This document shows, one piece after another, positions 1 to 42,511 of a stretch of 42,511 nucleotides of DNA; the first letter of the stretch is position 1, and every line of letters begins with the position of its first letter. The DNA lies in assembly GCA_902786245.1 (NCBI GenBank), contig CADABS010000034.1:1-42511 (forward strand). Direction: 5' to 3'. The position numbers were made by a program, and so were the translations under genes. A model generated the notes under the pieces. It did not search any database and had not been told where the DNA came from. It saw only the letters and a list, made by a program, of their open reading frames with translations. This DNA is from an uncultured Erysipelotrichaceae bacterium. GTDB lineage: Bacteria; Bacillota_I; Bacilli_A; Erysipelotrichales; Erysipelotrichaceae.

Positions 1-62
1 TGGCAGACCGCTTTTACATTATAGGCTCCGCTGGCAGAGACTCATCGGTTAACCTTCTTTGA

Positions 63-86
63 ACCTCCGGACTATCCGGAGGTTTT
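63..86 (+). terminator. Rho-independent terminator of a gene entering from the left
   Basis: A perfect inverted repeat (ACCTCCGGA, 3-nt loop, TCCGGAGGT) is followed by TTTT on the plus strand. It implies a plus-strand gene ending before base 63. Two short open tails end at bases 52 and 62, and neither is long enough to identify. Confidence 0.75.
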
Positions 87-94
87 CCGTTACA

Positions 95-123
95 AGAAAA
101 GCTGTCTGTTTGACCAGACAGCT
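95..123 (-). terminator. Terminator of the rpsF-ssb-rpsR operon
   Basis: On the minus strand AGCTGTCTG and CAGACAGCT form a 9-bp stem with a 6-nt loop, followed by TTTTCTTG. It lies 11 bases past the rpsR stop codon and faces the terminator at 63-86, as expected for convergent transcription. Confidence 0.8.
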
Positions 124-134
124 GTATGGGATGA

Positions 135-365
135 TTAGTCCTCTACGTATGGCAGCAATGCCATCTGACGGGCGCGCTTGATTGCGACTGCCAGCTGACG
201 CTGATACTTCGCTTTTGTTCCTGTTACACGGCGCGGAGTGATCTTACCGTTCGCGCTGATGAATTTTCTCAGGAGCTCAACATCTTTGTAATCAATGTAC
301 TTGATGTTGTTTTTTGTGAAGTAGCAGACCTTTCTGCGGCCGGTTCTCTGTTTTCTGAATGCCAT
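135..365 (-). CDS. rpsR: 30S ribosomal protein S18
   Basis: S18 is a primary protein of the small ribosomal subunit platform and binds there as a heterodimer with S6. The 76-residue product is full length for the family. It has the basic N-terminus, the [20 protein letters not shown] core and the [24 protein letters not shown] rRNA-binding helix (residue groups quoted here are from about 19 to 66). The start ATG at 365 has AAGGAG seven bases upstream. It is the last gene of rpsF-ssb-rpsR, 17 bases after ssb, and is followed by a strong terminator. The N-terminus carries no zinc-binding Cys ribbon, so this looks like a zinc-independent form. That is inferred from the absence of CxxC. Confidence 0.97.
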
Positions 366-382
366 AGGTCTTCTCCTTTTCT

Positions 383-916
383 TTAGAATGGCAGATCATC
401 GCTGGAAATATCCAGGGGCGATCCGCTGCTGAAATCATCATTTGTGTCAAAGCCGGAATTCATCTGACTGCCGGAAGAATACTGCGGTGCATTGTTGTTG
501 TAGGAACTGTTTCCGTAAGAATTATTGCTGTAGGACGACGGCTGCTGGAAGCCTGCGGACGCCTGGGAAGCACGTGCTTCCGACTGGGCTCTGGACTCGA
601 GCAGCGATACATTGTCCGCTACAACTTCTGTCACATAGACACGCTGTCCCTGGGCATTGTCATAGTTTCTTGTCTGAATTCTTCCTTCCACACCTACCAT
701 TGCGCCTTTCCTTGCATACTGTCCAAGGAAATCAGCACTCTGTCTCCAGGCAACGCAATTGATGAAATCCGCCGTCTGCTGATTGTTATTGTCCTGACCC
801 CTTGTGAATCTGCGTTCACAGGCAACCGTAAACTGGGCAACCGAGATGCCGCTCTGTGTTTTACGGACCTCGACGTCCTTGGTCAGTCTTCCAACCAGTA
901 CGACACGGTTAATCAT
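383..916 (-). CDS. ssb: Single-stranded DNA-binding protein
   Basis: SSB coats single-stranded DNA in replication, repair and recombination. The 177-residue product starts [18 protein letters not shown], the standard first strand of the OB fold, which runs to about residue 110. A Gln/Ser/Asn/Gly-rich linker (about 111-165) follows. The acidic tip ends DDLPF, the peptide that recruits partner proteins. The ATG overlaps the rpsF stop in an ATGA and has AGGAGG close upstream, so the two genes are translationally coupled. Its place between rpsF and rpsR is the classical Bacillota arrangement. Confidence 0.97.
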
Positions 917-1221
917 TTCCTGCCCTCCTGAACGGGCGCTTCGTCAACTGTAATCATGAAGCGGACGACGCTGGAATTGATACGCATCAGACGATCGTAT
1001 TCTTTGACACATTCCTGGTCGGCATCGAACTTCACGACGACATAGTAGCCCTTTTTCATGTCATCAATCTGGTATGCGAACTCGCGCATTCCCCATTCGT
1101 CTGTCTTCTTGACTGTACCGCCATTGTCGGTAATGATCTTTGCAAGAGACTCGATCAGTTCAGTTCTCTTCTCTGCATCGACAGACTCGTTGATGATGTA
1201 CATGACTTCATACTTTCTCAT
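913..1221 (-). CDS. rpsF: 30S ribosomal protein S6
   Basis: S6 pairs with S18 in the small-subunit platform. The 102-residue product starts MRKYEVMYIIN, the usual S6 beginning, and contains the GGTVKKTDEWGMREFAY core with the YYVVVKFDA strand. The frame is open upstream to 1320, but the ATG at 1221 is chosen because the conserved N-terminus starts there and AAGGAGGTG lies just upstream. It is the first gene of rpsF-ssb-rpsR and overlaps ssb by four bases. The leader upstream probably carries the S6:S18 autoregulatory site. Confidence 0.97.
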   Translation of the reverse strand: MRKYEVMYIINESVDAEKRTELIESLAKIITDNGGTVKKTDEWGMREFAYQIDDMKKGYYVVVKFDADQECVKEYDRLMRINSSVVRFMITVDEAPVQEGRK

Positions 1222-1285
1222 TCTGTACACCTCCTTCTGGTCTAAACGGCCATTTCTGGCAAGGAGCGGGTATGAATCCACTCGC
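1222..1285 (-). promoter_or_regulatory. rpsF leader, candidate S6:S18 autoregulatory RNA
   Basis: The 5' leader contains a hairpin-prone stretch (GGCCGTTTAGACC) with a CCG trinucleotide, just before the rpsF ribosome binding site. Many bacteria repress this operon by S6:S18 binding to a CCG-containing bulge in the leader. That this leader is such a site is inference from position and the CCG; I could not fold it. Confidence 0.4.
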
Positions 1286-1291
1286 CGAATA

Positions 1292-1320
1292 ATAATATCA
1301 GTTTTGAATGCACTCCGCAA
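1292..1320 (-). promoter_or_regulatory. rpsF operon promoter
   Basis: On the minus strand TTGCGG (1320-1315) and TATTAT (1297-1292) are separated by 17 bases, a good housekeeping sigma match. Transcription would start near 1285, giving a leader of about 60 bases. Confidence 0.7.
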
Positions 1321-1442
1321 TAACTATTTGCTTTTGATTTCCTTTCTGCAGCGTGACACCGTTCCGCAGAAGACTTCTCTAGATCGGGAAGATGCTGTTT
1401 CAGTTCTTCAGTATCCCCGTATCCGGACCCATTGCAGTAAAG

Positions 1443-1463
1443 AAAAACCGGCAGATTGCCGGT
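1443..1463 (-). terminator. Terminator of the aminotransferase-lrp operon
   Basis: ACCGGCA-ATC-TGCCGGT forms a 7-bp stem followed by TTTTC on the minus strand, 11 bases after the regulator stop codon. The stretch 1321-1440 between this and the rpsF promoter holds no gene that I can see. Confidence 0.8.
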
Positions 1464-1474
1464 ATATGCAGTCT

Positions 1475-1966
1475 TTACGCGGATACAGGGAGGCGGTCGT
1501 CTTCAATTTCCGCTTCCATTTCCATTGTCACGCCGTTGACCTTGTATTTTTTCAGAACGAACATCGTTACCGTTGCGGTGACACCGTCGATCGGCGCAAG
1601 TTTTTCACCGACGAAGTCCGCGACTTCGCGCATCGTCTTTGCGTTGATCGAAACCAGGAATTCCGAAGTTCCGCTCGTCAGATACAGCGAACTGACTTCC
1701 GGGAAACGGGCAATGCGCTCTGCGATCTTGTCATAGCCCTTGCCTCTTTCCGGCTTGGCACTGACCCCGATATAGGCATCGACGTGATCGATGTTTGTCT
1801 TGTCCCAGTTGATCACCGTGTGATATCCGCAGATGATCTTGTTCTTTTCCAGCGAATCGATTTCCGCGGCGACCTGTTCTTCCTGTTCTCCGAGAATATC
1901 TGCCAGATCCGTTACGGTTGCCCGGGGATCTTCAGAAAGCATTTGCAGCAGTTTCATGGCGTCCAT
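1475..1966 (-). CDS. Lrp/AsnC family transcriptional regulator
   Basis: This is a 163-residue protein with an N-terminal helix-turn-helix (residues about 1-55, LLQMLSEDPRATVTDLADIL) and a C-terminal ligand-binding/dimerisation domain of the RAM type (about 65-150). Lrp-family proteins sense amino acids and usually regulate a neighbouring metabolic gene. The start codon lies directly against the stop of the upstream aminotransferase (1967), with GGAGG inside that gene's end, so the two are cotranscribed and coupled. The likely role is control of this aminotransferase in response to an amino acid. The ligand cannot be read from the sequence. Confidence 0.9.
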   Translation of the reverse strand: MDAMKLLQMLSEDPRATVTDLADILGEQEEQVAAEIDSLEKNKIICGYHTVINWDKTNIDHVDAYIGVSAKPERGKGYDKIAERIARFPEVSSLYLTSGTSEFLVSINAKTMREVADFVGEKLAPIDGVTATVTMFVLKKYKVNGVTMEMEAEIEDDRLPVSA

Positions 1967-3139
1967 TTATTTTTCCTCCCTGAGTTCATCGAGGAACTCT
2001 TTGATTCTCTTCATCGCTTCACGCAGATGGTCAATGCTGTAGGCATAGCTGATTCTGGCAAATCCTTCGCCGCTTGCCCCGAAGGCAGTGCCCGGAATGA
2101 TCGCAACCTTTTTCTCCGCCAGCAGGCGTTCGCAGAAGGCATCGCTGCTCATGCCGGAGGACCGGATATCAGGGAACACATAGAAGGCACCGTGCGGCTC
2201 GAATGTTTTCAATCCCATTTCATTGAGTTTTCTGACACAGTACTGCCGGCGCAGATCATACTGTTTCCGCATTTCTTCGACATCATCATCGCAATCGCGC
2301 AGTGCGGTGATCGCCGCATACTGCGAAGTTGTCGGCGCCGCCATGATGCAGGACTGGTGAATCTTTGTCATGATTCCGATCAGAGGCTTCGGTCCGGCCG
2401 CATAGCCAAGCCGCCAGCCGGTCATCGAGAAAGTCTTGGAGAAGCCGTTGATCACGATCGTTCTCTCCCGCATGCCGGGATACGATGCGATCGAACGGTA
2501 CTGATAGCCATAGGTCAGTTCGGAATAGATTTCATCGGAGAGAACGACAATGTCCGTTCCCTGCAGGACCTCCGCAATTTCCTGCATATCCTGATCGCGC
2601 AGTGCTGCGCCGGTCGGATTGTTCGGATAGGAGAGAACGAGAATCTTCGTCTTCTCCGTGATCGCATTGCGGATCTCTTCGGCAGTCACCCGGAAGTCAT
2701 TTTCAGGCTTCGTGGAGATTGGCACCGGCACACCCATTAACGCTGTCGTGATCGGATCATAGGAGACATAGCACGGTTCCGGAATGATGACTTCATCTCC
2801 CGGCTCGACGAGTGCCCGGAGGGCAAGGTCGATGGCTTCGCTGCCACCGACGGTAACCAGAATCTCATCCTGACTGTAGTTTAAATCATATTTGCGTTTC
2901 AGCCAGTTTCCGATTTCGATCCTGAGTTCTTTCAGGCCGGCATTGGCTGTATATTTCGTTCTGCCCAGTTCCAGCGAATGAATCGCGGCGTCGCGGATAT
3001 CCCATGGTGTCTGAAAATCAGGTTCACCGACACCCAGAGAGATGCATTCCGGCATTTCCGCTACCAGATCAAAGAATTTACGGATACCGGAAGGCCGCAT
3101 TTTCACTGCTGCCTTTGACAGTATTTTTTCATAATCCAT
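1967..3139 (-). CDS. PLP-dependent class I/II aminotransferase (PatA/AspB-like)
   Basis: The 390-residue fold-type I aminotransferase moves amino groups between an amino acid and a 2-oxo acid. Visible landmarks are SLGVGEPDF near the N-terminus, the YPNNPTGA loop, DEIYSEL, and the cofactor lysine in GFSKTFSMTGWRLGY. The carboxylate-binding Arg lies near the C-terminus (FARISYAY). The frame is open to 3199. The ATG at 3139 is chosen because MDYEKILSKAA begins the family homology and a GAAAGGGTG site precedes it. It heads an operon with the Lrp-type regulator, which suggests aromatic or branched-chain amino acid metabolism. The substrate is not determined. Confidence 0.92.
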   Translation of the reverse strand: MDYEKILSKAAVKMRPSGIRKFFDLVAEMPECISLGVGEPDFQTPWDIRDAAIHSLELGRTKYTANAGLKELRIEIGNWLKRKYDLNYSQDEILVTVGGSEAIDLALRALVEPGDEVIIPEPCYVSYDPITTALMGVPVPISTKPENDFRVTAEEIRNAITEKTKILVLSYPNNPTGAALRDQDMQEIAEVLQGTDIVVLSDEIYSELTYGYQYRSIASYPGMRERTIVINGFSKTFSMTGWRLGYAAGPKPLIGIMTKIHQSCIMAAPTTSQYAAITALRDCDDDVEEMRKQYDLRRQYCVRKLNEMGLKTFEPHGAFYVFPDIRSSGMSSDAFCERLLAEKKVAIIPGTAFGASGEGFARISYAYSIDHLREAMKRIKEFLDELREEK

Positions 3140-3157
3140 ACCAAACACCCTTTCGTT

Positions 3158-3172
3158 TGTATTATTATACAT
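3158..3172. promoter_or_regulatory. Divergent -10 region with dyad symmetry
   Basis: The stretch TGTATTATTATACA has inverted arms TGTAT/ATACA. It reads TATAAT on the minus strand (aminotransferase) and TATTAT on the plus strand (small membrane ORF). No good -35 is visible in either direction. Confidence 0.45.
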
Positions 3173-3176
3173 ACAT

Positions 3177-3368
3177 ATGAAACAAATGCGAGATTTCAAA
3201 AACGCGCCGCTGGCTTCCTATGCGTTCATCGCAGCCGCCGCATGGCTGGCTGTTGAACTGATCCGGACACTGTTTCCGGAGATTTCACGGTGGCTGTCCT
3301 TTCCGGCCGTTCTTCTGTTTCTGATCCTCGCGGCACTGATCGTGCTCTTCCGCCATCAGGAAGCCTGA
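3177..3368 (+). CDS. Possible small two-helix membrane protein
   Basis: This is a 63-residue frame with two hydrophobic segments (residues about 13-32 and 42-58) separated by a short loop, a basic N-terminus and the C-terminal tail RHQEA. It fills a gap between the divergent aminotransferase and convergent uvrB, whose last 13 bases it overlaps. There is no Shine-Dalgarno sequence. The ATG sits only a few bases beyond a TATTAT -10-like box, so translation would be leaderless or near-leaderless. I recognise no family. The alternation of charged loops and hydrophobic helices looks like a real small membrane protein, but a chance frame cannot be excluded. Confidence 0.45.
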
Positions 3369-5344
3369 TCTTCGGATTTCAGTTCAAATATCATGTCACG
3401 CAGCTGTGCAGCCCGTTCGAAGTCGAGGGACGCAGCTGCTTCTTTCATTTCCTTTTCCATGTCTTCGATCAGTTTTGCATGATCCTTCTTCGAAAGTTTT
3501 GTCTTGCGGGCCATATACTTCGCAGCCATTTCTTTTGTTTCCTTGCCGCGGATCGCATCTTCCACGTTTTTAACAACGGTCTTCGGAACGATGCCGTGGG
3601 CTTCGTTATAGGCTTCCTGGATTGCTCTTCTGCGGTTGGTCTCATCAATGGCGAATTTCATGGAATCGGTCATGACGTCCGCATACATATAGACTTCGCC
3701 ATTGGCGTTTCTCGCCGCCCGGCCGATCGTCTGGATCAGTGAACGCTGGGAACGCAGGAATCCTTCTTTATCCGCATCCAGGATACAGACCAGCGATACT
3801 TCGGGAATGTCCAGTCCTTCTCTCAGCAGGTTGATGCCGACAATGGCGTCGACCTTGCCCAGACGCAGTTCCCGGATGATCTCGGTCCGCTCCAGAGTCT
3901 TTGTTTCATGATGCAGGTAGGCGATGTTATAGCCTCTGTCCTTGAGATAGGCAGTCAGATCCTCGGCCATGCGCACGGTCAGCGTTGTGATGAGCAGACG
4001 CTCATTCCGGGCGATCCTTTCATCCAGGGCTTCGCAGATATCATCGACCTGTCCTTTGGTCGGCTTGACGGTGATCTTCGGATCCAGCAGTCCGGTCGGA
4101 CGGATGATCTGTTCCGTCACATGATGATGGACTTTATCAAGTTCATAGTCGCCCGGGGTCGCGGAACAGTAGATGACCTGGGGAACCATCGATTCGAATT
4201 CATCGAATTTCATCGGCCGGTTGTCCAGGGCGGAAGGCAGACGGAAACCGTACTGCACAAGAATTTCCTTTCTCTGCCGGTCGCCGTTGTACATGCCCCT
4301 TACCTGGGGCAGAGATACATGCGATTCATCGACGAACATCAGGAAATCCTTCGGGAAATAGTCAAACAGATTCCAGGGTCTCTGACCGGGCACTCTGCCG
4401 TCGATATGCATGGAATAGTTCTCGATGCCGGCGCAGTATCCGTTTTCCCGCAGCGCTTCCAGATCGAACCGGGTGCGCTGTTCCAGACGCTGAGCCTCGA
4501 GCAGTTTTCCGTTGTCATTGAAGTATTTCAGCCGGTCTTCCAGTTCTTCTTCGATCGCATCGCAGGCTCTCAGCATAGCGCTCTTGGAGCGGGCATAGCC
4601 GCTGGCCGGGAAGATGTTGTAGAACTGATAGGCATTCATCGTATGGCCGGTAACGGGATCGACTTCGCTGATCCGGTCGATTTCATCGCCGAACATCTCG
4701 ATCCGGATATTGAACGCATCGGTATAGGACGGTGTCAGATCGATGACATCGCCCCGGACCCGGATCGTGCCGCGGGTCTGGTCGATATCGTTCCGCGTAT
4801 ACTGCAGCTCGATGAGCTTTCTGAGCAGTGCATTGCGGTCATACGTCTCCCCTACCCGGATCGTCATGAACATGTTTTTGTATTCCACCGGATCGGAAGC
4901 TGCGTAAATGCATGCGACCGATGCCACGACGATCGTATCTCTTCTTTCCAGCAGGGAATTGAGGGTGCTCTCACGGAACATATCCAGTTCCTCGTTGATG
5001 GCTGCCGTCTTTTCGATATACATGTCGTTTTTCGGCATGTATGCCTCCGGCTGGTAATAATCGAAATTGGAAACGAAGAACTCTACCCGGTTATGCGGAA
5101 AGAGTTCCTTGAATTCGGAATACAGCTGTCCGGCAAGGGTCTTGTTATGGGAAAACACCAGCGTCGGACGGTTGACTCTGGCAATGATATTGGCCATGGT
5201 AAATGTCTTGCCGGTGCCGGTGGCACCTTCCAGAACCTGTTCCTTTTTTCCTTCCAGAATTCCCTGAACCAGTTCATCAATGGCCTTGGGCTGATCCCCG
5301 GTCGGCGAAAAAGGAGAAACCAGTTCGAATTTCTCCTCAGCCAT
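3356..5344 (-). CDS. uvrB: Excinuclease ABC subunit B
   Basis: UvrB is the damage-verifying helicase-like subunit of nucleotide excision repair. It is loaded by UvrA and recruits UvrC. The 662-residue product is full length. It has Walker A GATGTGKT (about 40-47), the beta-hairpin region YYQPEAYMP (about 96-104), the DESH box, the [19 protein letters not shown] and QTIGRAARN motifs, and a C-terminal UVR domain (about 625-660). The start has GGAGG upstream and overlaps the end of ctpA by eight bases, so uvrB is the last gene of the ftsEX operon here. No clear terminator follows it. Confidence 0.98.
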
Positions 5345-6887
5345 GCAGTACCTCCAGTGCTTTCAGCAGCTGAACATCATGGGTTGTCTTCGTATTCCAG
5401 TCGAGCAGTACCGCGGAGAATACCGCGTCATAGGTTTTGCTGTCCAGCTTTCCGGTGGCTTCCAGTCCGTATTCCTGCTGGAACCGGACAACCAGTTCTG
5501 CTGTTTTCTCTGTATAATAGCCGTCCGTGCGGTCCGGTGTATAGCCCAGATATGCCAGTGCCATCTGGGTCAGCTTGACTTCATTGGCTACGCTGTCGAC
5601 ATCGTAGACGGCATCTTCCGCCATCTCCGGGAACGATGCCCGGATGATCTCCGGCACATCGACTTCGATATCCGGTTCGATACCGGTGCCGTTGATCCAG
5701 ACATCCGACGGCGACAGCCATCGGGAAGTTGTATATTTGACCGCGGAATTATCCGTAAACATCTTTGTGATCTGTACGGTTCCCTTGCCATAGGTCTTTG
5801 TGCCGATGACCGTAACATCATCGCGCTGTTCCATCAATGCCAGGGTCAGTACCTCGGAGGCGCTGGCGGTATTGCCGTTGACAAGGATCACGATATCGCT
5901 GATATCCCTGAGATGGCCGCTGACCGTCTTGGTGAGTTCGCTTGTGCCGTCCGTGTATTCCTGTTTCATGACCACCGTTCCGGCCGGCAGGAATCTGCTT
6001 GCGACTTTCTGCAGCGCATCCAGGTATCCGCCGCCGTTATCCCGGAGGTCGATGATCAGCTTATGGGCACCTGCCTGGACAAATTCATCGAGATAATCGT
6101 CCATCTGTTCCGCCGTCGTATTGCCGAACTGATACAGCTGCAGATATCCCGTTTCATCATCGATCTGGTATCCGTATACCGTTGCGTTGATTTCTCCGCG
6201 CACGATCGGTACGGAAATATCCGTTCCCTGCCGGCGCAGGCCCATGACGACGGTCGTTCCGCTTTCACCCCGGACCATATCCTTGATTTCATCGCTGCTT
6301 TTGCCTTCTGTCAGTACGCCGTCGACGGATATGATCATATCTCCCGGCTGCACACCGGCCTTTTCCGCCGGGGAACCCTTGAAGATCTTTGTGATGATGT
6401 TGTTTCCGGCATTGGTAATATATTCAACCCCGATACCGGTGAAGTTGCGGTTGATCGACTGGGTGAAGTTCTCCACTTCTTCCGCCGACATATATTCGGT
6501 ATGGGGATCTTCCTCATTGGCGGTGATGCCCCGCATCGCCTGGTCGGTCAGCCGGGTATCGATATCTTCGATATCCTGGCCGAAGTACCAGTCATTCTCC
6601 ATGATATTGAAAACCGCTTTGATTTTCTGTGAGGAATCCATCGTCTGCGAACGGCGCAGAGTGCCCCGCAGCCCATCTGTGCCCGGTGCCGGGAAGATAC
6701 TGCCGAACAGCCATCCCAGAAGCACAGCCATGATCACGGAAACCGTCAGTACGGTTTTCAGTCTTTTCACCTTTTTCTGTTCATTGCGCAGAGCGACTTC
6801 ATCCGGCCACAGATGCCGTTTCAGGCGGATCGTCTTGTATTCTTCCTCTTCGCTGGAACTGTTTTCATTTCTGTCAAATTCGCTCAT
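5337..6887 (-). CDS. ctpA: S41 C-terminal processing peptidase with peptidoglycan-binding domain
   Basis: This is an exported tail-specific serine protease of 516 residues. There is one membrane anchor (about 45-65, [17 protein letters not shown]) and then a PDZ domain (about 145-225, GIGVEYI to MGLRRQG). The S41 catalytic core has [14 protein letters not shown] with the Ser nucleophile and [11 protein letters not shown] with the general-base Lys. A PG_binding_1 domain (about 430-500) sits at the C-terminus. The ATG at 6887 is chosen over an upstream frame extension because AGAGGTGG lies seven bases before it. It follows the M23 hydrolase gene and overlaps uvrB. In Bacillota, CtpA/B proteases act at the envelope. 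A role in processing the FtsEX-dependent hydrolase is inference from linkage. Confidence 0.95.
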
Positions 6888-6945
6888 TTGTGCCACCTCT
6901 ATTTCCAAAAAGAGCCTCTGCTGAAACAGAGTCTCTTATTATAAT

Positions 6946-8424
6946 TCAGATACCGAGTACTGTTTCCGGACGGACACGGCACGGTGCATCATAGCCATGG
7001 TCGCATTTTCTGCCGTCGCCGTACGGTGAACCCCAGCCTGCCCCGAAGGTCAGATCGCCGTTCCAGTGCTGGGCGTAATAGGAGAAATTCGATCCGTCGC
7101 CGAGATAGATGATTTCCACATGGCAGTGCGGACCGGTCGAGTTGCCGGAAGATCCGACTCTGCCGATCTGCTGGCCGGCAGTTACGATCGTACCTGCAGC
7201 GATCGGCGAATTGAGCATCATATGGAAGTACTGTACGCCATAGAGCGATCCGTCGATGACCGTCAGAAGATAGATCTGGTTTCCGCCGCCGCCGACACCG
7301 CCGTAGCCGGCACAGTAGTTGCCGTACCACCCGTATGTATCGCAGCCGTTGGCTGAGAGCAGGACAATGCCGTTGCCTACCGCAAGGATCGGTGAACCGG
7401 CTGAAGTTGCCAGATCAACACCGAGATGTTCGATACCGCCGAAGTAATACCATGTACCGCCGCTCTTATAGGAACCCGGTACCGGATATACCCAGCCGCT
7501 TGAACTCATGCCCGGAACCTCCTCCAGTCTTCCGGAGGCGGCGATCTGGGTCATCATCGAGCTGATTTCCGAAGCAGCTGCCGAATACTGGCTCTGCTTT
7601 GCCCGCAGTTCTGCCTGCTGACGCTTGGCTTCCTGGGCGATGGCTTCGATCTTCTGTTCTTCGATCCGCAGAACATCTCTGTCATTCTGCAGAGAAACCA
7701 TTTCATTGTATACCTGGGCCTGGATGCCTTCGAGTTCCTGCTTCGCCGCTTCCATTTCTGCCTTGGCGACTTCCATTTCCGCTTTCTGCTCATTGAGCTT
7801 CACGATCAGGATCTTCAGTTCTTCCATGACCTTCTGGTCATAATCATTGATCGCCGATAATCCGTTGGCAATCCGCAGGAATTCTTCAAAGGTAGTCGCC
7901 CCGAGAAGAATATCCGTGTATTTGTTCAGACGCATGGTGGACTGGGAATTGACCATCCGGCTTTTGACTTTATCCTTGGCCGCATCCACATCTGCCTGCG
8001 TATCATCGATTTCTTCCTGCTTGGAGTCGATTTCAAGCTGCTTGGCATCGATCTCCGCCTGTTTCGTATCAATCTGCACCTGCAGCCCGTTGATCACATC
8101 TTCTTTCTGATAGATTTCTTCTTCCAGTTCCGTGATCCGGGCATTCAGTTCATCCATCTGCCGGCCGTATTCTTCCAGTTTCTCGCCGATTTCCGCTTTC
8201 AGCGTTTCCAGTTCCTGCTGGGCCTGCTGGTATTCCTGTTTGCGTCCGTTCAGGTATTCCGTAAACGCAGCGCATCCGGCTTCATCGTAATCGACGGAAG
8301 AAGTACCGCACTTGCCGTTCCAGTAGTCTGTATCATCGAAGCCCGGCTCCGCCTGAACCGGTATAACGATGAAGTTCAGCACCGCAAGACACAGCGCGCA
8401 TACTGCACTAAACAGTCTTCTCAT
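6946..8424 (-). CDS. Secreted coiled-coil murein hydrolase, LytM/M23 family (EnvC/PcsB-like)
   Basis: This is a 492-residue exported peptidoglycan endopeptidase. A signal peptide (residues 1 to about 27, ending PVQA) precedes a long coiled coil (about 45-270), part of which is a near-perfect heptad array of KQ-x-EID units. A C-terminal M23 domain follows. It keeps the zinc ligands HLGVD and HCH (in GPHCHVE), so it should be catalytically active, unlike E. coli EnvC. The domain has a Gly/Tyr-rich insert with two Cys before its central strand. The ATG at 8424 forms an ATGA overlap with the ftsX stop and has GAGGTGG upstream. Linkage to ftsEX and the coiled coil suggest activation by FtsX, as for PcsB, CwlO and EnvC. 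Confidence 0.92.
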   Translation of the reverse strand: MRRLFSAVCALCLAVLNFIVIPVQAEPGFDDTDYWNGKCGTSSVDYDEAGCAAFTEYLNGRKQEYQQAQQELETLKAEIGEKLEEYGRQMDELNARITELEEEIYQKEDVINGLQVQIDTKQAEIDAKQLEIDSKQEEIDDTQADVDAAKDKVKSRMVNSQSTMRLNKYTDILLGATTFEEFLRIANGLSAINDYDQKVMEELKILIVKLNEQKAEMEVAKAEMEAAKQELEGIQAQVYNEMVSLQNDRDVLRIEEQKIEAIAQEAKRQQAELRAKQSQYSAAASEISSMMTQIAASGRLEEVPGMSSSGWVYPVPGSYKSGGTWYYFGGIEHLGVDLATSAGSPILAVGNGIVLLSANGCDTYGWYGNYCAGYGGVGGGGNQIYLLTVIDGSLYGVQYFHMMLNSPIAAGTIVTAGQQIGRVGSSGNSTGPHCHVEIIYLGDGSNFSYYAQHWNGDLTFGAGWGSPYGDGRKCDHGYDAPCRVRPETVLGI

Positions 8425-9314
8425 CTCTTCCACCTCAGATAGCGGGTGACGGACAGCCAGGAGCCGATCAGACCGACAAGAATACCCAGTACCAGCAGAA
8501 TGCCGGATACATAGTAGATAAACGGAACCGGTGCAGCCAGCTTGAACATGTTGGTAAACAGAACGCCGTGGCTGGTCTGATAGAGAAGAAAATACAGATA
8601 GACCGTCAGACCGATCGGAATGATTGATCCCAGGATACCCGTGATAATGCCTTCCCAGACAAACGGTGCCCGGATAAATCCGTTGGTTGCGCCGACATTG
8701 CGCATGATCGTGATTTCATCCTGACGGGCATAGATCGTCAGTTTGATCGTATTCTGGATCAGGAAGATCGCCAGCAGGCTCAGGGCAATGACGAAGATGC
8801 CGCCGAATCTGCGGATGCCCATCATGGCCATGACCAGGTCGACCGTTGTCTGACCGCCATAGTTGACTTCCCAGACGCCGTCGATCTTCTTTGCGGCAGC
8901 CGCGACCGTTTCGATCTGATCGCCGCTGTCGGTTTCGATATAGAATGCCTCATGCATGGGATTGTCATCGCGGAAAGGTTCAAAGGCTTCCTTGATGTCA
9001 TCATCGAATTCGCTGATATAGAATTCGAATTCCTCTTCTTTTGAACGGTAGGTGACGGTTTTGACTCCGTCGATATCTTCCAGTGCTTTCCGGATCTCCT
9101 GCTTATCCGCATCGCTTTCATGGTCATAATCAACCAGGACGGAAATGGAAAGCGAGGACTCGATGTCCTTTGTGAACAATTGCAGATGCCATGAAAGAAT
9201 CATGACAATACTGATAATGATCAGGGTTACGGTAACGGCAATGGCAGACGAAAGGGACATGGCCCAGTGTCTGGCAACGCCGCGGAACCCTTCTTTGATA
9301 GGTCTACTGATCAT
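8421..9314 (-). CDS. ftsX: Cell division ABC transporter permease FtsX
   Basis: FtsX is the membrane half of FtsEX, which couples ATP hydrolysis to activation of cell-wall hydrolases at the septum. The 297-residue product has four membrane segments (about 22-45, 170-195, 215-245 and 262-290). The extracellular loop (about 50-165) binds the hydrolase coiled coil. The SSAIAVTVTLI start of TM1 is typical. AAGGAGG lies 11 bases before the ATG at 9314. A second ATG at 9323 (MYAM) is possible but has only 2 bases of spacing. The gene overlaps ftsE upstream and the M23 hydrolase downstream, so all three are translationally coupled. Confidence 0.95.
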   Translation of the reverse strand: MISRPIKEGFRGVARHWAMSLSSAIAVTVTLIIISIVMILSWHLQLFTKDIESSLSISVLVDYDHESDADKQEIRKALEDIDGVKTVTYRSKEEEFEFYISEFDDDIKEAFEPFRDDNPMHEAFYIETDSGDQIETVAAAAKKIDGVWEVNYGGQTTVDLVMAMMGIRRFGGIFVIALSLLAIFLIQNTIKLTIYARQDEITIMRNVGATNGFIRAPFVWEGIITGILGSIIPIGLTVYLYFLLYQTSHGVLFTNMFKLAAPVPFIYYVSGILLVLGILVGLIGSWLSVTRYLRWKR

Positions 9315-10005
9315 GGCGTACATAGCCTCCTTCCGGAAGGTCGGCGACAATATGGCCATGTTCCAGAACAACCGTCCGCTTGCGGTGCTTGTTGACAAGG
9401 GTCAGATCATGGGTAACCATCAGGATCGTCGTTCCGTATGTTTCATTGATTTTCTCCAGCAGATCCATGATTTCATCGGATTTGCCCGGATCCAGATTGC
9501 CGGTCGGTTCATCCGCGATCAGCACCTTCGGCCGGTTGGCAATTGCACGGGCAATCGCAACACGCTGCTGCTGGCCGCCGGAAAGCTGTCCCGGAAAGGA
9601 ATTGCCCTTATCCGCCAGTCCGACGACTTCCATAATTTCCTTCGTCCGGTTGCGGATCTGCGGCTTCTTCATCCTGATCACTTCCAGCGCATAGGCAATA
9701 TTTTCATATACCGTCTTGGTCGGCAGAAGTTTATAGTCCTGGAATACGACACCGATATTTCTCCGGTAGATCGGTACCTGCCTTCCCTTGAGCGAACCGA
9801 CATCGATACCGACGACCTTGACGATGCCCTTGGTCGGGACCTCTTCCCCGTCGAGGAGCTTGATCAGTGTGGATTTGCCTGAACCTGTAGGACCGATTAT
9901 ATATATAAATTCGCCCTGTCCGACGCTGACGTTGATGTCATACAGAGCGTTTGTTCCGCTTTTGCCGTTGTTGTATCTCTTGTATACATGTGTACATTCA
10001 ATCAT
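9304..10005 (-). CDS. ftsE: Cell division ATP-binding protein FtsE
   Basis: FtsE is the ATPase partner of FtsX. The 233-residue product carries Walker A GPTGSGKST (about 39-47), a Q-loop in FQDYKLLP, the signature LSGGQQQRVAIARA, Walker B VLIADEPTGNLD, and the switch His in MVTHD. AAGGAG lies seven bases before the ATG. It is the first gene of the five-gene unit ftsE-ftsX-M23-ctpA-uvrB, behind an extended -10 promoter. Confidence 0.97.
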   Translation of the reverse strand: MIECTHVYKRYNNGKSGTNALYDINVSVGQGEFIYIIGPTGSGKSTLIKLLDGEEVPTKGIVKVVGIDVGSLKGRQVPIYRRNIGVVFQDYKLLPTKTVYENIAYALEVIRMKKPQIRNRTKEIMEVVGLADKGNSFPGQLSGGQQQRVAIARAIANRPKVLIADEPTGNLDPGKSDEIMDLLEKINETYGTTILMVTHDLTLVNKHRKRTVVLEHGHIVADLPEGGYVRHDQ

Positions 10006-10050
10006 GGCATATCTCCTTCCGTTTCAGTAAAAATGCAGAAGTACGGACGT

Positions 10051-10059
10051 ATTATACCA
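10051..10059 (-). promoter_or_regulatory. ftsE operon extended -10 promoter
   Basis: The minus strand reads TGGTATAAT, a TGn-extended -10 box, about 46 bases before the ftsE start. No convincing -35 is present, which extended -10 promoters tolerate. The box lies directly after the yitT stop codon. Confidence 0.65.
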
Positions 10060-10066
10060 TAGACCA

Positions 10067-10918
10067 TCAAATATTAGGTGAAGTGTACGTGAAACCTTCG
10101 CCATGCATATCCGACGCATCCGTTGTAATGACAAAGGCATGTTCATCGATCCGGCGGATGACTTCCATCAGCCGGGTATACTGCCTCTCGGAAACGACGC
10201 ACAGCAGAATCATTTTCTTTTCACCGGTATAGCCGCCGTATCCTTCCATCAGGGTCATGCCGCGGTCGATTTCATCGCTGATTGCCTGTTGCATTTCTTC
10301 CCAGCGGTCGGAAATGATCTGTACCTTCTTTGCCCGGACACCCTGGCCCGCTTCAAGGACCCGGTCAACCGCAAAGCCGGATGCGAAAACCGATACGAGT
10401 CCGACCAGGGCGGCAGAAAGATCATAAGCCAGGACACCGAGCAGAACCGTCAGGGCATCGGTGATCATGACCAGGGTCGAGATTTTCGCTCCGGTCATTT
10501 TGTGCAGGACCAGAGGCGGTATATCCATACCGCCGGTACTGGCACCGGTACGCATGACGATGCCGATTCCGACACCGCCCAGCAGACCGGCATAAAAGGA
10601 TGCCAGCATCGGTTCAATGGTCAGTTCCGCGGGATATTTTGACAGGAATGTCGTAAATAACGGATAGCAGAGGGAGGATACCAGCGTATTGCCGGCAAAT
10701 TCATTTCCCAGCGTGAGCCATCCGATGAAAAACAGTCCCAGCACCATCAGATTGGCAGCCAGGGTCTTGTCGATATGGAAAAACGGCTCCAGAGCAACCG
10801 CAATACCGGCGACGCCGCCGGAGAGAATATCATAGGGAATAATAAAGTATTCAACGGAAACCGCAAGAATAAAGGTTCCGATCACTGTCATCAGCAGATT
10901 ATTGATTTTCTTTTTCAT
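10067..10918 (-). CDS. YitT family membrane protein (DUF161/DUF2179)
   Basis: The 283-residue protein has five or six hydrophobic segments in residues 8-180 and a soluble C-terminal DUF2179-type domain (about 210-280). Family landmarks are EYFIIPYDILSGGVAGIA and GIVMRTGASTGGMDIPPL. The function of the family is unknown; it is a polytopic inner-membrane protein. The start at 10918 is chosen because KKKINNLLMTVIGTF begins the family homology. There is no ribosome binding site. A TGCTATAAT promoter box ends only 10 bases upstream, so the mRNA would be nearly leaderless. It is divergent from the vanZ-like gene and shares a palindromic promoter core with it. Confidence 0.9.
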   Translation of the reverse strand: MKKKINNLLMTVIGTFILAVSVEYFIIPYDILSGGVAGIAVALEPFFHIDKTLAANLMVLGLFFIGWLTLGNEFAGNTLVSSLCYPLFTTFLSKYPAELTIEPMLASFYAGLLGGVGIGIVMRTGASTGGMDIPPLVLHKMTGAKISTLVMITDALTVLLGVLAYDLSAALVGLVSVFASGFAVDRVLEAGQGVRAKKVQIISDRWEEMQQAISDEIDRGMTLMEGYGGYTGEKKMILLCVVSERQYTRLMEVIRRIDEHAFVITTDASDMHGEGFTYTSPNI

Positions 10919-10924
10919 AACATT

Positions 10925-10937
10925 TGCTATTATAGCA
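10925..10937. promoter_or_regulatory. Palindromic divergent extended -10 promoter
   Basis: TGCTATTATAGCA is a perfect palindrome around a central T. Read left to right it gives TG-C-TATTAT toward the vanZ-like gene. Read right to left it gives TG-C-TATAAT toward yitT. Both are extended -10 elements in the 31 bases between two start codons. No -35 boxes stand out. Confidence 0.65.
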
Positions 10938-10949
10938 CAGGGAGCGTCT

Positions 10950-11399
10950 ATGAACTCAGCCAAAAAAAGAACTGTTCTGCGCATTGTTGTCATTCTGTAT
11001 ACTCTGTTCATTTTTTCCAATTCTGCCGCCACCGGTGAAACTTCCGGCGGTTTCAGTGCAAGGATTGCGGCCATGATCATCGATTTTTTTCATCTTCCCT
11101 TTGCGTTTGAGCCGTTTCATTTTTTCCTCCGCAAAGCTGCCCATTTTTCCGAATATGCCCTGCTCGGCATCCTTGTCTGCAGCGAAAGCAGATATGAAAA
11201 AAGCAGCACCGTTGTGCCATGGCTGTATGGCATCTGTACTGCAGTCCTGGATGAATCGCTGCAGCTGCTGGTACCCGGACGCAGCGGCAGTCCGGCCGAT
11301 GTGCTGATCGACAGTGCCGGCTTTCTGTGCGGCTTCGCATTGATGTCTCTGCTTCTTCACTCCCTGGTCAAAGCACCGAAAGATCCGCCGGTCAGCTGA
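10950..11399 (+). CDS. VanZ-like family membrane protein
   Basis: This is a 149-residue protein with a hydrophobic N-terminus (about 10-25), the family motif RKAAHFSEYALLGIL (about 59-73), and DESLQLLVPGRSGSPADVLIDSAGF (residues about 105-129, given as key motif). A last membrane helix follows. VanZ-like proteins are small membrane proteins of unknown mechanism; one member adds teicoplanin resistance in vanA elements. The ATG at 10950 has AGGGAG six bases upstream. It is divergent from yitT, and its 3' end overlaps the convergent ybaK gene by 43 bases. Confidence 0.88.
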   Translation: MNSAKKRTVLRIVVILYTLFIFSNSAATGETSGGFSARIAAMIIDFFHLPFAFEPFHFFLRKAAHFSEYALLGILVCSESRYEKSSTVVPWLYGICTAVLDESLQLLVPGRSGSPADVLIDSAGFLCGFALMSLLLHSLVKAPKDPPVS

Positions 11400-11842
11400 A
11401 GCAGATCATCCGGCGCAACTTCCACCTGGGTGCCGATCCGGCCGCCGGAGACCAGGATCGTATCATAGAGAACTGCCGTTTCATCGAGGAATGTCGGAAA
11501 CGGTTTTTTCATGCCGAACGGGCTGCATCCGCCATGGACATACCCGGTCAGGGGAAGCAGTTCTTTCTGCGGTATCATCTGCACCGATTTCACACCGGCA
11601 CAGCGGGCGCAGGCTTTGAGGTCGAGCATCGCTTCCACCGGTATGATGAATACAAAATGATTCTTTTTTTCATCCTGCGTTACCAGTGTTTTAAATACCC
11701 GGGCAGGGTCTTCACCGGTCTTTGCGGCAACGGATACGCCGTCGATCTTTCCGTCTTCCGCATCATATGTGTGTTCCGTATAGGAAATGCCGGCGCTTTC
11801 GAGCATCCGCATCGCATTGGTTTTCGCTTCTTTCTTTGCCAT
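11357..11842 (-). CDS. ybaK: Cys-tRNA(Pro)/Cys-tRNA(Cys) deacylase, YbaK/EbsC family
   Basis: This 161-residue trans-editing enzyme hydrolyses mischarged Cys-tRNA(Pro). Landmarks are the KTLV strand (VFKTLVTQD), the catalytic-loop Lys, GYVHGGCSPFGMKKPFPTFLDET (residues about 113-135, key positions GGCSPFG) and the C-terminal SGGRIGTQVEVAPDDLL. The ATG at 11842 follows MAKKEAKTNAMRML homology. A GGAG site lies eight bases upstream, but inside the 3' arm of the trp transporter terminator, whose T-tract runs directly into the start codon. The 3' end overlaps the convergent vanZ-like gene by 43 bases. Confidence 0.93.
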   Translation of the reverse strand: MAKKEAKTNAMRMLESAGISYTEHTYDAEDGKIDGVSVAAKTGEDPARVFKTLVTQDEKKNHFVFIIPVEAMLDLKACARCAGVKSVQMIPQKELLPLTGYVHGGCSPFGMKKPFPTFLDETAVLYDTILVSGGRIGTQVEVAPDDLLQLTGGSFGALTRE

Positions 11843-11872
11843 AAAAAATGTCTCCGGTTTCTGCCGGAAACA
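11843..11872 (-). terminator. Terminator of trpXYZ abutting the ybaK start
   Basis: TGTTTCCGG-CAGAAA-CCGGAGACA forms a 9-bp stem (one G-T pair) followed by TTTTTT on the minus strand, nine bases after the trpZ stop. The T-tract is immediately followed by the ybaK ATG, and the ybaK GGAG is buried in the stem. Confidence 0.8.
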
Positions 11873-11880
11873 TTGTATCA

Positions 11881-12681
11881 CTATTCGGAGAGAAGGATCC
11901 GGTCATCCGACAGTTCTGTCTTCGCGCCTTCTTTGAAGCGCCTGAGCAGTTCATCAACGGATGTGTTTTTCCGTTCTTCGTCGTTCAGATCCAGGATGAT
12001 ATTGCCGTCTGCCATCATCAGAGTACGGTTTCCTGTCTGCAGAGCCTGATGCAGGTTATGGGTGATCATCAGACAGGTCGTATGGTTCCGGGCAACGATT
12101 TCCTTCGTCAGCTGCGTTACTTTTTCGGCTGCGGCCGGATCCAGGGCAGCTGTATGTTCATCCAGCAGAAGCAGCTTGGGCGGAACGATGGTCGCCATCA
12201 GCAGGGTCAGTGCCTGCCGCTGTCCGCCGGACAGGGTGCCGACCTGGGTATGCATGCGGTCTTCCAGACCCATATCCAGTTTCTTCAGTGCTTCCCGGAA
12301 CATTTCTTCGTCTTTTTTCGATATGCGGCTGAAGCTGTCAAATCCCCTTCCCGCCCGCAGATAGGCAAGCGCGAGGTTTTCACGGATCGTCATATGCGGT
12401 GCCGTGCCTTTCAGAGGATCCTGAAAGAGTCTGCCGATATACTTTGACCGTTTGTAATCGGGATCGAATGTGATATTGACATCATCCAGAACGATCTTTC
12501 CCTCATCCGCCAGAAACACACCGGCAATGGCATTGAACAGCGTCGATTTGCCGGCACCGTTTGAACCCAGGATGGTAATGAAATCCCCGTCATTGACGGT
12601 CAGGCAGAGCTTGTCGAGGGCTTTTTTTTCATTGATCGTTCCGGGATTGAATACTTTGGAAACATGATCGATCACCAGCAT
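11881..12681 (-). CDS. trpZ: Tryptophan ABC transporter, ATP-binding protein
   Basis: This is a 266-residue ABC ATPase with Walker A GSNGAGKST (about 38-46), a Q-loop in LFQDP, the signature LSGGQRQALTLL, Walker B LLLLDEHTAALDP and the switch His in MITHN. The DEHTAALDP form (His where most ATPases have Pro) is typical of the ATPases paired with PF04392 binding proteins. The ATG at 12681 has AAGGAG eight bases upstream. An in-frame ATG at 12687, forming an ATGA overlap with the permease stop, has only 2 bases of spacing. The symbol rests on the T-box Trp specifier upstream and the trpXYZ gene order known from Bacillota. Confidence 0.85.
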   Translation of the reverse strand: MLVIDHVSKVFNPGTINEKKALDKLCLTVNDGDFITILGSNGAGKSTLFNAIAGVFLADEGKIVLDDVNITFDPDYKRSKYIGRLFQDPLKGTAPHMTIRENLALAYLRAGRGFDSFSRISKKDEEMFREALKKLDMGLEDRMHTQVGTLSGGQRQALTLLMATIVPPKLLLLDEHTAALDPAAAEKVTQLTKEIVARNHTTCLMITHNLHQALQTGNRTLMMADGNIILDLNDEERKNTSVDELLRRFKEGAKTELSDDRILLSE

Positions 12682-12683
12682 GG

Positions 12684-13580
12684 TCATATCTCCTTTCTCG
12701 CCCGCATCCAGACACCTGCCTGTTCTTTCATGGAAGGTGCTGCGATTGCCAGGGCAACGATGACCGCTGTCATCAGTTTCAGACATTCGATCGGTATGAA
12801 TCTGGTCTGCAGGATAATGGCATAGATCATCCGGTAGATGATATTGCCCAGAAGACATGCCAGAATATTGCGGCCGATGCTCTTTCTGCCCTGCATGACG
12901 GTTTCGCCGATGATCAGACAGGCAAGACCGATGACGACGATACTGTTGCCGGCATTGATATCCGCGCTTTTCTGCATCTGTCCGGCCAGGGCTCCGCTGA
13001 GTCCTGTCATCATGTTGGCTGCCATCAGGCCTACCGTCACCGTAAACTTCGGATTGATCGAGGAAGCCGATACCATATCCCGGTTGTCTCCGGTTGCCCG
13101 GATCGAAAGACCGAGCCGGGTGCTCATGAACCAGCGCACCGCCGCCATGCACAGCAGAGCAGCTGCAGCGGAAAGAACGACCTGGTACCAGGTGCCGCCG
13201 ATGCCGGTGAACCGGAACATCGTATAGATCGTCTCCTGCTTCAGCAGCGTCAGATTGCTCGACCACCCCATCGCCATCAGATTGACGGTATACAGACCGG
13301 TATTCGTAACGATACCGGCAAGGATGGACGGAACCCCGAGTCTGGTCTGCAGAAATGCTGTAATGAATCCTGCCCCGCATCCGGCAAGCATGGCACCGAA
13401 AACCGCCAGAACCGGATGTCCGGCCCTGGCGAGGCTGACGGATACTGCCATGCCGAGGACAAAGCATCCGTCTGTTGTCAGATCTGCGATATCCAGAACT
13501 CTGTAGCTGATGAACAGAGCCAGGGTAACCAGGGAATAGATGCACCCGAGCAGGAGTGCTGTCTGTATGATCTGCTGCAT
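12684..13580 (-). CDS. trpY: Tryptophan ABC transporter, permease
   Basis: The 298-residue BPD_transp_2 (LivH-like) permease has eight to ten hydrophobic segments along its length. The loop GLSIRATGDNRDMVSASSIN (about 155-175) is the conserved cytoplasmic segment of this family. AAGGAG precedes the ATG by five bases. It lies 14 bases after the substrate-binding lipoprotein and is coupled to the ATPase gene. Confidence 0.85.
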   Translation of the reverse strand: MQQIIQTALLLGCIYSLVTLALFISYRVLDIADLTTDGCFVLGMAVSVSLARAGHPVLAVFGAMLAGCGAGFITAFLQTRLGVPSILAGIVTNTGLYTVNLMAMGWSSNLTLLKQETIYTMFRFTGIGGTWYQVVLSAAAALLCMAAVRWFMSTRLGLSIRATGDNRDMVSASSINPKFTVTVGLMAANMMTGLSGALAGQMQKSADINAGNSIVVIGLACLIIGETVMQGRKSIGRNILACLLGNIIYRMIYAIILQTRFIPIECLKLMTAVIVALAIAAPSMKEQAGVWMRARKEI

Positions 13581-13594
13581 GGTTTCTCCTTCTG

Positions 13595-14641
13595 TCAGTC
13601 TTCTGTCGTTACGACCTCCACGATTTCTCCGAAGTCCGCAAACATATCATAGGAAACCTCTGTTTCCGCTGCGGTTTCGGTATTGACCGTGATGATGCCG
13701 CCGGGCATGACTTCAAATGACTTGAAGTAGCCGGTATTTTCCATACCTTCCGTCATTGCCGCAAATGCCAGATCGGCTGTCTCTGTGCCGAGGTCTGTAT
13801 AATTGACGCCGCAGGTCGCAAATGCGCCGTTGCGGACAAACGAATCCGCGCCGGCATAGTGCAGAATGCCTGCTTCCGCAAACATCGGGGCGATCGTCAG
13901 TTCTGCATCCATGATGACATTGTCCGTCGGTGTGAATACTGCCTGTACCTTTTCCGCAATCAGGGCACTGGCTGCCTGGGGTACTTCCGAGGCATTGACC
14001 GATCCGCCCATATCGATGATCTGATCATCGCTGAAGCCTTTGTTTTTCAGATATTCCTTCGCTTCCGCGATCGGCTTTTCGGAATTGACTTCGGAGCTGG
14101 AATACAGCAGTCCGACTTTATTGAGATCCGGATTCTGGGCGAACATCATATCCATGATCTGGGCTGTATTGAGGGCATCGCTGGTGCCGGTGACATAATC
14201 GATGTCTGTCAGATCTGCGCTTTCCGGATCGGAGATTGCCGCAAATACGACCGGTGTTGCAGTATCTTCCGCTGCCGCTGCCATGGTTGTTGCGGCCATT
14301 GTTGCGATCGGGATGATCACATCAGCCTTGCCGGAGATGACATCGCTTGCGATCTGCTGCAGCGTGGACTGATCATTCTGTCCGGAATAGACCTTGCCGC
14401 CGCCCATATCCGCTGTACCGAGGAATTCAATGTTCACTCCGGTGTCTTCCGCCTTCTGTTTCAGTTCGGCAATAACGGCATTTGCGATCTCATCGAGAGA
14501 AGCATGGTCGAGCTGTTTGACGACGGCAACTCTGTATACCGGTACGTCTTCCGCTGCGCTGTCTGTTTCAGGTGCTGATGAGGTGCAGCCTGTCATTGCC
14601 AGAAGTGCTGCAGATAATAATACGGATGTCAGTTTCTTCAT
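13595..14641 (-). CDS. trpX: Tryptophan ABC transporter, substrate-binding lipoprotein
   Basis: This 348-residue PF04392-type periplasmic-binding-fold protein has a lipoprotein signal (lipobox MTGC, lipidated Cys near residue 19). Its two-lobe solute-binding domain runs from about residue 35, with YRVAVVKQLDHASLDEI and IIPIATMAATTMA typical of the family. AGGAGG lies eight bases before the ATG. It is the first gene behind the T-box leader, which has a UGG specifier, so tryptophan is the inferred ligand. Indole or another tryptophan precursor is possible. Confidence 0.86.
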   Translation of the reverse strand: MKKLTSVLLSAALLAMTGCTSSAPETDSAAEDVPVYRVAVVKQLDHASLDEIANAVIAELKQKAEDTGVNIEFLGTADMGGGKVYSGQNDQSTLQQIASDVISGKADVIIPIATMAATTMAAAAEDTATPVVFAAISDPESADLTDIDYVTGTSDALNTAQIMDMMFAQNPDLNKVGLLYSSSEVNSEKPIAEAKEYLKNKGFSDDQIIDMGGSVNASEVPQAASALIAEKVQAVFTPTDNVIMDAELTIAPMFAEAGILHYAGADSFVRNGAFATCGVNYTDLGTETADLAFAAMTEGMENTGYFKSFEVMPGGIITVNTETAAETEVSYDMFADFGEIVEVVTTED

Positions 14642-14686
14642 GTGATATTCCTCCTATTCCTTCAGTGCATTTCCGGAAGTGATAAA

Positions 14687-14718
14687 CAAAAAGCGCCTGT
14701 CTTCAAAGGACAAGCGCT
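14687..14718 (-). terminator. T-box attenuator terminator
   Basis: AGCGCTTGTC and GACAGGCGCT form a 10-bp stem with one G-T pair and a 7-nt loop, then TTTTTG on the minus strand. It overlaps the 3' side of the T-box antiterminator, as required for attenuation. Confidence 0.88.
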
Positions 14719-14942
14719 GTGCCTGCGGTACCACCTTTATTAGCAGTGTTCACTGCTCACTCTCTGAAAATGCAATCACATTTTCTGTCTTTTAACGCCG
14801 ACACTGCGTCGCGGAATACTCGCCTCAGCTTTCACCGCGCCCTCACGGGTCCATTTGCATACTGCATCACTGCGGAGCTCTCACCTTTCTCCGCTCTCTG
14901 TAAGCTGTCCATATGTTTGATCTCCCGGTCACCGGTTTATAT
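14687..14942 (-). promoter_or_regulatory. T-box riboswitch with UGG (Trp) specifier
   Basis: A T-box leader senses uncharged tRNA and opens transcription of the downstream operon. The T-box core AAGGTGGTACCGC lies at 14737-14725. Stem I has the AGAGAGCGGAG...CTCCGC distal hairpin. The specifier loop is framed by CGGG...CCCG below and CATA...TATG above and reads CAAATGGA, placing TGG (14853-14851) in the specifier position followed by the usual purine. The terminator follows at 14718-14687. The sensed tRNA is therefore tRNA-Trp, which fits the trpXYZ transporter downstream. The element was identified by motif and hand pairing, without covariance scoring. Confidence 0.9.
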
Positions 14943-14948
14943 GCTTGC

Positions 14949-14977
14949 ATCATAATCAACAGAAAGAAAACTGTCAA
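14949..14977 (-). promoter_or_regulatory. Promoter of the T-box/trpXYZ operon
   Basis: The minus strand has a perfect -35 TTGACA (14977-14972), a 17-base spacer and a -10 TATGAT (14954-14949). It lies 24 bases after the end of the upstream gene. Confidence 0.85.
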
Positions 14978-15000
14978 CAATGATTTTCATGAAAATATTT

Positions 15001-15657
15001 TCAGCTGAACAGTTCCGCTGATTCCGGCGCTGTTCTCTGCATGAAATCCGTCTTTGTCTGCTGCAGGATCTGCTCTGCCCGGGCGGGTGCCTGCTTCTGC
15101 AGTGCTTCTCTGACTGCCTTTAACAGGTCCTGACAGTGAAACGAAAACGGCTTGATCAGACTGTCTTTATATACGCTGCGCAGCTCGGCAAGACGCTGAC
15201 TGTCACAGGGTGCGCTCCAGCAGAAGCGGCAGGTTTCATCGCCTCTGCCTTTGGACTGTTCAATCGTAAGACCGAAGCCGCCGTCAAAGCCGTCGCAGAT
15301 GCCCTGATCGACATAGGCACAGTACAGCGGTCCGTATTCCTGCAGTCCTTCTTCAATCCATGTATCGTACCATCGGCACCGGTGCACGACAGATCCGGAT
15401 TCCTTTTCTTTCAGGATGCTTTCAGAGATGTTTTCGCCTTCTTTCCCCTTCCATTCCCCGCACAGGAAAAAGGCTGTCATATCGTTTTTCAGGCCCAGAG
15501 ATTCTGCTGTTTCAGCCATCCGCTTTCCCCGGCCATGGCCATATGCATATACCGCTTCCCCGAGGATTTTTCTTCCTTCCGCATCCCCGAGTATTTCACA
15601 GCTGTTTTTTACCAGCAGTCCCCAGAGCAGGGCATGTTCCCGGATTCCGTATTCCAT
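15001..15657 (-). CDS. L-2-amino-thiazoline-4-carboxylic acid hydrolase family protein
   Basis: This is a 218-residue soluble protein resembling the PF14196 family. Helical N-terminal segments (EHALLWGLLVKNSCEILG, AYGHGRGKRMAETAE) are followed by a Cys/Trp-rich core (CRWYDTWIEEGLQEYG, YCAYVDQG, CRFCWSAPCDSQR). Family members are named after a Pseudomonas enzyme of the ATC-to-cysteine pathway, but most genomic copies are uncharacterised, so the reaction here is unproven. The ATG at 15657 gives the best match to the family start; an upstream ATG at 15678 has no ribosome binding site. It is divergent from tcdA and directly upstream of the trp T-box operon on the same strand. Confidence 0.72.
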   Translation of the reverse strand: MEYGIREHALLWGLLVKNSCEILGDAEGRKILGEAVYAYGHGRGKRMAETAESLGLKNDMTAFFLCGEWKGKEGENISESILKEKESGSVVHRCRWYDTWIEEGLQEYGPLYCAYVDQGICDGFDGGFGLTIEQSKGRGDETCRFCWSAPCDSQRLAELRSVYKDSLIKPFSFHCQDLLKAVREALQKQAPARAEQILQQTKTDFMQRTAPESAELFS

Positions 15658-15712
15658 GATCTTCCGTTTCCTTTCCATCAAGAAAAATATACACGGATTC
15701 TTCTTCATCCGC

Positions 15713-15718
15713 TACAAT
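15713..15718 (+). promoter_or_regulatory. -10 box of tcdA, predicting a leaderless mRNA
   Basis: TACAAT ends seven bases before the tcdA ATG, so transcription would start at or next to the A of the start codon. No -35 match is clear. Confidence 0.4.
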
Positions 15719-15724
15719 GGAGCC

Positions 15725-16438
15725 ATGAATGACAGATATGCAAGACTGAAAATGCTGATCGGCGATGAACCGTTTGAAAAACTCAGAAATGCCAGAGTCG
15801 CCGTATTCGGAGTCGGCGGTGTCGGCGGATACGCAGCTGAAGCACTGGCCCGCAGCGGCATCGGCCATCTCGATCTGATCGATCATGATACGGTCTCTTT
15901 TTCCAATATCAACCGTCAGATCATCGCTCTGGAAAGTAACGTGGGCATGGCCAAGACAGAAGTCATGAAGCAGAGGATCTGTGATATTGATCCGGCCATT
16001 GAAGTCCGGACGTTTCCGCTTTTCTATCTGCCGGACACAAAAGATACTTTTGATTTCAGGGAATACGATTATATCGTCGATGCAATCGATACGGTGACTG
16101 CCAAGATCGATCTGATCCTCAGTGCTCAGGAAGCCGGCACACCGGTCATCTCCTCCATGGGCTGCGGCAACCGTCTGGATCCTTCAAAACTGATTGTCAC
16201 GGATATCTATGAAACCAAAAACGATCCGCTGGCAAAGGTCATGCGCAGAGAACTGCGCAAACGCGGCGTAAAAAAACTGAAGGTCGTTCTTTCCACCGAG
16301 ACACCGATCAAACCATTGTTCAATGCACAGGAAGCGGAAAACAGCGGGAAGCGCTCCGTTCCCGGATCCAGTGCCTTCGTGCCGCCGGCCGGAGGACTGC
16401 TGATCGCATCCTGTGTCGTCAGAGATCTGCTGCAGTAA
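15725..16438 (+). CDS. tcdA: tRNA threonylcarbamoyladenosine dehydratase
   Basis: This ThiF/E1-like enzyme (237 residues) adenylates and dehydrates t6A37 of ANN-decoding tRNAs to cyclic ct6A. The Rossmann motif GVGGVGGYAAEALARSG is at about residues 30-46. The ATP-contacting DHDTVSFSNINRQI, KTEVMKQRI and the YIVDAIDTVTAKIDLI segment follow. The C-terminal PGSSAFVPPAGGLL is diagnostic of TcdA/CsdL. It lacks the CxxC zinc pairs of MoeB/ThiF. The ATG has no good ribosome binding site, and a -10 box lies seven bases upstream, so leaderless translation is plausible. It is a monocistronic unit, divergent from the ATC-hydrolase-like gene. Confidence 0.92.
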   Translation: MNDRYARLKMLIGDEPFEKLRNARVAVFGVGGVGGYAAEALARSGIGHLDLIDHDTVSFSNINRQIIALESNVGMAKTEVMKQRICDIDPAIEVRTFPLFYLPDTKDTFDFREYDYIVDAIDTVTAKIDLILSAQEAGTPVISSMGCGNRLDPSKLIVTDIYETKNDPLAKVMRRELRKRGVKKLKVVLSTETPIKPLFNAQEAENSGKRSVPGSSAFVPPAGGLLIASCVVRDLLQ

Positions 16439-16448
16439 GCAGTTTTTT
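16427..16448 (+). terminator. Short terminator at the end of tcdA
   Basis: CTGCT-GCAGTA-AGCAG forms a 5-bp stem with the tcdA stop codon near its loop, followed by TTTTTTC. The stem is short, so efficiency is uncertain. Confidence 0.4.
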
Positions 16449-16456
16449 CTTTTGCC

Positions 16457-16494
16457 CAAAAAAAAGAAAAACCGCATCCGTCACAAGGATACGG
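16457..16494 (-). terminator. Terminator of the chorismate mutase gene
   Basis: On the minus strand CCGTATCC and GGATGCGG form an 8-bp stem (one G-T pair) with a 7-nt loop, followed by a long T-rich run (TTTTTCTTTTTTTT). Confidence 0.8.
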
Positions 16495-16504
16495 CACGGC
16501 TGTA

Positions 16505-16783
16505 TTACTTTTCTTTGAGAATATCGTCCTGATATTCGCGGGACAGTTCGATCATATGCGCATATGTCATCCGGAAATACCGGCGGATGTCATCATCTTT
16601 AACCAGCCTGGAATTGCGTTCGATGATTTCGGTTTCCCGTCCGCTGTCCAGGATCGGAAGACGGTTTTCGTATTTGTATTCAATAATATCTCTGACAATA
16701 TTGAACCGCTGTTCAAACAGCTTTGCCAGCTGTTCATCGATCCGGTCTATTGCGGCCCGGTCTTCTTCCAGTCTTGTTGCCAT
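16505..16783 (-). CDS. aroQ: Monofunctional chorismate mutase, AroQ class
   Basis: This is a 92-residue all-helical chorismate mutase (chorismate to prephenate, phenylalanine/tyrosine synthesis). The N-terminal helix has the conserved IDRIDEQLAKLFEQRFNIVRDI. Arg and Lys residues of the active site are in RDIIEYKYENRLPILDSGRE (residues about 31-50), and the third helix contains MTYAHMIELSREYQ. The length matches stand-alone AroQ proteins. AGGAGG lies seven bases before the ATG. It is a single-gene unit, divergent from the ATP-grasp gene. Confidence 0.9.
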   Translation of the reverse strand: MATRLEEDRAAIDRIDEQLAKLFEQRFNIVRDIIEYKYENRLPILDSGRETEIIERNSRLVKDDDIRRYFRMTYAHMIELSREYQDDILKEK

Positions 16784-16914
16784 GGCATGACCTCCTGCAA
16801 TGTATTGTACATAATCTTTTGTGAAAATTGCATGAACTCACGGTTTTCCGGTAAAAAACATGCATTTAATGGTAAAATAACCGGTATATTCAGAAATGTG
16901 AGGAGGCTGCCGTT

Positions 16915-18123
16915 ATGGGCAAGAACTTTGTATTTGTATCACCGACATTCCCGAAAACATATTATCAGTTTCCGAAAGCCTGGAAAGAAGTCGGCGGAAC
17001 TTCGCTCTGCATCGGCGAAGACAGCTACGAATCCCTTTCGCAGGAAATGAAAGATGCATGCGACGAATACTACCAGGTTTCTTCAATGATGGACTACGAC
17101 CAGATGTACAGAGCAGTCGCCTGGTTCGCGCATAAGCACGGAAAGATCGACTGGCTGGAATCCAACAATGAGTTCTGGCTCGAACAGGATGCCCGCCTGC
17201 GTACGGATTTCAATATCACGAGCGGCGACAAGTCCGAAGATGTGCAGCGATTCAAACTGAAATCGAATATGAAGGCCTATTATGAGCGGGCCAATGTACC
17301 GGTCGCAAGATATCATCTGACAACAACCTATGAAGAAGGAAAGAAATTCATTGATGAAGTCGGCTATCCGGTCATCGTCAAGCCGGACAACGGCGTCGGT
17401 GCCAATGCGACCTGGAAGATCTCCGATGAGGAAGGTCTGAAGGATTTCTATACAAGAGATCTGGGTACCCAGTACATCATGGAAGAATTCGTTCCGGGCT
17501 ATATCGTTTCCTTTGACGGCATTACCGATCAGGACAATAACATCATCTTCAAGACGAGCCATACCTTCCCGGAACCGATCATGGATATCGTCAATTCCGT
17601 GGATGAGTGCTTCTACTGGTCCGAGCGGAAGATTCCGGAAGATCTTGACCGCATGGGCACTGCCGTCATCAAATCCTTCGGCATCCGCGGCCGTTTCTTC
17701 CATACCGAGTATTTCCGTCTGAGCGAAGACAAGAAAGGCCTTGGCAAGAAGGGCGACCTCGTCGGACTGGAAGTCAATATGCGTCCGCCGGGAGGATATA
17801 CCCCGGATATGATGAACTTCGCCAACGACATCAACGTATTCAAAATCTATGCGAATATGGCGATGTACAACGAAGGCATGTATGAAACAGAGCGTCCCTA
17901 CCATGCCGTTTACTGCGGCCGCAGAGACCATCTTCATTATAAGAACAACGCAGCCGTCATCTTCGGCAGATATGAACCGAACATCATGGTCCATGACCGG
18001 ATGCCGGATCTGCTCGGCGAAGCAATGGGCAATGAATTCTATGTAGCCCGCTTTGAAGATATGAAAGACGTCCATGCGTTTATGCGCTGCGTCTTTGAAA
18101 AAGCAGAAGAGGATAACGAATGA
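16915..18123 (+). CDS. ATP-grasp ligase of unknown substrate
   Basis: This 402-residue ATP-grasp protein has a pre-grasp domain at about 1-105. ATP-binding subdomains run from about 115 to 300, with the P-loop-like YPVIVKPDNGVGANATW (about 151-167) and IMEEFVPGYIVSFDG (about 188-202). The Mg-binding Glu/Asn is in GLEVNMRPPGGYTPDMMN. A C-terminal region follows (about 305-402). The family makes a carboxylate-to-amine or similar bond through an acyl-phosphate. The AGGAGG site is eight bases upstream of the ATG. The stop overlaps the next gene's start in an ATGA, so the ligase and the esterase are made together. I do not recognise the product; a peptide-like ligase is inference. Confidence 0.85.
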   Translation: MGKNFVFVSPTFPKTYYQFPKAWKEVGGTSLCIGEDSYESLSQEMKDACDEYYQVSSMMDYDQMYRAVAWFAHKHGKIDWLESNNEFWLEQDARLRTDFNITSGDKSEDVQRFKLKSNMKAYYERANVPVARYHLTTTYEEGKKFIDEVGYPVIVKPDNGVGANATWKISDEEGLKDFYTRDLGTQYIMEEFVPGYIVSFDGITDQDNNIIFKTSHTFPEPIMDIVNSVDECFYWSERKIPEDLDRMGTAVIKSFGIRGRFFHTEYFRLSEDKKGLGKKGDLVGLEVNMRPPGGYTPDMMNFANDINVFKIYANMAMYNEGMYETERPYHAVYCGRRDHLHYKNNAAVIFGRYEPNIMVHDRMPDLLGEAMGNEFYVARFEDMKDVHAFMRCVFEKAEEDNE

Positions 18124-18878
18124 AAACACAGTATTTCCGCGAATACAGCATGAATCTCGGCCGGGATATGGAGTTCAAGGTATACGGCCACGCCGGCAAG
18201 CCGATGCTTGTCTTCCCGTGCCAGGACGGCAGGTTCTTCGACTTTGAAGACCGCGGCATGGTTGCGGCGGCACAGGAGTTCATCGATGCCGGCCGTCTGC
18301 AGCTGTTCTGCTGCGATTCCAATGACCAGAATTCCTGGTCCCGGGTCAATGACTGGGACAACCGGAACCGGATCGAGCAGCAGGAAGCATATTTCCACTA
18401 CATCTGCGATGAGCTCTGCCCGCGCATCTTTGATATCAATGCGGAGAGCAACGGCGGCTATTATGCCTCCGGCATCCTGACGACAGGCTGTTCCATGGGC
18501 GGAACCCATGCCCTCAACTTCCTGCTGAGAAGACCGGATATCTTTGCCGGCTGTATCGCCATGTCCGGTGCCTATGACGCAAGATTGTTCTTCCCTGACT
18601 ACAGCGATGATCTCGTCTATGCCAATTCCCCGGTTGACTACATCAACGGCATGACCTATGATCATCCCTATGTCGAGATGTACAGAAACAGAGATATCAT
18701 CATCGTCTGCGGCCGGGGTGCCTGGGAACATCCGATGCAGGAAGACGCCGCAAGGATGAAGGAACTGTTTGCCTATAAGGACATTCCCGCCTGGGTCGAT
18801 TTCTGGGGTGATGACGTTGCCCATGACTGGCCATGGTGGCTGAAGCAGTTCCCCTACTATCTGAACTATGTTTGTTAA
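18120..18878 (+). CDS. Alpha/beta-hydrolase esterase coupled to the ATP-grasp gene
   Basis: This is a 252-residue alpha/beta hydrolase of the esterase D-like (PF00756) group. The nucleophile elbow is GCSMGG with Ser125 and the candidate catalytic His is H235 (DDVAHDW). The acid is likely an Asp near 190-210 or in GDDVAH. No signal peptide is visible, so it is cytoplasmic. It begins in an ATGA overlap with the ATP-grasp gene, with GAGG upstream, and is followed by a hairpin terminator. A ligase and an esterase in one coupled unit suggest that one makes and the other cleaves or transfers the same acyl product; the compound is unknown. Confidence 0.86.
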   Translation: MKTQYFREYSMNLGRDMEFKVYGHAGKPMLVFPCQDGRFFDFEDRGMVAAAQEFIDAGRLQLFCCDSNDQNSWSRVNDWDNRNRIEQQEAYFHYICDELCPRIFDINAESNGGYYASGILTTGCSMGGTHALNFLLRRPDIFAGCIAMSGAYDARLFFPDYSDDLVYANSPVDYINGMTYDHPYVEMYRNRDIIIVCGRGAWEHPMQEDAARMKELFAYKDIPAWVDFWGDDVAHDWPWWLKQFPYYLNYVC

Positions 18879-18880
18879 CA

Positions 18881-18903
18881 AAGCGGAGAAAAGCTCCGCT
18901 TTT
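18881..18903 (+). terminator. Terminator after the ATP-grasp/esterase pair
   Basis: AAGCGGAG-AAAAG-CTCCGCTT is an 8-bp perfect stem followed by a short T-run. The flavin reductase start is only 14 bases further, so partial read-through is possible. Confidence 0.65.
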
Positions 18904-18917
18904 GAAATGGAGAGACT

Positions 18918-19547
18918 ATGACAAGACAATACTGGAAACCAGCCAATCTGCTCAATCCCGTTCCGGCTGTACTGATCGGCTGCTGTGACAATGACGGAAA
19001 CGCCAATGTCATGACCGCTGCCTGGGCAGGCACGGTATGTTCCGATCCGGTCATGGTATCGGTATCCATCCGCAAGGAAAGATATTCGCATCATATGATC
19101 GCTGAGACCGGCGAATTCACCGTCAACCTGGTCAGCCGTTCCATGGCAAAAGCTGCAGACTTTGCCGGTGTACGATCCGGTAGAGATATCGATAAATTCG
19201 CCCAGACAGGCGATCTGAAACTGACGAAGCAGAAATCGAATATGGTCAATGCCCCTTCGGTTGCGGAAAGCCCCGTTGTTCTGGAATGCAGAGTGAAGCA
19301 GATCATTGAACTGGGCAGCCATGACATGTTCATCGGCGAAGTCGTATGCACCGGTGTCCATGAAGAACTGATCGACAGTGAAGGAAAACTTGATCTGAAG
19401 AAAGCAGACCTTGTCGCATACAGCCATGGCGAATACTATGCCCTGGGTGATTATCTCGGCAAGTTCGGCTTCTCAGTCAGAAAGCCGAGAAAAAAGAAAA
19501 TGCAAAAGAAGGAAAGCGCAGCTGCACCGAAACGAAAAAACGGATGA
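18918..19547 (+). CDS. Flavin reductase-like (flavoredoxin family) protein
   Basis: This 209-residue FMN-binding split-barrel protein of the PF01613 type has the start KPANLLNPVPAVLIGC and NANVMTAAWAGTVCSDPVMVSVSIRKERYSH (residues about 28-59). The latter forms the flavin-binding core, and FTVNLVS and MFIGEVVC follow. Such proteins reduce or carry FMN for small redox reactions. The C-terminal 25 residues are rich in Lys/Arg/Ala (RKPRKKKMQKKES), an extension beyond the usual fold that may be disordered or bind nucleic acid. GGAG lies a few bases upstream of the ATG. The gene sits just after the esterase terminator and before tRNA-Leu. Confidence 0.88.
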   Translation: MTRQYWKPANLLNPVPAVLIGCCDNDGNANVMTAAWAGTVCSDPVMVSVSIRKERYSHHMIAETGEFTVNLVSRSMAKAADFAGVRSGRDIDKFAQTGDLKLTKQKSNMVNAPSVAESPVVLECRVKQIIELGSHDMFIGEVVCTGVHEELIDSEGKLDLKKADLVAYSHGEYYALGDYLGKFGFSVRKPRKKKMQKKESAAAPKRKNG

Positions 19548-19584
19548 TTTTAACCATCCAATCTGCTAATATAGTTCTGCACAT

Positions 19585-19664
19585 GCGGATATGGCGGAAC
19601 TGGCAGACGCGCCAGATTTAGGATCTGGTTCTTCGGAGTGCAGGTTCGATTCCTGTTATCCGCA
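19585..19664 (+). tRNA. tRNA-Leu (anticodon TAG)
   Basis: A complete cloverleaf is visible. The acceptor is GCGGATA/TATCCGC with discriminator A, and the D-arm is GCG...CGC. The anticodon arm CCAGA-TTTAGGA-TCTGG has anticodon TAG (reads CUN). A short extra arm with a TTCG loop and the T-arm GCAGG-TTCGATT-CCTGT complete it. CCA is not encoded. The type and position are secure; bounds are hand-paired. Confidence 0.95.
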
Positions 19665-19674
19665 TAAAACGAAA

Positions 19675-19715
19675 GAGATTCCGGTCTTCTTAAGGAAAAC
19701 GGGATCTCATTTTTG
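19675..19715 (+). terminator. tRNA-Leu terminator
   Basis: GAGATTCCG and CGGGATCTC form a 9-bp stem (one G-T pair) around a 16-nt loop, followed by ATTTTTG. Confidence 0.75.
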
Positions 19716-20124
19716 TTGGCGTCAGATCCTAAGGGTTTCTGGATCATCTTACGTGCTTAAGTAAGATCCTCAGGAAGTTGAAAATGAAGAATCGAAATGG
19801 AAAAATCACCGTAGAAACAGACACTTTTGTAAACTCTGACTCTACTGCTTCCTGCTATCCTCTGTTTTCCATTTCTGTCAGACCGAAAAAGTATTGCTGC
19901 AATGCCGCAGGGACAGGCAGTTTGGAAGAAAACACAGTTCAGCTCACGAAAACAGCATTCATCCGGTCCGGGCATTTCATCTTTTCGCATATTATAATCT
20001 TACATGCCTGACAAAACATATCCACGCCCACATAATTACAGCTATCTATCATTCTTTTTTCCCGATTTCTGAAAGATGCATACTGCACTGGAACGATCGA
20101 TACAGATATGATACGTTTATTGTT
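19716..20124. other. Intergenic region with no supported gene
   Basis: About 400 bases separate the tRNA-Leu terminator from the next gene. I see an imperfect hairpin near 19739-19770 (CTTAC/GTAAG core) and a TATAAT-like box at 19993-19998. A TATGAT box at 20107-20112 probably serves the aminotransferase gene. Open frames on both strands here have no ribosome binding sites and no recognisable homology. The sequence looks more AT-rich than its neighbours. Confidence 0.6.
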
Positions 20125-21210
20125 ATGAAACTGCCGAAATTCGAAGTTGAACAGTGGATGACGGATCACGAAAATGAAGCCGTCTTCAATCTTACAGACA
20201 CCTGCATTCCCCCGCTGACAGTCCGCGAACTGCTGGCGCTGGATATGGCAGGTGACTTTCAGAATGTCCGGCTCGATTACGGGGCAATCACCGGAGACCC
20301 GCGGGTAAAAGACGAGATTCTGAAACTCTATAAAAGCGGGAATCACGATAACGTCACTACAGCACAGGGATGCCTTCAGGGCAATGAGATGGTGATGGAG
20401 ACCCTGCTGGAAGCAGGTGATCATGTGATTACATTCAAACCCGGATACCAGGCGTTCAGCGATTATCCCAAAGCTCTGGGCTGTACGGTAACGGAACTTC
20501 CGCTCGATGAGGAGAACAACTGGCAGCCTTCTCTCAGGGAACTGGAAGAAGCGTTGCGGCAGAAAACAAAGCTCATCATTCTCAATGATCCGAACAACCC
20601 TACCGGAATGCGTTTCAATGACGTGTTTGTATCGGAAATGATCCGTCTGGCAAGGCAGAATGATGTATGGATCCTGTCGGATGAAGTATACCGGGATCCC
20701 CGGTTCCCTTCCGTCAGCGACCTGTATGAAAAAGGAATCTGTACCGGTTCCCTGTCCAAGATGTATTCCCTTGCCGGGCTTCGCTTCGGCTGGATCAAAG
20801 GTCCGAAGGATATGATCCGGAAAATCAATGAACGCAGAGATTATTCCATTATCTCCACCGGTCCGCTGACAGACACACTGGCACTGATTGCCTTAAAGCA
20901 CAAAGAAGAACTGCTTGAAAGAGCATATTCCGTCATTCAGGACAACCGCACAGTCATTCGGGAATGGCTCCGGGAAGAGCCGCTCTGCAGTGTTGTGCTG
21001 CCGGAATTCAGTACGGTCTCTTTCATGAAATATGAAGCAGATATCCCTTCTGAAACACTGGCTCTGGATCTTCTGCGTCAGGACGGCGTATTCTTTGTCC
21101 CGGGAGACTGCTTCTTCCATGGATCCCATCTGCGTCTGAGTCTGACGGCAGATCCGGAAGTCATGAAGCAGGGACTGACACTGCTCAGCAGATATCTGCA
21201 CCGGGAGTGA
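20125..21210 (+). CDS. PLP-dependent class I/II aminotransferase
   Basis: The 361-residue fold-type I aminotransferase has DYGAITGDPRVKDEILKLY at the N-terminus, the LNDPNNPTGMRF loop, and LSDEVYRDP with the pyridine-binding Asp. The Schiff-base Lys is in TGSLSKMYSLAGLRFGW. The C-terminal Arg (SHLRLSL) binds the substrate carboxylate. It is shorter than and only distantly related to the aminotransferase at 1967-3139. The start at 20125 marks the beginning of homology, though the frame is open further upstream. There is no Shine-Dalgarno sequence, and a TATGAT box 13 bases before the ATG predicts a very short leader. The substrate is unknown. It is monocistronic and convergent with the EIIB/ROK gene. 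Confidence 0.88.
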   Translation: MKLPKFEVEQWMTDHENEAVFNLTDTCIPPLTVRELLALDMAGDFQNVRLDYGAITGDPRVKDEILKLYKSGNHDNVTTAQGCLQGNEMVMETLLEAGDHVITFKPGYQAFSDYPKALGCTVTELPLDEENNWQPSLRELEEALRQKTKLIILNDPNNPTGMRFNDVFVSEMIRLARQNDVWILSDEVYRDPRFPSVSDLYEKGICTGSLSKMYSLAGLRFGWIKGPKDMIRKINERRDYSIISTGPLTDTLALIALKHKEELLERAYSVIQDNRTVIREWLREEPLCSVVLPEFSTVSFMKYEADIPSETLALDLLRQDGVFFVPGDCFFHGSHLRLSLTADPEVMKQGLTLLSRYLHRE

Positions 21211-21292
21211 ATTCAGCCCTCCCCAAAGCACAGATCCGATTTCCTCTGTCTGCGCAGCTAAAACAGAGATCCTGCTTTCCCTGAGTAAACTG

Positions 21293-22729
21293 TTACAGCC
21301 CTTTAATGAATTCATGCAGATCTTCACGGTATTTGTAGTTTCCATGCAGTACATTGTAAAGCAGGACACCTGCGCCGTAGAACAATTCCCAGTAGCGGCT
21401 GTCCATCTTGGTGATTTCAGGAAGATGACGCTCAGGTATATATTTTTTCAGACTTTCCCGCAGTTCTTCCGGATCGGTGAGCAGATCGCAGTACACCGCC
21501 AAAGTGTCCGGGCCGACCGTGCAGATCATCGGCAGGACAAGTTTAGTAATCAGTTCAACGATGCCTTCCGGTGTTTTGGCAAGATCATATCTGTCTTCAG
21601 AAAAATTGAGCGTTTTCAGATAATTCGCACATTCACCGGCAAAGTCCTTCTTTCCGAAGACCGGAGTACCGTTGATGACGATACCTGCACCGCCGACGAC
21701 ATTGCCAAGCGGATGATAATACGCCAGAAGATTGCCGCAGTCGCGGTGGTTGGCATAATAGCCGACCGCACTTGCATTGGCGTCATTGCACAGAATAAAC
21801 GTACGTCCGTATTTCTTCGTAAATTCACCGACTACATCGATATCGAAGACTTTGGCTGTCGGCAGAGTGAGACGGCCTTCATAGACAACGCCCGGTGCAA
21901 CGACCGCTACGCCTTTTATTTCCGGATGACGGATGAACAGAACATCGAGTACGTCCTCCAGGTCGCGGAGATTGATTTCATCTTTAACTGTTACACCGCG
22001 TTCCATCGCTGCTTCTTTGTCTGCTCCGCGCCAGTGGATTTCGAATCTGCGGTTTCTGCGGATGATAGCCACAATGGCAATGGAACTGTCCCATTCAGGA
22101 TCATGTACATCCTCAATGAACTCTTCTGCTTTTTCTTTTTTATCAAGTTCTTCTCTGATCAGGTCGACAGTCTGCGTTACATTGTATGACGCAAATACAC
22201 TGGCAGGAATCTGTATGATAACCTTATCTTTCAGCACTTCCTGCGCTTTTTTGAGCAGATAGCCGATCTGCGGTGCCAGCAGGATCACATCCCTGTCCTG
22301 TGCCGCCTCAAACAGTTCTGTATATGGAACAGCCGAAAACTCATACTCAAGACCGAGTGTTTCCACCGCATTATTGAGCTTATCCGCAAAGAAAGAAGTA
22401 GTGAAACCGGAGGTGCAGCTTAACAGAACTTTGATCTTGCTGTCGGTGCCTGCTTTTTTCAGCGAACCGATCATCTGGGTGAACAGATCTTTGGCATGGT
22501 CAAGATCCTTGATTTCAAAATGCAGGAAGAAAACAGGCTCATCTGATTTTTCTGTTTCGATTGTCAGGGCGCAGATTTCATATTCCAGATGATAAAACTG
22601 CACATGACCGACGGCACTCTCTGTTACAAAGTCGATTTCATCTTCGCTTTTTTCGTCGATTTTATAAAACGGATCTGTCTGATCAAGAATCCATCTGCGG
22701 TAAATCTCATACATTTCTCTGTCTGTCAT
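21293..22729 (-). CDS. PTS EIIB(Lac/Cel)-like/ROK-like fusion protein
   Basis: This 478-residue protein has three parts. Residues 1-95 are an unrecognised alpha/beta N-domain. Residues about 98-183 match a lactose/cellobiose-type PTS EIIB domain, with the phosphocysteine loop LLSCTSGFTTS (Cys105), VILLAPQIGYLL and the closing IPASVFASYN. Residues about 215-470 match the ROK sugar kinase/regulator fold, with VVAPGVVYEG, the catalytic-type LCNDANASAVGYY (Asp316), GGAGIVING and the FAGECANYL strand. The ROK part lacks the N-terminal DxGGT ATP loop and the Cys zinc cluster, so kinase activity is doubtful. AGGAG precedes the ATG. It follows a histidine phosphatase gene by five bases. A PTS-phosphorylated sugar sensor is inference. 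Confidence 0.78.
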   Translation of the reverse strand: MTDREMYEIYRRWILDQTDPFYKIDEKSEDEIDFVTESAVGHVQFYHLEYEICALTIETEKSDEPVFFLHFEIKDLDHAKDLFTQMIGSLKKAGTDSKIKVLLSCTSGFTTSFFADKLNNAVETLGLEYEFSAVPYTELFEAAQDRDVILLAPQIGYLLKKAQEVLKDKVIIQIPASVFASYNVTQTVDLIREELDKKEKAEEFIEDVHDPEWDSSIAIVAIIRRNRRFEIHWRGADKEAAMERGVTVKDEINLRDLEDVLDVLFIRHPEIKGVAVVAPGVVYEGRLTLPTAKVFDIDVVGEFTKKYGRTFILCNDANASAVGYYANHRDCGNLLAYYHPLGNVVGGAGIVINGTPVFGKKDFAGECANYLKTLNFSEDRYDLAKTPEGIVELITKLVLPMICTVGPDTLAVYCDLLTDPEELRESLKKYIPERHLPEITKMDSRYWELFYGAGVLLYNVLHGNYKYREDLHEFIKGL

Positions 22730-22734
22730 TTTCT

Positions 22735-23361
22735 CTATCTCCTGCTTGTTATATAAACCGTTTTAGCCAATTCCGGATTGAGACCGGAAAAGTCATGTAT
22801 GATGACATCCTCGCACATAAAGACTACCCCATCATAGGAATATTTGAAAATAGCGCAGTTGCCGATACCTGTTTTTCTCGGAATCAGCGTATAAGCCTGC
22901 CATTTGTTGAAAAACTGACCGCATGCAGCGCCATGGGCTACGATCAGTGTCGTCGTATTTTCCTCTGCCATGTTCATAATACCGGTGACTGTATTGCTGA
23001 ATCTCTCCTGGAATTCCTTTTCCCCTTCACCGCCGTACTGTTTGAACTGATCGCCATACGGAAAAGAAGGATTCAGCGATTCGTCATGGCCTTCCAGTTT
23101 TCCGAAAAACCATTCTTTAAGCCCCCGGATTCTTTCATAGGGCATCTGACCGCCGGTAACGATTTCCAGAGTATCTGCAGCCCGTTCCGATGTGGAAGAA
23201 TAAGCATAGTCAAAAACAATGTTTCTGTCACGGAACCACTGCCCGGCAGTTTCTGCCTGGGCTCTGCCCAGATCCGTAAGCGGAGCGTCGCACCACCCCT
23301 GAATCTTATGGGCAACATTAAACATCGTCTGGCCATGACGCATCAGATATAAGGTCTTCAT
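22735..23361 (-). CDS. Histidine phosphatase (phosphoglycerate mutase-like) protein
   Basis: This is a 208-residue protein of the histidine phosphatase superfamily. It has the phospho-accepting MRHGQTMFN motif (His8 region), the SSTSERAADTLEIV segment with the second Arg, the Glu in LKEWFFGKLEG, and the second catalytic His in LIVAHGAACG. This fits a broad-specificity phosphatase better than a glycolytic mutase. AGGAG precedes the ATG, and an extended -10 (TGATATACT, minus strand) lies about 30 bases upstream. It is the first gene of a two-gene unit with the EIIB/ROK fusion, suggesting action on a phosphosugar. Confidence 0.9.
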   Translation of the reverse strand: MKTLYLMRHGQTMFNVAHKIQGWCDAPLTDLGRAQAETAGQWFRDRNIVFDYAYSSTSERAADTLEIVTGGQMPYERIRGLKEWFFGKLEGHDESLNPSFPYGDQFKQYGGEGEKEFQERFSNTVTGIMNMAEENTTTLIVAHGAACGQFFNKWQAYTLIPRKTGIGNCAIFKYSYDGVVFMCEDVIIHDFSGLNPELAKTVYITSRR

Positions 23362-23440
23362 TATCTTTTTTCTCCTGTTTCTGCTTTCAGTATATCAAAA
23401 TTATGAAACTGCAAGCGATAGCATATCGGACGTTTCATTG

Positions 23441-23495
23441 TGTTTTCCACGTTTATTCCGCTGCCAAGGCCAAAGCCATGGGAAATTACGGGCAC
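23441..23495 (-). pseudogene. Possible remnant of an alpha/beta-hydrolase C-terminus
   Basis: On the minus strand this stretch encodes SHGFGLGSG, matching DHGFGLGTH of the intact alpha/beta hydrolase at 26396-27283. At the nucleotide level 17 of 19 bases agree between 23462-23480 and 26479-26497. No surrounding homology survives that I can see, so this may be chance or an old duplication relic. Confidence 0.3.
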
Positions 23496-23534
23496 ACAGT
23501 AAGATCCGATACAGCTGTATTGCCGGACTTTAAA

Positions 23535-23580
23535 CATACGGGACAGCCTGCATGATCTGGGCTGTCCCGGTATGAATGAT
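23535..23580 (-). terminator. Terminator at the end of the redox operon
   Basis: CATACCGGGACAGCC and GGCTGTCCCGTATG pair along 14 bp with one bulged base and an 11-nt loop. It lies 21 bases past the last aldo/keto reductase stop. The minus-strand T-run is short (TTTAAAG). On the plus strand the hairpin is followed by a weak T-rich tract, so it may work in both directions. Confidence 0.7.
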
Positions 23581-23595
23581 CTTTTTCTTTTGTAC

Positions 23596-24462
23596 TCAGT
23601 GAATCCTGCGGCCCAGGCACATGCGGACAAAGTCCGGATCGAAGTGCTTGGCCCTTGAGCCTGTATATCCCATGTCGAGGGAAGCGATCTGCTTCATCTC
23701 TTCCTCATTCAGCTCAAAATCCCAGATATCGAAATTTTCTCTGATTCTTTCTTCATGGGTGGATTTGGGAATAATGACAACACCCCGCTGAACATTCCAT
23801 CTCAGGATGACCTGACCGACGGTTTTATGATGAGATGCTGCAATTCCTTTAAGCATTTCATTTTCAAACGAATTGTAGCGGCCGCCGCCCAGCGGCGCCC
23901 AGGCTTCGGGGACGACATTGTAATATTTCATATTTTCCAGAGCGCCTTCCTGGGTGAAGTACGGATGGAGTTCCACCTGGTTGACCATTGGCGGAATCCG
24001 GACGGTTTCACAAAAATTTGCCAGGATGTTGGGATAGAAGTTTGAAACGCCGATCGCTCTGAGTTTTCCTTCTTCATATGCCTTTTCCATCGCTCTCCAG
24101 GCAGCGAAATAATCACCCATTGCCTGGTGAAGCAGATAAAGATCCAGATATTCCAGACCTGATTTCTGAAGGGATGCGTCAATGGCGGCAGCTGCCGTCT
24201 CTTCATTCACCATATCCGCCACCCACATCTTGGATGTGATAAAGAGTTCTTCCCTTGTGCAGACACCTTCTTCAACCGCCTGTCTGACAGCGGCGCCGAC
24301 GGCGTCCTCATTGCCATAGGAGGCGGCGGTGTCGATCAGCCGGTAACCTGCTTTGATTGCATTCAGCACGGATTCTTTACATGTTTCAAAGTCTCTGACC
24401 TGAAAGACCCCGAATCCTTCCATCGGCATTGTGACGCCGTTTTTCAATGTTCTGTATTCCAT
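23596..24462 (-). CDS. Aldo/keto reductase (copy A1)
   Basis: This 288-residue NADPH-dependent aldo/keto reductase is a TIM barrel of the AKR5/2,5-diketo-gluconate reductase type. The catalytic tetrad is visible: Asp in LIDTAASYGNE, Tyr in the same loop, Lys in ITSKMW and His in YLLHQAMG. The cofactor segment IPKSTHEERIREN is near the C-terminus. It is about 60 percent identical by eye to the reductase at 27712-28578, so they are paralogues from a cluster duplication. AAGGAG precedes the ATG by seven bases. It is the last gene of the eight-gene minus-strand operon. Confidence 0.94.
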   Translation of the reverse strand: MEYRTLKNGVTMPMEGFGVFQVRDFETCKESVLNAIKAGYRLIDTAASYGNEDAVGAAVRQAVEEGVCTREELFITSKMWVADMVNEETAAAAIDASLQKSGLEYLDLYLLHQAMGDYFAAWRAMEKAYEEGKLRAIGVSNFYPNILANFCETVRIPPMVNQVELHPYFTQEGALENMKYYNVVPEAWAPLGGGRYNSFENEMLKGIAASHHKTVGQVILRWNVQRGVVIIPKSTHEERIRENFDIWDFELNEEEMKQIASLDMGYTGSRAKHFDPDFVRMCLGRRIH

Positions 24463-24475
24463 GTTTTTTCTCCTT

Positions 24476-25093
24476 CTAGCGGATCATATTTGTGCGTACT
24501 TCCTTTTTCGTATCGGGAAGTCCTTCTTTCTCCTTCTGTGCCTGGATGGCTTTGATCATAAATGACATATTCAGAGCCAGATTGCGAATTGTCTGCACAC
24601 CTTCCTCGTCTTTATAGACATCTTCTGCCGTATAACCGTGAACATCATTCCAATACGAAGAAGTGACCACCGGCATCTCCCGCATTGTGAAAAACTGGTT
24701 CATTGCCTCAAAGGAAGCGGAACTGCCTCCCCTGCGATTGGAGATCACTGCTGCCGCAGGCATCATTTTCAGATTTCCCGGATAGCTGTAGAACAGTCTT
24801 TGCAGGAAGGAAAGAACGGTTCCGTTTGGATTTCCGAAATAGACCGGTGTGCCGACAATAATACCGTCCGCATCATCGAGTTTCGGATAAGTCTCATTGA
24901 CAATATCCTCGAAAACGCACTTACCGTTTTTCCGACAGGAAAGGCAGGCGATGCAGCCGCGGATATCCTTGTTGCCAATGTGGATGGTTTCTGTTTCGAT
25001 CCCCTCTTCTTTCAGAACCTCAGAAGCGATCTTTAACGCGGTGCCGATGCAGGCGCCGGCTTTGGGAGAGCCGTTGATCATCAATACTTTCAT
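24476..25093 (-). CDS. Flavodoxin-fold NAD(P)H-dependent FMN reductase with Cys cluster
   Basis: This 205-residue flavodoxin-fold protein begins MKVLMINGSPKAGACIGTAL, the FMN-phosphate loop. It then has a Cys-rich segment GCIACLSCRKNGKC (about 47-60) like that of iron-sulfur flavoproteins and related reductases. IIVGTPVYFGNPNGTVLSFLQR, the flavin-ring loop, follows. The frame can start at a GTG two codons earlier, but the ATG at 25093 fits the GAGGAG site, which lies inside the end of the upstream reductase gene. Two bases separate the genes. The likely role is electron transfer or quinone/nitro reduction in the redox operon. Confidence 0.9.
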   Translation of the reverse strand: MKVLMINGSPKAGACIGTALKIASEVLKEEGIETETIHIGNKDIRGCIACLSCRKNGKCVFEDIVNETYPKLDDADGIIVGTPVYFGNPNGTVLSFLQRLFYSYPGNLKMMPAAAVISNRRGGSSASFEAMNQFFTMREMPVVTSSYWNDVHGYTAEDVYKDEEGVQTIRNLALNMSFMIKAIQAQKEKEGLPDTKKEVRTNMIR

Positions 25094-25095
25094 AA

Positions 25096-25941
25096 TCACT
25101 CCTCAAAATTGCATTTGGTCACTGCCATTTTTTGAAGAGATTCTTCGGTCACCTTATAGAACGGCTCATGTTTGTTTAAGGTGGCGATCAGGTCCATTTC
25201 ATCTTCGGTCAGACTGAAGTCAAACACCTTCGCATTGTCTTCGATATGACCATGGGATTTAGAGCCCGGTACCAGACCGAAGCCCATCTGGATATGCCAT
25301 CTGATAACGATCTGGACAGTGCTTTTCCCGTATTTTTCCGCCATTTGCACAAGGACCGGCTCATTGAGCATTTCCGGGGAACCATGTCCCAGCGGAAACC
25401 AGGACTGCAGGCGGATGTCATTAGCGTCACAATATGGCTTTCTTGTCTCAGCCGGGAAGTACGGATGACATTCCACCTGCATGATCATTGGTCTGATTTC
25501 TCCTTGATCGATAACTTCCTGAATCTGGTCTGTCTGGAAGTTAGAAAGACCGATTGCGCGAATCTTTCCTTCCTTATACGCCTTCTCCAGCATGCCCCAG
25601 GCATAGAGATAATTGTTTACCGGATGATGCAGCAGCATCACATCAATATAGTCAACCCCGAGTCTGACAAGTGTATCATCAATGGCATAGTCCTTTTCAT
25701 AAAGCGTCGGCCCCAGCTTTGTCTCAAGAAAGTAGTCTTCCCTTTTCATACCGGATTTTTTTAAACCAAGTCCTACTTCAACCTCATTTCCATAGCGGTT
25801 GGCAGTATCGATCAGCTCATAGCCATGGTGCAGCGCAAATGCGACGTTATCTGTAATAAGATCACCGGACTGGCCGATCGTTCCGAAACCCAGTTTTGGA
25901 ATTTCCAGGCCGTTATTCAGCTTCATTCTGTTGACATTCAT
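25096..25941 (-). CDS. Aldo/keto reductase (copy B1)
   Basis: This is a 281-residue aldo/keto reductase with tetrad residues in LIDTANRYGNE (Asp, Tyr), LETKLG (Lys) and MLLHHPVN (His). The cofactor-binding VPGSKSHGHIEDN is near the C-terminus. It resembles the reductase at 28590-29435 more than the A-type copies. GGGGAG precedes the ATG by eight bases. It lies between the two flavodoxin-fold genes with spacings of 2-5 bases, so all are cotranscribed. Confidence 0.94.
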   Translation of the reverse strand: MNVNRMKLNNGLEIPKLGFGTIGQSGDLITDNVAFALHHGYELIDTANRYGNEVEVGLGLKKSGMKREDYFLETKLGPTLYEKDYAIDDTLVRLGVDYIDVMLLHHPVNNYLYAWGMLEKAYKEGKIRAIGLSNFQTDQIQEVIDQGEIRPMIMQVECHPYFPAETRKPYCDANDIRLQSWFPLGHGSPEMLNEPVLVQMAEKYGKSTVQIVIRWHIQMGFGLVPGSKSHGHIEDNAKVFDFSLTEDEMDLIATLNKHEPFYKVTEESLQKMAVTKCNFEE

Positions 25942-25946
25942 TTTGT

Positions 25947-26399
25947 TTACTCCCCTACAGAGTGTTTCTGTGCTTGTTTTGCATTAGTGATCATCCCCTT
26001 ATATTCCATGCCATAGAGACCGGCAAACCGTTTCATAGTATATTCACCGGCTTCCATCATCCACTGTTCCGGTGCAGCGCCCTGGTAAATAAACCAGAGT
26101 TTTTTCCCGCTGAGTTCACCCTGTGAAACCGGTCCGTAGAATCGGTCTAGAAGATTACGTACAGAACCGCAGATATTATGCCAGTAAACTGGTGAGCCAA
26201 TGATCAGCACATCCGCTTTTTTCATCATGGCCAGTACTTCATCAAACTGATCACCGGGTAATGTCTGACCATAAACATTGATTCGATAATCTGTCAGATT
26301 CAATGTTTCTGCTTCTGTGCCTTTGAGAAGAGCTGCTGCAAGACCTGCTGTGTTTCCCTGTCTTTCAGGGCTTCCATTGATGAATAATACTTTTGTCAT
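25947..26399 (-). CDS. Flavodoxin-fold NAD(P)H-dependent oxidoreductase
   Basis: This 150-residue flavodoxin-fold protein starts VLFINGSPERQGNTAGLAAAL (the FMN-phosphate loop, residues 4-24). It continues with VLIIGSPVYWHNICGSVRNLLDRFY and WFIYQGAAPEQW. It is shorter than the paralogue at 24476-25093 and lacks the Cys cluster. Its start overlaps the stop of the alpha/beta hydrolase gene in an ATGA. Confidence 0.9.
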   Translation of the reverse strand: MTKVLFINGSPERQGNTAGLAAALLKGTEAETLNLTDYRINVYGQTLPGDQFDEVLAMMKKADVLIIGSPVYWHNICGSVRNLLDRFYGPVSQGELSGKKLWFIYQGAAPEQWMMEAGEYTMKRFAGLYGMEYKGMITNAKQAQKHSVGE

Positions 26400-27283
26400 A
26401 TTCTTTTCCTTTCCGGTATCATCTGTTTTTCCCAGAAGATTACAGCCCGGTCGATCCAGCCTTCCGCTTTTGTGTGTGTACCAAGGCCGAAGCCATGGTC
26501 AAGTCCGGGAAAGACTTCTATCATGGCATCTGTGCCGTTTCTTCTGATTCTTTCAATTCTTCTTTCCATTGTCTGATATGAAGCGATCCAGTCTGCTGTT
26601 CCGACACAGTTATAGGTCGGCGGCTCATTGCCAAAGACTTCACCAAGACCGGTATACTGCATTACGACAGTTCCGGCATTGGGACATGGTTTTTCCCCAA
26701 AGGCAGCAGTTCCGTGCGATCCCAGCCAGGATGCCATTCTCGCACCGGCACTTCCGCCCCAGAGAGAATAGCAGTCCGTATTGATGTCAAGTTCTTCAGC
26801 ATGTTCAAAGATGAAGGCAATGGCTCTTGCCAGATCCTCACAGGCGGTCTGTGCCCCAGGTCTGTAAATCAGGGCAAAGGCGTGGTATCCGTTCTGTGAC
26901 AGTGTATATGCATGGGGCATACTGTCATGCATGGCACCGACGTAGGCAAAACCGCCGCCGGCATTGCATACAGCAAAGCGGCTTCCGGGCTCTCCTTTGA
27001 AATACCAGAGGCCGGTATCATTTTTACGTGGGTCTGCTTTCTTTTCTTCCTCACTGTAGATATCAAAGAAGATCTTTTCTCCTGCTTCGGCTCTTTCCTT
27101 CAGATGATTGCAGATGGTTACTGTCATATTGCCATCAATCTCTGAATACCAGGTCAGATCCATGCTTCCCAGGGTGTTTCCTGACATGTATCCTCTTTGA
27201 ACTGGGAACAAAAGTCTGCCATTTCCGTGGAAAGCCGAGTCATTGATCACTTCTTTGATTTTTGTATTTCCTGTATATGTCAA
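26396..27283 (-). CDS. Alpha/beta hydrolase, BD-FAE/xylan esterase-like
   Basis: This is a 295-residue cytoplasmic alpha/beta hydrolase. The nucleophile elbow is YSLWGGSAGARMASW (Ser in GGSAG), the oxyanion region is NAGGGFAYVG, and the His is in FPGLDHGFGLG. The GLGTHTKAEGWIDRAVIFWEKQM tail (about residues 267-289) is typical of the group often annotated as acetyl esterases. It carries no signal peptide. It lies inside the redox operon between the NTF2-like and flavodoxin-fold genes. A short sequence echo of its C-terminus is found at 23462-23480. Confidence 0.9.
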   Translation of the reverse strand: MTYTGNTKIKEVINDSAFHGNGRLLFPVQRGYMSGNTLGSMDLTWYSEIDGNMTVTICNHLKERAEAGEKIFFDIYSEEEKKADPRKNDTGLWYFKGEPGSRFAVCNAGGGFAYVGAMHDSMPHAYTLSQNGYHAFALIYRPGAQTACEDLARAIAFIFEHAEELDINTDCYSLWGGSAGARMASWLGSHGTAAFGEKPCPNAGTVVMQYTGLGEVFGNEPPTYNCVGTADWIASYQTMERRIERIRRNGTDAMIEVFPGLDHGFGLGTHTKAEGWIDRAVIFWEKQMIPERKRI

Positions 27284-27337
27284 TGATTCCTCCTTGTTTC
27301 ACAAAAGGTCAGCCAGTGCTGACCTTAACTATGCCGT

Positions 27338-27700
27338 TCAGTGAACGAGAGCCGTGAATGTGAACTGGATCAGTTTCCAGTCATCTTTCTGATTCTGATA
27401 AACTTCCGTCACCATGAAGTGATGTGTTGTCGGGCTGCCGTCGAGCATCAGACCATAGTCAACATCAGTCAGGACAATCGCGGTATCACCGAAGGAATGC
27501 AATTCACGGTTATGAACGGTGATGTCCGTCGGCTGGAAAATGCCGTCGGTGTAGTATTTTACTTCCTTGTCCAGATCGGCATTGGTGCCGATATGAACGA
27601 AATTGCAGTTGGGATCCGCAATCGCATACATCGTTTCGCCATCCCGGTTCTTCATCGCATTCCAGAATGCATCGGATAATGCAAACAGTTTTTCCTGCAT
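27338..27700 (-). CDS. NTF2-like/SnoaL-fold protein
   Basis: This is a 120-residue protein of the NTF2-like superfamily (DUF4440/SnoaL group), with an N-terminal helix (FALSDAFWNAMKNRD), TMYAIADPNCNFVHIG, and strands GDTAIVLTDVDYGLM and HHFMVTEVYQNQKDDWKLIQFTFT. The fold forms a small hydrophobic pocket used by isomerases, dehydratases and ligand-binding proteins. The chemistry here is unknown. AAGGAGG precedes the ATG. Its position among reductases suggests a shared small-molecule substrate. Confidence 0.87.
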   Translation of the reverse strand: MQEKLFALSDAFWNAMKNRDGETMYAIADPNCNFVHIGTNADLDKEVKYYTDGIFQPTDITVHNRELHSFGDTAIVLTDVDYGLMLDGSPTTHHFMVTEVYQNQKDDWKLIQFTFTALVH

Positions 27701-27711
27701 ATGATCCTCCT

Positions 27712-28578
27712 TTAATCGTGGATGTTTCTTCTGTTCAAAAACTGAACGAGCTTTGGATCAAAATGGTTGATGATCTCGGAATGATCCAGAGACTTCGCAG
27801 TGATCTGTTCCATTTCCTCATCGGTCAGTGTGAAGTCGAAGAGGTCCTTATTCTGTGCCATTCTTTCCGGCTTTGTGCTCTTGGGCAGAATCACTACTCC
27901 TCTCTGCACATTCCATCTCAGAACGACCTGGGCAGCGCTCTTGCCGTACTTTGCACCGATTGCTGTCAGTTCAGGATCTGTGAAGATGCCGTGCTTACCT
28001 TCTGCCAAAGGTGCCCAGGCTTCCGGCTGGATGCCGAGTTCCTTCATGTTTTCCAGTGCTGCTGTCTGGGCGAAGAACGGATGCAGTTCAACCTGATTGA
28101 CAGCCGGCTTGATTTCCACATTTTCAACAAGATTCATCAGAACATTCGGGAAGAAATTGGATACACCGATTGCCTTCAGTTTGCCTTCTTTATACGCATC
28201 TTCCATTGCTCTGTAGGCGGAAAAGTAATCGCCCATTGCCTGGTGAAGCAGATAGAGGTCAAGGTATTCAAGACCGAGCTTTTCCAGGGATGTGTCAATG
28301 GCTTTCCTGGCCATGTCATAGTTCTTCATGTCCTGGACCCACATCTTGGATGTGATGAACAGTTCTTCTCTGGTGACAAGACCGGTTTCGATGGCTTCTT
28401 TGATGGCTGCGCCGACCGCTTCTTCATTCATATAGGAAGCCGCTGTATCAAAGGAACGATATCCTGCCTTGATGGCATCGATGACGACTCTTTTGCATTC
28501 ATCGGCATCGGGAATCTGGAAGACACCGAAGCCGACCTGAGGCATTTTTGCGCCTGTGTTCAATGTGACAAATTCCAT
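27712..28578 (-). CDS. Aldo/keto reductase (copy A2)
   Basis: This 288-residue aldo/keto reductase has tetrad residues in SFDTAASYMNEE (Asp, Tyr), ITSKMW (Lys) and YLLHQAMGDY (His), and the cofactor site LPKSTKPERMAQN. It is about 60 percent identical by eye to the copy at 23596-24462. AAGGAG precedes the ATG. It is the second gene of the operon, 11 bases after copy B2. Confidence 0.94.
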   Translation of the reverse strand: MEFVTLNTGAKMPQVGFGVFQIPDADECKRVVIDAIKAGYRSFDTAASYMNEEAVGAAIKEAIETGLVTREELFITSKMWVQDMKNYDMARKAIDTSLEKLGLEYLDLYLLHQAMGDYFSAYRAMEDAYKEGKLKAIGVSNFFPNVLMNLVENVEIKPAVNQVELHPFFAQTAALENMKELGIQPEAWAPLAEGKHGIFTDPELTAIGAKYGKSAAQVVLRWNVQRGVVILPKSTKPERMAQNKDLFDFTLTDEEMEQITAKSLDHSEIINHFDPKLVQFLNRRNIHD

Positions 28579-28589
28579 ATGATTTCTCC

Positions 28590-29435
28590 TTATTCCTGGG
28601 CATTGAAGTCCATGTTCATCTTTGCGTATTTCTGTGCTTCTTCAATCGTTGCGTTGTAGTAGCGGAGGTTCTTGTCGACTGATGCGATCTCTGCCATTTC
28701 TTCATCGGTGAGGGTGAAATCAAAGATATTGAAATTGTCTCTGATATGGGCGGGATTTCTGGAACCCGGGAAGATGACGTTGCCGGACTGTACGTGCCAT
28801 CTCAGAATGATCTGGGCATTGGACTTGCCGTATTTCTCAGCCAGTTTTGTGAAGACCGGTTCATTGATCAGGTTCTTGTCGCCATGTCCCAGCGGATACC
28901 ATGCCATTAAGCCCATGCCTGTTTCCGCAAGAACTTTCATGAGTTCTGTCTGCGGAAAGTACGGATGCGCTTCCACCTGAACCATCTGCGGTTTGATTTC
29001 AGCTGTTTCAATGATCTCCTTCAGCCATTCGATCGGGAAGTTGGAAAGACCAAGAGCCTTTACCTTTCCTTCCTTATAAGCTTTTTCCATCATTTTATAA
29101 CCTGTACGCCAGTCACCTGCCGGCTGATGCAGGAAGAGCAGATCGACATAATCCGTGCCGAGTCTTGCCAGAGTTTCATCGATGGCATTTTCATCGGTGT
29201 AGACCGTCGGCCATAACTTTGTAACAAGGAAGATATCCTCTCTTGCAACACCGCTCTTTTTCATTGCACGACCGACAGCCTTTTCATTCATATAGGCATT
29301 TGCTGTATCAATGAGGCGGATACCATCCGCCAGAGCGCTGAGAACAGAGAGTTCCGTTTCCTCAGGCTTAAGGAGGAAGACACCGATCCCTGCCATCGGC
29401 ATTTTGTTTCCATTATTGAGTGTTAAGTATTCCAT
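28590..29435 (-). CDS. Aldo/keto reductase (copy B2)
   Basis: This 281-residue aldo/keto reductase has tetrad residues in LIDTANAYMNE (Asp, Tyr), VTKLWP (Lys) and LFLHQPAGD (His), and the cofactor site PGSRNPAHIRDN. It is the first gene of the eight-gene redox operon. AGGAG lies about ten bases before the ATG. A TTGTAC-N18-TAATCT promoter is visible upstream on the minus strand, facing the divergent LysR gene. Confidence 0.94.
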   Translation of the reverse strand: MEYLTLNNGNKMPMAGIGVFLLKPEETELSVLSALADGIRLIDTANAYMNEKAVGRAMKKSGVAREDIFLVTKLWPTVYTDENAIDETLARLGTDYVDLLFLHQPAGDWRTGYKMMEKAYKEGKVKALGLSNFPIEWLKEIIETAEIKPQMVQVEAHPYFPQTELMKVLAETGMGLMAWYPLGHGDKNLINEPVFTKLAEKYGKSNAQIILRWHVQSGNVIFPGSRNPAHIRDNFNIFDFTLTDEEMAEIASVDKNLRYYNATIEEAQKYAKMNMDFNAQE

Positions 29436-29459
29436 ACTGTTATATCTCCTTCTGTTTAC

Positions 29460-29521
29460 ACTTACAGATTAGCTGCTTTTCCAGACTCTGTACAATGCCG
29501 GTTAGTTAAGCATGCTATAAT
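29460..29521. promoter_or_regulatory. Divergent control region between the redox operon and lysR
   Basis: The plus strand carries the extended -10 TGCTATAAT (29513-29521) for the LysR gene. The palindrome AGCATGCT overlaps its left end. The minus strand carries TTGTAC (-35, near 29494-29489) with TAATCT 18 bases on, toward copy B2. Short repeats CAGA/TCTG flank this core. A LysR-type operator (T-N11-A dyad) is expected here, but I cannot fix one site. Confidence 0.55.
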
Positions 29522-29547
29522 TGAAACGCATAGTGAAGGAGTGCGTC

Positions 29548-30414
29548 ATGATTGAAATCTACCTGCTGGAAGCTTTGTGTGCATTCTATGATTACGGTAC
29601 CTTATCCGCTGCCGCGGAACATCTTCATATTTCCCAGCCTGCGTTAAGCCGCTCGATGCAGAAACTCGAGGACCTCCTTGGAGTCTCTCTGTTTGACCGG
29701 ACAAAGAACAGGATCGCCCTTAATGAAACCGGAAAAATGGCTGCATCCATGGCTAAAAGAATTCTTGAGTCAGAAAATGATATGATCACCGCTGTCAGAA
29801 ATTATGATTCTTCCCTGCACACTTTATCCGCAGGCTATTGCACGCCGGGTCCGATGATGGAAATGCCTCTGCATCTGACGCAGCTTTATCCGAAGATGAA
29901 AGTCTCTTCGGAAATGGAAGATGAAGAAACTTTGCTGAAAGGGCTGAAAACCGGGAAATATGGATTTGTGATCCTCTCCCATGCATACGAAGATGAAGAT
30001 GCAATCAGCTTTCCATGCGGCAGTGAATCTCTTTACTTCTCCCTGATACCTGCTCATCCGGCTGCTCTGTTCAAAGACCAGGGTCTTACCTTCAGCCAGA
30101 TGAACGGCGAAACATTTGTCATGGTCAGTGAAATCGGCGTATGGCATGATCTGACGATGAATATGATGCCGGATTCAAAGTTCGTCCTGCAGGATTCTCT
30201 GGAAGCCCTCAGTGCTGTCGTTAACGCTTCCACTCTGCCGGCATTTGCCTCTGATCTGACGATCCGTCTGTTCCGTTCAAATGAAAACAGCGGTCGGATA
30301 TTCATCCCGATTACTGATCCTGAAGCTGTGCTCCATTATCATTGCGCGATTCTGAAAAAGAACATCGGCAAATATGCACGCTGGATCAGTTATCTCAAAG
30401 AAAACTATATCTGA
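29548..30414 (+). CDS. LysR family transcriptional regulator
   Basis: This is a 288-residue LysR protein. The N-terminal winged helix-turn-helix (about 1-62) has the signature FYDYGTLSAAAEHLHISQPALSRSMQKLE split over two helices. The effector-binding domain of two Rossmann-like lobes spans about 90-285. The ATG at 29548 has AAGGAG six bases upstream; an in-frame TTG at 29521 lies inside the promoter. Divergence from the aldo/keto reductase operon marks that operon as its likely target. The effector is unknown. Confidence 0.93.
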   Translation: MIEIYLLEALCAFYDYGTLSAAAEHLHISQPALSRSMQKLEDLLGVSLFDRTKNRIALNETGKMAASMAKRILESENDMITAVRNYDSSLHTLSAGYCTPGPMMEMPLHLTQLYPKMKVSSEMEDEETLLKGLKTGKYGFVILSHAYEDEDAISFPCGSESLYFSLIPAHPAALFKDQGLTFSQMNGETFVMVSEIGVWHDLTMNMMPDSKFVLQDSLEALSAVVNASTLPAFASDLTIRLFRSNENSGRIFIPITDPEAVLHYHCAILKKNIGKYARWISYLKENYI

Positions 30415-30439
30415 CAGTTTTCCTGTCCGGAATACTGTG

Positions 30440-30472
30440 ATCCTGTTTTTCTCAGGAAGAACAGGATTTTTT
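30440..30472 (+). terminator. Terminator of the LysR gene
   Basis: ATCCTGTT and AACAGGAT form an 8-bp perfect stem around a 12-nt loop, followed by TTTTT. Confidence 0.8.
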
Positions 30473-30494
30473 ATTATGAAAATTATTATCATTC

Positions 30495-30526
30495 TGACAA
30501 TCCCGTCATCTTTTCAATCGTATGAT
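30495..30526 (+). promoter_or_regulatory. Candidate ECF-type autoregulatory promoter
   Basis: TGACAA (30495-30500), 18 bases, then CGTATGAT (30519-30526) resembles the -35 and CGT-type -10 boxes of ECF sigma promoters. It lies just before the ECF sigma gene, as is usual for autoregulation. Recognition by this sigma factor is inference. Confidence 0.5.
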
Positions 30527-30544
30527 AGGTGAAGAGGAAAGAAC

Positions 30545-31021
30545 CTGAGAATCAGCGTCGAAGAAGTTTACAGCACATATGCACGCAATATATACAATGC
30601 GGCTTTCAGTATAACCGCCAATGCGGAAGACGCCAAAGACGTTCTTTCAGACACCCTGATCAGGTATCTTCATACAGAAACCGAATTCGATTCCGCGGAA
30701 CATCTGAAAGCCTGGCTGCTGCGCACAGCCATCAACAGAGCCAAGGACATCCGCAGAGCCTTCTGGAACAGAAACAGAGTTTCTTTCGAAGAGTATATGG
30801 AAGAAATACCGGCAGCGGACAGCAGTAAAGAACTGCTGGATGCACTGATGAGGCTGCCGGTCAGGTACAGATCTGTTCTTCACCTGTACTACTATGAAGG
30901 CTATTCTCAGAAGGAAATCAGTGCATTGCTGAGAATACCGGAGGGAACGGTCAACAGCAGAATGTCCGCAGCCAGAAAGAAACTGAGAAAAAATCTCGAG
31001 GAGGATTGGGACGATGAATGA
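30545..31021 (+). CDS. ECF sigma-70 factor with apparent CTG start
   Basis: This is a complete ECF sigma factor of 158 residues. Region 2 (about 3-65) has VEEVYSTYARNIYNAAFSIT and AWLLRTAINRAKDIRR. Region 4 (about 98-150) has LPVRYRSVLHLYYYEGYSQ and KEISALLRIPEGTVNSRMS. The frame is open from 30533, after an in-frame stop at 30530. It contains no ATG, GTG or TTG until the internal ATG at 30797, which would remove all of region 2. A GAGG site lies seven bases before CTG at 30545, exactly where MRISVEE would be expected. So either CTG starts translation or the start codon has mutated. The ATG of a truncated anti-sigma gene overlaps its end. Confidence 0.8.
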   Translation: MRISVEEVYSTYARNIYNAAFSITANAEDAKDVLSDTLIRYLHTETEFDSAEHLKAWLLRTAINRAKDIRRAFWNRNRVSFEEYMEEIPAADSSKELLDALMRLPVRYRSVLHLYYYEGYSQKEISALLRIPEGTVNSRMSAARKKLRKNLEEDWDDE

Positions 31022-31115
31022 AAAGACGAGATACCGTAAAGCATTTGATGATCTGCCGGAGAACATAGAAATTGACTGGGACCGGATCTCATTTTTATTG
31101 CTTCATTGTATTTAA
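31014..31115 (+). pseudogene. Truncated anti-sigma factor remnant
   Basis: A 33-codon frame starts MNEKTRYRKAFDDLPENIEI and overlaps the end of the ECF sigma gene by eight bases, with GAGGAGG upstream. Genes in this position normally encode a membrane anti-sigma factor of 150 residues or more, with this kind of charged, sigma-binding N-terminus. Here it stops just after WDRIS, directly in front of the terminator of the PAP2 gene, and no membrane segment remains. The anti-sigma function is inferred from position and N-terminus. Confidence 0.6.
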
Positions 31116-31136
31116 AAAGGTTCCACTGCGGGAACC
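31114..31136 (-). terminator. Terminator of the MATE-PAP2 unit
   Basis: On the minus strand GGTTCC-CGCAGT-GGAACC is a 6-bp perfect stem followed by TTTTT. It ends at the stop codon of the truncated anti-sigma frame. Confidence 0.75.
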
Positions 31137-31145
31137 ATTGTGAAT

Positions 31146-31817
31146 TCAGACTTTTCTGCGCTGTTTCTTCTGCTTGAAGTAAAGAACGACCGTGTAATAC
31201 AGAGAAATGATGGCTGCACTGATCAGTGCGCCGCCCATGATATCCGTGAACCAGTGTACGCCGGAGAGAAGACGGCCGATGACCGTGCAAGCAATCAATG
31301 CGATACAGACCGGTTCCGCGATTTTAAGAACGGACTTTTTCAGTACCTGGCGGAATTCGATCAGGGCGCATCCGATAATGCACATGGAAAGCATTGTATG
31401 GGTGGAAGGATAAGAAGATTCCAGCCCTTCGTCCAGAATGACCGGTCTGTAGTTGACCGGAATCTTATCAAAGAGAACATACAGTACAATGACCAGGATA
31501 TAGATGCCGCCCATGGCCAGGACATTCTTATCGACCTTGAGCAGATTCTTCCGCGTATACAGCTGATAGGCACCGACTGCCGCAAACAGCAGCGCAATCA
31601 GAATGGCAATAATACCGAAGAATTCGGTCAGATAATAGAAGAATTTATGTGTTCCGATCAGATTGAAGAAGAACCCGTTGAGCGCCGCAAAGCCGACGCT
31701 GGAGCCTTCCGGACCGATCGGCTGCACATCAACCAGTTTGATCATTACAGTATAGATCAGAGCAGACACTGCCAGCGCACATGTCGTAAACAGTGATTTT
31801 TTTGTTTTTTCGTTCAT
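31146..31817 (-). CDS. PAP2 family membrane phosphatase
   Basis: This 223-residue polytopic membrane protein has about six hydrophobic segments and the three PAP2 phosphatase motifs: FDKIPVNYRPV (a variant of KxxxxxxRP), SYPSTHTM (PSxH, with the His general acid) and GRLLSGVHWFTDIMGG (the SRxxxxxHxxxD motif with Gly for Ser). Such enzymes dephosphorylate lipid phosphates such as phosphatidate or undecaprenyl pyrophosphate. GGAGG precedes the ATG. It lies 20 bases downstream of the MATE gene and ends at a terminator. Confidence 0.92.
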   Translation of the reverse strand: MNEKTKKSLFTTCALAVSALIYTVMIKLVDVQPIGPEGSSVGFAALNGFFFNLIGTHKFFYYLTEFFGIIAILIALLFAAVGAYQLYTRKNLLKVDKNVLAMGGIYILVIVLYVLFDKIPVNYRPVILDEGLESSYPSTHTMLSMCIIGCALIEFRQVLKKSVLKIAEPVCIALIACTVIGRLLSGVHWFTDIMGGALISAAIISLYYTVVLYFKQKKQRRKV

Positions 31818-31837
31818 CGCAACCTCCTGCTGTGTAT

Positions 31838-33175
31838 TTATAATATACCTTCTGTGCGCAGTTTCCGCATATAAAGAAGATAGGCGGCACTGGACAGACC
31901 CCAGGTAAACGGATAGATCCAGTATGTCAGGCGGATATCATGGAAGACCTGTCCGACTGTCATGAACACGACGACACGGACAGCGCACCAGCATACAAGC
32001 ATCACGATCATCGGTGCCATCGGCTTGCCTACACCGCGCATGACAGCGGATGTGACATGGGAGAATCCCAGCAGGAAATAGAACAGACAGCACACCTTTG
32101 CTTTTCCGGCACCGAAGGCAATGACTTCAGGATCCGCATTGAACATACGGATGATCTGCGGCGCAAATGTAAAGAACAGGATACCGATGATTTCGATCAT
32201 GATGATCGAGCAGGACAGACCGAAGCGGATGCCCTGTTTCATTCTCTCTTTCTTTCCGGCACCGAGGTTCTGCGATACGAACGTCGACAGCGACAGCGAG
32301 AACGCGGTTACCGGCAGGAAAGCAAATCCGTCGATCTTGGAGTAGGCACCGAGTCCTGCCATTGCCTGCGAACCGAAAGAATTGATATAGGACTGGATCA
32401 GGATATTGGACAGGTCAATGACACAGGCCTGCAGCGCTGTCGGAAAGCCATAGCGCAGGATCATCGCAAGATGATCGCTGTTGAAACCGATTTTCTTCAG
32501 GTTCAGCCGGATCAGATCATCTGTCTTCAGCAGACGGATCAGGGAAAGAACCATCGAAAAGCATTCCGATATGACTGTCGCCAGAGCAGCGCCGTCAACA
32601 CCCATATGGAATACGGCAATAAACACGACATCCAGAATGACATTGAGAATGGAACTTGCGACCAGATAGTACAGAGGATGCCGGGAATCTCCGCTTGCCT
32701 GCAGAATACCGACGAAGGTATTGTACATGACCAGAGCGAATGATCCGCCGAAGTAGATTTTCAGATAGAGCTCCGCCAGCGGCAGAACGTCTTCCGGTGT
32801 ACCCATCCAGCGCAGGATCGCCGGCGACCAGAATACGCCCAGCACCGTCAGGACTGCGCTGAAGAACAGACCCATTGCGACGGATGTATGTACTGCCTTT
32901 TCTGTTTCCCTGGCATTCTGGGCGCCGATGTTTCTGGCAACGACAATGCCGGCACCGGAAGAAAATCCCATAAAAAAGCCGATCAGCAGATAGATCAGAG
33001 ATCCCGTGGAACTGACTGCAGCCAGAGCGCTGGCAGAAACAAGATTTCCGACGATCAGTGAATCGACTGTGTTATATAACTGCTGAAACAGGCTGCCGAT
33101 AAACAGCGGCAGCGCAAACAGAAGGATCTTTTTCCGGTAGTCTCCTTCTGTCATCAGATTTGAATCTTTTGCCAT
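31838..33175 (-). CDS. MATE family efflux transporter
   Basis: This 445-residue transporter has twelve hydrophobic segments in two six-helix halves. MATE landmarks are ALPLFIGSLFQQLYNTVDSLIVGNLV (residues about 17-42) and VARNIGAQNARETEKAVHTS. The matching second-half segment is STFVSQNLGAGKKERMKQGI. MATE proteins export cationic drugs or metabolites using sodium or proton gradients. AAAGG lies close before the ATG. A 57-residue membrane protein gene ends 27 bases upstream on the same strand and is probably cotranscribed. Confidence 0.94.
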   Translation of the reverse strand: MAKDSNLMTEGDYRKKILLFALPLFIGSLFQQLYNTVDSLIVGNLVSASALAAVSSTGSLIYLLIGFFMGFSSGAGIVVARNIGAQNARETEKAVHTSVAMGLFFSAVLTVLGVFWSPAILRWMGTPEDVLPLAELYLKIYFGGSFALVMYNTFVGILQASGDSRHPLYYLVASSILNVILDVVFIAVFHMGVDGAALATVISECFSMVLSLIRLLKTDDLIRLNLKKIGFNSDHLAMILRYGFPTALQACVIDLSNILIQSYINSFGSQAMAGLGAYSKIDGFAFLPVTAFSLSLSTFVSQNLGAGKKERMKQGIRFGLSCSIIMIEIIGILFFTFAPQIIRMFNADPEVIAFGAGKAKVCCLFYFLLGFSHVTSAVMRGVGKPMAPMIVMLVCWCAVRVVVFMTVGQVFHDIRLTYWIYPFTWGLSSAAYLLYMRKLRTEGIL

Positions 33176-33202
33176 GAACCTTTTTCCCCGTCATTCCAGA
33201 TA

Positions 33203-33376
33203 CTATTTATCCTGTTCATCCGAACCGGATGTGCCGTTGTTGGAAGAAGCAGTTACAAATCCGGCAACGAGGCATGCACCGATGCCTGCCAGTTTATTCG
33301 GCATGCTGAGATCCATCATCAGAATGACCGCTGCCGCAGCCAGACATACAACTGTAATAATGATTTTCTTTGTCAT
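33203..33376 (-). CDS. Small single-helix membrane protein upstream of MATE
   Basis: This 57-residue protein starts MTKKIIITVVCLAAAAVIL, a basic tip and one membrane helix (about 4-22). A short hinge DLSMPNKL, a second moderately hydrophobic stretch (GIGACLVAGFVTA) and a polar tail ending EQDK follow. The ATG has GGAGG seven to eight bases upstream, which strongly supports it as a real gene. It precedes the MATE gene by 27 bases. No family is recognised; it could be an exported peptide or a small transporter-associated protein. Confidence 0.72.
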   Translation of the reverse strand: MTKKIIITVVCLAAAAVILMMDLSMPNKLAGIGACLVAGFVTASSNNGTSGSDEQDK

Positions 33377-33473
33377 TTCGCTACCTCCGCACCGGGTATT
33401 TTTTCACATTTCCTGCCCGATGGAAACTATTATACACTCGCCTGCATTTTTTTCTTCTTCAAAAGTTTTTTTC

Positions 33474-33482
33474 TGCTATAAT
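33474..33482 (+). promoter_or_regulatory. tRNA promoter, extended -10
   Basis: TGCTATAAT is an extended -10 box 13 bases before the first tRNA base. The -35 region is T-rich with no clear hexamer. Confidence 0.6.
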
Positions 33483-33495
33483 ACTGTTTGCGGCT

Positions 33496-33535
33496 GTCCT
33501 CGTAGCTCAGCTGGATAGAGCGTCCGCCTCCTAAG
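33496..33535 (+). pseudogene. 5' half of tRNA-Arg (anticodon CCT), truncated
   Basis: The sequence has the acceptor 5' strand GTCCTCG, a complete D-arm (GCTC-AGCTGGATA-GAGC), and the 5' anticodon stem TCCGC. The anticodon loop is CTCCTAA with anticodon CCT. It stops there: the 3' anticodon stem, T-arm and acceptor 3' strand of tRNA-Arg are missing, and the sequence passes directly into a tRNA-Pro body. No 3' half of tRNA-Arg is present downstream. Confidence 0.85.
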
Positions 33536-33606
33536 GATGTAGCGCAGCTTGGTAGCGCACTTCGTTAGGGACGAAGTGGTCGCAGGTTCAAATCCTGTCA
33601 TCCCGA
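33536..33606 (+). tRNA. tRNA-Pro (anticodon AGG) with a damaged 5' acceptor end
   Basis: D-arm GCGC...GCGC, anticodon arm CTTCG-TTAGGGA-CGAAG (anticodon AGG), T-arm GCAGG-TTCAAAT-CCTGT and 3' acceptor strand CATCCCG with discriminator A are intact. The 5' acceptor should read CGGGATG, but here the bases before GGATG come from the tRNA-Arg loop (AAGGATG). The first two pairs are therefore lost, leaving five of seven. Whether RNase P and ProRS still accept it is unknown. CCA is not encoded. Confidence 0.8.
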
Positions 33607-33611
33607 CGCAA

Positions 33612-33635
33612 AAAAGCCCTTGAAATAGGGCTTTT
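33612..33635 (+). terminator. Terminator of the tRNA unit
   Basis: AAAAGCCC-(8 nt)-GGGCTTTT is an 8-bp perfect stem ending in a T-run. From 33640 to 33825 I see no gene, only AT-rich sequence. Confidence 0.85.
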
Positions 33636-33825
33636 CTTTATCTTTTCATAATTTTAGAAATGCTGTTTCTTCCGATTTGGTGACAGACAGCGTTTTTTTA
33701 CATAGGAATTTATCGGAAAAAACCTTTTTTATATGATTCGGAAAACTATGGAAACTCATGATTATAGCCTGATTTTATTGATTGGCAAAGTCAGAGAAAT
33801 ACACAGCCGCTGAATATTAAAAGCA

Positions 33826-33855
33826 GGGAGTGAACATCATAATATGCTCACTCCC
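33826..33855 (-). terminator. Hairpin after the lipoprotein gene, probable terminator
   Basis: GGGAGTGA and TCACTCCC form an 8-bp stem around a 14-nt loop, 12 bases past the lipoprotein stop. The following T-run (GCTTTTAAT) is modest. Confidence 0.6.
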
Positions 33856-33867
33856 ATTTCAATTGAT

Positions 33868-34227
33868 TTATTTATCCGGTGTCCCTTCCAGTCTGGTGAA
33901 TGTCAGACTGTCTTCTCCCCGGTTCATGACCAGCACTCCGTTTTTTACCGTATAGGTGTTGTCGATGCCGTCCATACGGATCGTTTTATCATTCCAGCTG
34001 ACGACGTAGGTTTCCTGAAACAGCTGGACAGTACCGGTACCGTCTTCATTCAGATGCATGGAGGCGGTCAGTCCCATCGTTTCCATGACCTGCAGGTCAT
34101 CTTTGTATTCCCTGCCGTTGGATGTCATATTTGTCAGTCTGTAATCTCCGGCAATGGTCCGGGGTGTGCATGCAGCAGCACAGAGCAGCAGTGCACAGAG
34201 AATGGTTTTCAGTATTTTATACTTCAT
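33868..34227 (-). CDS. Small lipoprotein of unknown function
   Basis: This 119-residue protein has a lipoprotein signal peptide (KILKTILCALLLCAAAC, lipidated Cys near residue 20). It is followed by a beta-rich domain (GDYRLTNMTSNGREY, ASMHLNEDGTGTVQL, KTIRMDGIDNTYTVKNGVLVM) that resembles lipocalin-like or DUF4923-type strand patterns. The ATG lies inside the last codons of the upstream E2-like gene (11-base overlap) without a clear Shine-Dalgarno, so translation is probably coupled. It is the last gene of the acyl-CoA synthetase operon. Confidence 0.72.
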   Translation of the reverse strand: MKYKILKTILCALLLCAAACTPRTIAGDYRLTNMTSNGREYKDDLQVMETMGLTASMHLNEDGTGTVQLFQETYVVSWNDKTIRMDGIDNTYTVKNGVLVMNRGEDSLTFTRLEGTPDK

Positions 34228-35098
34228 AGTCAAAATCACTAGGCTCACTCAGCGGCCGTTCGAGAAGTTCCGGATGCGCCATGATATGCTTGATCAGCTT
34301 CAGGCTGCGGGCAAAGTAGAATCCGTCTGCGATTCTTTCGTCCAGGGTTGCACCGATATCGATGACATCTCTGATTTCCTTATGTCCGTCCGGCATCAGC
34401 AGTTCTTCTTTGTGAATGGCTCCGATCGTAATAATGATCGAATTGGTACCGTAGTTGGCCAAATGGTGATACACCGAAGGGCATCCGATCGAACCGAGAT
34501 TGCTCAGCAGGACCGATGTATAGTGGGTATCCCCTTCCGTCAGAACCTTGGGATTGATACCGAAGAAATCCAGACGCTTGATCACACCGAGCGCTCCGGC
34601 AAGAACCGGACGGGGCAGCTTCGCAAAGGCATCAATGGTCGAGTCCATGCCTTCGGTTGTCTTCCTGGCTCTGGTCTCTTTGACATCGCCGTAGATTTTC
34701 CGGCTGATTTCATTGATCGTATCCGTATCCTTCGGCACAATGACCATCAGCGATTCTTCTGCGGAATCTGCGAATCTGCGCTTGGCAATAAAGCTGAGGC
34801 TGATCTCGTTTCTCTGGTACAGGCGTCTGCCCTGGATAAAACGGTTCATCTTGGGACGTTCTCTGATCATTCTGGCAACCGCCGTGACGAAACAGTGAAA
34901 CAGCGTTGTTTTGTAATCCTTCGGTTCGGCATTCTTTTTTTCAAGATATTTCAGAAGCTCGGTTGCGTCGATTTTGTCATTCAGATACACTTCGCAGTCT
35001 GTCCGGTGCGGCCAGATATGCATCATGATTGTCGTCAGTCCCGGAACATCTTTGATCCAGGTTCCGTCTCTGCGGTCTCCCCATTTTTTATCCTGCAT
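34217..35098 (-). CDS. E2/chloramphenicol acetyltransferase-fold protein lacking the catalytic His
   Basis: This is a 293-residue protein of the 2-oxo acid dehydrogenase acyltransferase catalytic-domain type, without lipoyl or E1/E3-binding domains. Fold landmarks are DATELLKYLEKKN, TLFHCFVTAVARMIRERP, the VLLSNLGSIG strand and TIGAIHKEE. In the active-site segment the usual DHRxxDG reads DERIADG: Glu254 replaces the His base while Asp258 remains. Canonical acyl transfer is therefore doubtful. The start at 35098 has AAGGA upstream and overlaps the end of the acyl-CoA synthetase gene by 11 bases. The pairing suggests use of the synthetase's acyl-CoA or acyl-AMP. Confidence 0.82.
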   Translation of the reverse strand: MQDKKWGDRRDGTWIKDVPGLTTIMMHIWPHRTDCEVYLNDKIDATELLKYLEKKNAEPKDYKTTLFHCFVTAVARMIRERPKMNRFIQGRRLYQRNEISLSFIAKRRFADSAEESLMVIVPKDTDTINEISRKIYGDVKETRARKTTEGMDSTIDAFAKLPRPVLAGALGVIKRLDFFGINPKVLTEGDTHYTSVLLSNLGSIGCPSVYHHLANYGTNSIIITIGAIHKEELLMPDGHKEIRDVIDIGATLDERIADGFYFARSLKLIKHIMAHPELLERPLSEPSDFDYEV

Positions 35099-36830
35099 TG
35101 CTTTCTTCCTTCGGCTGAACGATCCTCTTACCTTTTTCTTCCTCTTCGAGTACACGGTACGCAACCTTGCCTACCAGAGTCTTCGGCAGTTCCGTACGGA
35201 ATTCGATTTCTTTGGGCATCGCGTATTTTGCGATATGTTTGCGGCAGTAATCCATGATTTCCTTTTCAGTGTTTTCATCCGCAGGAACACCCGGCTTCAG
35301 CATGATGAATGCCTTGACCGCCTGGATCCTGTAGGAATCCGGAATGCCGATGACGCAGCTCATATGAATCTTTTCATGGGCATCGAGAATGTTTTCCAGC
35401 TGGGCAGGATAGATATTGTATCCCGAGCTGATGATCATTCTCTTGGCTCTGCCCTTGAAGAAGATGAAGCCTTCTTCATCCATAACGCCGAGGTCGCCGG
35501 TATAGACCCAGGTCAGGCCGTCCGCATGATGACGCAGAGTCTCTGCAGTTTCTTCGGGATTGTTCATATAGCCGACCATGACGGTAGGACCTGCCAGCAG
35601 GATCTCGCCTTCGGTTCCATACGGAACTTCTCTGTCTGTGCCCGGTTCGACGATCTTGATATAGGTATCCGGGAACGGGAGACCAATCGATCCTTCCTTG
35701 GCTCTGTTGACCGGTGTCAGGCAGCATGCCGTAACGGTTTCCGTGGTTCCGTATCCTTCCCGGATCTGCACTTTCGCATTGTGTTCTTTCAGGAATTCAT
35801 CGAATTTCTTTTTCAGTTCGATGGACAGGGAATCGCCGCCGCTGAATACACCTTTCAGACTGCTCAGATCCGCTTTTTCCATACTCGGAAGACGCAGCAG
35901 TGCTTCATACAGGGTCGGTACACCGGCAATGAAGTTGCACTTGTATTTAGTGATCAGCTTGGCATAGCTCTTGGCCGTGAATCTGGGCACAAGAATGCAT
36001 CTGCCGCCCTGGCTGAGCATGGTATGAATGCATACACCCAGACCGAAGCCATGGAACAGCGGCATTGCTGCCAGCATCTTGTCACCCGGCCGGAACATCG
36101 GATTGGTCGCAATGACCTGCTGACCGAGGGCATTGAAGTTCAGGTTGCTTAACATAATCCCCTTGGTCGTACCGGTCGTGCCGCCGGAATACAGAATGAC
36201 AGCGGTATCTTCCGCCTTGACGTCTGCCTTATAGTTATAGAAACAGTGATTGCCCAGACGCATGAACTCCTGCCAGCGGATCACCGGTGCGTCTGCCGGG
36301 ATTTTCTGGATCTTTCTTCCTTCCGTTAACATGTATCCGGCTCTGACCGGACGGGAGAGTTCATCCTTGACGCTGGCAATAATAATATTGACAACGTTTG
36401 TCTTTGCCCGGATCCGTTCGAATTTGTCATAGAACTGATCCAGGGTAATTGCCGTCACGGAGTCAGAAGCAATCAGATAATGCTCGATTTCCTTTTCCGC
36501 CGACAGCGGATGGATCATATTGGCAATGGCACCGACCAGGTTGACCGCATAGAACATGAAGATTGCCTGGGGGCAGTTGGGCATCGCAATCGTTACCTTG
36601 TCGCCCTTGCGGACACCGATGGTACGCAGCGATTTTGCGCACTGATTGATTTCACGGATCAGCCGTGAATATGTTGTGGAGCGTCCCATGAAGTCAAACG
36701 CGACCTGGTCAGGGAACTCATTGGCTATTTTTTCCACTGCTTCATACATGGATCCCTGAAAGTAATCCAGATGTGCAGGTACTCCTACCAGATGGTCAAG
36801 CCACGGGGCTTTTGCAGTTATTTTTTCCAT
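35088..36830 (-). CDS. AMP-forming acyl-CoA synthetase (long-chain fatty acid ligase-like)
   Basis: This 580-residue ANL-superfamily enzyme activates a carboxylic acid as acyl-AMP and then a thioester. The P-loop-like ILYSGGTTGTTKGIM is at about 212-226 and the A5-type REGYGTTET at about 343. WVYTGDLGVMDEEGFIFFKGRAKRMII (residues about 437-463, with the ribose-binding Asp and hinge Arg/Lys) follows. PKEIEFRTELPKTLVGKV has the C-terminal catalytic Lys. The ATG at 36830 has GAGGTG eight bases upstream. It is the first gene of a three-gene unit with the E2-like protein and a lipoprotein. Confidence 0.92.
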   Translation of the reverse strand: MEKITAKAPWLDHLVGVPAHLDYFQGSMYEAVEKIANEFPDQVAFDFMGRSTTYSRLIREINQCAKSLRTIGVRKGDKVTIAMPNCPQAIFMFYAVNLVGAIANMIHPLSAEKEIEHYLIASDSVTAITLDQFYDKFERIRAKTNVVNIIIASVKDELSRPVRAGYMLTEGRKIQKIPADAPVIRWQEFMRLGNHCFYNYKADVKAEDTAVILYSGGTTGTTKGIMLSNLNFNALGQQVIATNPMFRPGDKMLAAMPLFHGFGLGVCIHTMLSQGGRCILVPRFTAKSYAKLITKYKCNFIAGVPTLYEALLRLPSMEKADLSSLKGVFSGGDSLSIELKKKFDEFLKEHNAKVQIREGYGTTETVTACCLTPVNRAKEGSIGLPFPDTYIKIVEPGTDREVPYGTEGEILLAGPTVMVGYMNNPEETAETLRHHADGLTWVYTGDLGVMDEEGFIFFKGRAKRMIISSGYNIYPAQLENILDAHEKIHMSCVIGIPDSYRIQAVKAFIMLKPGVPADENTEKEIMDYCRKHIAKYAMPKEIEFRTELPKTLVGKVAYRVLEEEEKGKRIVQPKEESNAG

Positions 36831-36906
36831 TTCGTACACCTCAATCAACCATTATACAATCAATTCGGAAAAATGGCTGAAAAACACAACTGTCCGGAAG
36901 CCATCG

Positions 36907-36930
36907 AAAAAGAGAGAGGCATGCTCTCTC
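36907..36930 (-). terminator. Terminator of the PurF-like gene
   Basis: On the minus strand GAGAGAG-CATGC-CTCTCTC is followed by TTTTTC, eight bases after the stop codon. Confidence 0.82.
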
Positions 36931-36938
36931 TTCAGCGG

Positions 36939-38354
36939 TTATTCTCTGCCGTTCCAGCAGTATGTACAGAGGCTGTCTTCCGGCAGACCGGTTGCCCTGA
37001 TCATATCATCCATACGGTTGAATGCCAGCGATGAGAAGTTCATCTGTCTGCGCATCAGTTCCAGAAGTTTTTCATAGCGCTCCGTATCCGGATTTGCATA
37101 ATCATCCAGTACGTCTCTTGCGACATCGCCGCCTTCTTCCTGGGCAATCAGTCTTCTGGCAATCAGTTCCATGTCAGAAGTCGCACGGGAGAAGTTGATA
37201 TATTTGCAGCCGAACAGGATCGGCGGGCAGGCCGGACGTACATGGACTTCCTTTGCGCCGCTTTCATACAGGAATTCGGTTGTTTCCCGCAGCTGGGTTC
37301 CCCGGACGATCGAGTCATCGATGAGCAGGAGTCTCTGGTCCTGGATCAGTTCCCGGACAGGAATCAGTTTCATCTTGGCGATCAGATCGCGCTTTGTCTG
37401 CATGGTCGGCATGAAGGAACGGGGCCATGTCGGCGTATATTTGATAAATGGACGGGAATACGGAATCTTGGATTCATTGGAATAGCCGATCGCATGGGCG
37501 ATACCGGAATCCGGCACACCGGCAACGGTATCGATATCCTCAATGGTCAGTCCGTCCCGCTGGGCCATGTACTTGCCGCAGTCATAGCGCATCTTTTCAA
37601 CAGCGGTTCCCTCATAGGCACTGGGCGGATATCCGTAGTATGTCCACAGGAAGGTGCAGATCCGCATCTTCTTGCCGGGCTGTACAAGGATGGTACAGGA
37701 ATCCGGTGTAATGACATCGATTTCCCCCGGTCCGAGTTCATGATAGTCGCTGTATCCGAGTTTCTTATAGGCAAAGGATTCGAATGTCGCACAGAATCCT
37801 TCGTTTTTCTTTCCGATCATGATCGGTGTTCTGCCCAGTTTATCTCTGGCACAGTAAATACCGGTATTTGTCAGAAGCAGGATCGTCATGGATCCGTCGA
37901 TCAGTTCCTGGGCAAAGCGGATGCCTTCGATCAGATTGTCTTTCTGGTTGATGATTGCCGCTACGAGTTCGGTCTTGTTGATATCGCCGCCGCTCATTTC
38001 CAGGAAATGCGTCTGTGAGTGGGAAAAGATCTCTTCCACGATTTCATCCGTGTTGTTCACCTTTCCGACGGTGACGATTGCGTATGTGCCATGGTGCGAG
38101 CGCACCATCAGAGGCTGAGGATCATAGTCAGAGATACAGCCGATACCCATGTTTCCTTCCATATCCAGAACATCTGTCGAGAATTTTGTCCTGAAAGGAG
38201 AGTTTTCAATGTTGTGAATCGCCCGGTTAAATCCTTGTTTGCCGATTACTGCCATACCTGCTCTTCTTGTGCCAAGGTGAGAATGGTAGTCCGTGCCGTA
38301 GAATAAGTCAAAGACACAGTCCTCATGCAGTGCTGCTCCGAAAAAGCCGCCCAT
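36939..38354 (-). CDS. Amidophosphoribosyltransferase-like protein without the Cys nucleophile
   Basis: This 471-residue protein has the two-domain layout of PurF. The N-terminal Ntn glutaminase-like domain (about 1-230) is followed by a PRTase domain with the PRPP loop LLLIDDSIVRGTQ (about 343-355) and GVPDSGIAHAIGYS. PurF needs Cys right after the initiator Met (MCGIFG). Here the protein begins MGGFFG, so the nucleophile is Gly. The start is firm: AGAGAGG lies just upstream and the frame starts there. Cys13 lies close by but is not in the nucleophile position. The protein probably cannot hydrolyse glutamine as PurF does; it may use ammonia or be regulatory. No other purine genes are nearby. 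A promoter lies at 38383-38410. Confidence 0.85.
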   Translation of the reverse strand: MGGFFGAALHEDCVFDLFYGTDYHSHLGTRRAGMAVIGKQGFNRAIHNIENSPFRTKFSTDVLDMEGNMGIGCISDYDPQPLMVRSHHGTYAIVTVGKVNNTDEIVEEIFSHSQTHFLEMSGGDINKTELVAAIINQKDNLIEGIRFAQELIDGSMTILLLTNTGIYCARDKLGRTPIMIGKKNEGFCATFESFAYKKLGYSDYHELGPGEIDVITPDSCTILVQPGKKMRICTFLWTYYGYPPSAYEGTAVEKMRYDCGKYMAQRDGLTIEDIDTVAGVPDSGIAHAIGYSNESKIPYSRPFIKYTPTWPRSFMPTMQTKRDLIAKMKLIPVRELIQDQRLLLIDDSIVRGTQLRETTEFLYESGAKEVHVRPACPPILFGCKYINFSRATSDMELIARRLIAQEEGGDVARDVLDDYANPDTERYEKLLELMRRQMNFSSLAFNRMDDMIRATGLPEDSLCTYCWNGRE

Positions 38355-38382
38355 ATCAGTTCCTCTCTTTCAACATGCAGTT

Positions 38383-38410
38383 ATTTTACACAATGCATGG
38401 CAGATTGCAA
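38383..38410 (-). promoter_or_regulatory. Promoter of the PurF-like gene
   Basis: TTGCAA (38410-38405), 16 bases, then TAAAAT (38388-38383) on the minus strand. The predicted start of transcription is about 20 bases before the ATG. Confidence 0.65.
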
Positions 38411-38481
38411 ATAACTTTTTTGCCGTCTCTGTATGGCTGCGGAACAATTGTGCTAGAATATCGTAGAGGTAATAAATAAAT

Positions 38482-39501
38482 ATGAAACTACTGGTAACTG
38501 GCGGAGCCGGTTTTATCGGCTCGCATACATGTGTTGAACTGCTGAACAGCGGATTCGATGTTGTCATTGCGGATGATCTGAGCAATTCCAAGGCAATGGT
38601 CATCGACCGGATCGAAGAAATCACAGGCAGACGTCCGGCTTTCTATCAGATCGATGTCTGTGACAGAGCAGCGCTGAATGATCTGTTTGAGAAAGAAAGT
38701 CCGATCGGCGGTGTCATTCATTTTGCCGGCTTCAAGGCAGTCGGAGAATCCACCCGCAAACCGATCGAATACTATACAAACAATCTGCTGAGCACCCTGG
38801 TGCTGTGCGATGTTATGCGCAGCCATGACTGCCGGAACATCGTGTTCTCCTCCTCGGCGACCGTATACGGCGATCCGGCATTCGTACCGATCACGGAAGA
38901 ATGCCCGCTGGGTGAAAGAACGAATCCCTATGGCGAAACAAAGGCAATGCAGGAGAGGATCCTGACCGACATCTGGAAATCCGATCCGGCCTGGAAAGTC
39001 ATTCTGCTGCGCTATTTCAATCCGATCGGCGCCCATGAAAGCGGAAAGATCGGCGAAGATCCCAAAGGTATACCGAACAACCTGCTGCCGTATGTAGCAC
39101 AGGTCGCATCCGGCAAGCTGGAGAAGGTTCATGTATTCGGCAATGACTATCCCACCCCGGACGGAACCGGCGTGCGCGATTATATCCATGTCGTCGATCT
39201 GGCAAAGGGCCATGTCAGAGCCATTGAAGCACTGGACCGGCTGGAAGGTGTCAATGTATTCAATCTCGGCACCGGCAAAGGCTACAGCGTTCTGGAAATC
39301 ATCCAGGCATTCTCCAAAGCCTGCGGAAAGGATCTTCCTTACCAGATCGATGCAAGACGCCCGGGCGATATTGCGGAATGCTGGTCCGATCCGGCCAAAG
39401 CGGAAGCGGTTCTGGGCTGGAAAGCAGAAAAGAATCTGGAAGACATGTGCCGCGATGCATGGCGGTGGCAGTCGCAGAATCCGGACGGATATGCAGAATA
39501 A
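38482..39501 (+). CDS. galE: UDP-glucose 4-epimerase
   Basis: GalE interconverts UDP-glucose and UDP-galactose for the Leloir pathway and for surface polysaccharide. The 339-residue extended short-chain dehydrogenase has the NAD loop VTGGAGFIGSHT (about 5-16), Ser-Ser-Ala in VFSSSATVYG, the catalytic YGETK (Tyr-x-x-x-Lys), RYFNPIGAHESGKIGE and the substrate segment ARRPGDIAECW. GAGG lies before the ATG, and an extended -10 (TGCTAGAAT) sits at 38451-38459. The gene is a single transcription unit closed by a terminator. No other gal genes are adjacent. Confidence 0.96.
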   Translation: MKLLVTGGAGFIGSHTCVELLNSGFDVVIADDLSNSKAMVIDRIEEITGRRPAFYQIDVCDRAALNDLFEKESPIGGVIHFAGFKAVGESTRKPIEYYTNNLLSTLVLCDVMRSHDCRNIVFSSSATVYGDPAFVPITEECPLGERTNPYGETKAMQERILTDIWKSDPAWKVILLRYFNPIGAHESGKIGEDPKGIPNNLLPYVAQVASGKLEKVHVFGNDYPTPDGTGVRDYIHVVDLAKGHVRAIEALDRLEGVNVFNLGTGKGYSVLEIIQAFSKACGKDLPYQIDARRPGDIAECWSDPAKAEAVLGWKAEKNLEDMCRDAWRWQSQNPDGYAE

Positions 39502-39502
39502 G

Positions 39503-39521
39503 CGGACACTCGTCCGTTTTT
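39503..39521 (+). terminator. galE terminator
   Basis: CGGAC-ACTC-GTCCG is a 5-bp perfect stem followed by TTTTTCTTTTT. Confidence 0.8.
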
Positions 39522-39540
39522 CTTTTTGAAATAAAATAAT

Positions 39541-39567
39541 TTAGCACTCTCGTCAATAAAGTGCTAA
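39541..39567 (+). promoter_or_regulatory. CIRCE element (HrcA operator) upstream of ftsH
   Basis: TTAGCACTC-N9-AAGTGCTAA differs from the CIRCE consensus (TTAGCACTC-N9-GAGTGCTAA) at one base. It lies 18 bases before the ftsH start. The right arm overlaps TGCTAATAT, a plausible extended -10, so HrcA binding would block the promoter. Known CIRCE sites control groESL and hrcA-dnaK, so a heat-shock response of ftsH is predicted. Confidence 0.88.
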
Positions 39568-39585
39568 TATACATTCAAGGAGGTG

Positions 39586-41424
39586 ATGTTTATCAATACC
39601 GACGACAACAAGAATAAAGGAAGACGTCCGCTGATCTACTACTATGCGGTTGTCATTCTGATACTGTCATTGCTGAACCTGTTCATGGTTCCGCACATGC
39701 AGCAGGCAGCCATCGTGCTGCAGCCATACAGTACATTTATCCAGGAAATCGAAGACGACCAGATCAAGGAAGTTGAAGTACAGGCAAACCAGATCCTGTA
39801 TGCGAAGAAAAATGATGAAACGGTCTACCGTACGGGTATCATGGATGACCCGCAGCTGATCGACCGTCTGAAAGAACACAATGTGGAATTCACCGCTTCG
39901 ATCATTGAGCAGACCCAGCCTCTGATTTCCCTGCTGTTCAACTGGATGTTCCCGCTGCTGATTGCCGGCATGCTGTTCAGGATGCTGACAAGAGGCGGTG
40001 CAGGTGCAGGCGGCAATATCTTCAATATGGGCAAGGCCAATGCCCGGGTATATACGAAGAAAGAAAACGAGATCCGCTTCAAGGATGTAGCCGGCGAAGA
40101 AGAAGCCAAGGAAAGTCTGCAGGAAATCGTTACTTACCTGCATGATCCCAGCAAATACAAGATGATCGGCGCATCGATGCCGAAAGGCATTCTGCTGGTA
40201 GGTCCTCCGGGCACCGGCAAAACCCTGCTTGCCAAGGCAGTCGCCGGCGAATCCAATGTACCCTTCTTCTCCATGTCCGGATCGGAATTTGTCGAAATGT
40301 TTGTAGGCATGGGCGCATCCAAGGTCAGAGACCTGTTCAAAAACGCCAAAGAAAAAGCACCGTGCATCGTATTCATCGATGAAATCGATGCCATCGGCGG
40401 CAAGCGTACCACCGGAAATATCGGCGGAAACGATGAGCGGGAACAGACCCTCAACCAGCTTCTGACGGAAATGGACGGATTTGAAGAAAACAGCGGTGTC
40501 GTGATTCTTGCCGCAACCAACCGTCCGGAATCCCTGGATGCCGCACTGCTGCGTCCGGGACGCTTTGACCGGCGGGTGCCGGTGGAACTGCCGGATCTCA
40601 AAGGCAGAGAAGCAATCCTGCGGGTCCATGCGGCCAAGGTCAGAACCGAACCGGACATCGACTACAGCGTCATTGCCAGAATGGCATCCGGCGCATCCGG
40701 TGCAGAACTGGCGAATATCATCAATGAAGCAGCGCTGCGGGCAGTACGGGAGAACAGAACTTCCGTCACCCAGAAAGACCTCGAAGAAAGCATTGAAGTC
40801 GTCATTGCCGGCTACCAGAAGAAAAACGCGATTCTCACCGATGCGGAAAAGAAACGCGTTGCCTTCCATGAAGTCGGACATGCCCTGGTGGCAGCGGTGC
40901 AGACGCACAGTGCTCCGGTCCAGAAGATCACGATCATTCCGCGTACCTCCGGTGCCCTGGGCTATACGATGCAGATCGAGGAAGGAAATCACTATCTGTA
41001 TACAAAGCAGGAACTGGAAAACCGTATTGCGACGCTGACCGGCGGCAGAGCAGCCGAGGAAATCGTCTTCGGCGATGTGTCGACCGGCGCATCCAACGAT
41101 ATTGAACAGGCGACCAGGATCGCCAGATCCATGATCACCCGCTACGGCATGTCGGATAAATTCGATATGACAGCGCTGGAAACCGTCAATAACAAATACC
41201 TCGGCGGCGACGCAAGTCTTGCCTGTTCCGACCAGACGGCTGCGGATATCGATGCCCAGGTTGTGGAACTTGTTTCCGTCCAGCATGAAAAAGCAAAGAA
41301 ACTGCTGATGGAACACAGGGCCGAACTGGACCGCATATCCGATTATCTGTATACCAAAGAAACCATTACCGGCGAAGAATTCATGAAGCTTCTGAATGAA
41401 CCGGAACCCGAAGCAGAGGAATGA
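39586..41424 (+). CDS. ftsH: ATP-dependent zinc metalloprotease FtsH
   Basis: FtsH is a membrane-anchored AAA+ protease that degrades misfolded and regulatory proteins. The 612-residue product has two membrane helices (about 16-38 and 107-130) around an extracytoplasmic domain. Walker A GPPGTGKT, Walker [13 protein letters not shown], the second region of homology ([20 protein letters not shown]) and the protease site HEVGH complete it. Usual FtsH has HEAGH, and HExxH is kept. The start is a little uncertain: AAGGAGG is only two bases before the ATG at 39586, and a GTG lies one codon earlier. It sits behind a CIRCE operator. Confidence 0.95.
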
Positions 41425-41437
41425 CCCTCTGCTTTTT
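41412..41437 (+). terminator. ftsH terminator
   Basis: AGCAGAGG-(6 nt)-CCTCTGCT is an 8-bp stem with the ftsH stop codon in the loop, followed by TTTT. It abuts the stop of the convergent SprT-like gene. Confidence 0.8.
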
Positions 41438-42246
41438 CATTTGTATTCGGTACGGAATGATCCCAGCTGCAGGATCTTTTTCTGTTCCTGACGGGCACTG
41501 TCTTCACTCAGCTGCTTATACCAGCATCTGTTTTCTTTGTCCCAGTGATAGCCCCATGCCCGGAGCTGTTCACGGATGCTGTAGGCACCGTATACCCGCA
41601 GGGCATGGCCGCCCTTTGCCATCCGCATTGCATTCGCATCCAGCATCTGGATGGTATCTGCTTTCACCCCGGTGCTGATCAGCCGGTCATATTCCGCCTG
41701 TGCCTCTCTGACATGCAGGGTTCGGGTCCATGCCCGGTTCAGATCATCCCAGTGATAGCCGTATTTCTTCAGTTCCTCTTTGATTGCATAGGCATTGACG
41801 ACCGCTACGGTCTTTTCCGCATCGACAGCCGTATCCTTTGCGACATAGGAACGCAGGATTTTCTGGACCTTGGCATAATCAGAGTTGCGGTGCTCCATGT
41901 TCTGGAAATCATGCAGGGATATCCGTTTCAGATCCAGGGCTGCGTACAGAAGCTTTGCGTATATATCATAGAAAGACTTCTGATGGCCGGTTTTCCCTCT
42001 CTGGCAGGTCTCGATATGATGGCAGAGCTCATGGATCAGTGTGCAGAGATTATTTGCTTCCCCATCCGCAAGATTCGTGATTTCGATCGTATGATCATTC
42101 GGATCATAGGTGCCGGTGGAACTGTTCATTTCTTCATCGCGCAGGCGAAGCTGAAAATCTTTGTACGCCGCCAGTTTCGGATCGTCCTTATATGCCTGCT
42201 CAATAATTCTGTGCAGGTGCTTTTTCAGTTCATATACTGTACTCAT
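41437..42246 (-). CDS. SprT-like zinc metallopeptidase with two GYHWD repeats
   Basis: This 269-residue protein has an N-terminal SprT-like metalloprotease domain (about 1-135) with the zinc site IHELCHHIE (His72, Glu73, His76) and a probable third ligand His88 (TGHQKSF). The C-terminal half holds two copies of a module of about 40 residues. The first is NAYAIKEELKKYGYHWDDLN and following (about 151-188), and the second is GAYSIREQLRAWGYHWDKEN and following (about 220-258). Both keep GYHWD..NR.W. Similar W-rich motifs occur at the ends of some DNA-processing proteins. GGAGG precedes the ATG at 42246. A role in cutting DNA-bound proteins, as for SprT/SPRTN, is inference. Confidence 0.82.
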   Translation of the reverse strand: MSTVYELKKHLHRIIEQAYKDDPKLAAYKDFQLRLRDEEMNSSTGTYDPNDHTIEITNLADGEANNLCTLIHELCHHIETCQRGKTGHQKSFYDIYAKLLYAALDLKRISLHDFQNMEHRNSDYAKVQKILRSYVAKDTAVDAEKTVAVVNAYAIKEELKKYGYHWDDLNRAWTRTLHVREAQAEYDRLISTGVKADTIQMLDANAMRMAKGGHALRVYGAYSIREQLRAWGYHWDKENRCWYKQLSEDSARQEQKKILQLGSFRTEYK

Positions 42247-42390
42247 TGTCTTTACCTCCATACAGTATATACGCACCGTAACGGCAGTGTTTCCTGTTTT
42301 ATTGCACAGAGTGCAGAAATGTCACAGCTGTATCATTTCACCGGATACTGCCGCAAAAGCAATGGCTGCGATTCATTTTTACAGGCAAAG

Positions 42391-42413
42391 AAAAACCGCA
42401 TGCGGACATGCGG
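42391..42413 (-). terminator. Terminator of a minus-strand transcript entering from the right
   Basis: On the minus strand CCGCATG-TCCG-CATGCGG is a 7-bp perfect stem followed by TTTTTC. It points to a minus-strand transcript from beyond 42420. The stretch 42247-42390 shows no gene. Confidence 0.75.
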
Positions 42414-42511
42414 GATCTTACGCAAAGTAAGTGAAACCAGGTCTTGAGTTGAGGAGGTACTCGGCAGAGTGCCTCCTTTTCCTATGGTCTTGGGCAAGGG
42501 CTAATATATGT
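42414..42511 (-). other. 3' part of an unidentified structured transcript
   Basis: No open reading frame is convincing on the minus strand here. GGAGGCACTC-TGCC-GAGTACCTCC (42476-42453) is a strong 10-bp hairpin with one G-T pair, upstream of the terminator at 42391-42413. This is the look of a non-coding RNA 3' end, but I do not recognise 6S, tmRNA, SRP or RNase P signatures, and the 5' part lies outside the window. Confidence 0.3.

Follow-up and report, generated by a model that had tools for sequence, protein, structure and literature searches.

The window analysed here, a stretch of 42,511 nucleotides from an uncultured Erysipelotrichaceae bacterium, carries a gene whose product joins an N-terminal domain (N-domain), a lactose/cellobiose-type EIIB domain of the PTS and a ROK-fold domain in one chain. 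We lean towards reading this EIIB-ROK protein as a soluble sensor with two inputs, the phosphorylation state of the PTS and a ligand bound by the ROK domain, which would act through partner proteins, and the evidence supports a signalling protein over an enzyme or a transporter part. An earlier note, made from the letters of the DNA, had proposed either a PTS-phosphorylated sensor or a non-kinase sugar-binding regulator; the folds, the conserved cysteine and the missing kinase motifs partly support this, but the two alternatives are here merged into one. The gene and the parts of its product are as follows.

21293..22729, minus strand: gene for the fusion of N-domain, EIIB and ROK, 478 aa (open reading frame and translation, Pfam, AlphaFold2)
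22439..22729, minus strand: N-domain, residues 1-97, a helix, five strands and a helix, with the motif F-[FY]-L-H-F at residues 67-71 (AlphaFold2 model of the N-domain alone)
22520..22522, minus strand: codon of His70, inside the LHF motif
22130..22438, minus strand: lactose/cellobiose EIIB domain, residues 98-200 (Pfam, NCBIfam, fold match)
22415..22417, minus strand: codon of Cys105, the predicted phosphocysteine, in the loop CTSGFTTS (aligned to the active cysteine of 1h9c)
21335..22096, minus strand: ROK-fold domain, residues 212-465, lacking the DxGGT loop and the zinc cluster (Pfam, fold, motif scan)
21776..21787, minus strand: NDAN, residues 315-318, which we take to be the ROK sugar-site asparagine and a catalytic-type aspartate (translation and family alignment)
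21632..21640, minus strand: AGE, residues 364-366, its glutamate presumably the ROK sugar-site glutamate; the histidine of GExGH is absent (translation and alignment)

Both halves of the window protein were recognised by Pfam, PTS_IIB (PF02302) at residues 100-177 with 38.2 bits against a curated cut-off of 23.6, and ROK (PF00480) at residues 270-367 with 34.9 bits against 22.9. The first family was matched by all 68 aligned family members at E 0.01 and the second by 67 of them, while neither the window protein nor any of the 68 gave a Pfam match to HTH or PRD families. NCBIfam yielded partial matches only, to EIIB and ROK kinases and far below cut-off, and holds no model for the EIIB-ROK combination. 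The AlphaFold2 model of the window protein, built with the alignment of 68 family sequences, had a mean pLDDT of 90.3 and a pTM of 0.82. When its domains were compared with PDB chains, residues 98-200 matched IIB-chitobiose (2wy2) with Z 18.7 (rmsd 1.2 Å over 103 residues) and 1iib with Z 18.2, and Cys105 fell at the active-cysteine position of EIIB in the alignment with 1h9c. The EIIB domain with its phosphocysteine position, as read in the earlier note, was thereby borne out. That note had named a structure unlike EIIB at residues 98-183 as the finding that would speak against it; an EIIB fold was found there, starting where proposed but ending further on, at about residue 200. In the model and its fold match the ROK part begins directly after the EIIB domain, and residues 212-465 matched ROK proteins with a best Z of 22.7 (rmsd 2.8 Å), kinases and regulators alike; the match to Mlc (3bp8_B) had Z 18.5 (rmsd 3.0 Å, 240 residues). 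Pfam, fold and motif scan likewise agreed with the proposed ROK-type domain that keeps NDAN without the DxGGT loop and the zinc cluster, and the N-domain said to precede both domains occupies residues 1-97 of the model.

Modelled alone, the N-domain reached a pLDDT of 88. Its fold matches were weak, the best being Z 8.8 (rmsd 2.2 Å, 80 residues) to 7zhm_C, a TriTu immunity protein; type III secretion chaperones gave Z 5-7, and rows of other proteins reached Z 7-8. With weak matches alone the domain was given no family, and the lack of a better match proves nothing.

Conservation was examined in two sets of family members. The first came from the best 80 of 267 confirmed loci and was found with search patterns that included LHF and the Cys loop, so that its conservation is partly by selection; partial or near-duplicate members were left out by choice, giving an alignment of 68 rows (A3). 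The second consisted of 40 fused members (L118-L157) hand-picked from the listed matches with no motif requirement, which share genomes with the 80 loci. The Cys loop was present in 68 of 68 members of the first set, which was partly chosen by that motif, and in 40 of 40 of the second. LHF was likewise found in all 40 members not chosen by motif, 37 of which read F-[FY]-[LI]-H-F and three YYLHF. Stand-alone N-EIIB proteins also occur, with the cysteine in 12 of 12 and with LYY in place of LHF in two.

This constancy bears on whether the EIIB-like domain might be unphosphorylated and serve only for dimerisation or docking. The EIIB-like domains that some regulators carry have been considered as interaction modules. 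For AtxA, PMC12680359 describes an EIIB-dependent contact with PtsG, but it also reports the EIIB cysteine as essential. Few parts of the family are as constant as the cysteine and the phosphate loop, which pure dimerisation would not need, and we regard a mere docking module as unlikely.

In the ROK domain, Asn315 was kept in 67 of the 68 aligned members and Glu366 in 61 (Gln in the other 7). At position 316, which we take to be the catalytic position in ROK kinases, 56 members have Asp, 10 have Asn and 2 have Phe. A motif scan of 121 fused family proteins found DxGGT, CxCGxxGC and GExGH in none. The DxGGT and zinc motifs were also absent from 14 of 14 HTH-ROK regulators, and all 10 kinases taken from the window's order carried DxGGT, these kinases being open reading frames pulled from 13 loci by a search for DxGGT or the zinc motif. 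CxCGxxGC and GExGH each occurred in just one of these ten local kinases, so their absence is weak evidence against a kinase. With the histidine of GExGH missing, the sugar pocket is altered, and the ligand may be something other than a sugar.

Trees were built for the two halves, and that of the ROK domain places it among regulators. In the ROK tree (60 rows), the 36 fused domains (31 of the 68 rows of A3 and 5 rows of alignment A2) fell on one side of a branch with support of 100/98, the next to join were the HTH-ROKs of two split operons (100/97), and the ten kinases with DxGGT stood apart (100/99). In the N-EIIB tree, 31 fused rows (28 from A3 and 3 from A2) grouped at 99/99 with a broken copy (L164) and a copy that lacks the ROK domain (L175), and the split pair lay outside; both trees are unrooted and some HTH-ROK rows sit on long branches. 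The split operons come from two genera (G060 and G063), where an N-EIIB gene overlaps a downstream HTH-ROK gene by 1 and 4 bases (L158 and L188). Among the close homologues of the fused ROK domain are HTH-ROK regulators, 304-347 residues long, which occur in the same genomes and in related ones. The profile of this group can be aligned to Lmo0178, MecR2, Mlc and TM1224 starting at the HTH; when the two split regulators were scanned singly their HTH stayed below the Pfam cut-offs, and it is read from the family alignment.

The simplest order of events on these trees and gene arrangements would be a stand-alone N-EIIB, then an N-EIIB paired with an HTH-ROK, then fusion with loss of the HTH, and then duplication; intermediates of this course still exist as stand-alone N-EIIB, N-EIIB beside HTH-ROK, and the fusion. 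The ROK domain would go back to a DNA-binding ROK regulator whose gene at first lay beside that of a separate N-EIIB. Descent directly from ROK kinases as a degenerate kinase was ruled out by the ROK tree. The earlier note had called this domain degenerate; its non-kinase reading is supported, but the domain groups with HTH-ROK regulators, and a regulator-type ROK deprived of its HTH describes it better than a decayed kinase. The same grouping counts against a soluble kinase driven by the PTS, in which phospho-EIIB would hand its phosphate directly to a sugar held by the ROK domain and so replace ATP. Donor and acceptor domains do lie in one chain, and the window protein retains NDAN and the AGE glutamate with the ATP loop missing, but the aspartate of NDAN is replaced in 12 of 68 members, and N-EIIB proteins exist without any ROK. 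We consider such a kinase very unlikely.

Another possibility is an anti-repressor, in which the HTH-less ROK domain pairs with a DNA-binding HTH-ROK regulator of the same cell and pulls it off DNA under the control of EIIB phosphorylation. It would suit the closest ROK relatives, which are HTH-ROKs encoded beside N-EIIB, and the window genome does have an HTH-ROK of this type (L166). At one locus (L176, G041:C16) 128 bases separate the fused gene from a downstream HTH-ROK gene, after which come PHP, maltose-acetyltransferase-type and Cof-type HAD genes. That locus is, however, the only one among 121 fused genes with an HTH-ROK of this type within 4 kb (of the other five listed ROK-type neighbours at this distance, four proved to be fused paralogues and the fifth looks like a ROK kinase), and the branch with partner-switching genes described below indicates other partners. 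We hold the anti-repressor to be rather doubtful.

The earlier note had asked for a search for other EIIB-ROK fusions and their neighbours, which revealed a large paralogous family. Four full-length copies were found in the window genome, on the window contig (C34) and on contigs C35, C50 and C63, and other paralogues have clearer partners than the window gene, namely partner-switching genes. In the first search for relatives, 62 of 100 genomes (the window genome included) had a match at E 1e-50 or better, and full-length copies counted by profile in ten genomes ranged from none (G061, N-EIIB only) to six (G041). Among 392 genomes sampled across the phylum, full-length members occurred in 18 and N-EIIB alone in one more (G061), all within the window's order; a genome outside the order (G179) had an HTH-ROK only. 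The fusion family was not found outside that order, which comprises Erysipelotrichaceae and relatives, in the genomes sampled, and the named relatives are Erysipelotrichaceae-type gut and rumen bacteria (Massilimicrobiota, Longibaculum, Sharpea, Lactimicrobium, Thomasclavelia and Stoquefichus). The four genome copies and the many in relatives rule out a one-off chimera or assembly artefact. Spread by plasmid or phage was also considered; no plasmid or phage record covers 80% of the protein, and the annotated matches are plain EIIB. The contig of one family member (L115) bears the label Hungatella sp. (MAG), a name from beyond the usual order; the bin may be mislabelled. Another member (G090:C1:2414335-2415906) has an open frame of 571 residues, in which additional sequence separates the EIIB and ROK halves.

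The three domains diverged differently. Between paralogous groups (2032 pairs below 45% identity) the EIIB domain was 44% identical, the N-domain 32% and the ROK domain 30%, while within groups (157 pairs at 55-97%) the values were 70%, 62% and 69%, respectively; pairs at 45-55% were left out of the comparison. That EIIB is the best kept and ROK variable between paralogues, while both are kept within orthologues, would be explained by a shared phosphate input and a ROK domain specialised in each paralogue.

The host genome could supply such an input. It encodes EI, HPr, seven EIIC and one complete Lac-type EIIA (G000:C18), the last beside two canonical EIIB genes. The window contig gave no match to EIIC, Lac-type EIIA, HPr or EI, so that the reported absence of PTS genes nearby holds for this contig, but a full PTS chain is present elsewhere in the genome. 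The seven EIIC genes, and a canonical EIIB gene that adjoins 3 of 107 non-redundant members, would fit an ordinary EIIB subunit serving orphan EIIC permeases in trans, with the ROK domain as passenger or allosteric brake. We give this the smallest chance of the readings considered: the window protein scored 50.2 bits against TIGR00853, the NCBIfam model of the transporter EIIB subunit, below its curated cut-off of 110, its contig lacks EIIC, and within orthologous groups the ROK domain is kept as well as EIIB.

The surroundings of the window gene name no clear output partner for the proposed sensor. The adjoining upstream gene encodes a histidine phosphatase, followed further upstream by same-strand genes that possibly belong to the same operon context:

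22735..23361, minus strand: 208-aa member of histidine phosphatase superfamily branch 1, encoded upstream of the fusion gene with a gap of 5 bases (open reading frame and Pfam)
23596..27283, minus strand: same-strand genes further upstream, perhaps an operon context, with 234 bases between them and the phosphatase gene
23596-24462 and 25096-25941, minus strand: aldo/keto reductases
24476-25099 and 25947-26399, minus strand: FMN reductases
26396-27283, minus strand: alpha/beta hydrolase

Cotranscription with the histidine phosphatase, as proposed before, is suggested by the 5-base gap, but the phosphatase adjoins the fusion gene in only 9 of 17 orthologous loci. Its absence from the other 8 rules it out as a universal partner, leaving it a candidate for the window gene only. 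In several of the orthologous loci with the phosphatase, aldo/keto and FMN reductases were also present further upstream. Over the longer stretch 23596-29435 (minus strand) the window holds four aldo/keto reductase genes, two by Pfam and two by the look of their sequence, and two FMN reductase genes. Scans for promoters and terminators around the gene were at chance (5 found against 5.6 expected and 4 against 4.0, respectively). Across the family loci we found neither a common neighbour nor a constant PTS operon context; gene calls at the loci were made by greedy longest open reading frame and some genes were missed, that for the histidine phosphatase of the window among them.

One branch of the family does point to partners. 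In all eight of its loci (L081, L082, L083, L090, L098, L105, L106 and L210) the fused gene is accompanied by partner-switching genes, identified by Pfam for representatives and by sequence likeness for the rest. A STAS gene lies 2-43 bases from the fused gene in seven of the eight, an RsbW-like ATPase is present where the contig is long enough, together with STAS-APH, and SpoIIE phosphatases occur in L082, L106 and L210; in L083 the contig edge comes just after the start of a SpoIIE-type gene. One of these loci is on contig C63 of the window genome (L210), where the order is EIIB-ROK, STAS, SpoIIE-ATPase and STAS-APH; Pfam identified STAS, SpoIIE, HATPase_c_2 and STAS-APH within L210:3286-6963, and their spacing suggests an operon. 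The eight proteins are mostly 45-62% identical to each other, which indicates that the linkage to partner-switching genes is old. Within 4 kb a STAS gene was counted for 8 of 121 fused genes, and most paralogues have unrelated neighbours, the window gene among those with no partner-switching neighbour. One of these 8, an orthologue of the window gene (L045), has a fusion of STAS with a Cof-type HAD phosphatase (L045:2313-3470) 814 bases upstream, with an opposite-strand open reading frame between them, and was left out as a case of partner switching. Fusions of STAS with an APH phosphotransferase recur in the partner-switching operons (L210:5767-6963, L090:6173-7351 and L082:11408-12592), and in L098:7495-9063 STAS, APH and an RsbW-like ATPase are joined in one chain.

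In the two-input sensor as we picture it, a Lac-type EIIA would phosphorylate Cys105 when PTS uptake is low, and the phosphate would drain away when uptake is high. The second input would come from the ROK domain, which may bind a small molecule, presumably either a sugar or a sugar phosphate, without phosphorylating it. The DNA-binding part having been lost, output must go through proteins, and the fused protein would contact these perhaps by way of its N-domain; the contacts and the direction of the signal are predicted. In the one branch the likely partners would be the STAS anti-sigma-antagonist, the RsbW-like ATPase and, in some loci, the SpoIIE phosphatase. The operon of this branch points to partners and that of the window gene does not, which is why we place somewhat more trust in a general sensor than in its specific form, a PTS-gated partner switching in which soluble EIIB-ROK reads uptake through its phosphocysteine and a ligand through its ROK domain and signals to STAS/RsbW/SpoIIE modules. 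The latter we offer tentatively, as a possibility. If true, it would provide a direct route from sugar uptake to control of the sigma-factor kind. This route would have arisen when the two proteins of a PTS-ROK regulator were fused and the DNA-binding domain was dropped, and later duplication would have left several copies in a genome that share their input but differ in their outputs.

By analogy, the nearest known logic for EIIB-ROK is that of Mlc and EIIB(Glc), a ROK-fold regulator coupled to an EIIB that carries the signal by phosphorylation, with the repressor bound by dephosphorylated EIIB (3bp8). The Mlc system consists of two proteins and uses the glucose-type EIIB of a membrane permease, whereas EIIB-ROK is a single chain that lacks both a membrane part and an HTH and carries an EIIB of the lactose/cellobiose type, whose fold is unrelated to that of the glucose type. 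In Escherichia coli, according to PMC3901232, Mlc is sequestered by EIIB(Glc), and the phosphorylation state of EIIB decides the fate of the ROK regulator. ROK regulators of the NagC/Mlc/XylR type (Lmo0178, 5f7r; MecR2, 4ija; the HTH-bearing TM1224, 2hoe) share the fold of the fused ROK domain (Z 19-23) and its clade in the tree with local HTH-ROKs, but the fused protein differs from them in having no HTH, an EIIB and an N-domain in front, and no zinc cluster. The PRD regulators MtlR, LicR, AtxA and Mga, LicR being one with an EIIB-like domain and a cysteine, resemble it in these two features and differ in their HTH and PRD domains, neither of which was matched here. For AtxA, MtlR and Mga, an EIIB-like domain with a cysteine in a signalling protein is described in PMC12680359. 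Partner-switching modules (STAS antagonist, RsbW/SpoIIAB ATPase, SpoIIE/RsbU phosphatase) are linked to the family through the operons of the one branch. To our knowledge, none of their known sensors (RsbR stressosomes and PAS or GAF RsbU/RsbP) is an EIIB or a ROK protein.

EIIB combined with PRD regulators and ROK combined with HTH are already known; EIIB with ROK and without HTH is new in that it was not found in the searched literature. No published description of EIIB-ROK fusions, or of a PTS EIIB together with partner switching, turned up in the library searched, from which subscription journals are mostly absent, and the statement in the earlier note that no example had been described stands within that library. 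We know of no PTS signalling to ROK-type or EIIB-bearing regulators that does not end on DNA. The family would be a PTS signal protein without a DNA-binding or membrane part, of which common gut bacteria carry several divergent copies per genome, and its partner-switching branch offers a defined operon for a direct test of the link between sugar uptake and partner switching. EIIB-ROK proteins match kinase and transporter models and are unlikely to be either, which is a warning for annotation.

Two further arrangements recurred around relatives of the separate halves. HTH-ROKs were repeatedly found beside PHP-type genes (L160, L161, L162, L176, L189 and L191), some with acetyltransferase or HAD genes as well, these neighbours having Pfam support in L176 only and being judged from their sequence in the other loci. 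Stand-alone N-EIIB genes with the cysteine (L169:6445-7098, L170:6651-7304 and L173:7786-8430) were located near genes that, by the look of their sequence, encode an RpiR-like regulator and a metallophosphatase-like protein.

What the first reader, a model, noticed from the sequence alone, without database searches (positions are those of the whole stretch)
33496..33606. Chimeric tRNA locus: tRNA-Arg(CCT) 5' half fused to tRNA-Pro(AGG)
The sequence follows a normal tRNA-Arg through its anticodon loop (CTCCTAA) and then jumps into a tRNA-Pro body lacking its first two acceptor bases. This looks like a deletion inside a tRNA-Arg/tRNA-Pro tandem. It would remove tRNA-Arg(CCU) and leave tRNA-Pro with A-G and A-C at pairs 1-72 and 2-71. 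The locus keeps a promoter and a terminator, so a hybrid precursor should still be made. It could be a real recent collapse, an assembly error, or a functional oddity.
Basis: partly seen in the sequence, partly recalled or inferred. Interest (0 to 1): 0.75.

Follow-up and report, generated by a model that had tools for sequence, protein, structure and literature searches.

The report
Deletion-fused tRNA-Arg/tRNA-Pro relic gene
In this bacterial genome a small deletion of about 50 bases appears to have fused two neighbouring tRNA genes, destroying one and damaging the other, a rare but biologically ordinary event that other tRNAs in the cell can probably cover.

Summary
Window 33496-33535 is nt 1-40 of a tRNA-Arg(CCT), through the anticodon loop; 33535-33607 is a tRNA-Pro(AGG) from its third base; the two share one G. 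Congeneric genomes hold 17 distinct intact Arg(CCT)-Pro(AGG) tandems, eight with the same Arg type, so a deletion of about 50 bp with 1-bp microhomology is the simplest origin. The fusion is in no other of 70 genus genomes, and its junction 16-mer is in no tRNA among 84,980 species. The assembly (96.5% complete, 44 tRNAs) has no other tRNA-Arg(CCT) and no other tRNA-Pro(AGG) or (GGG). The Pro remnant has mismatches at pairs 1-72 and 2-71 and lacks C1:G72. In the predicted precursor fold its acceptor helix has probability near zero, against 0.33-1.0 in intact tandems. Both losses look tolerable: tRNA-Arg(TCT) and tRNA-Pro(TGG, CGG) remain, and a single-contig congener has tRNA-Pro(TGG) as its only Pro tRNA. 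No Thg1-like repair protein and no separate Arg 3' half were found. Most likely it is a recent deletion leaving a non-functional or weak relic. Without reads, an assembly error is not excluded. Interest is modest.

The parts
33474..33482 (+). extended -10 promoter element TGCTATAAT (inferred)
   Evidence: sequence; TCTGCTATAAT is also present upstream of intact tandems in G066, G067, G073, G043, G076; no -35/-10 pair passes the consensus scan
33496..33535 (+). 5' 40 nt of tRNA-Arg(CCT): acceptor 5' strand, D arm, anticodon stem 5' strand, anticodon loop CTCCTAA and one further base
   Evidence: identical to intact tRNA-Arg(CCT) 5' parts in congeners
33535..33535 (+). deletion junction: single shared G (Arg nt 40 = Pro nt 3)
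   Evidence: Arg matches end and Pro matches begin at this base
33533..33607 (+). tRNA-Pro(AGG) remnant; native bases from 33535; A1-G72 and A2-C71 mismatches; no encoded CCA
   Evidence: ARAGORN, Rfam RF00005 53.8 bits, 73/73 identity to relatives
33612..33635 (+). intrinsic terminator-like hairpin with T-rich tail

Best explanation
A real deletion of about 50 bp (46-56 nt in the 17 intact tandems, 47-52 nt in those with the same Arg type), with 1-bp microhomology, in an Arg(CCT)-Pro(AGG) tandem removed the 3' half of tRNA-Arg, the spacer and the first two bases of tRNA-Pro. SHOWN: the fused sequence, intact tandems in relatives, and no second copy of either tRNA in the assembly. INFERRED: the locus is still transcribed from its old promoter to its old terminator. 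The Arg remnant acts as a misfolding 5' leader. The Pro body, lacking C1:G72 and the second acceptor pair, is poorly processed and poorly charged, so the locus is a relic or at best a weak tRNA-Pro. The cell reads AGG with tRNA-Arg(TCT) and CCN with tRNA-Pro(TGG), plus tRNA-Pro(CGG) for CCG, and therefore tolerates the loss.
For: Intact tandems with the same Arg type in nine congeners (G066, G067, G076, G073, G043, G021, G071, G065, G015). No other Arg(CCT), Pro(AGG) or Pro(GGG) in G000 among 44 tRNAs. No detached Arg 3' half. Acceptor-helix probability about 0 in the chimeric precursor versus 0.33-1.0 in five intact precursors; 0.8 only if the leader is already removed. The two lost pairs cost about 6 kcal/mol in the isolated tRNA (-24.3 vs -30.1). 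C1:G72 and A73 are recognition elements of bacterial tRNA-Pro (PMC10164551). Redundancy: Pro TGG, CGG and Arg TCT tRNAs are present; G048 (one contig, 99% complete) has only Pro(TGG), and G042 only TGG and CGG. Arg(CCT) is detected in only 29 of 41 good-quality genomes of the genus (strict pattern, so a lower bound). AGG is rare in the window's genes (3.7 per 1000 codons).
Against: The Pro body has not decayed at all (73/73), which a working gene would also show. G72, A73 and the anticodon, the main ProRS contacts, are kept. No reads or RNA data were available, so neither the deletion nor its effect is directly proven. The assembly is fragmented (102 contigs), so a missing tRNA could lie in a gap. 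Flanking protein genes of the relatives' tandems do not match the window, so orthology of the locus rests on the tRNAs and the promoter element.
Confidence: 0.72

Rival explanations
1. Assembly or chimeric-read artefact: the genome really holds an intact Arg-Pro tandem, and about 50 bp were dropped in assembly.
For: Draft assembly in 102 contigs; the fusion occurs in this one genome only; the Pro body shows no decay.
Against: The junction shares only 1 bp, is out of register with the GTAGCnCAGC repeats of the two genes, and lies about 9 kb inside a contig. Repeat collapse in a k-mer assembler normally needs a much longer shared word (general knowledge).
Confidence: 0.15
2. Functional hybrid: the precursor is still cleaved near 33533 and gives a usable tRNA-Pro(AGG) with a five-pair acceptor stem.
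For: Perfect preservation of the Pro body, retained G72/A73 and anticodon, promoter-like element and terminator; the cleaved RNA refolds to a cloverleaf with acceptor pairs at 0.8.
Against: The precursor's acceptor helix is predicted absent; the C1:G72 pair is lost; there is no encoded CCA; the tRNA is dispensable in the genus.
Confidence: 0.1
3. 5' tRNA editing: a Thg1-like protein removes the mismatched bases and rebuilds C1-G2 on the 3' strand, as in protist mitochondria.
For: Mismatches at the first acceptor pairs are the kind repaired by Thg1-like proteins (PMC6471195).
Against: No PF04446 match in the genome at E <= 1; the same search rang in 3 of the 14 control genomes.
Confidence: 0.02
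4. Split tRNA-Arg: the 5' half is trans-spliced to a 3' half encoded elsewhere.
For: The break lies next to the anticodon, the usual split point of archaeal split tRNAs (general knowledge).
Against: A search with an intact Arg(CCT) found no separate 3' half; hits are other tRNA genes or short chance matches. Trans-splicing of tRNA halves is not established in bacteria (general knowledge).
Confidence: 0.01

Closest known systems
Loss of bacterial tRNA genes by deletion (one of four routes listed in PMC7661048)
   Same: A redundant isoacceptor disappears through a local deletion while other tRNAs read its codons.
   Different: Here the scar is still visible as an in-place fusion of two different tRNA genes, and one event hits both.
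tRNA-Arg(CCT)-tRNA-Pro(AGG) tandem of the same genus (e.g. G066, G043, G015)
   Same: Same Arg 5' half and near-identical Pro body, terminator downstream; in some the same extended -10 element.
   Different: 46-56 nt between Arg nt 40 and Pro nt 4 are missing in the window.
Mitochondrial tRNAs with mismatched 5' acceptor bases repaired by Thg1-like proteins
   Same: Encoded mismatches in the first acceptor pairs.
   Different: No Thg1-like protein detected here; the mismatches arise from a deletion scar.

Membership tests
Functional tRNA-Pro(AGG) | Seven-pair acceptor stem with C1:G72 | tested here: not met
   A1-G72 and A2-C71 in the CM alignment; C1:G72 named as the terminal pair recognised by bacterial ProRS (PMC10164551)
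Functional tRNA-Pro(AGG) | Intact D, anticodon and T arms, G72 and A73 | tested here: met
   73/73 identity with intact relatives
Functional tRNA-Pro(AGG) | Precursor folds so that RNase P can define the 5' end | tested here: inconclusive
   Predicted acceptor helix probability about 0 versus 0.33-1.0 in intact tandems; prediction only, without modifications or proteins
Functional tRNA-Pro(AGG) | Aminoacylation and use in translation | not testable with these tools
   needs tRNA-seq or a charging assay
Functional tRNA-Arg(CCT) | 3' half (anticodon stem 3' strand, T arm, acceptor 3' strand) | tested here: not met
   absent at the locus and elsewhere in the assembly
Deletion-derived tRNA relic | Intact ancestral arrangement in close relatives | tested here: met
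   17 distinct intact tandems, eight with the same Arg type; flanking protein genes do not match in the 1.5-kb flanks
Deletion-derived tRNA relic | Junction supported by independent reads | not testable with these tools
   no reads available

The most novel reading that the evidence does not exclude
The fused gene still makes the cell's only tRNA-Pro(AGG), which works with a five-pair acceptor stem and no C1:G72, meaning that this lineage's processing and prolyl-tRNA synthetase tolerate, or repair by an unknown route, a broken acceptor end.
Probability: 0.07. Interest if true: 0.6.

Novelty: new member of a known kind. Interest (0 to 1): 0.27.

Why it matters
It is a rare snapshot of tRNA gene loss caught at the stage where one small deletion fuses two neighbouring tRNA genes, in a genus where both appear optional. 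If the remnant proved active it would be a natural test of how much of the acceptor end bacterial RNase P and ProRS really need.

Tried and rejected
Split tRNA with a distant 3' half: none found. Thg1/TLP repair: no homologue. A wider family of such fusions: the junction 16-mer hits 40 contigs among 84,980 species, no hit lies in a predicted tRNA, and those read look protein-coding. In-register homologous recombination or repeat collapse between the two tRNAs: the breakpoints are out of register with the shared repeats. Integrase crossover at the Arg anticodon loop: considered because an integrated element uses tRNA-Pro(CGG) elsewhere in the genome (L040), but the Arg break and the Pro break share only one base, so no common core exists. 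Rfam hits to Trp_leader, SpF41 and YrlA lie below their gathering scores and were dismissed. Synteny of protein genes around the tandem: no match in the 1.5-kb flanks. The first Pro(AGG) pattern had a wrong gap length and was redone. Literature searches for natural fused bacterial tRNA genes found nothing directly comparable.

Full report
What is there. The window sequence runs GTCCTCGTAGCTCAGCTGGATAGAGCGTCCGCCTCCTAAG (33496-33535) and continues without a break as GGATGTAGCGCAGCTTGG...CATCCCGAC (native Pro bases from 33535; G 33535 is shared by both). The first part is nt 1-40 of tRNA-Arg(CCT), the second is tRNA-Pro(AGG) from nt 3. ARAGORN calls only tRNA-Pro(AGG), 33533-33607; Rfam RF00005 scores 53.8 bits and marks the two top acceptor pairs as non-standard, A1-G72 and A2-C71. 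A hairpin terminator follows at 33612-33635. An extended -10 (TGCTATAAT, 33474-33482) precedes the Arg part, as in several intact relatives, although no two-hexamer promoter passes the scan. No CCA is encoded: A73 is followed by CGC.

Is it a fusion, and of what. In 70 genomes of the same genus the Arg part and the Pro part each match many loci, with the boundary at base 33535. ARAGORN on the fetched loci finds Arg(CCT) directly followed by Pro(AGG) in many congeners, with one of two Arg types (GTCCTCG... or GCCCCCA...). Seventeen distinct intact tandems were extracted, eight of them with the same Arg type as the window (nine genomes, since G043 and G073 are alike there). Between Arg nt 40 and Pro nt 4 they carry 46-56 nt (47-52 nt in the same-type ones) that the window lacks. 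The window's fusion is therefore best explained as the product of a deletion of about that size with a single shared base at the ends. The breakpoints do not lie at the GTAGCnCAGC repeat that the two genes share, so neither in-register recombination nor a simple repeat collapse by an assembler gives this product. The fusion is contiguous in no other genome of the genus. An exact scan for its junction 16-mer in one genome for each of 84,980 species gave 40 contigs, none with a predicted tRNA at the site; the ones read look like protein-coding sequence.

What the cell has left. The assembly (2.75 Mb, 102 contigs, 96.5% complete) has 44 tRNA genes, and reading them gives Arg ACG, TCT, CCG and Pro TGG, CGG besides the fusion. 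A T-arm-anchored pattern finds no Arg(CCT) in it, and only the fusion for Pro(AGG); Pro(GGG) is absent too. Across the genus the same patterns find Arg(CCT) in 49/70, Pro(AGG) in 35/70 and Pro(GGG) in 14/70 genomes; these are lower bounds because the patterns are strict. The tRNA sets of two single-contig congeners were read in full: G042 has only Pro TGG and CGG, and G048 only Pro TGG. A tRNA-Pro(UGG) that reads all four CCN codons is known in E. coli when U34 is modified to cmo5U (PMC4519876); whether this genus has an equivalent U34 modification was not tested, but G048 implies that TGG alone suffices. AGG (3.7 per 1000), CCC (5.3) and CCT (4.8) are modest among 11,360 codons of the window's main reading frames, a small sample.

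What the fused RNA would do. In the isolated 74-nt Pro RNA the two lost pairs cost about 6 kcal/mol in the minimum free energy fold (-24.3 against -30.1). In the whole predicted transcript the five remaining acceptor pairs have probability near zero, because the Arg leader captures parts of the Pro sequence; in five intact tandem precursors the acceptor helix has 0.33-1.0. If the leader were already cut off at 33533, the helix would return at about 0.8. These are predictions for unmodified RNA at 37 C. Bacterial ProRS uses G72 and A73, and the C1:G72 pair is the distinctive terminal pair of tRNA-Pro (PMC10164551); the fusion keeps G72 and A73 but loses C1. A Thg1-like 3'-5' polymerase could in principle rebuild the 5' end (PMC6471195), but none was detected in this genome.

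Judgement. The best reading is a real, recent deletion that abolished tRNA-Arg(CCU) and left tRNA-Pro(AGG) non-functional or weak, tolerated because both are redundant in this genus (0.72). The absence of any decay in the Pro body fits a recent event, but would also fit continued use. An assembly or read artefact (0.15) cannot be excluded without reads. A functional hybrid (0.10), 5' editing (0.02) and a split tRNA (0.01) are less likely. The event is a member of a known kind, tRNA gene loss by deletion (PMC7661048); no published natural bacterial case of two fused tRNA genes turned up in the searches made, which covered an open-licence library only.

Noticed in passing
L040:361-6686 (G000:C16:42760-49085, minus strand): A 45-bp copy of a tRNA-Pro 3' half lies 6.2 kb downstream of the intact tRNA-Pro(CGG). 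Between them sit a tyrosine integrase next to the copy, an HTH protein, an NrS-1 polymerase-like protein and a D5-type helicase: apparently an integrated element using tRNA-Pro(CGG) as attachment site.
   Followed up: partly
G014:C1:123868, G060:C118:259, G065:C42:12321, G045:C54:4504: Partial tRNA-Pro 3'-half copies also occur in other congeners, in G014, G060 and G065 4-9 kb from a whole tRNA-Pro on the same contig; this suggests that tRNA-Pro is a recurrent integration site in this genus.
   Followed up: no
window 33565-33571 (loop TTAGGGA); 35 of 70 genomes of the genus: tRNA-Pro with an A34 anticodon (AGG) is common in this bacterial genus and alternates with Pro(GGG) behind Arg(CCT) (e.g. 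G074:C81:5223-5385). In most bacteria Arg(ACG) is the only A34 tRNA (PMC8007984). The genome has one TadA-like protein (148 bits, just below the 150-bit cut-off) and a weaker second deaminase hit. Whether A34 of this Pro tRNA becomes inosine is unknown.
   Followed up: partly
congeners with Arg type GCCCCCATAGTAAAACGG (e.g. L011) versus GTCCTCGTAGCTCAG (e.g. L117): Two very different tRNA-Arg(CCT) types occupy the same place in front of near-identical tRNA-Pro(AGG) genes, as if the Arg partner had been exchanged. The window's Pro body is identical to those behind the GCCCCCA type, while its Arg half is of the GTCCTCG type.
   Followed up: no
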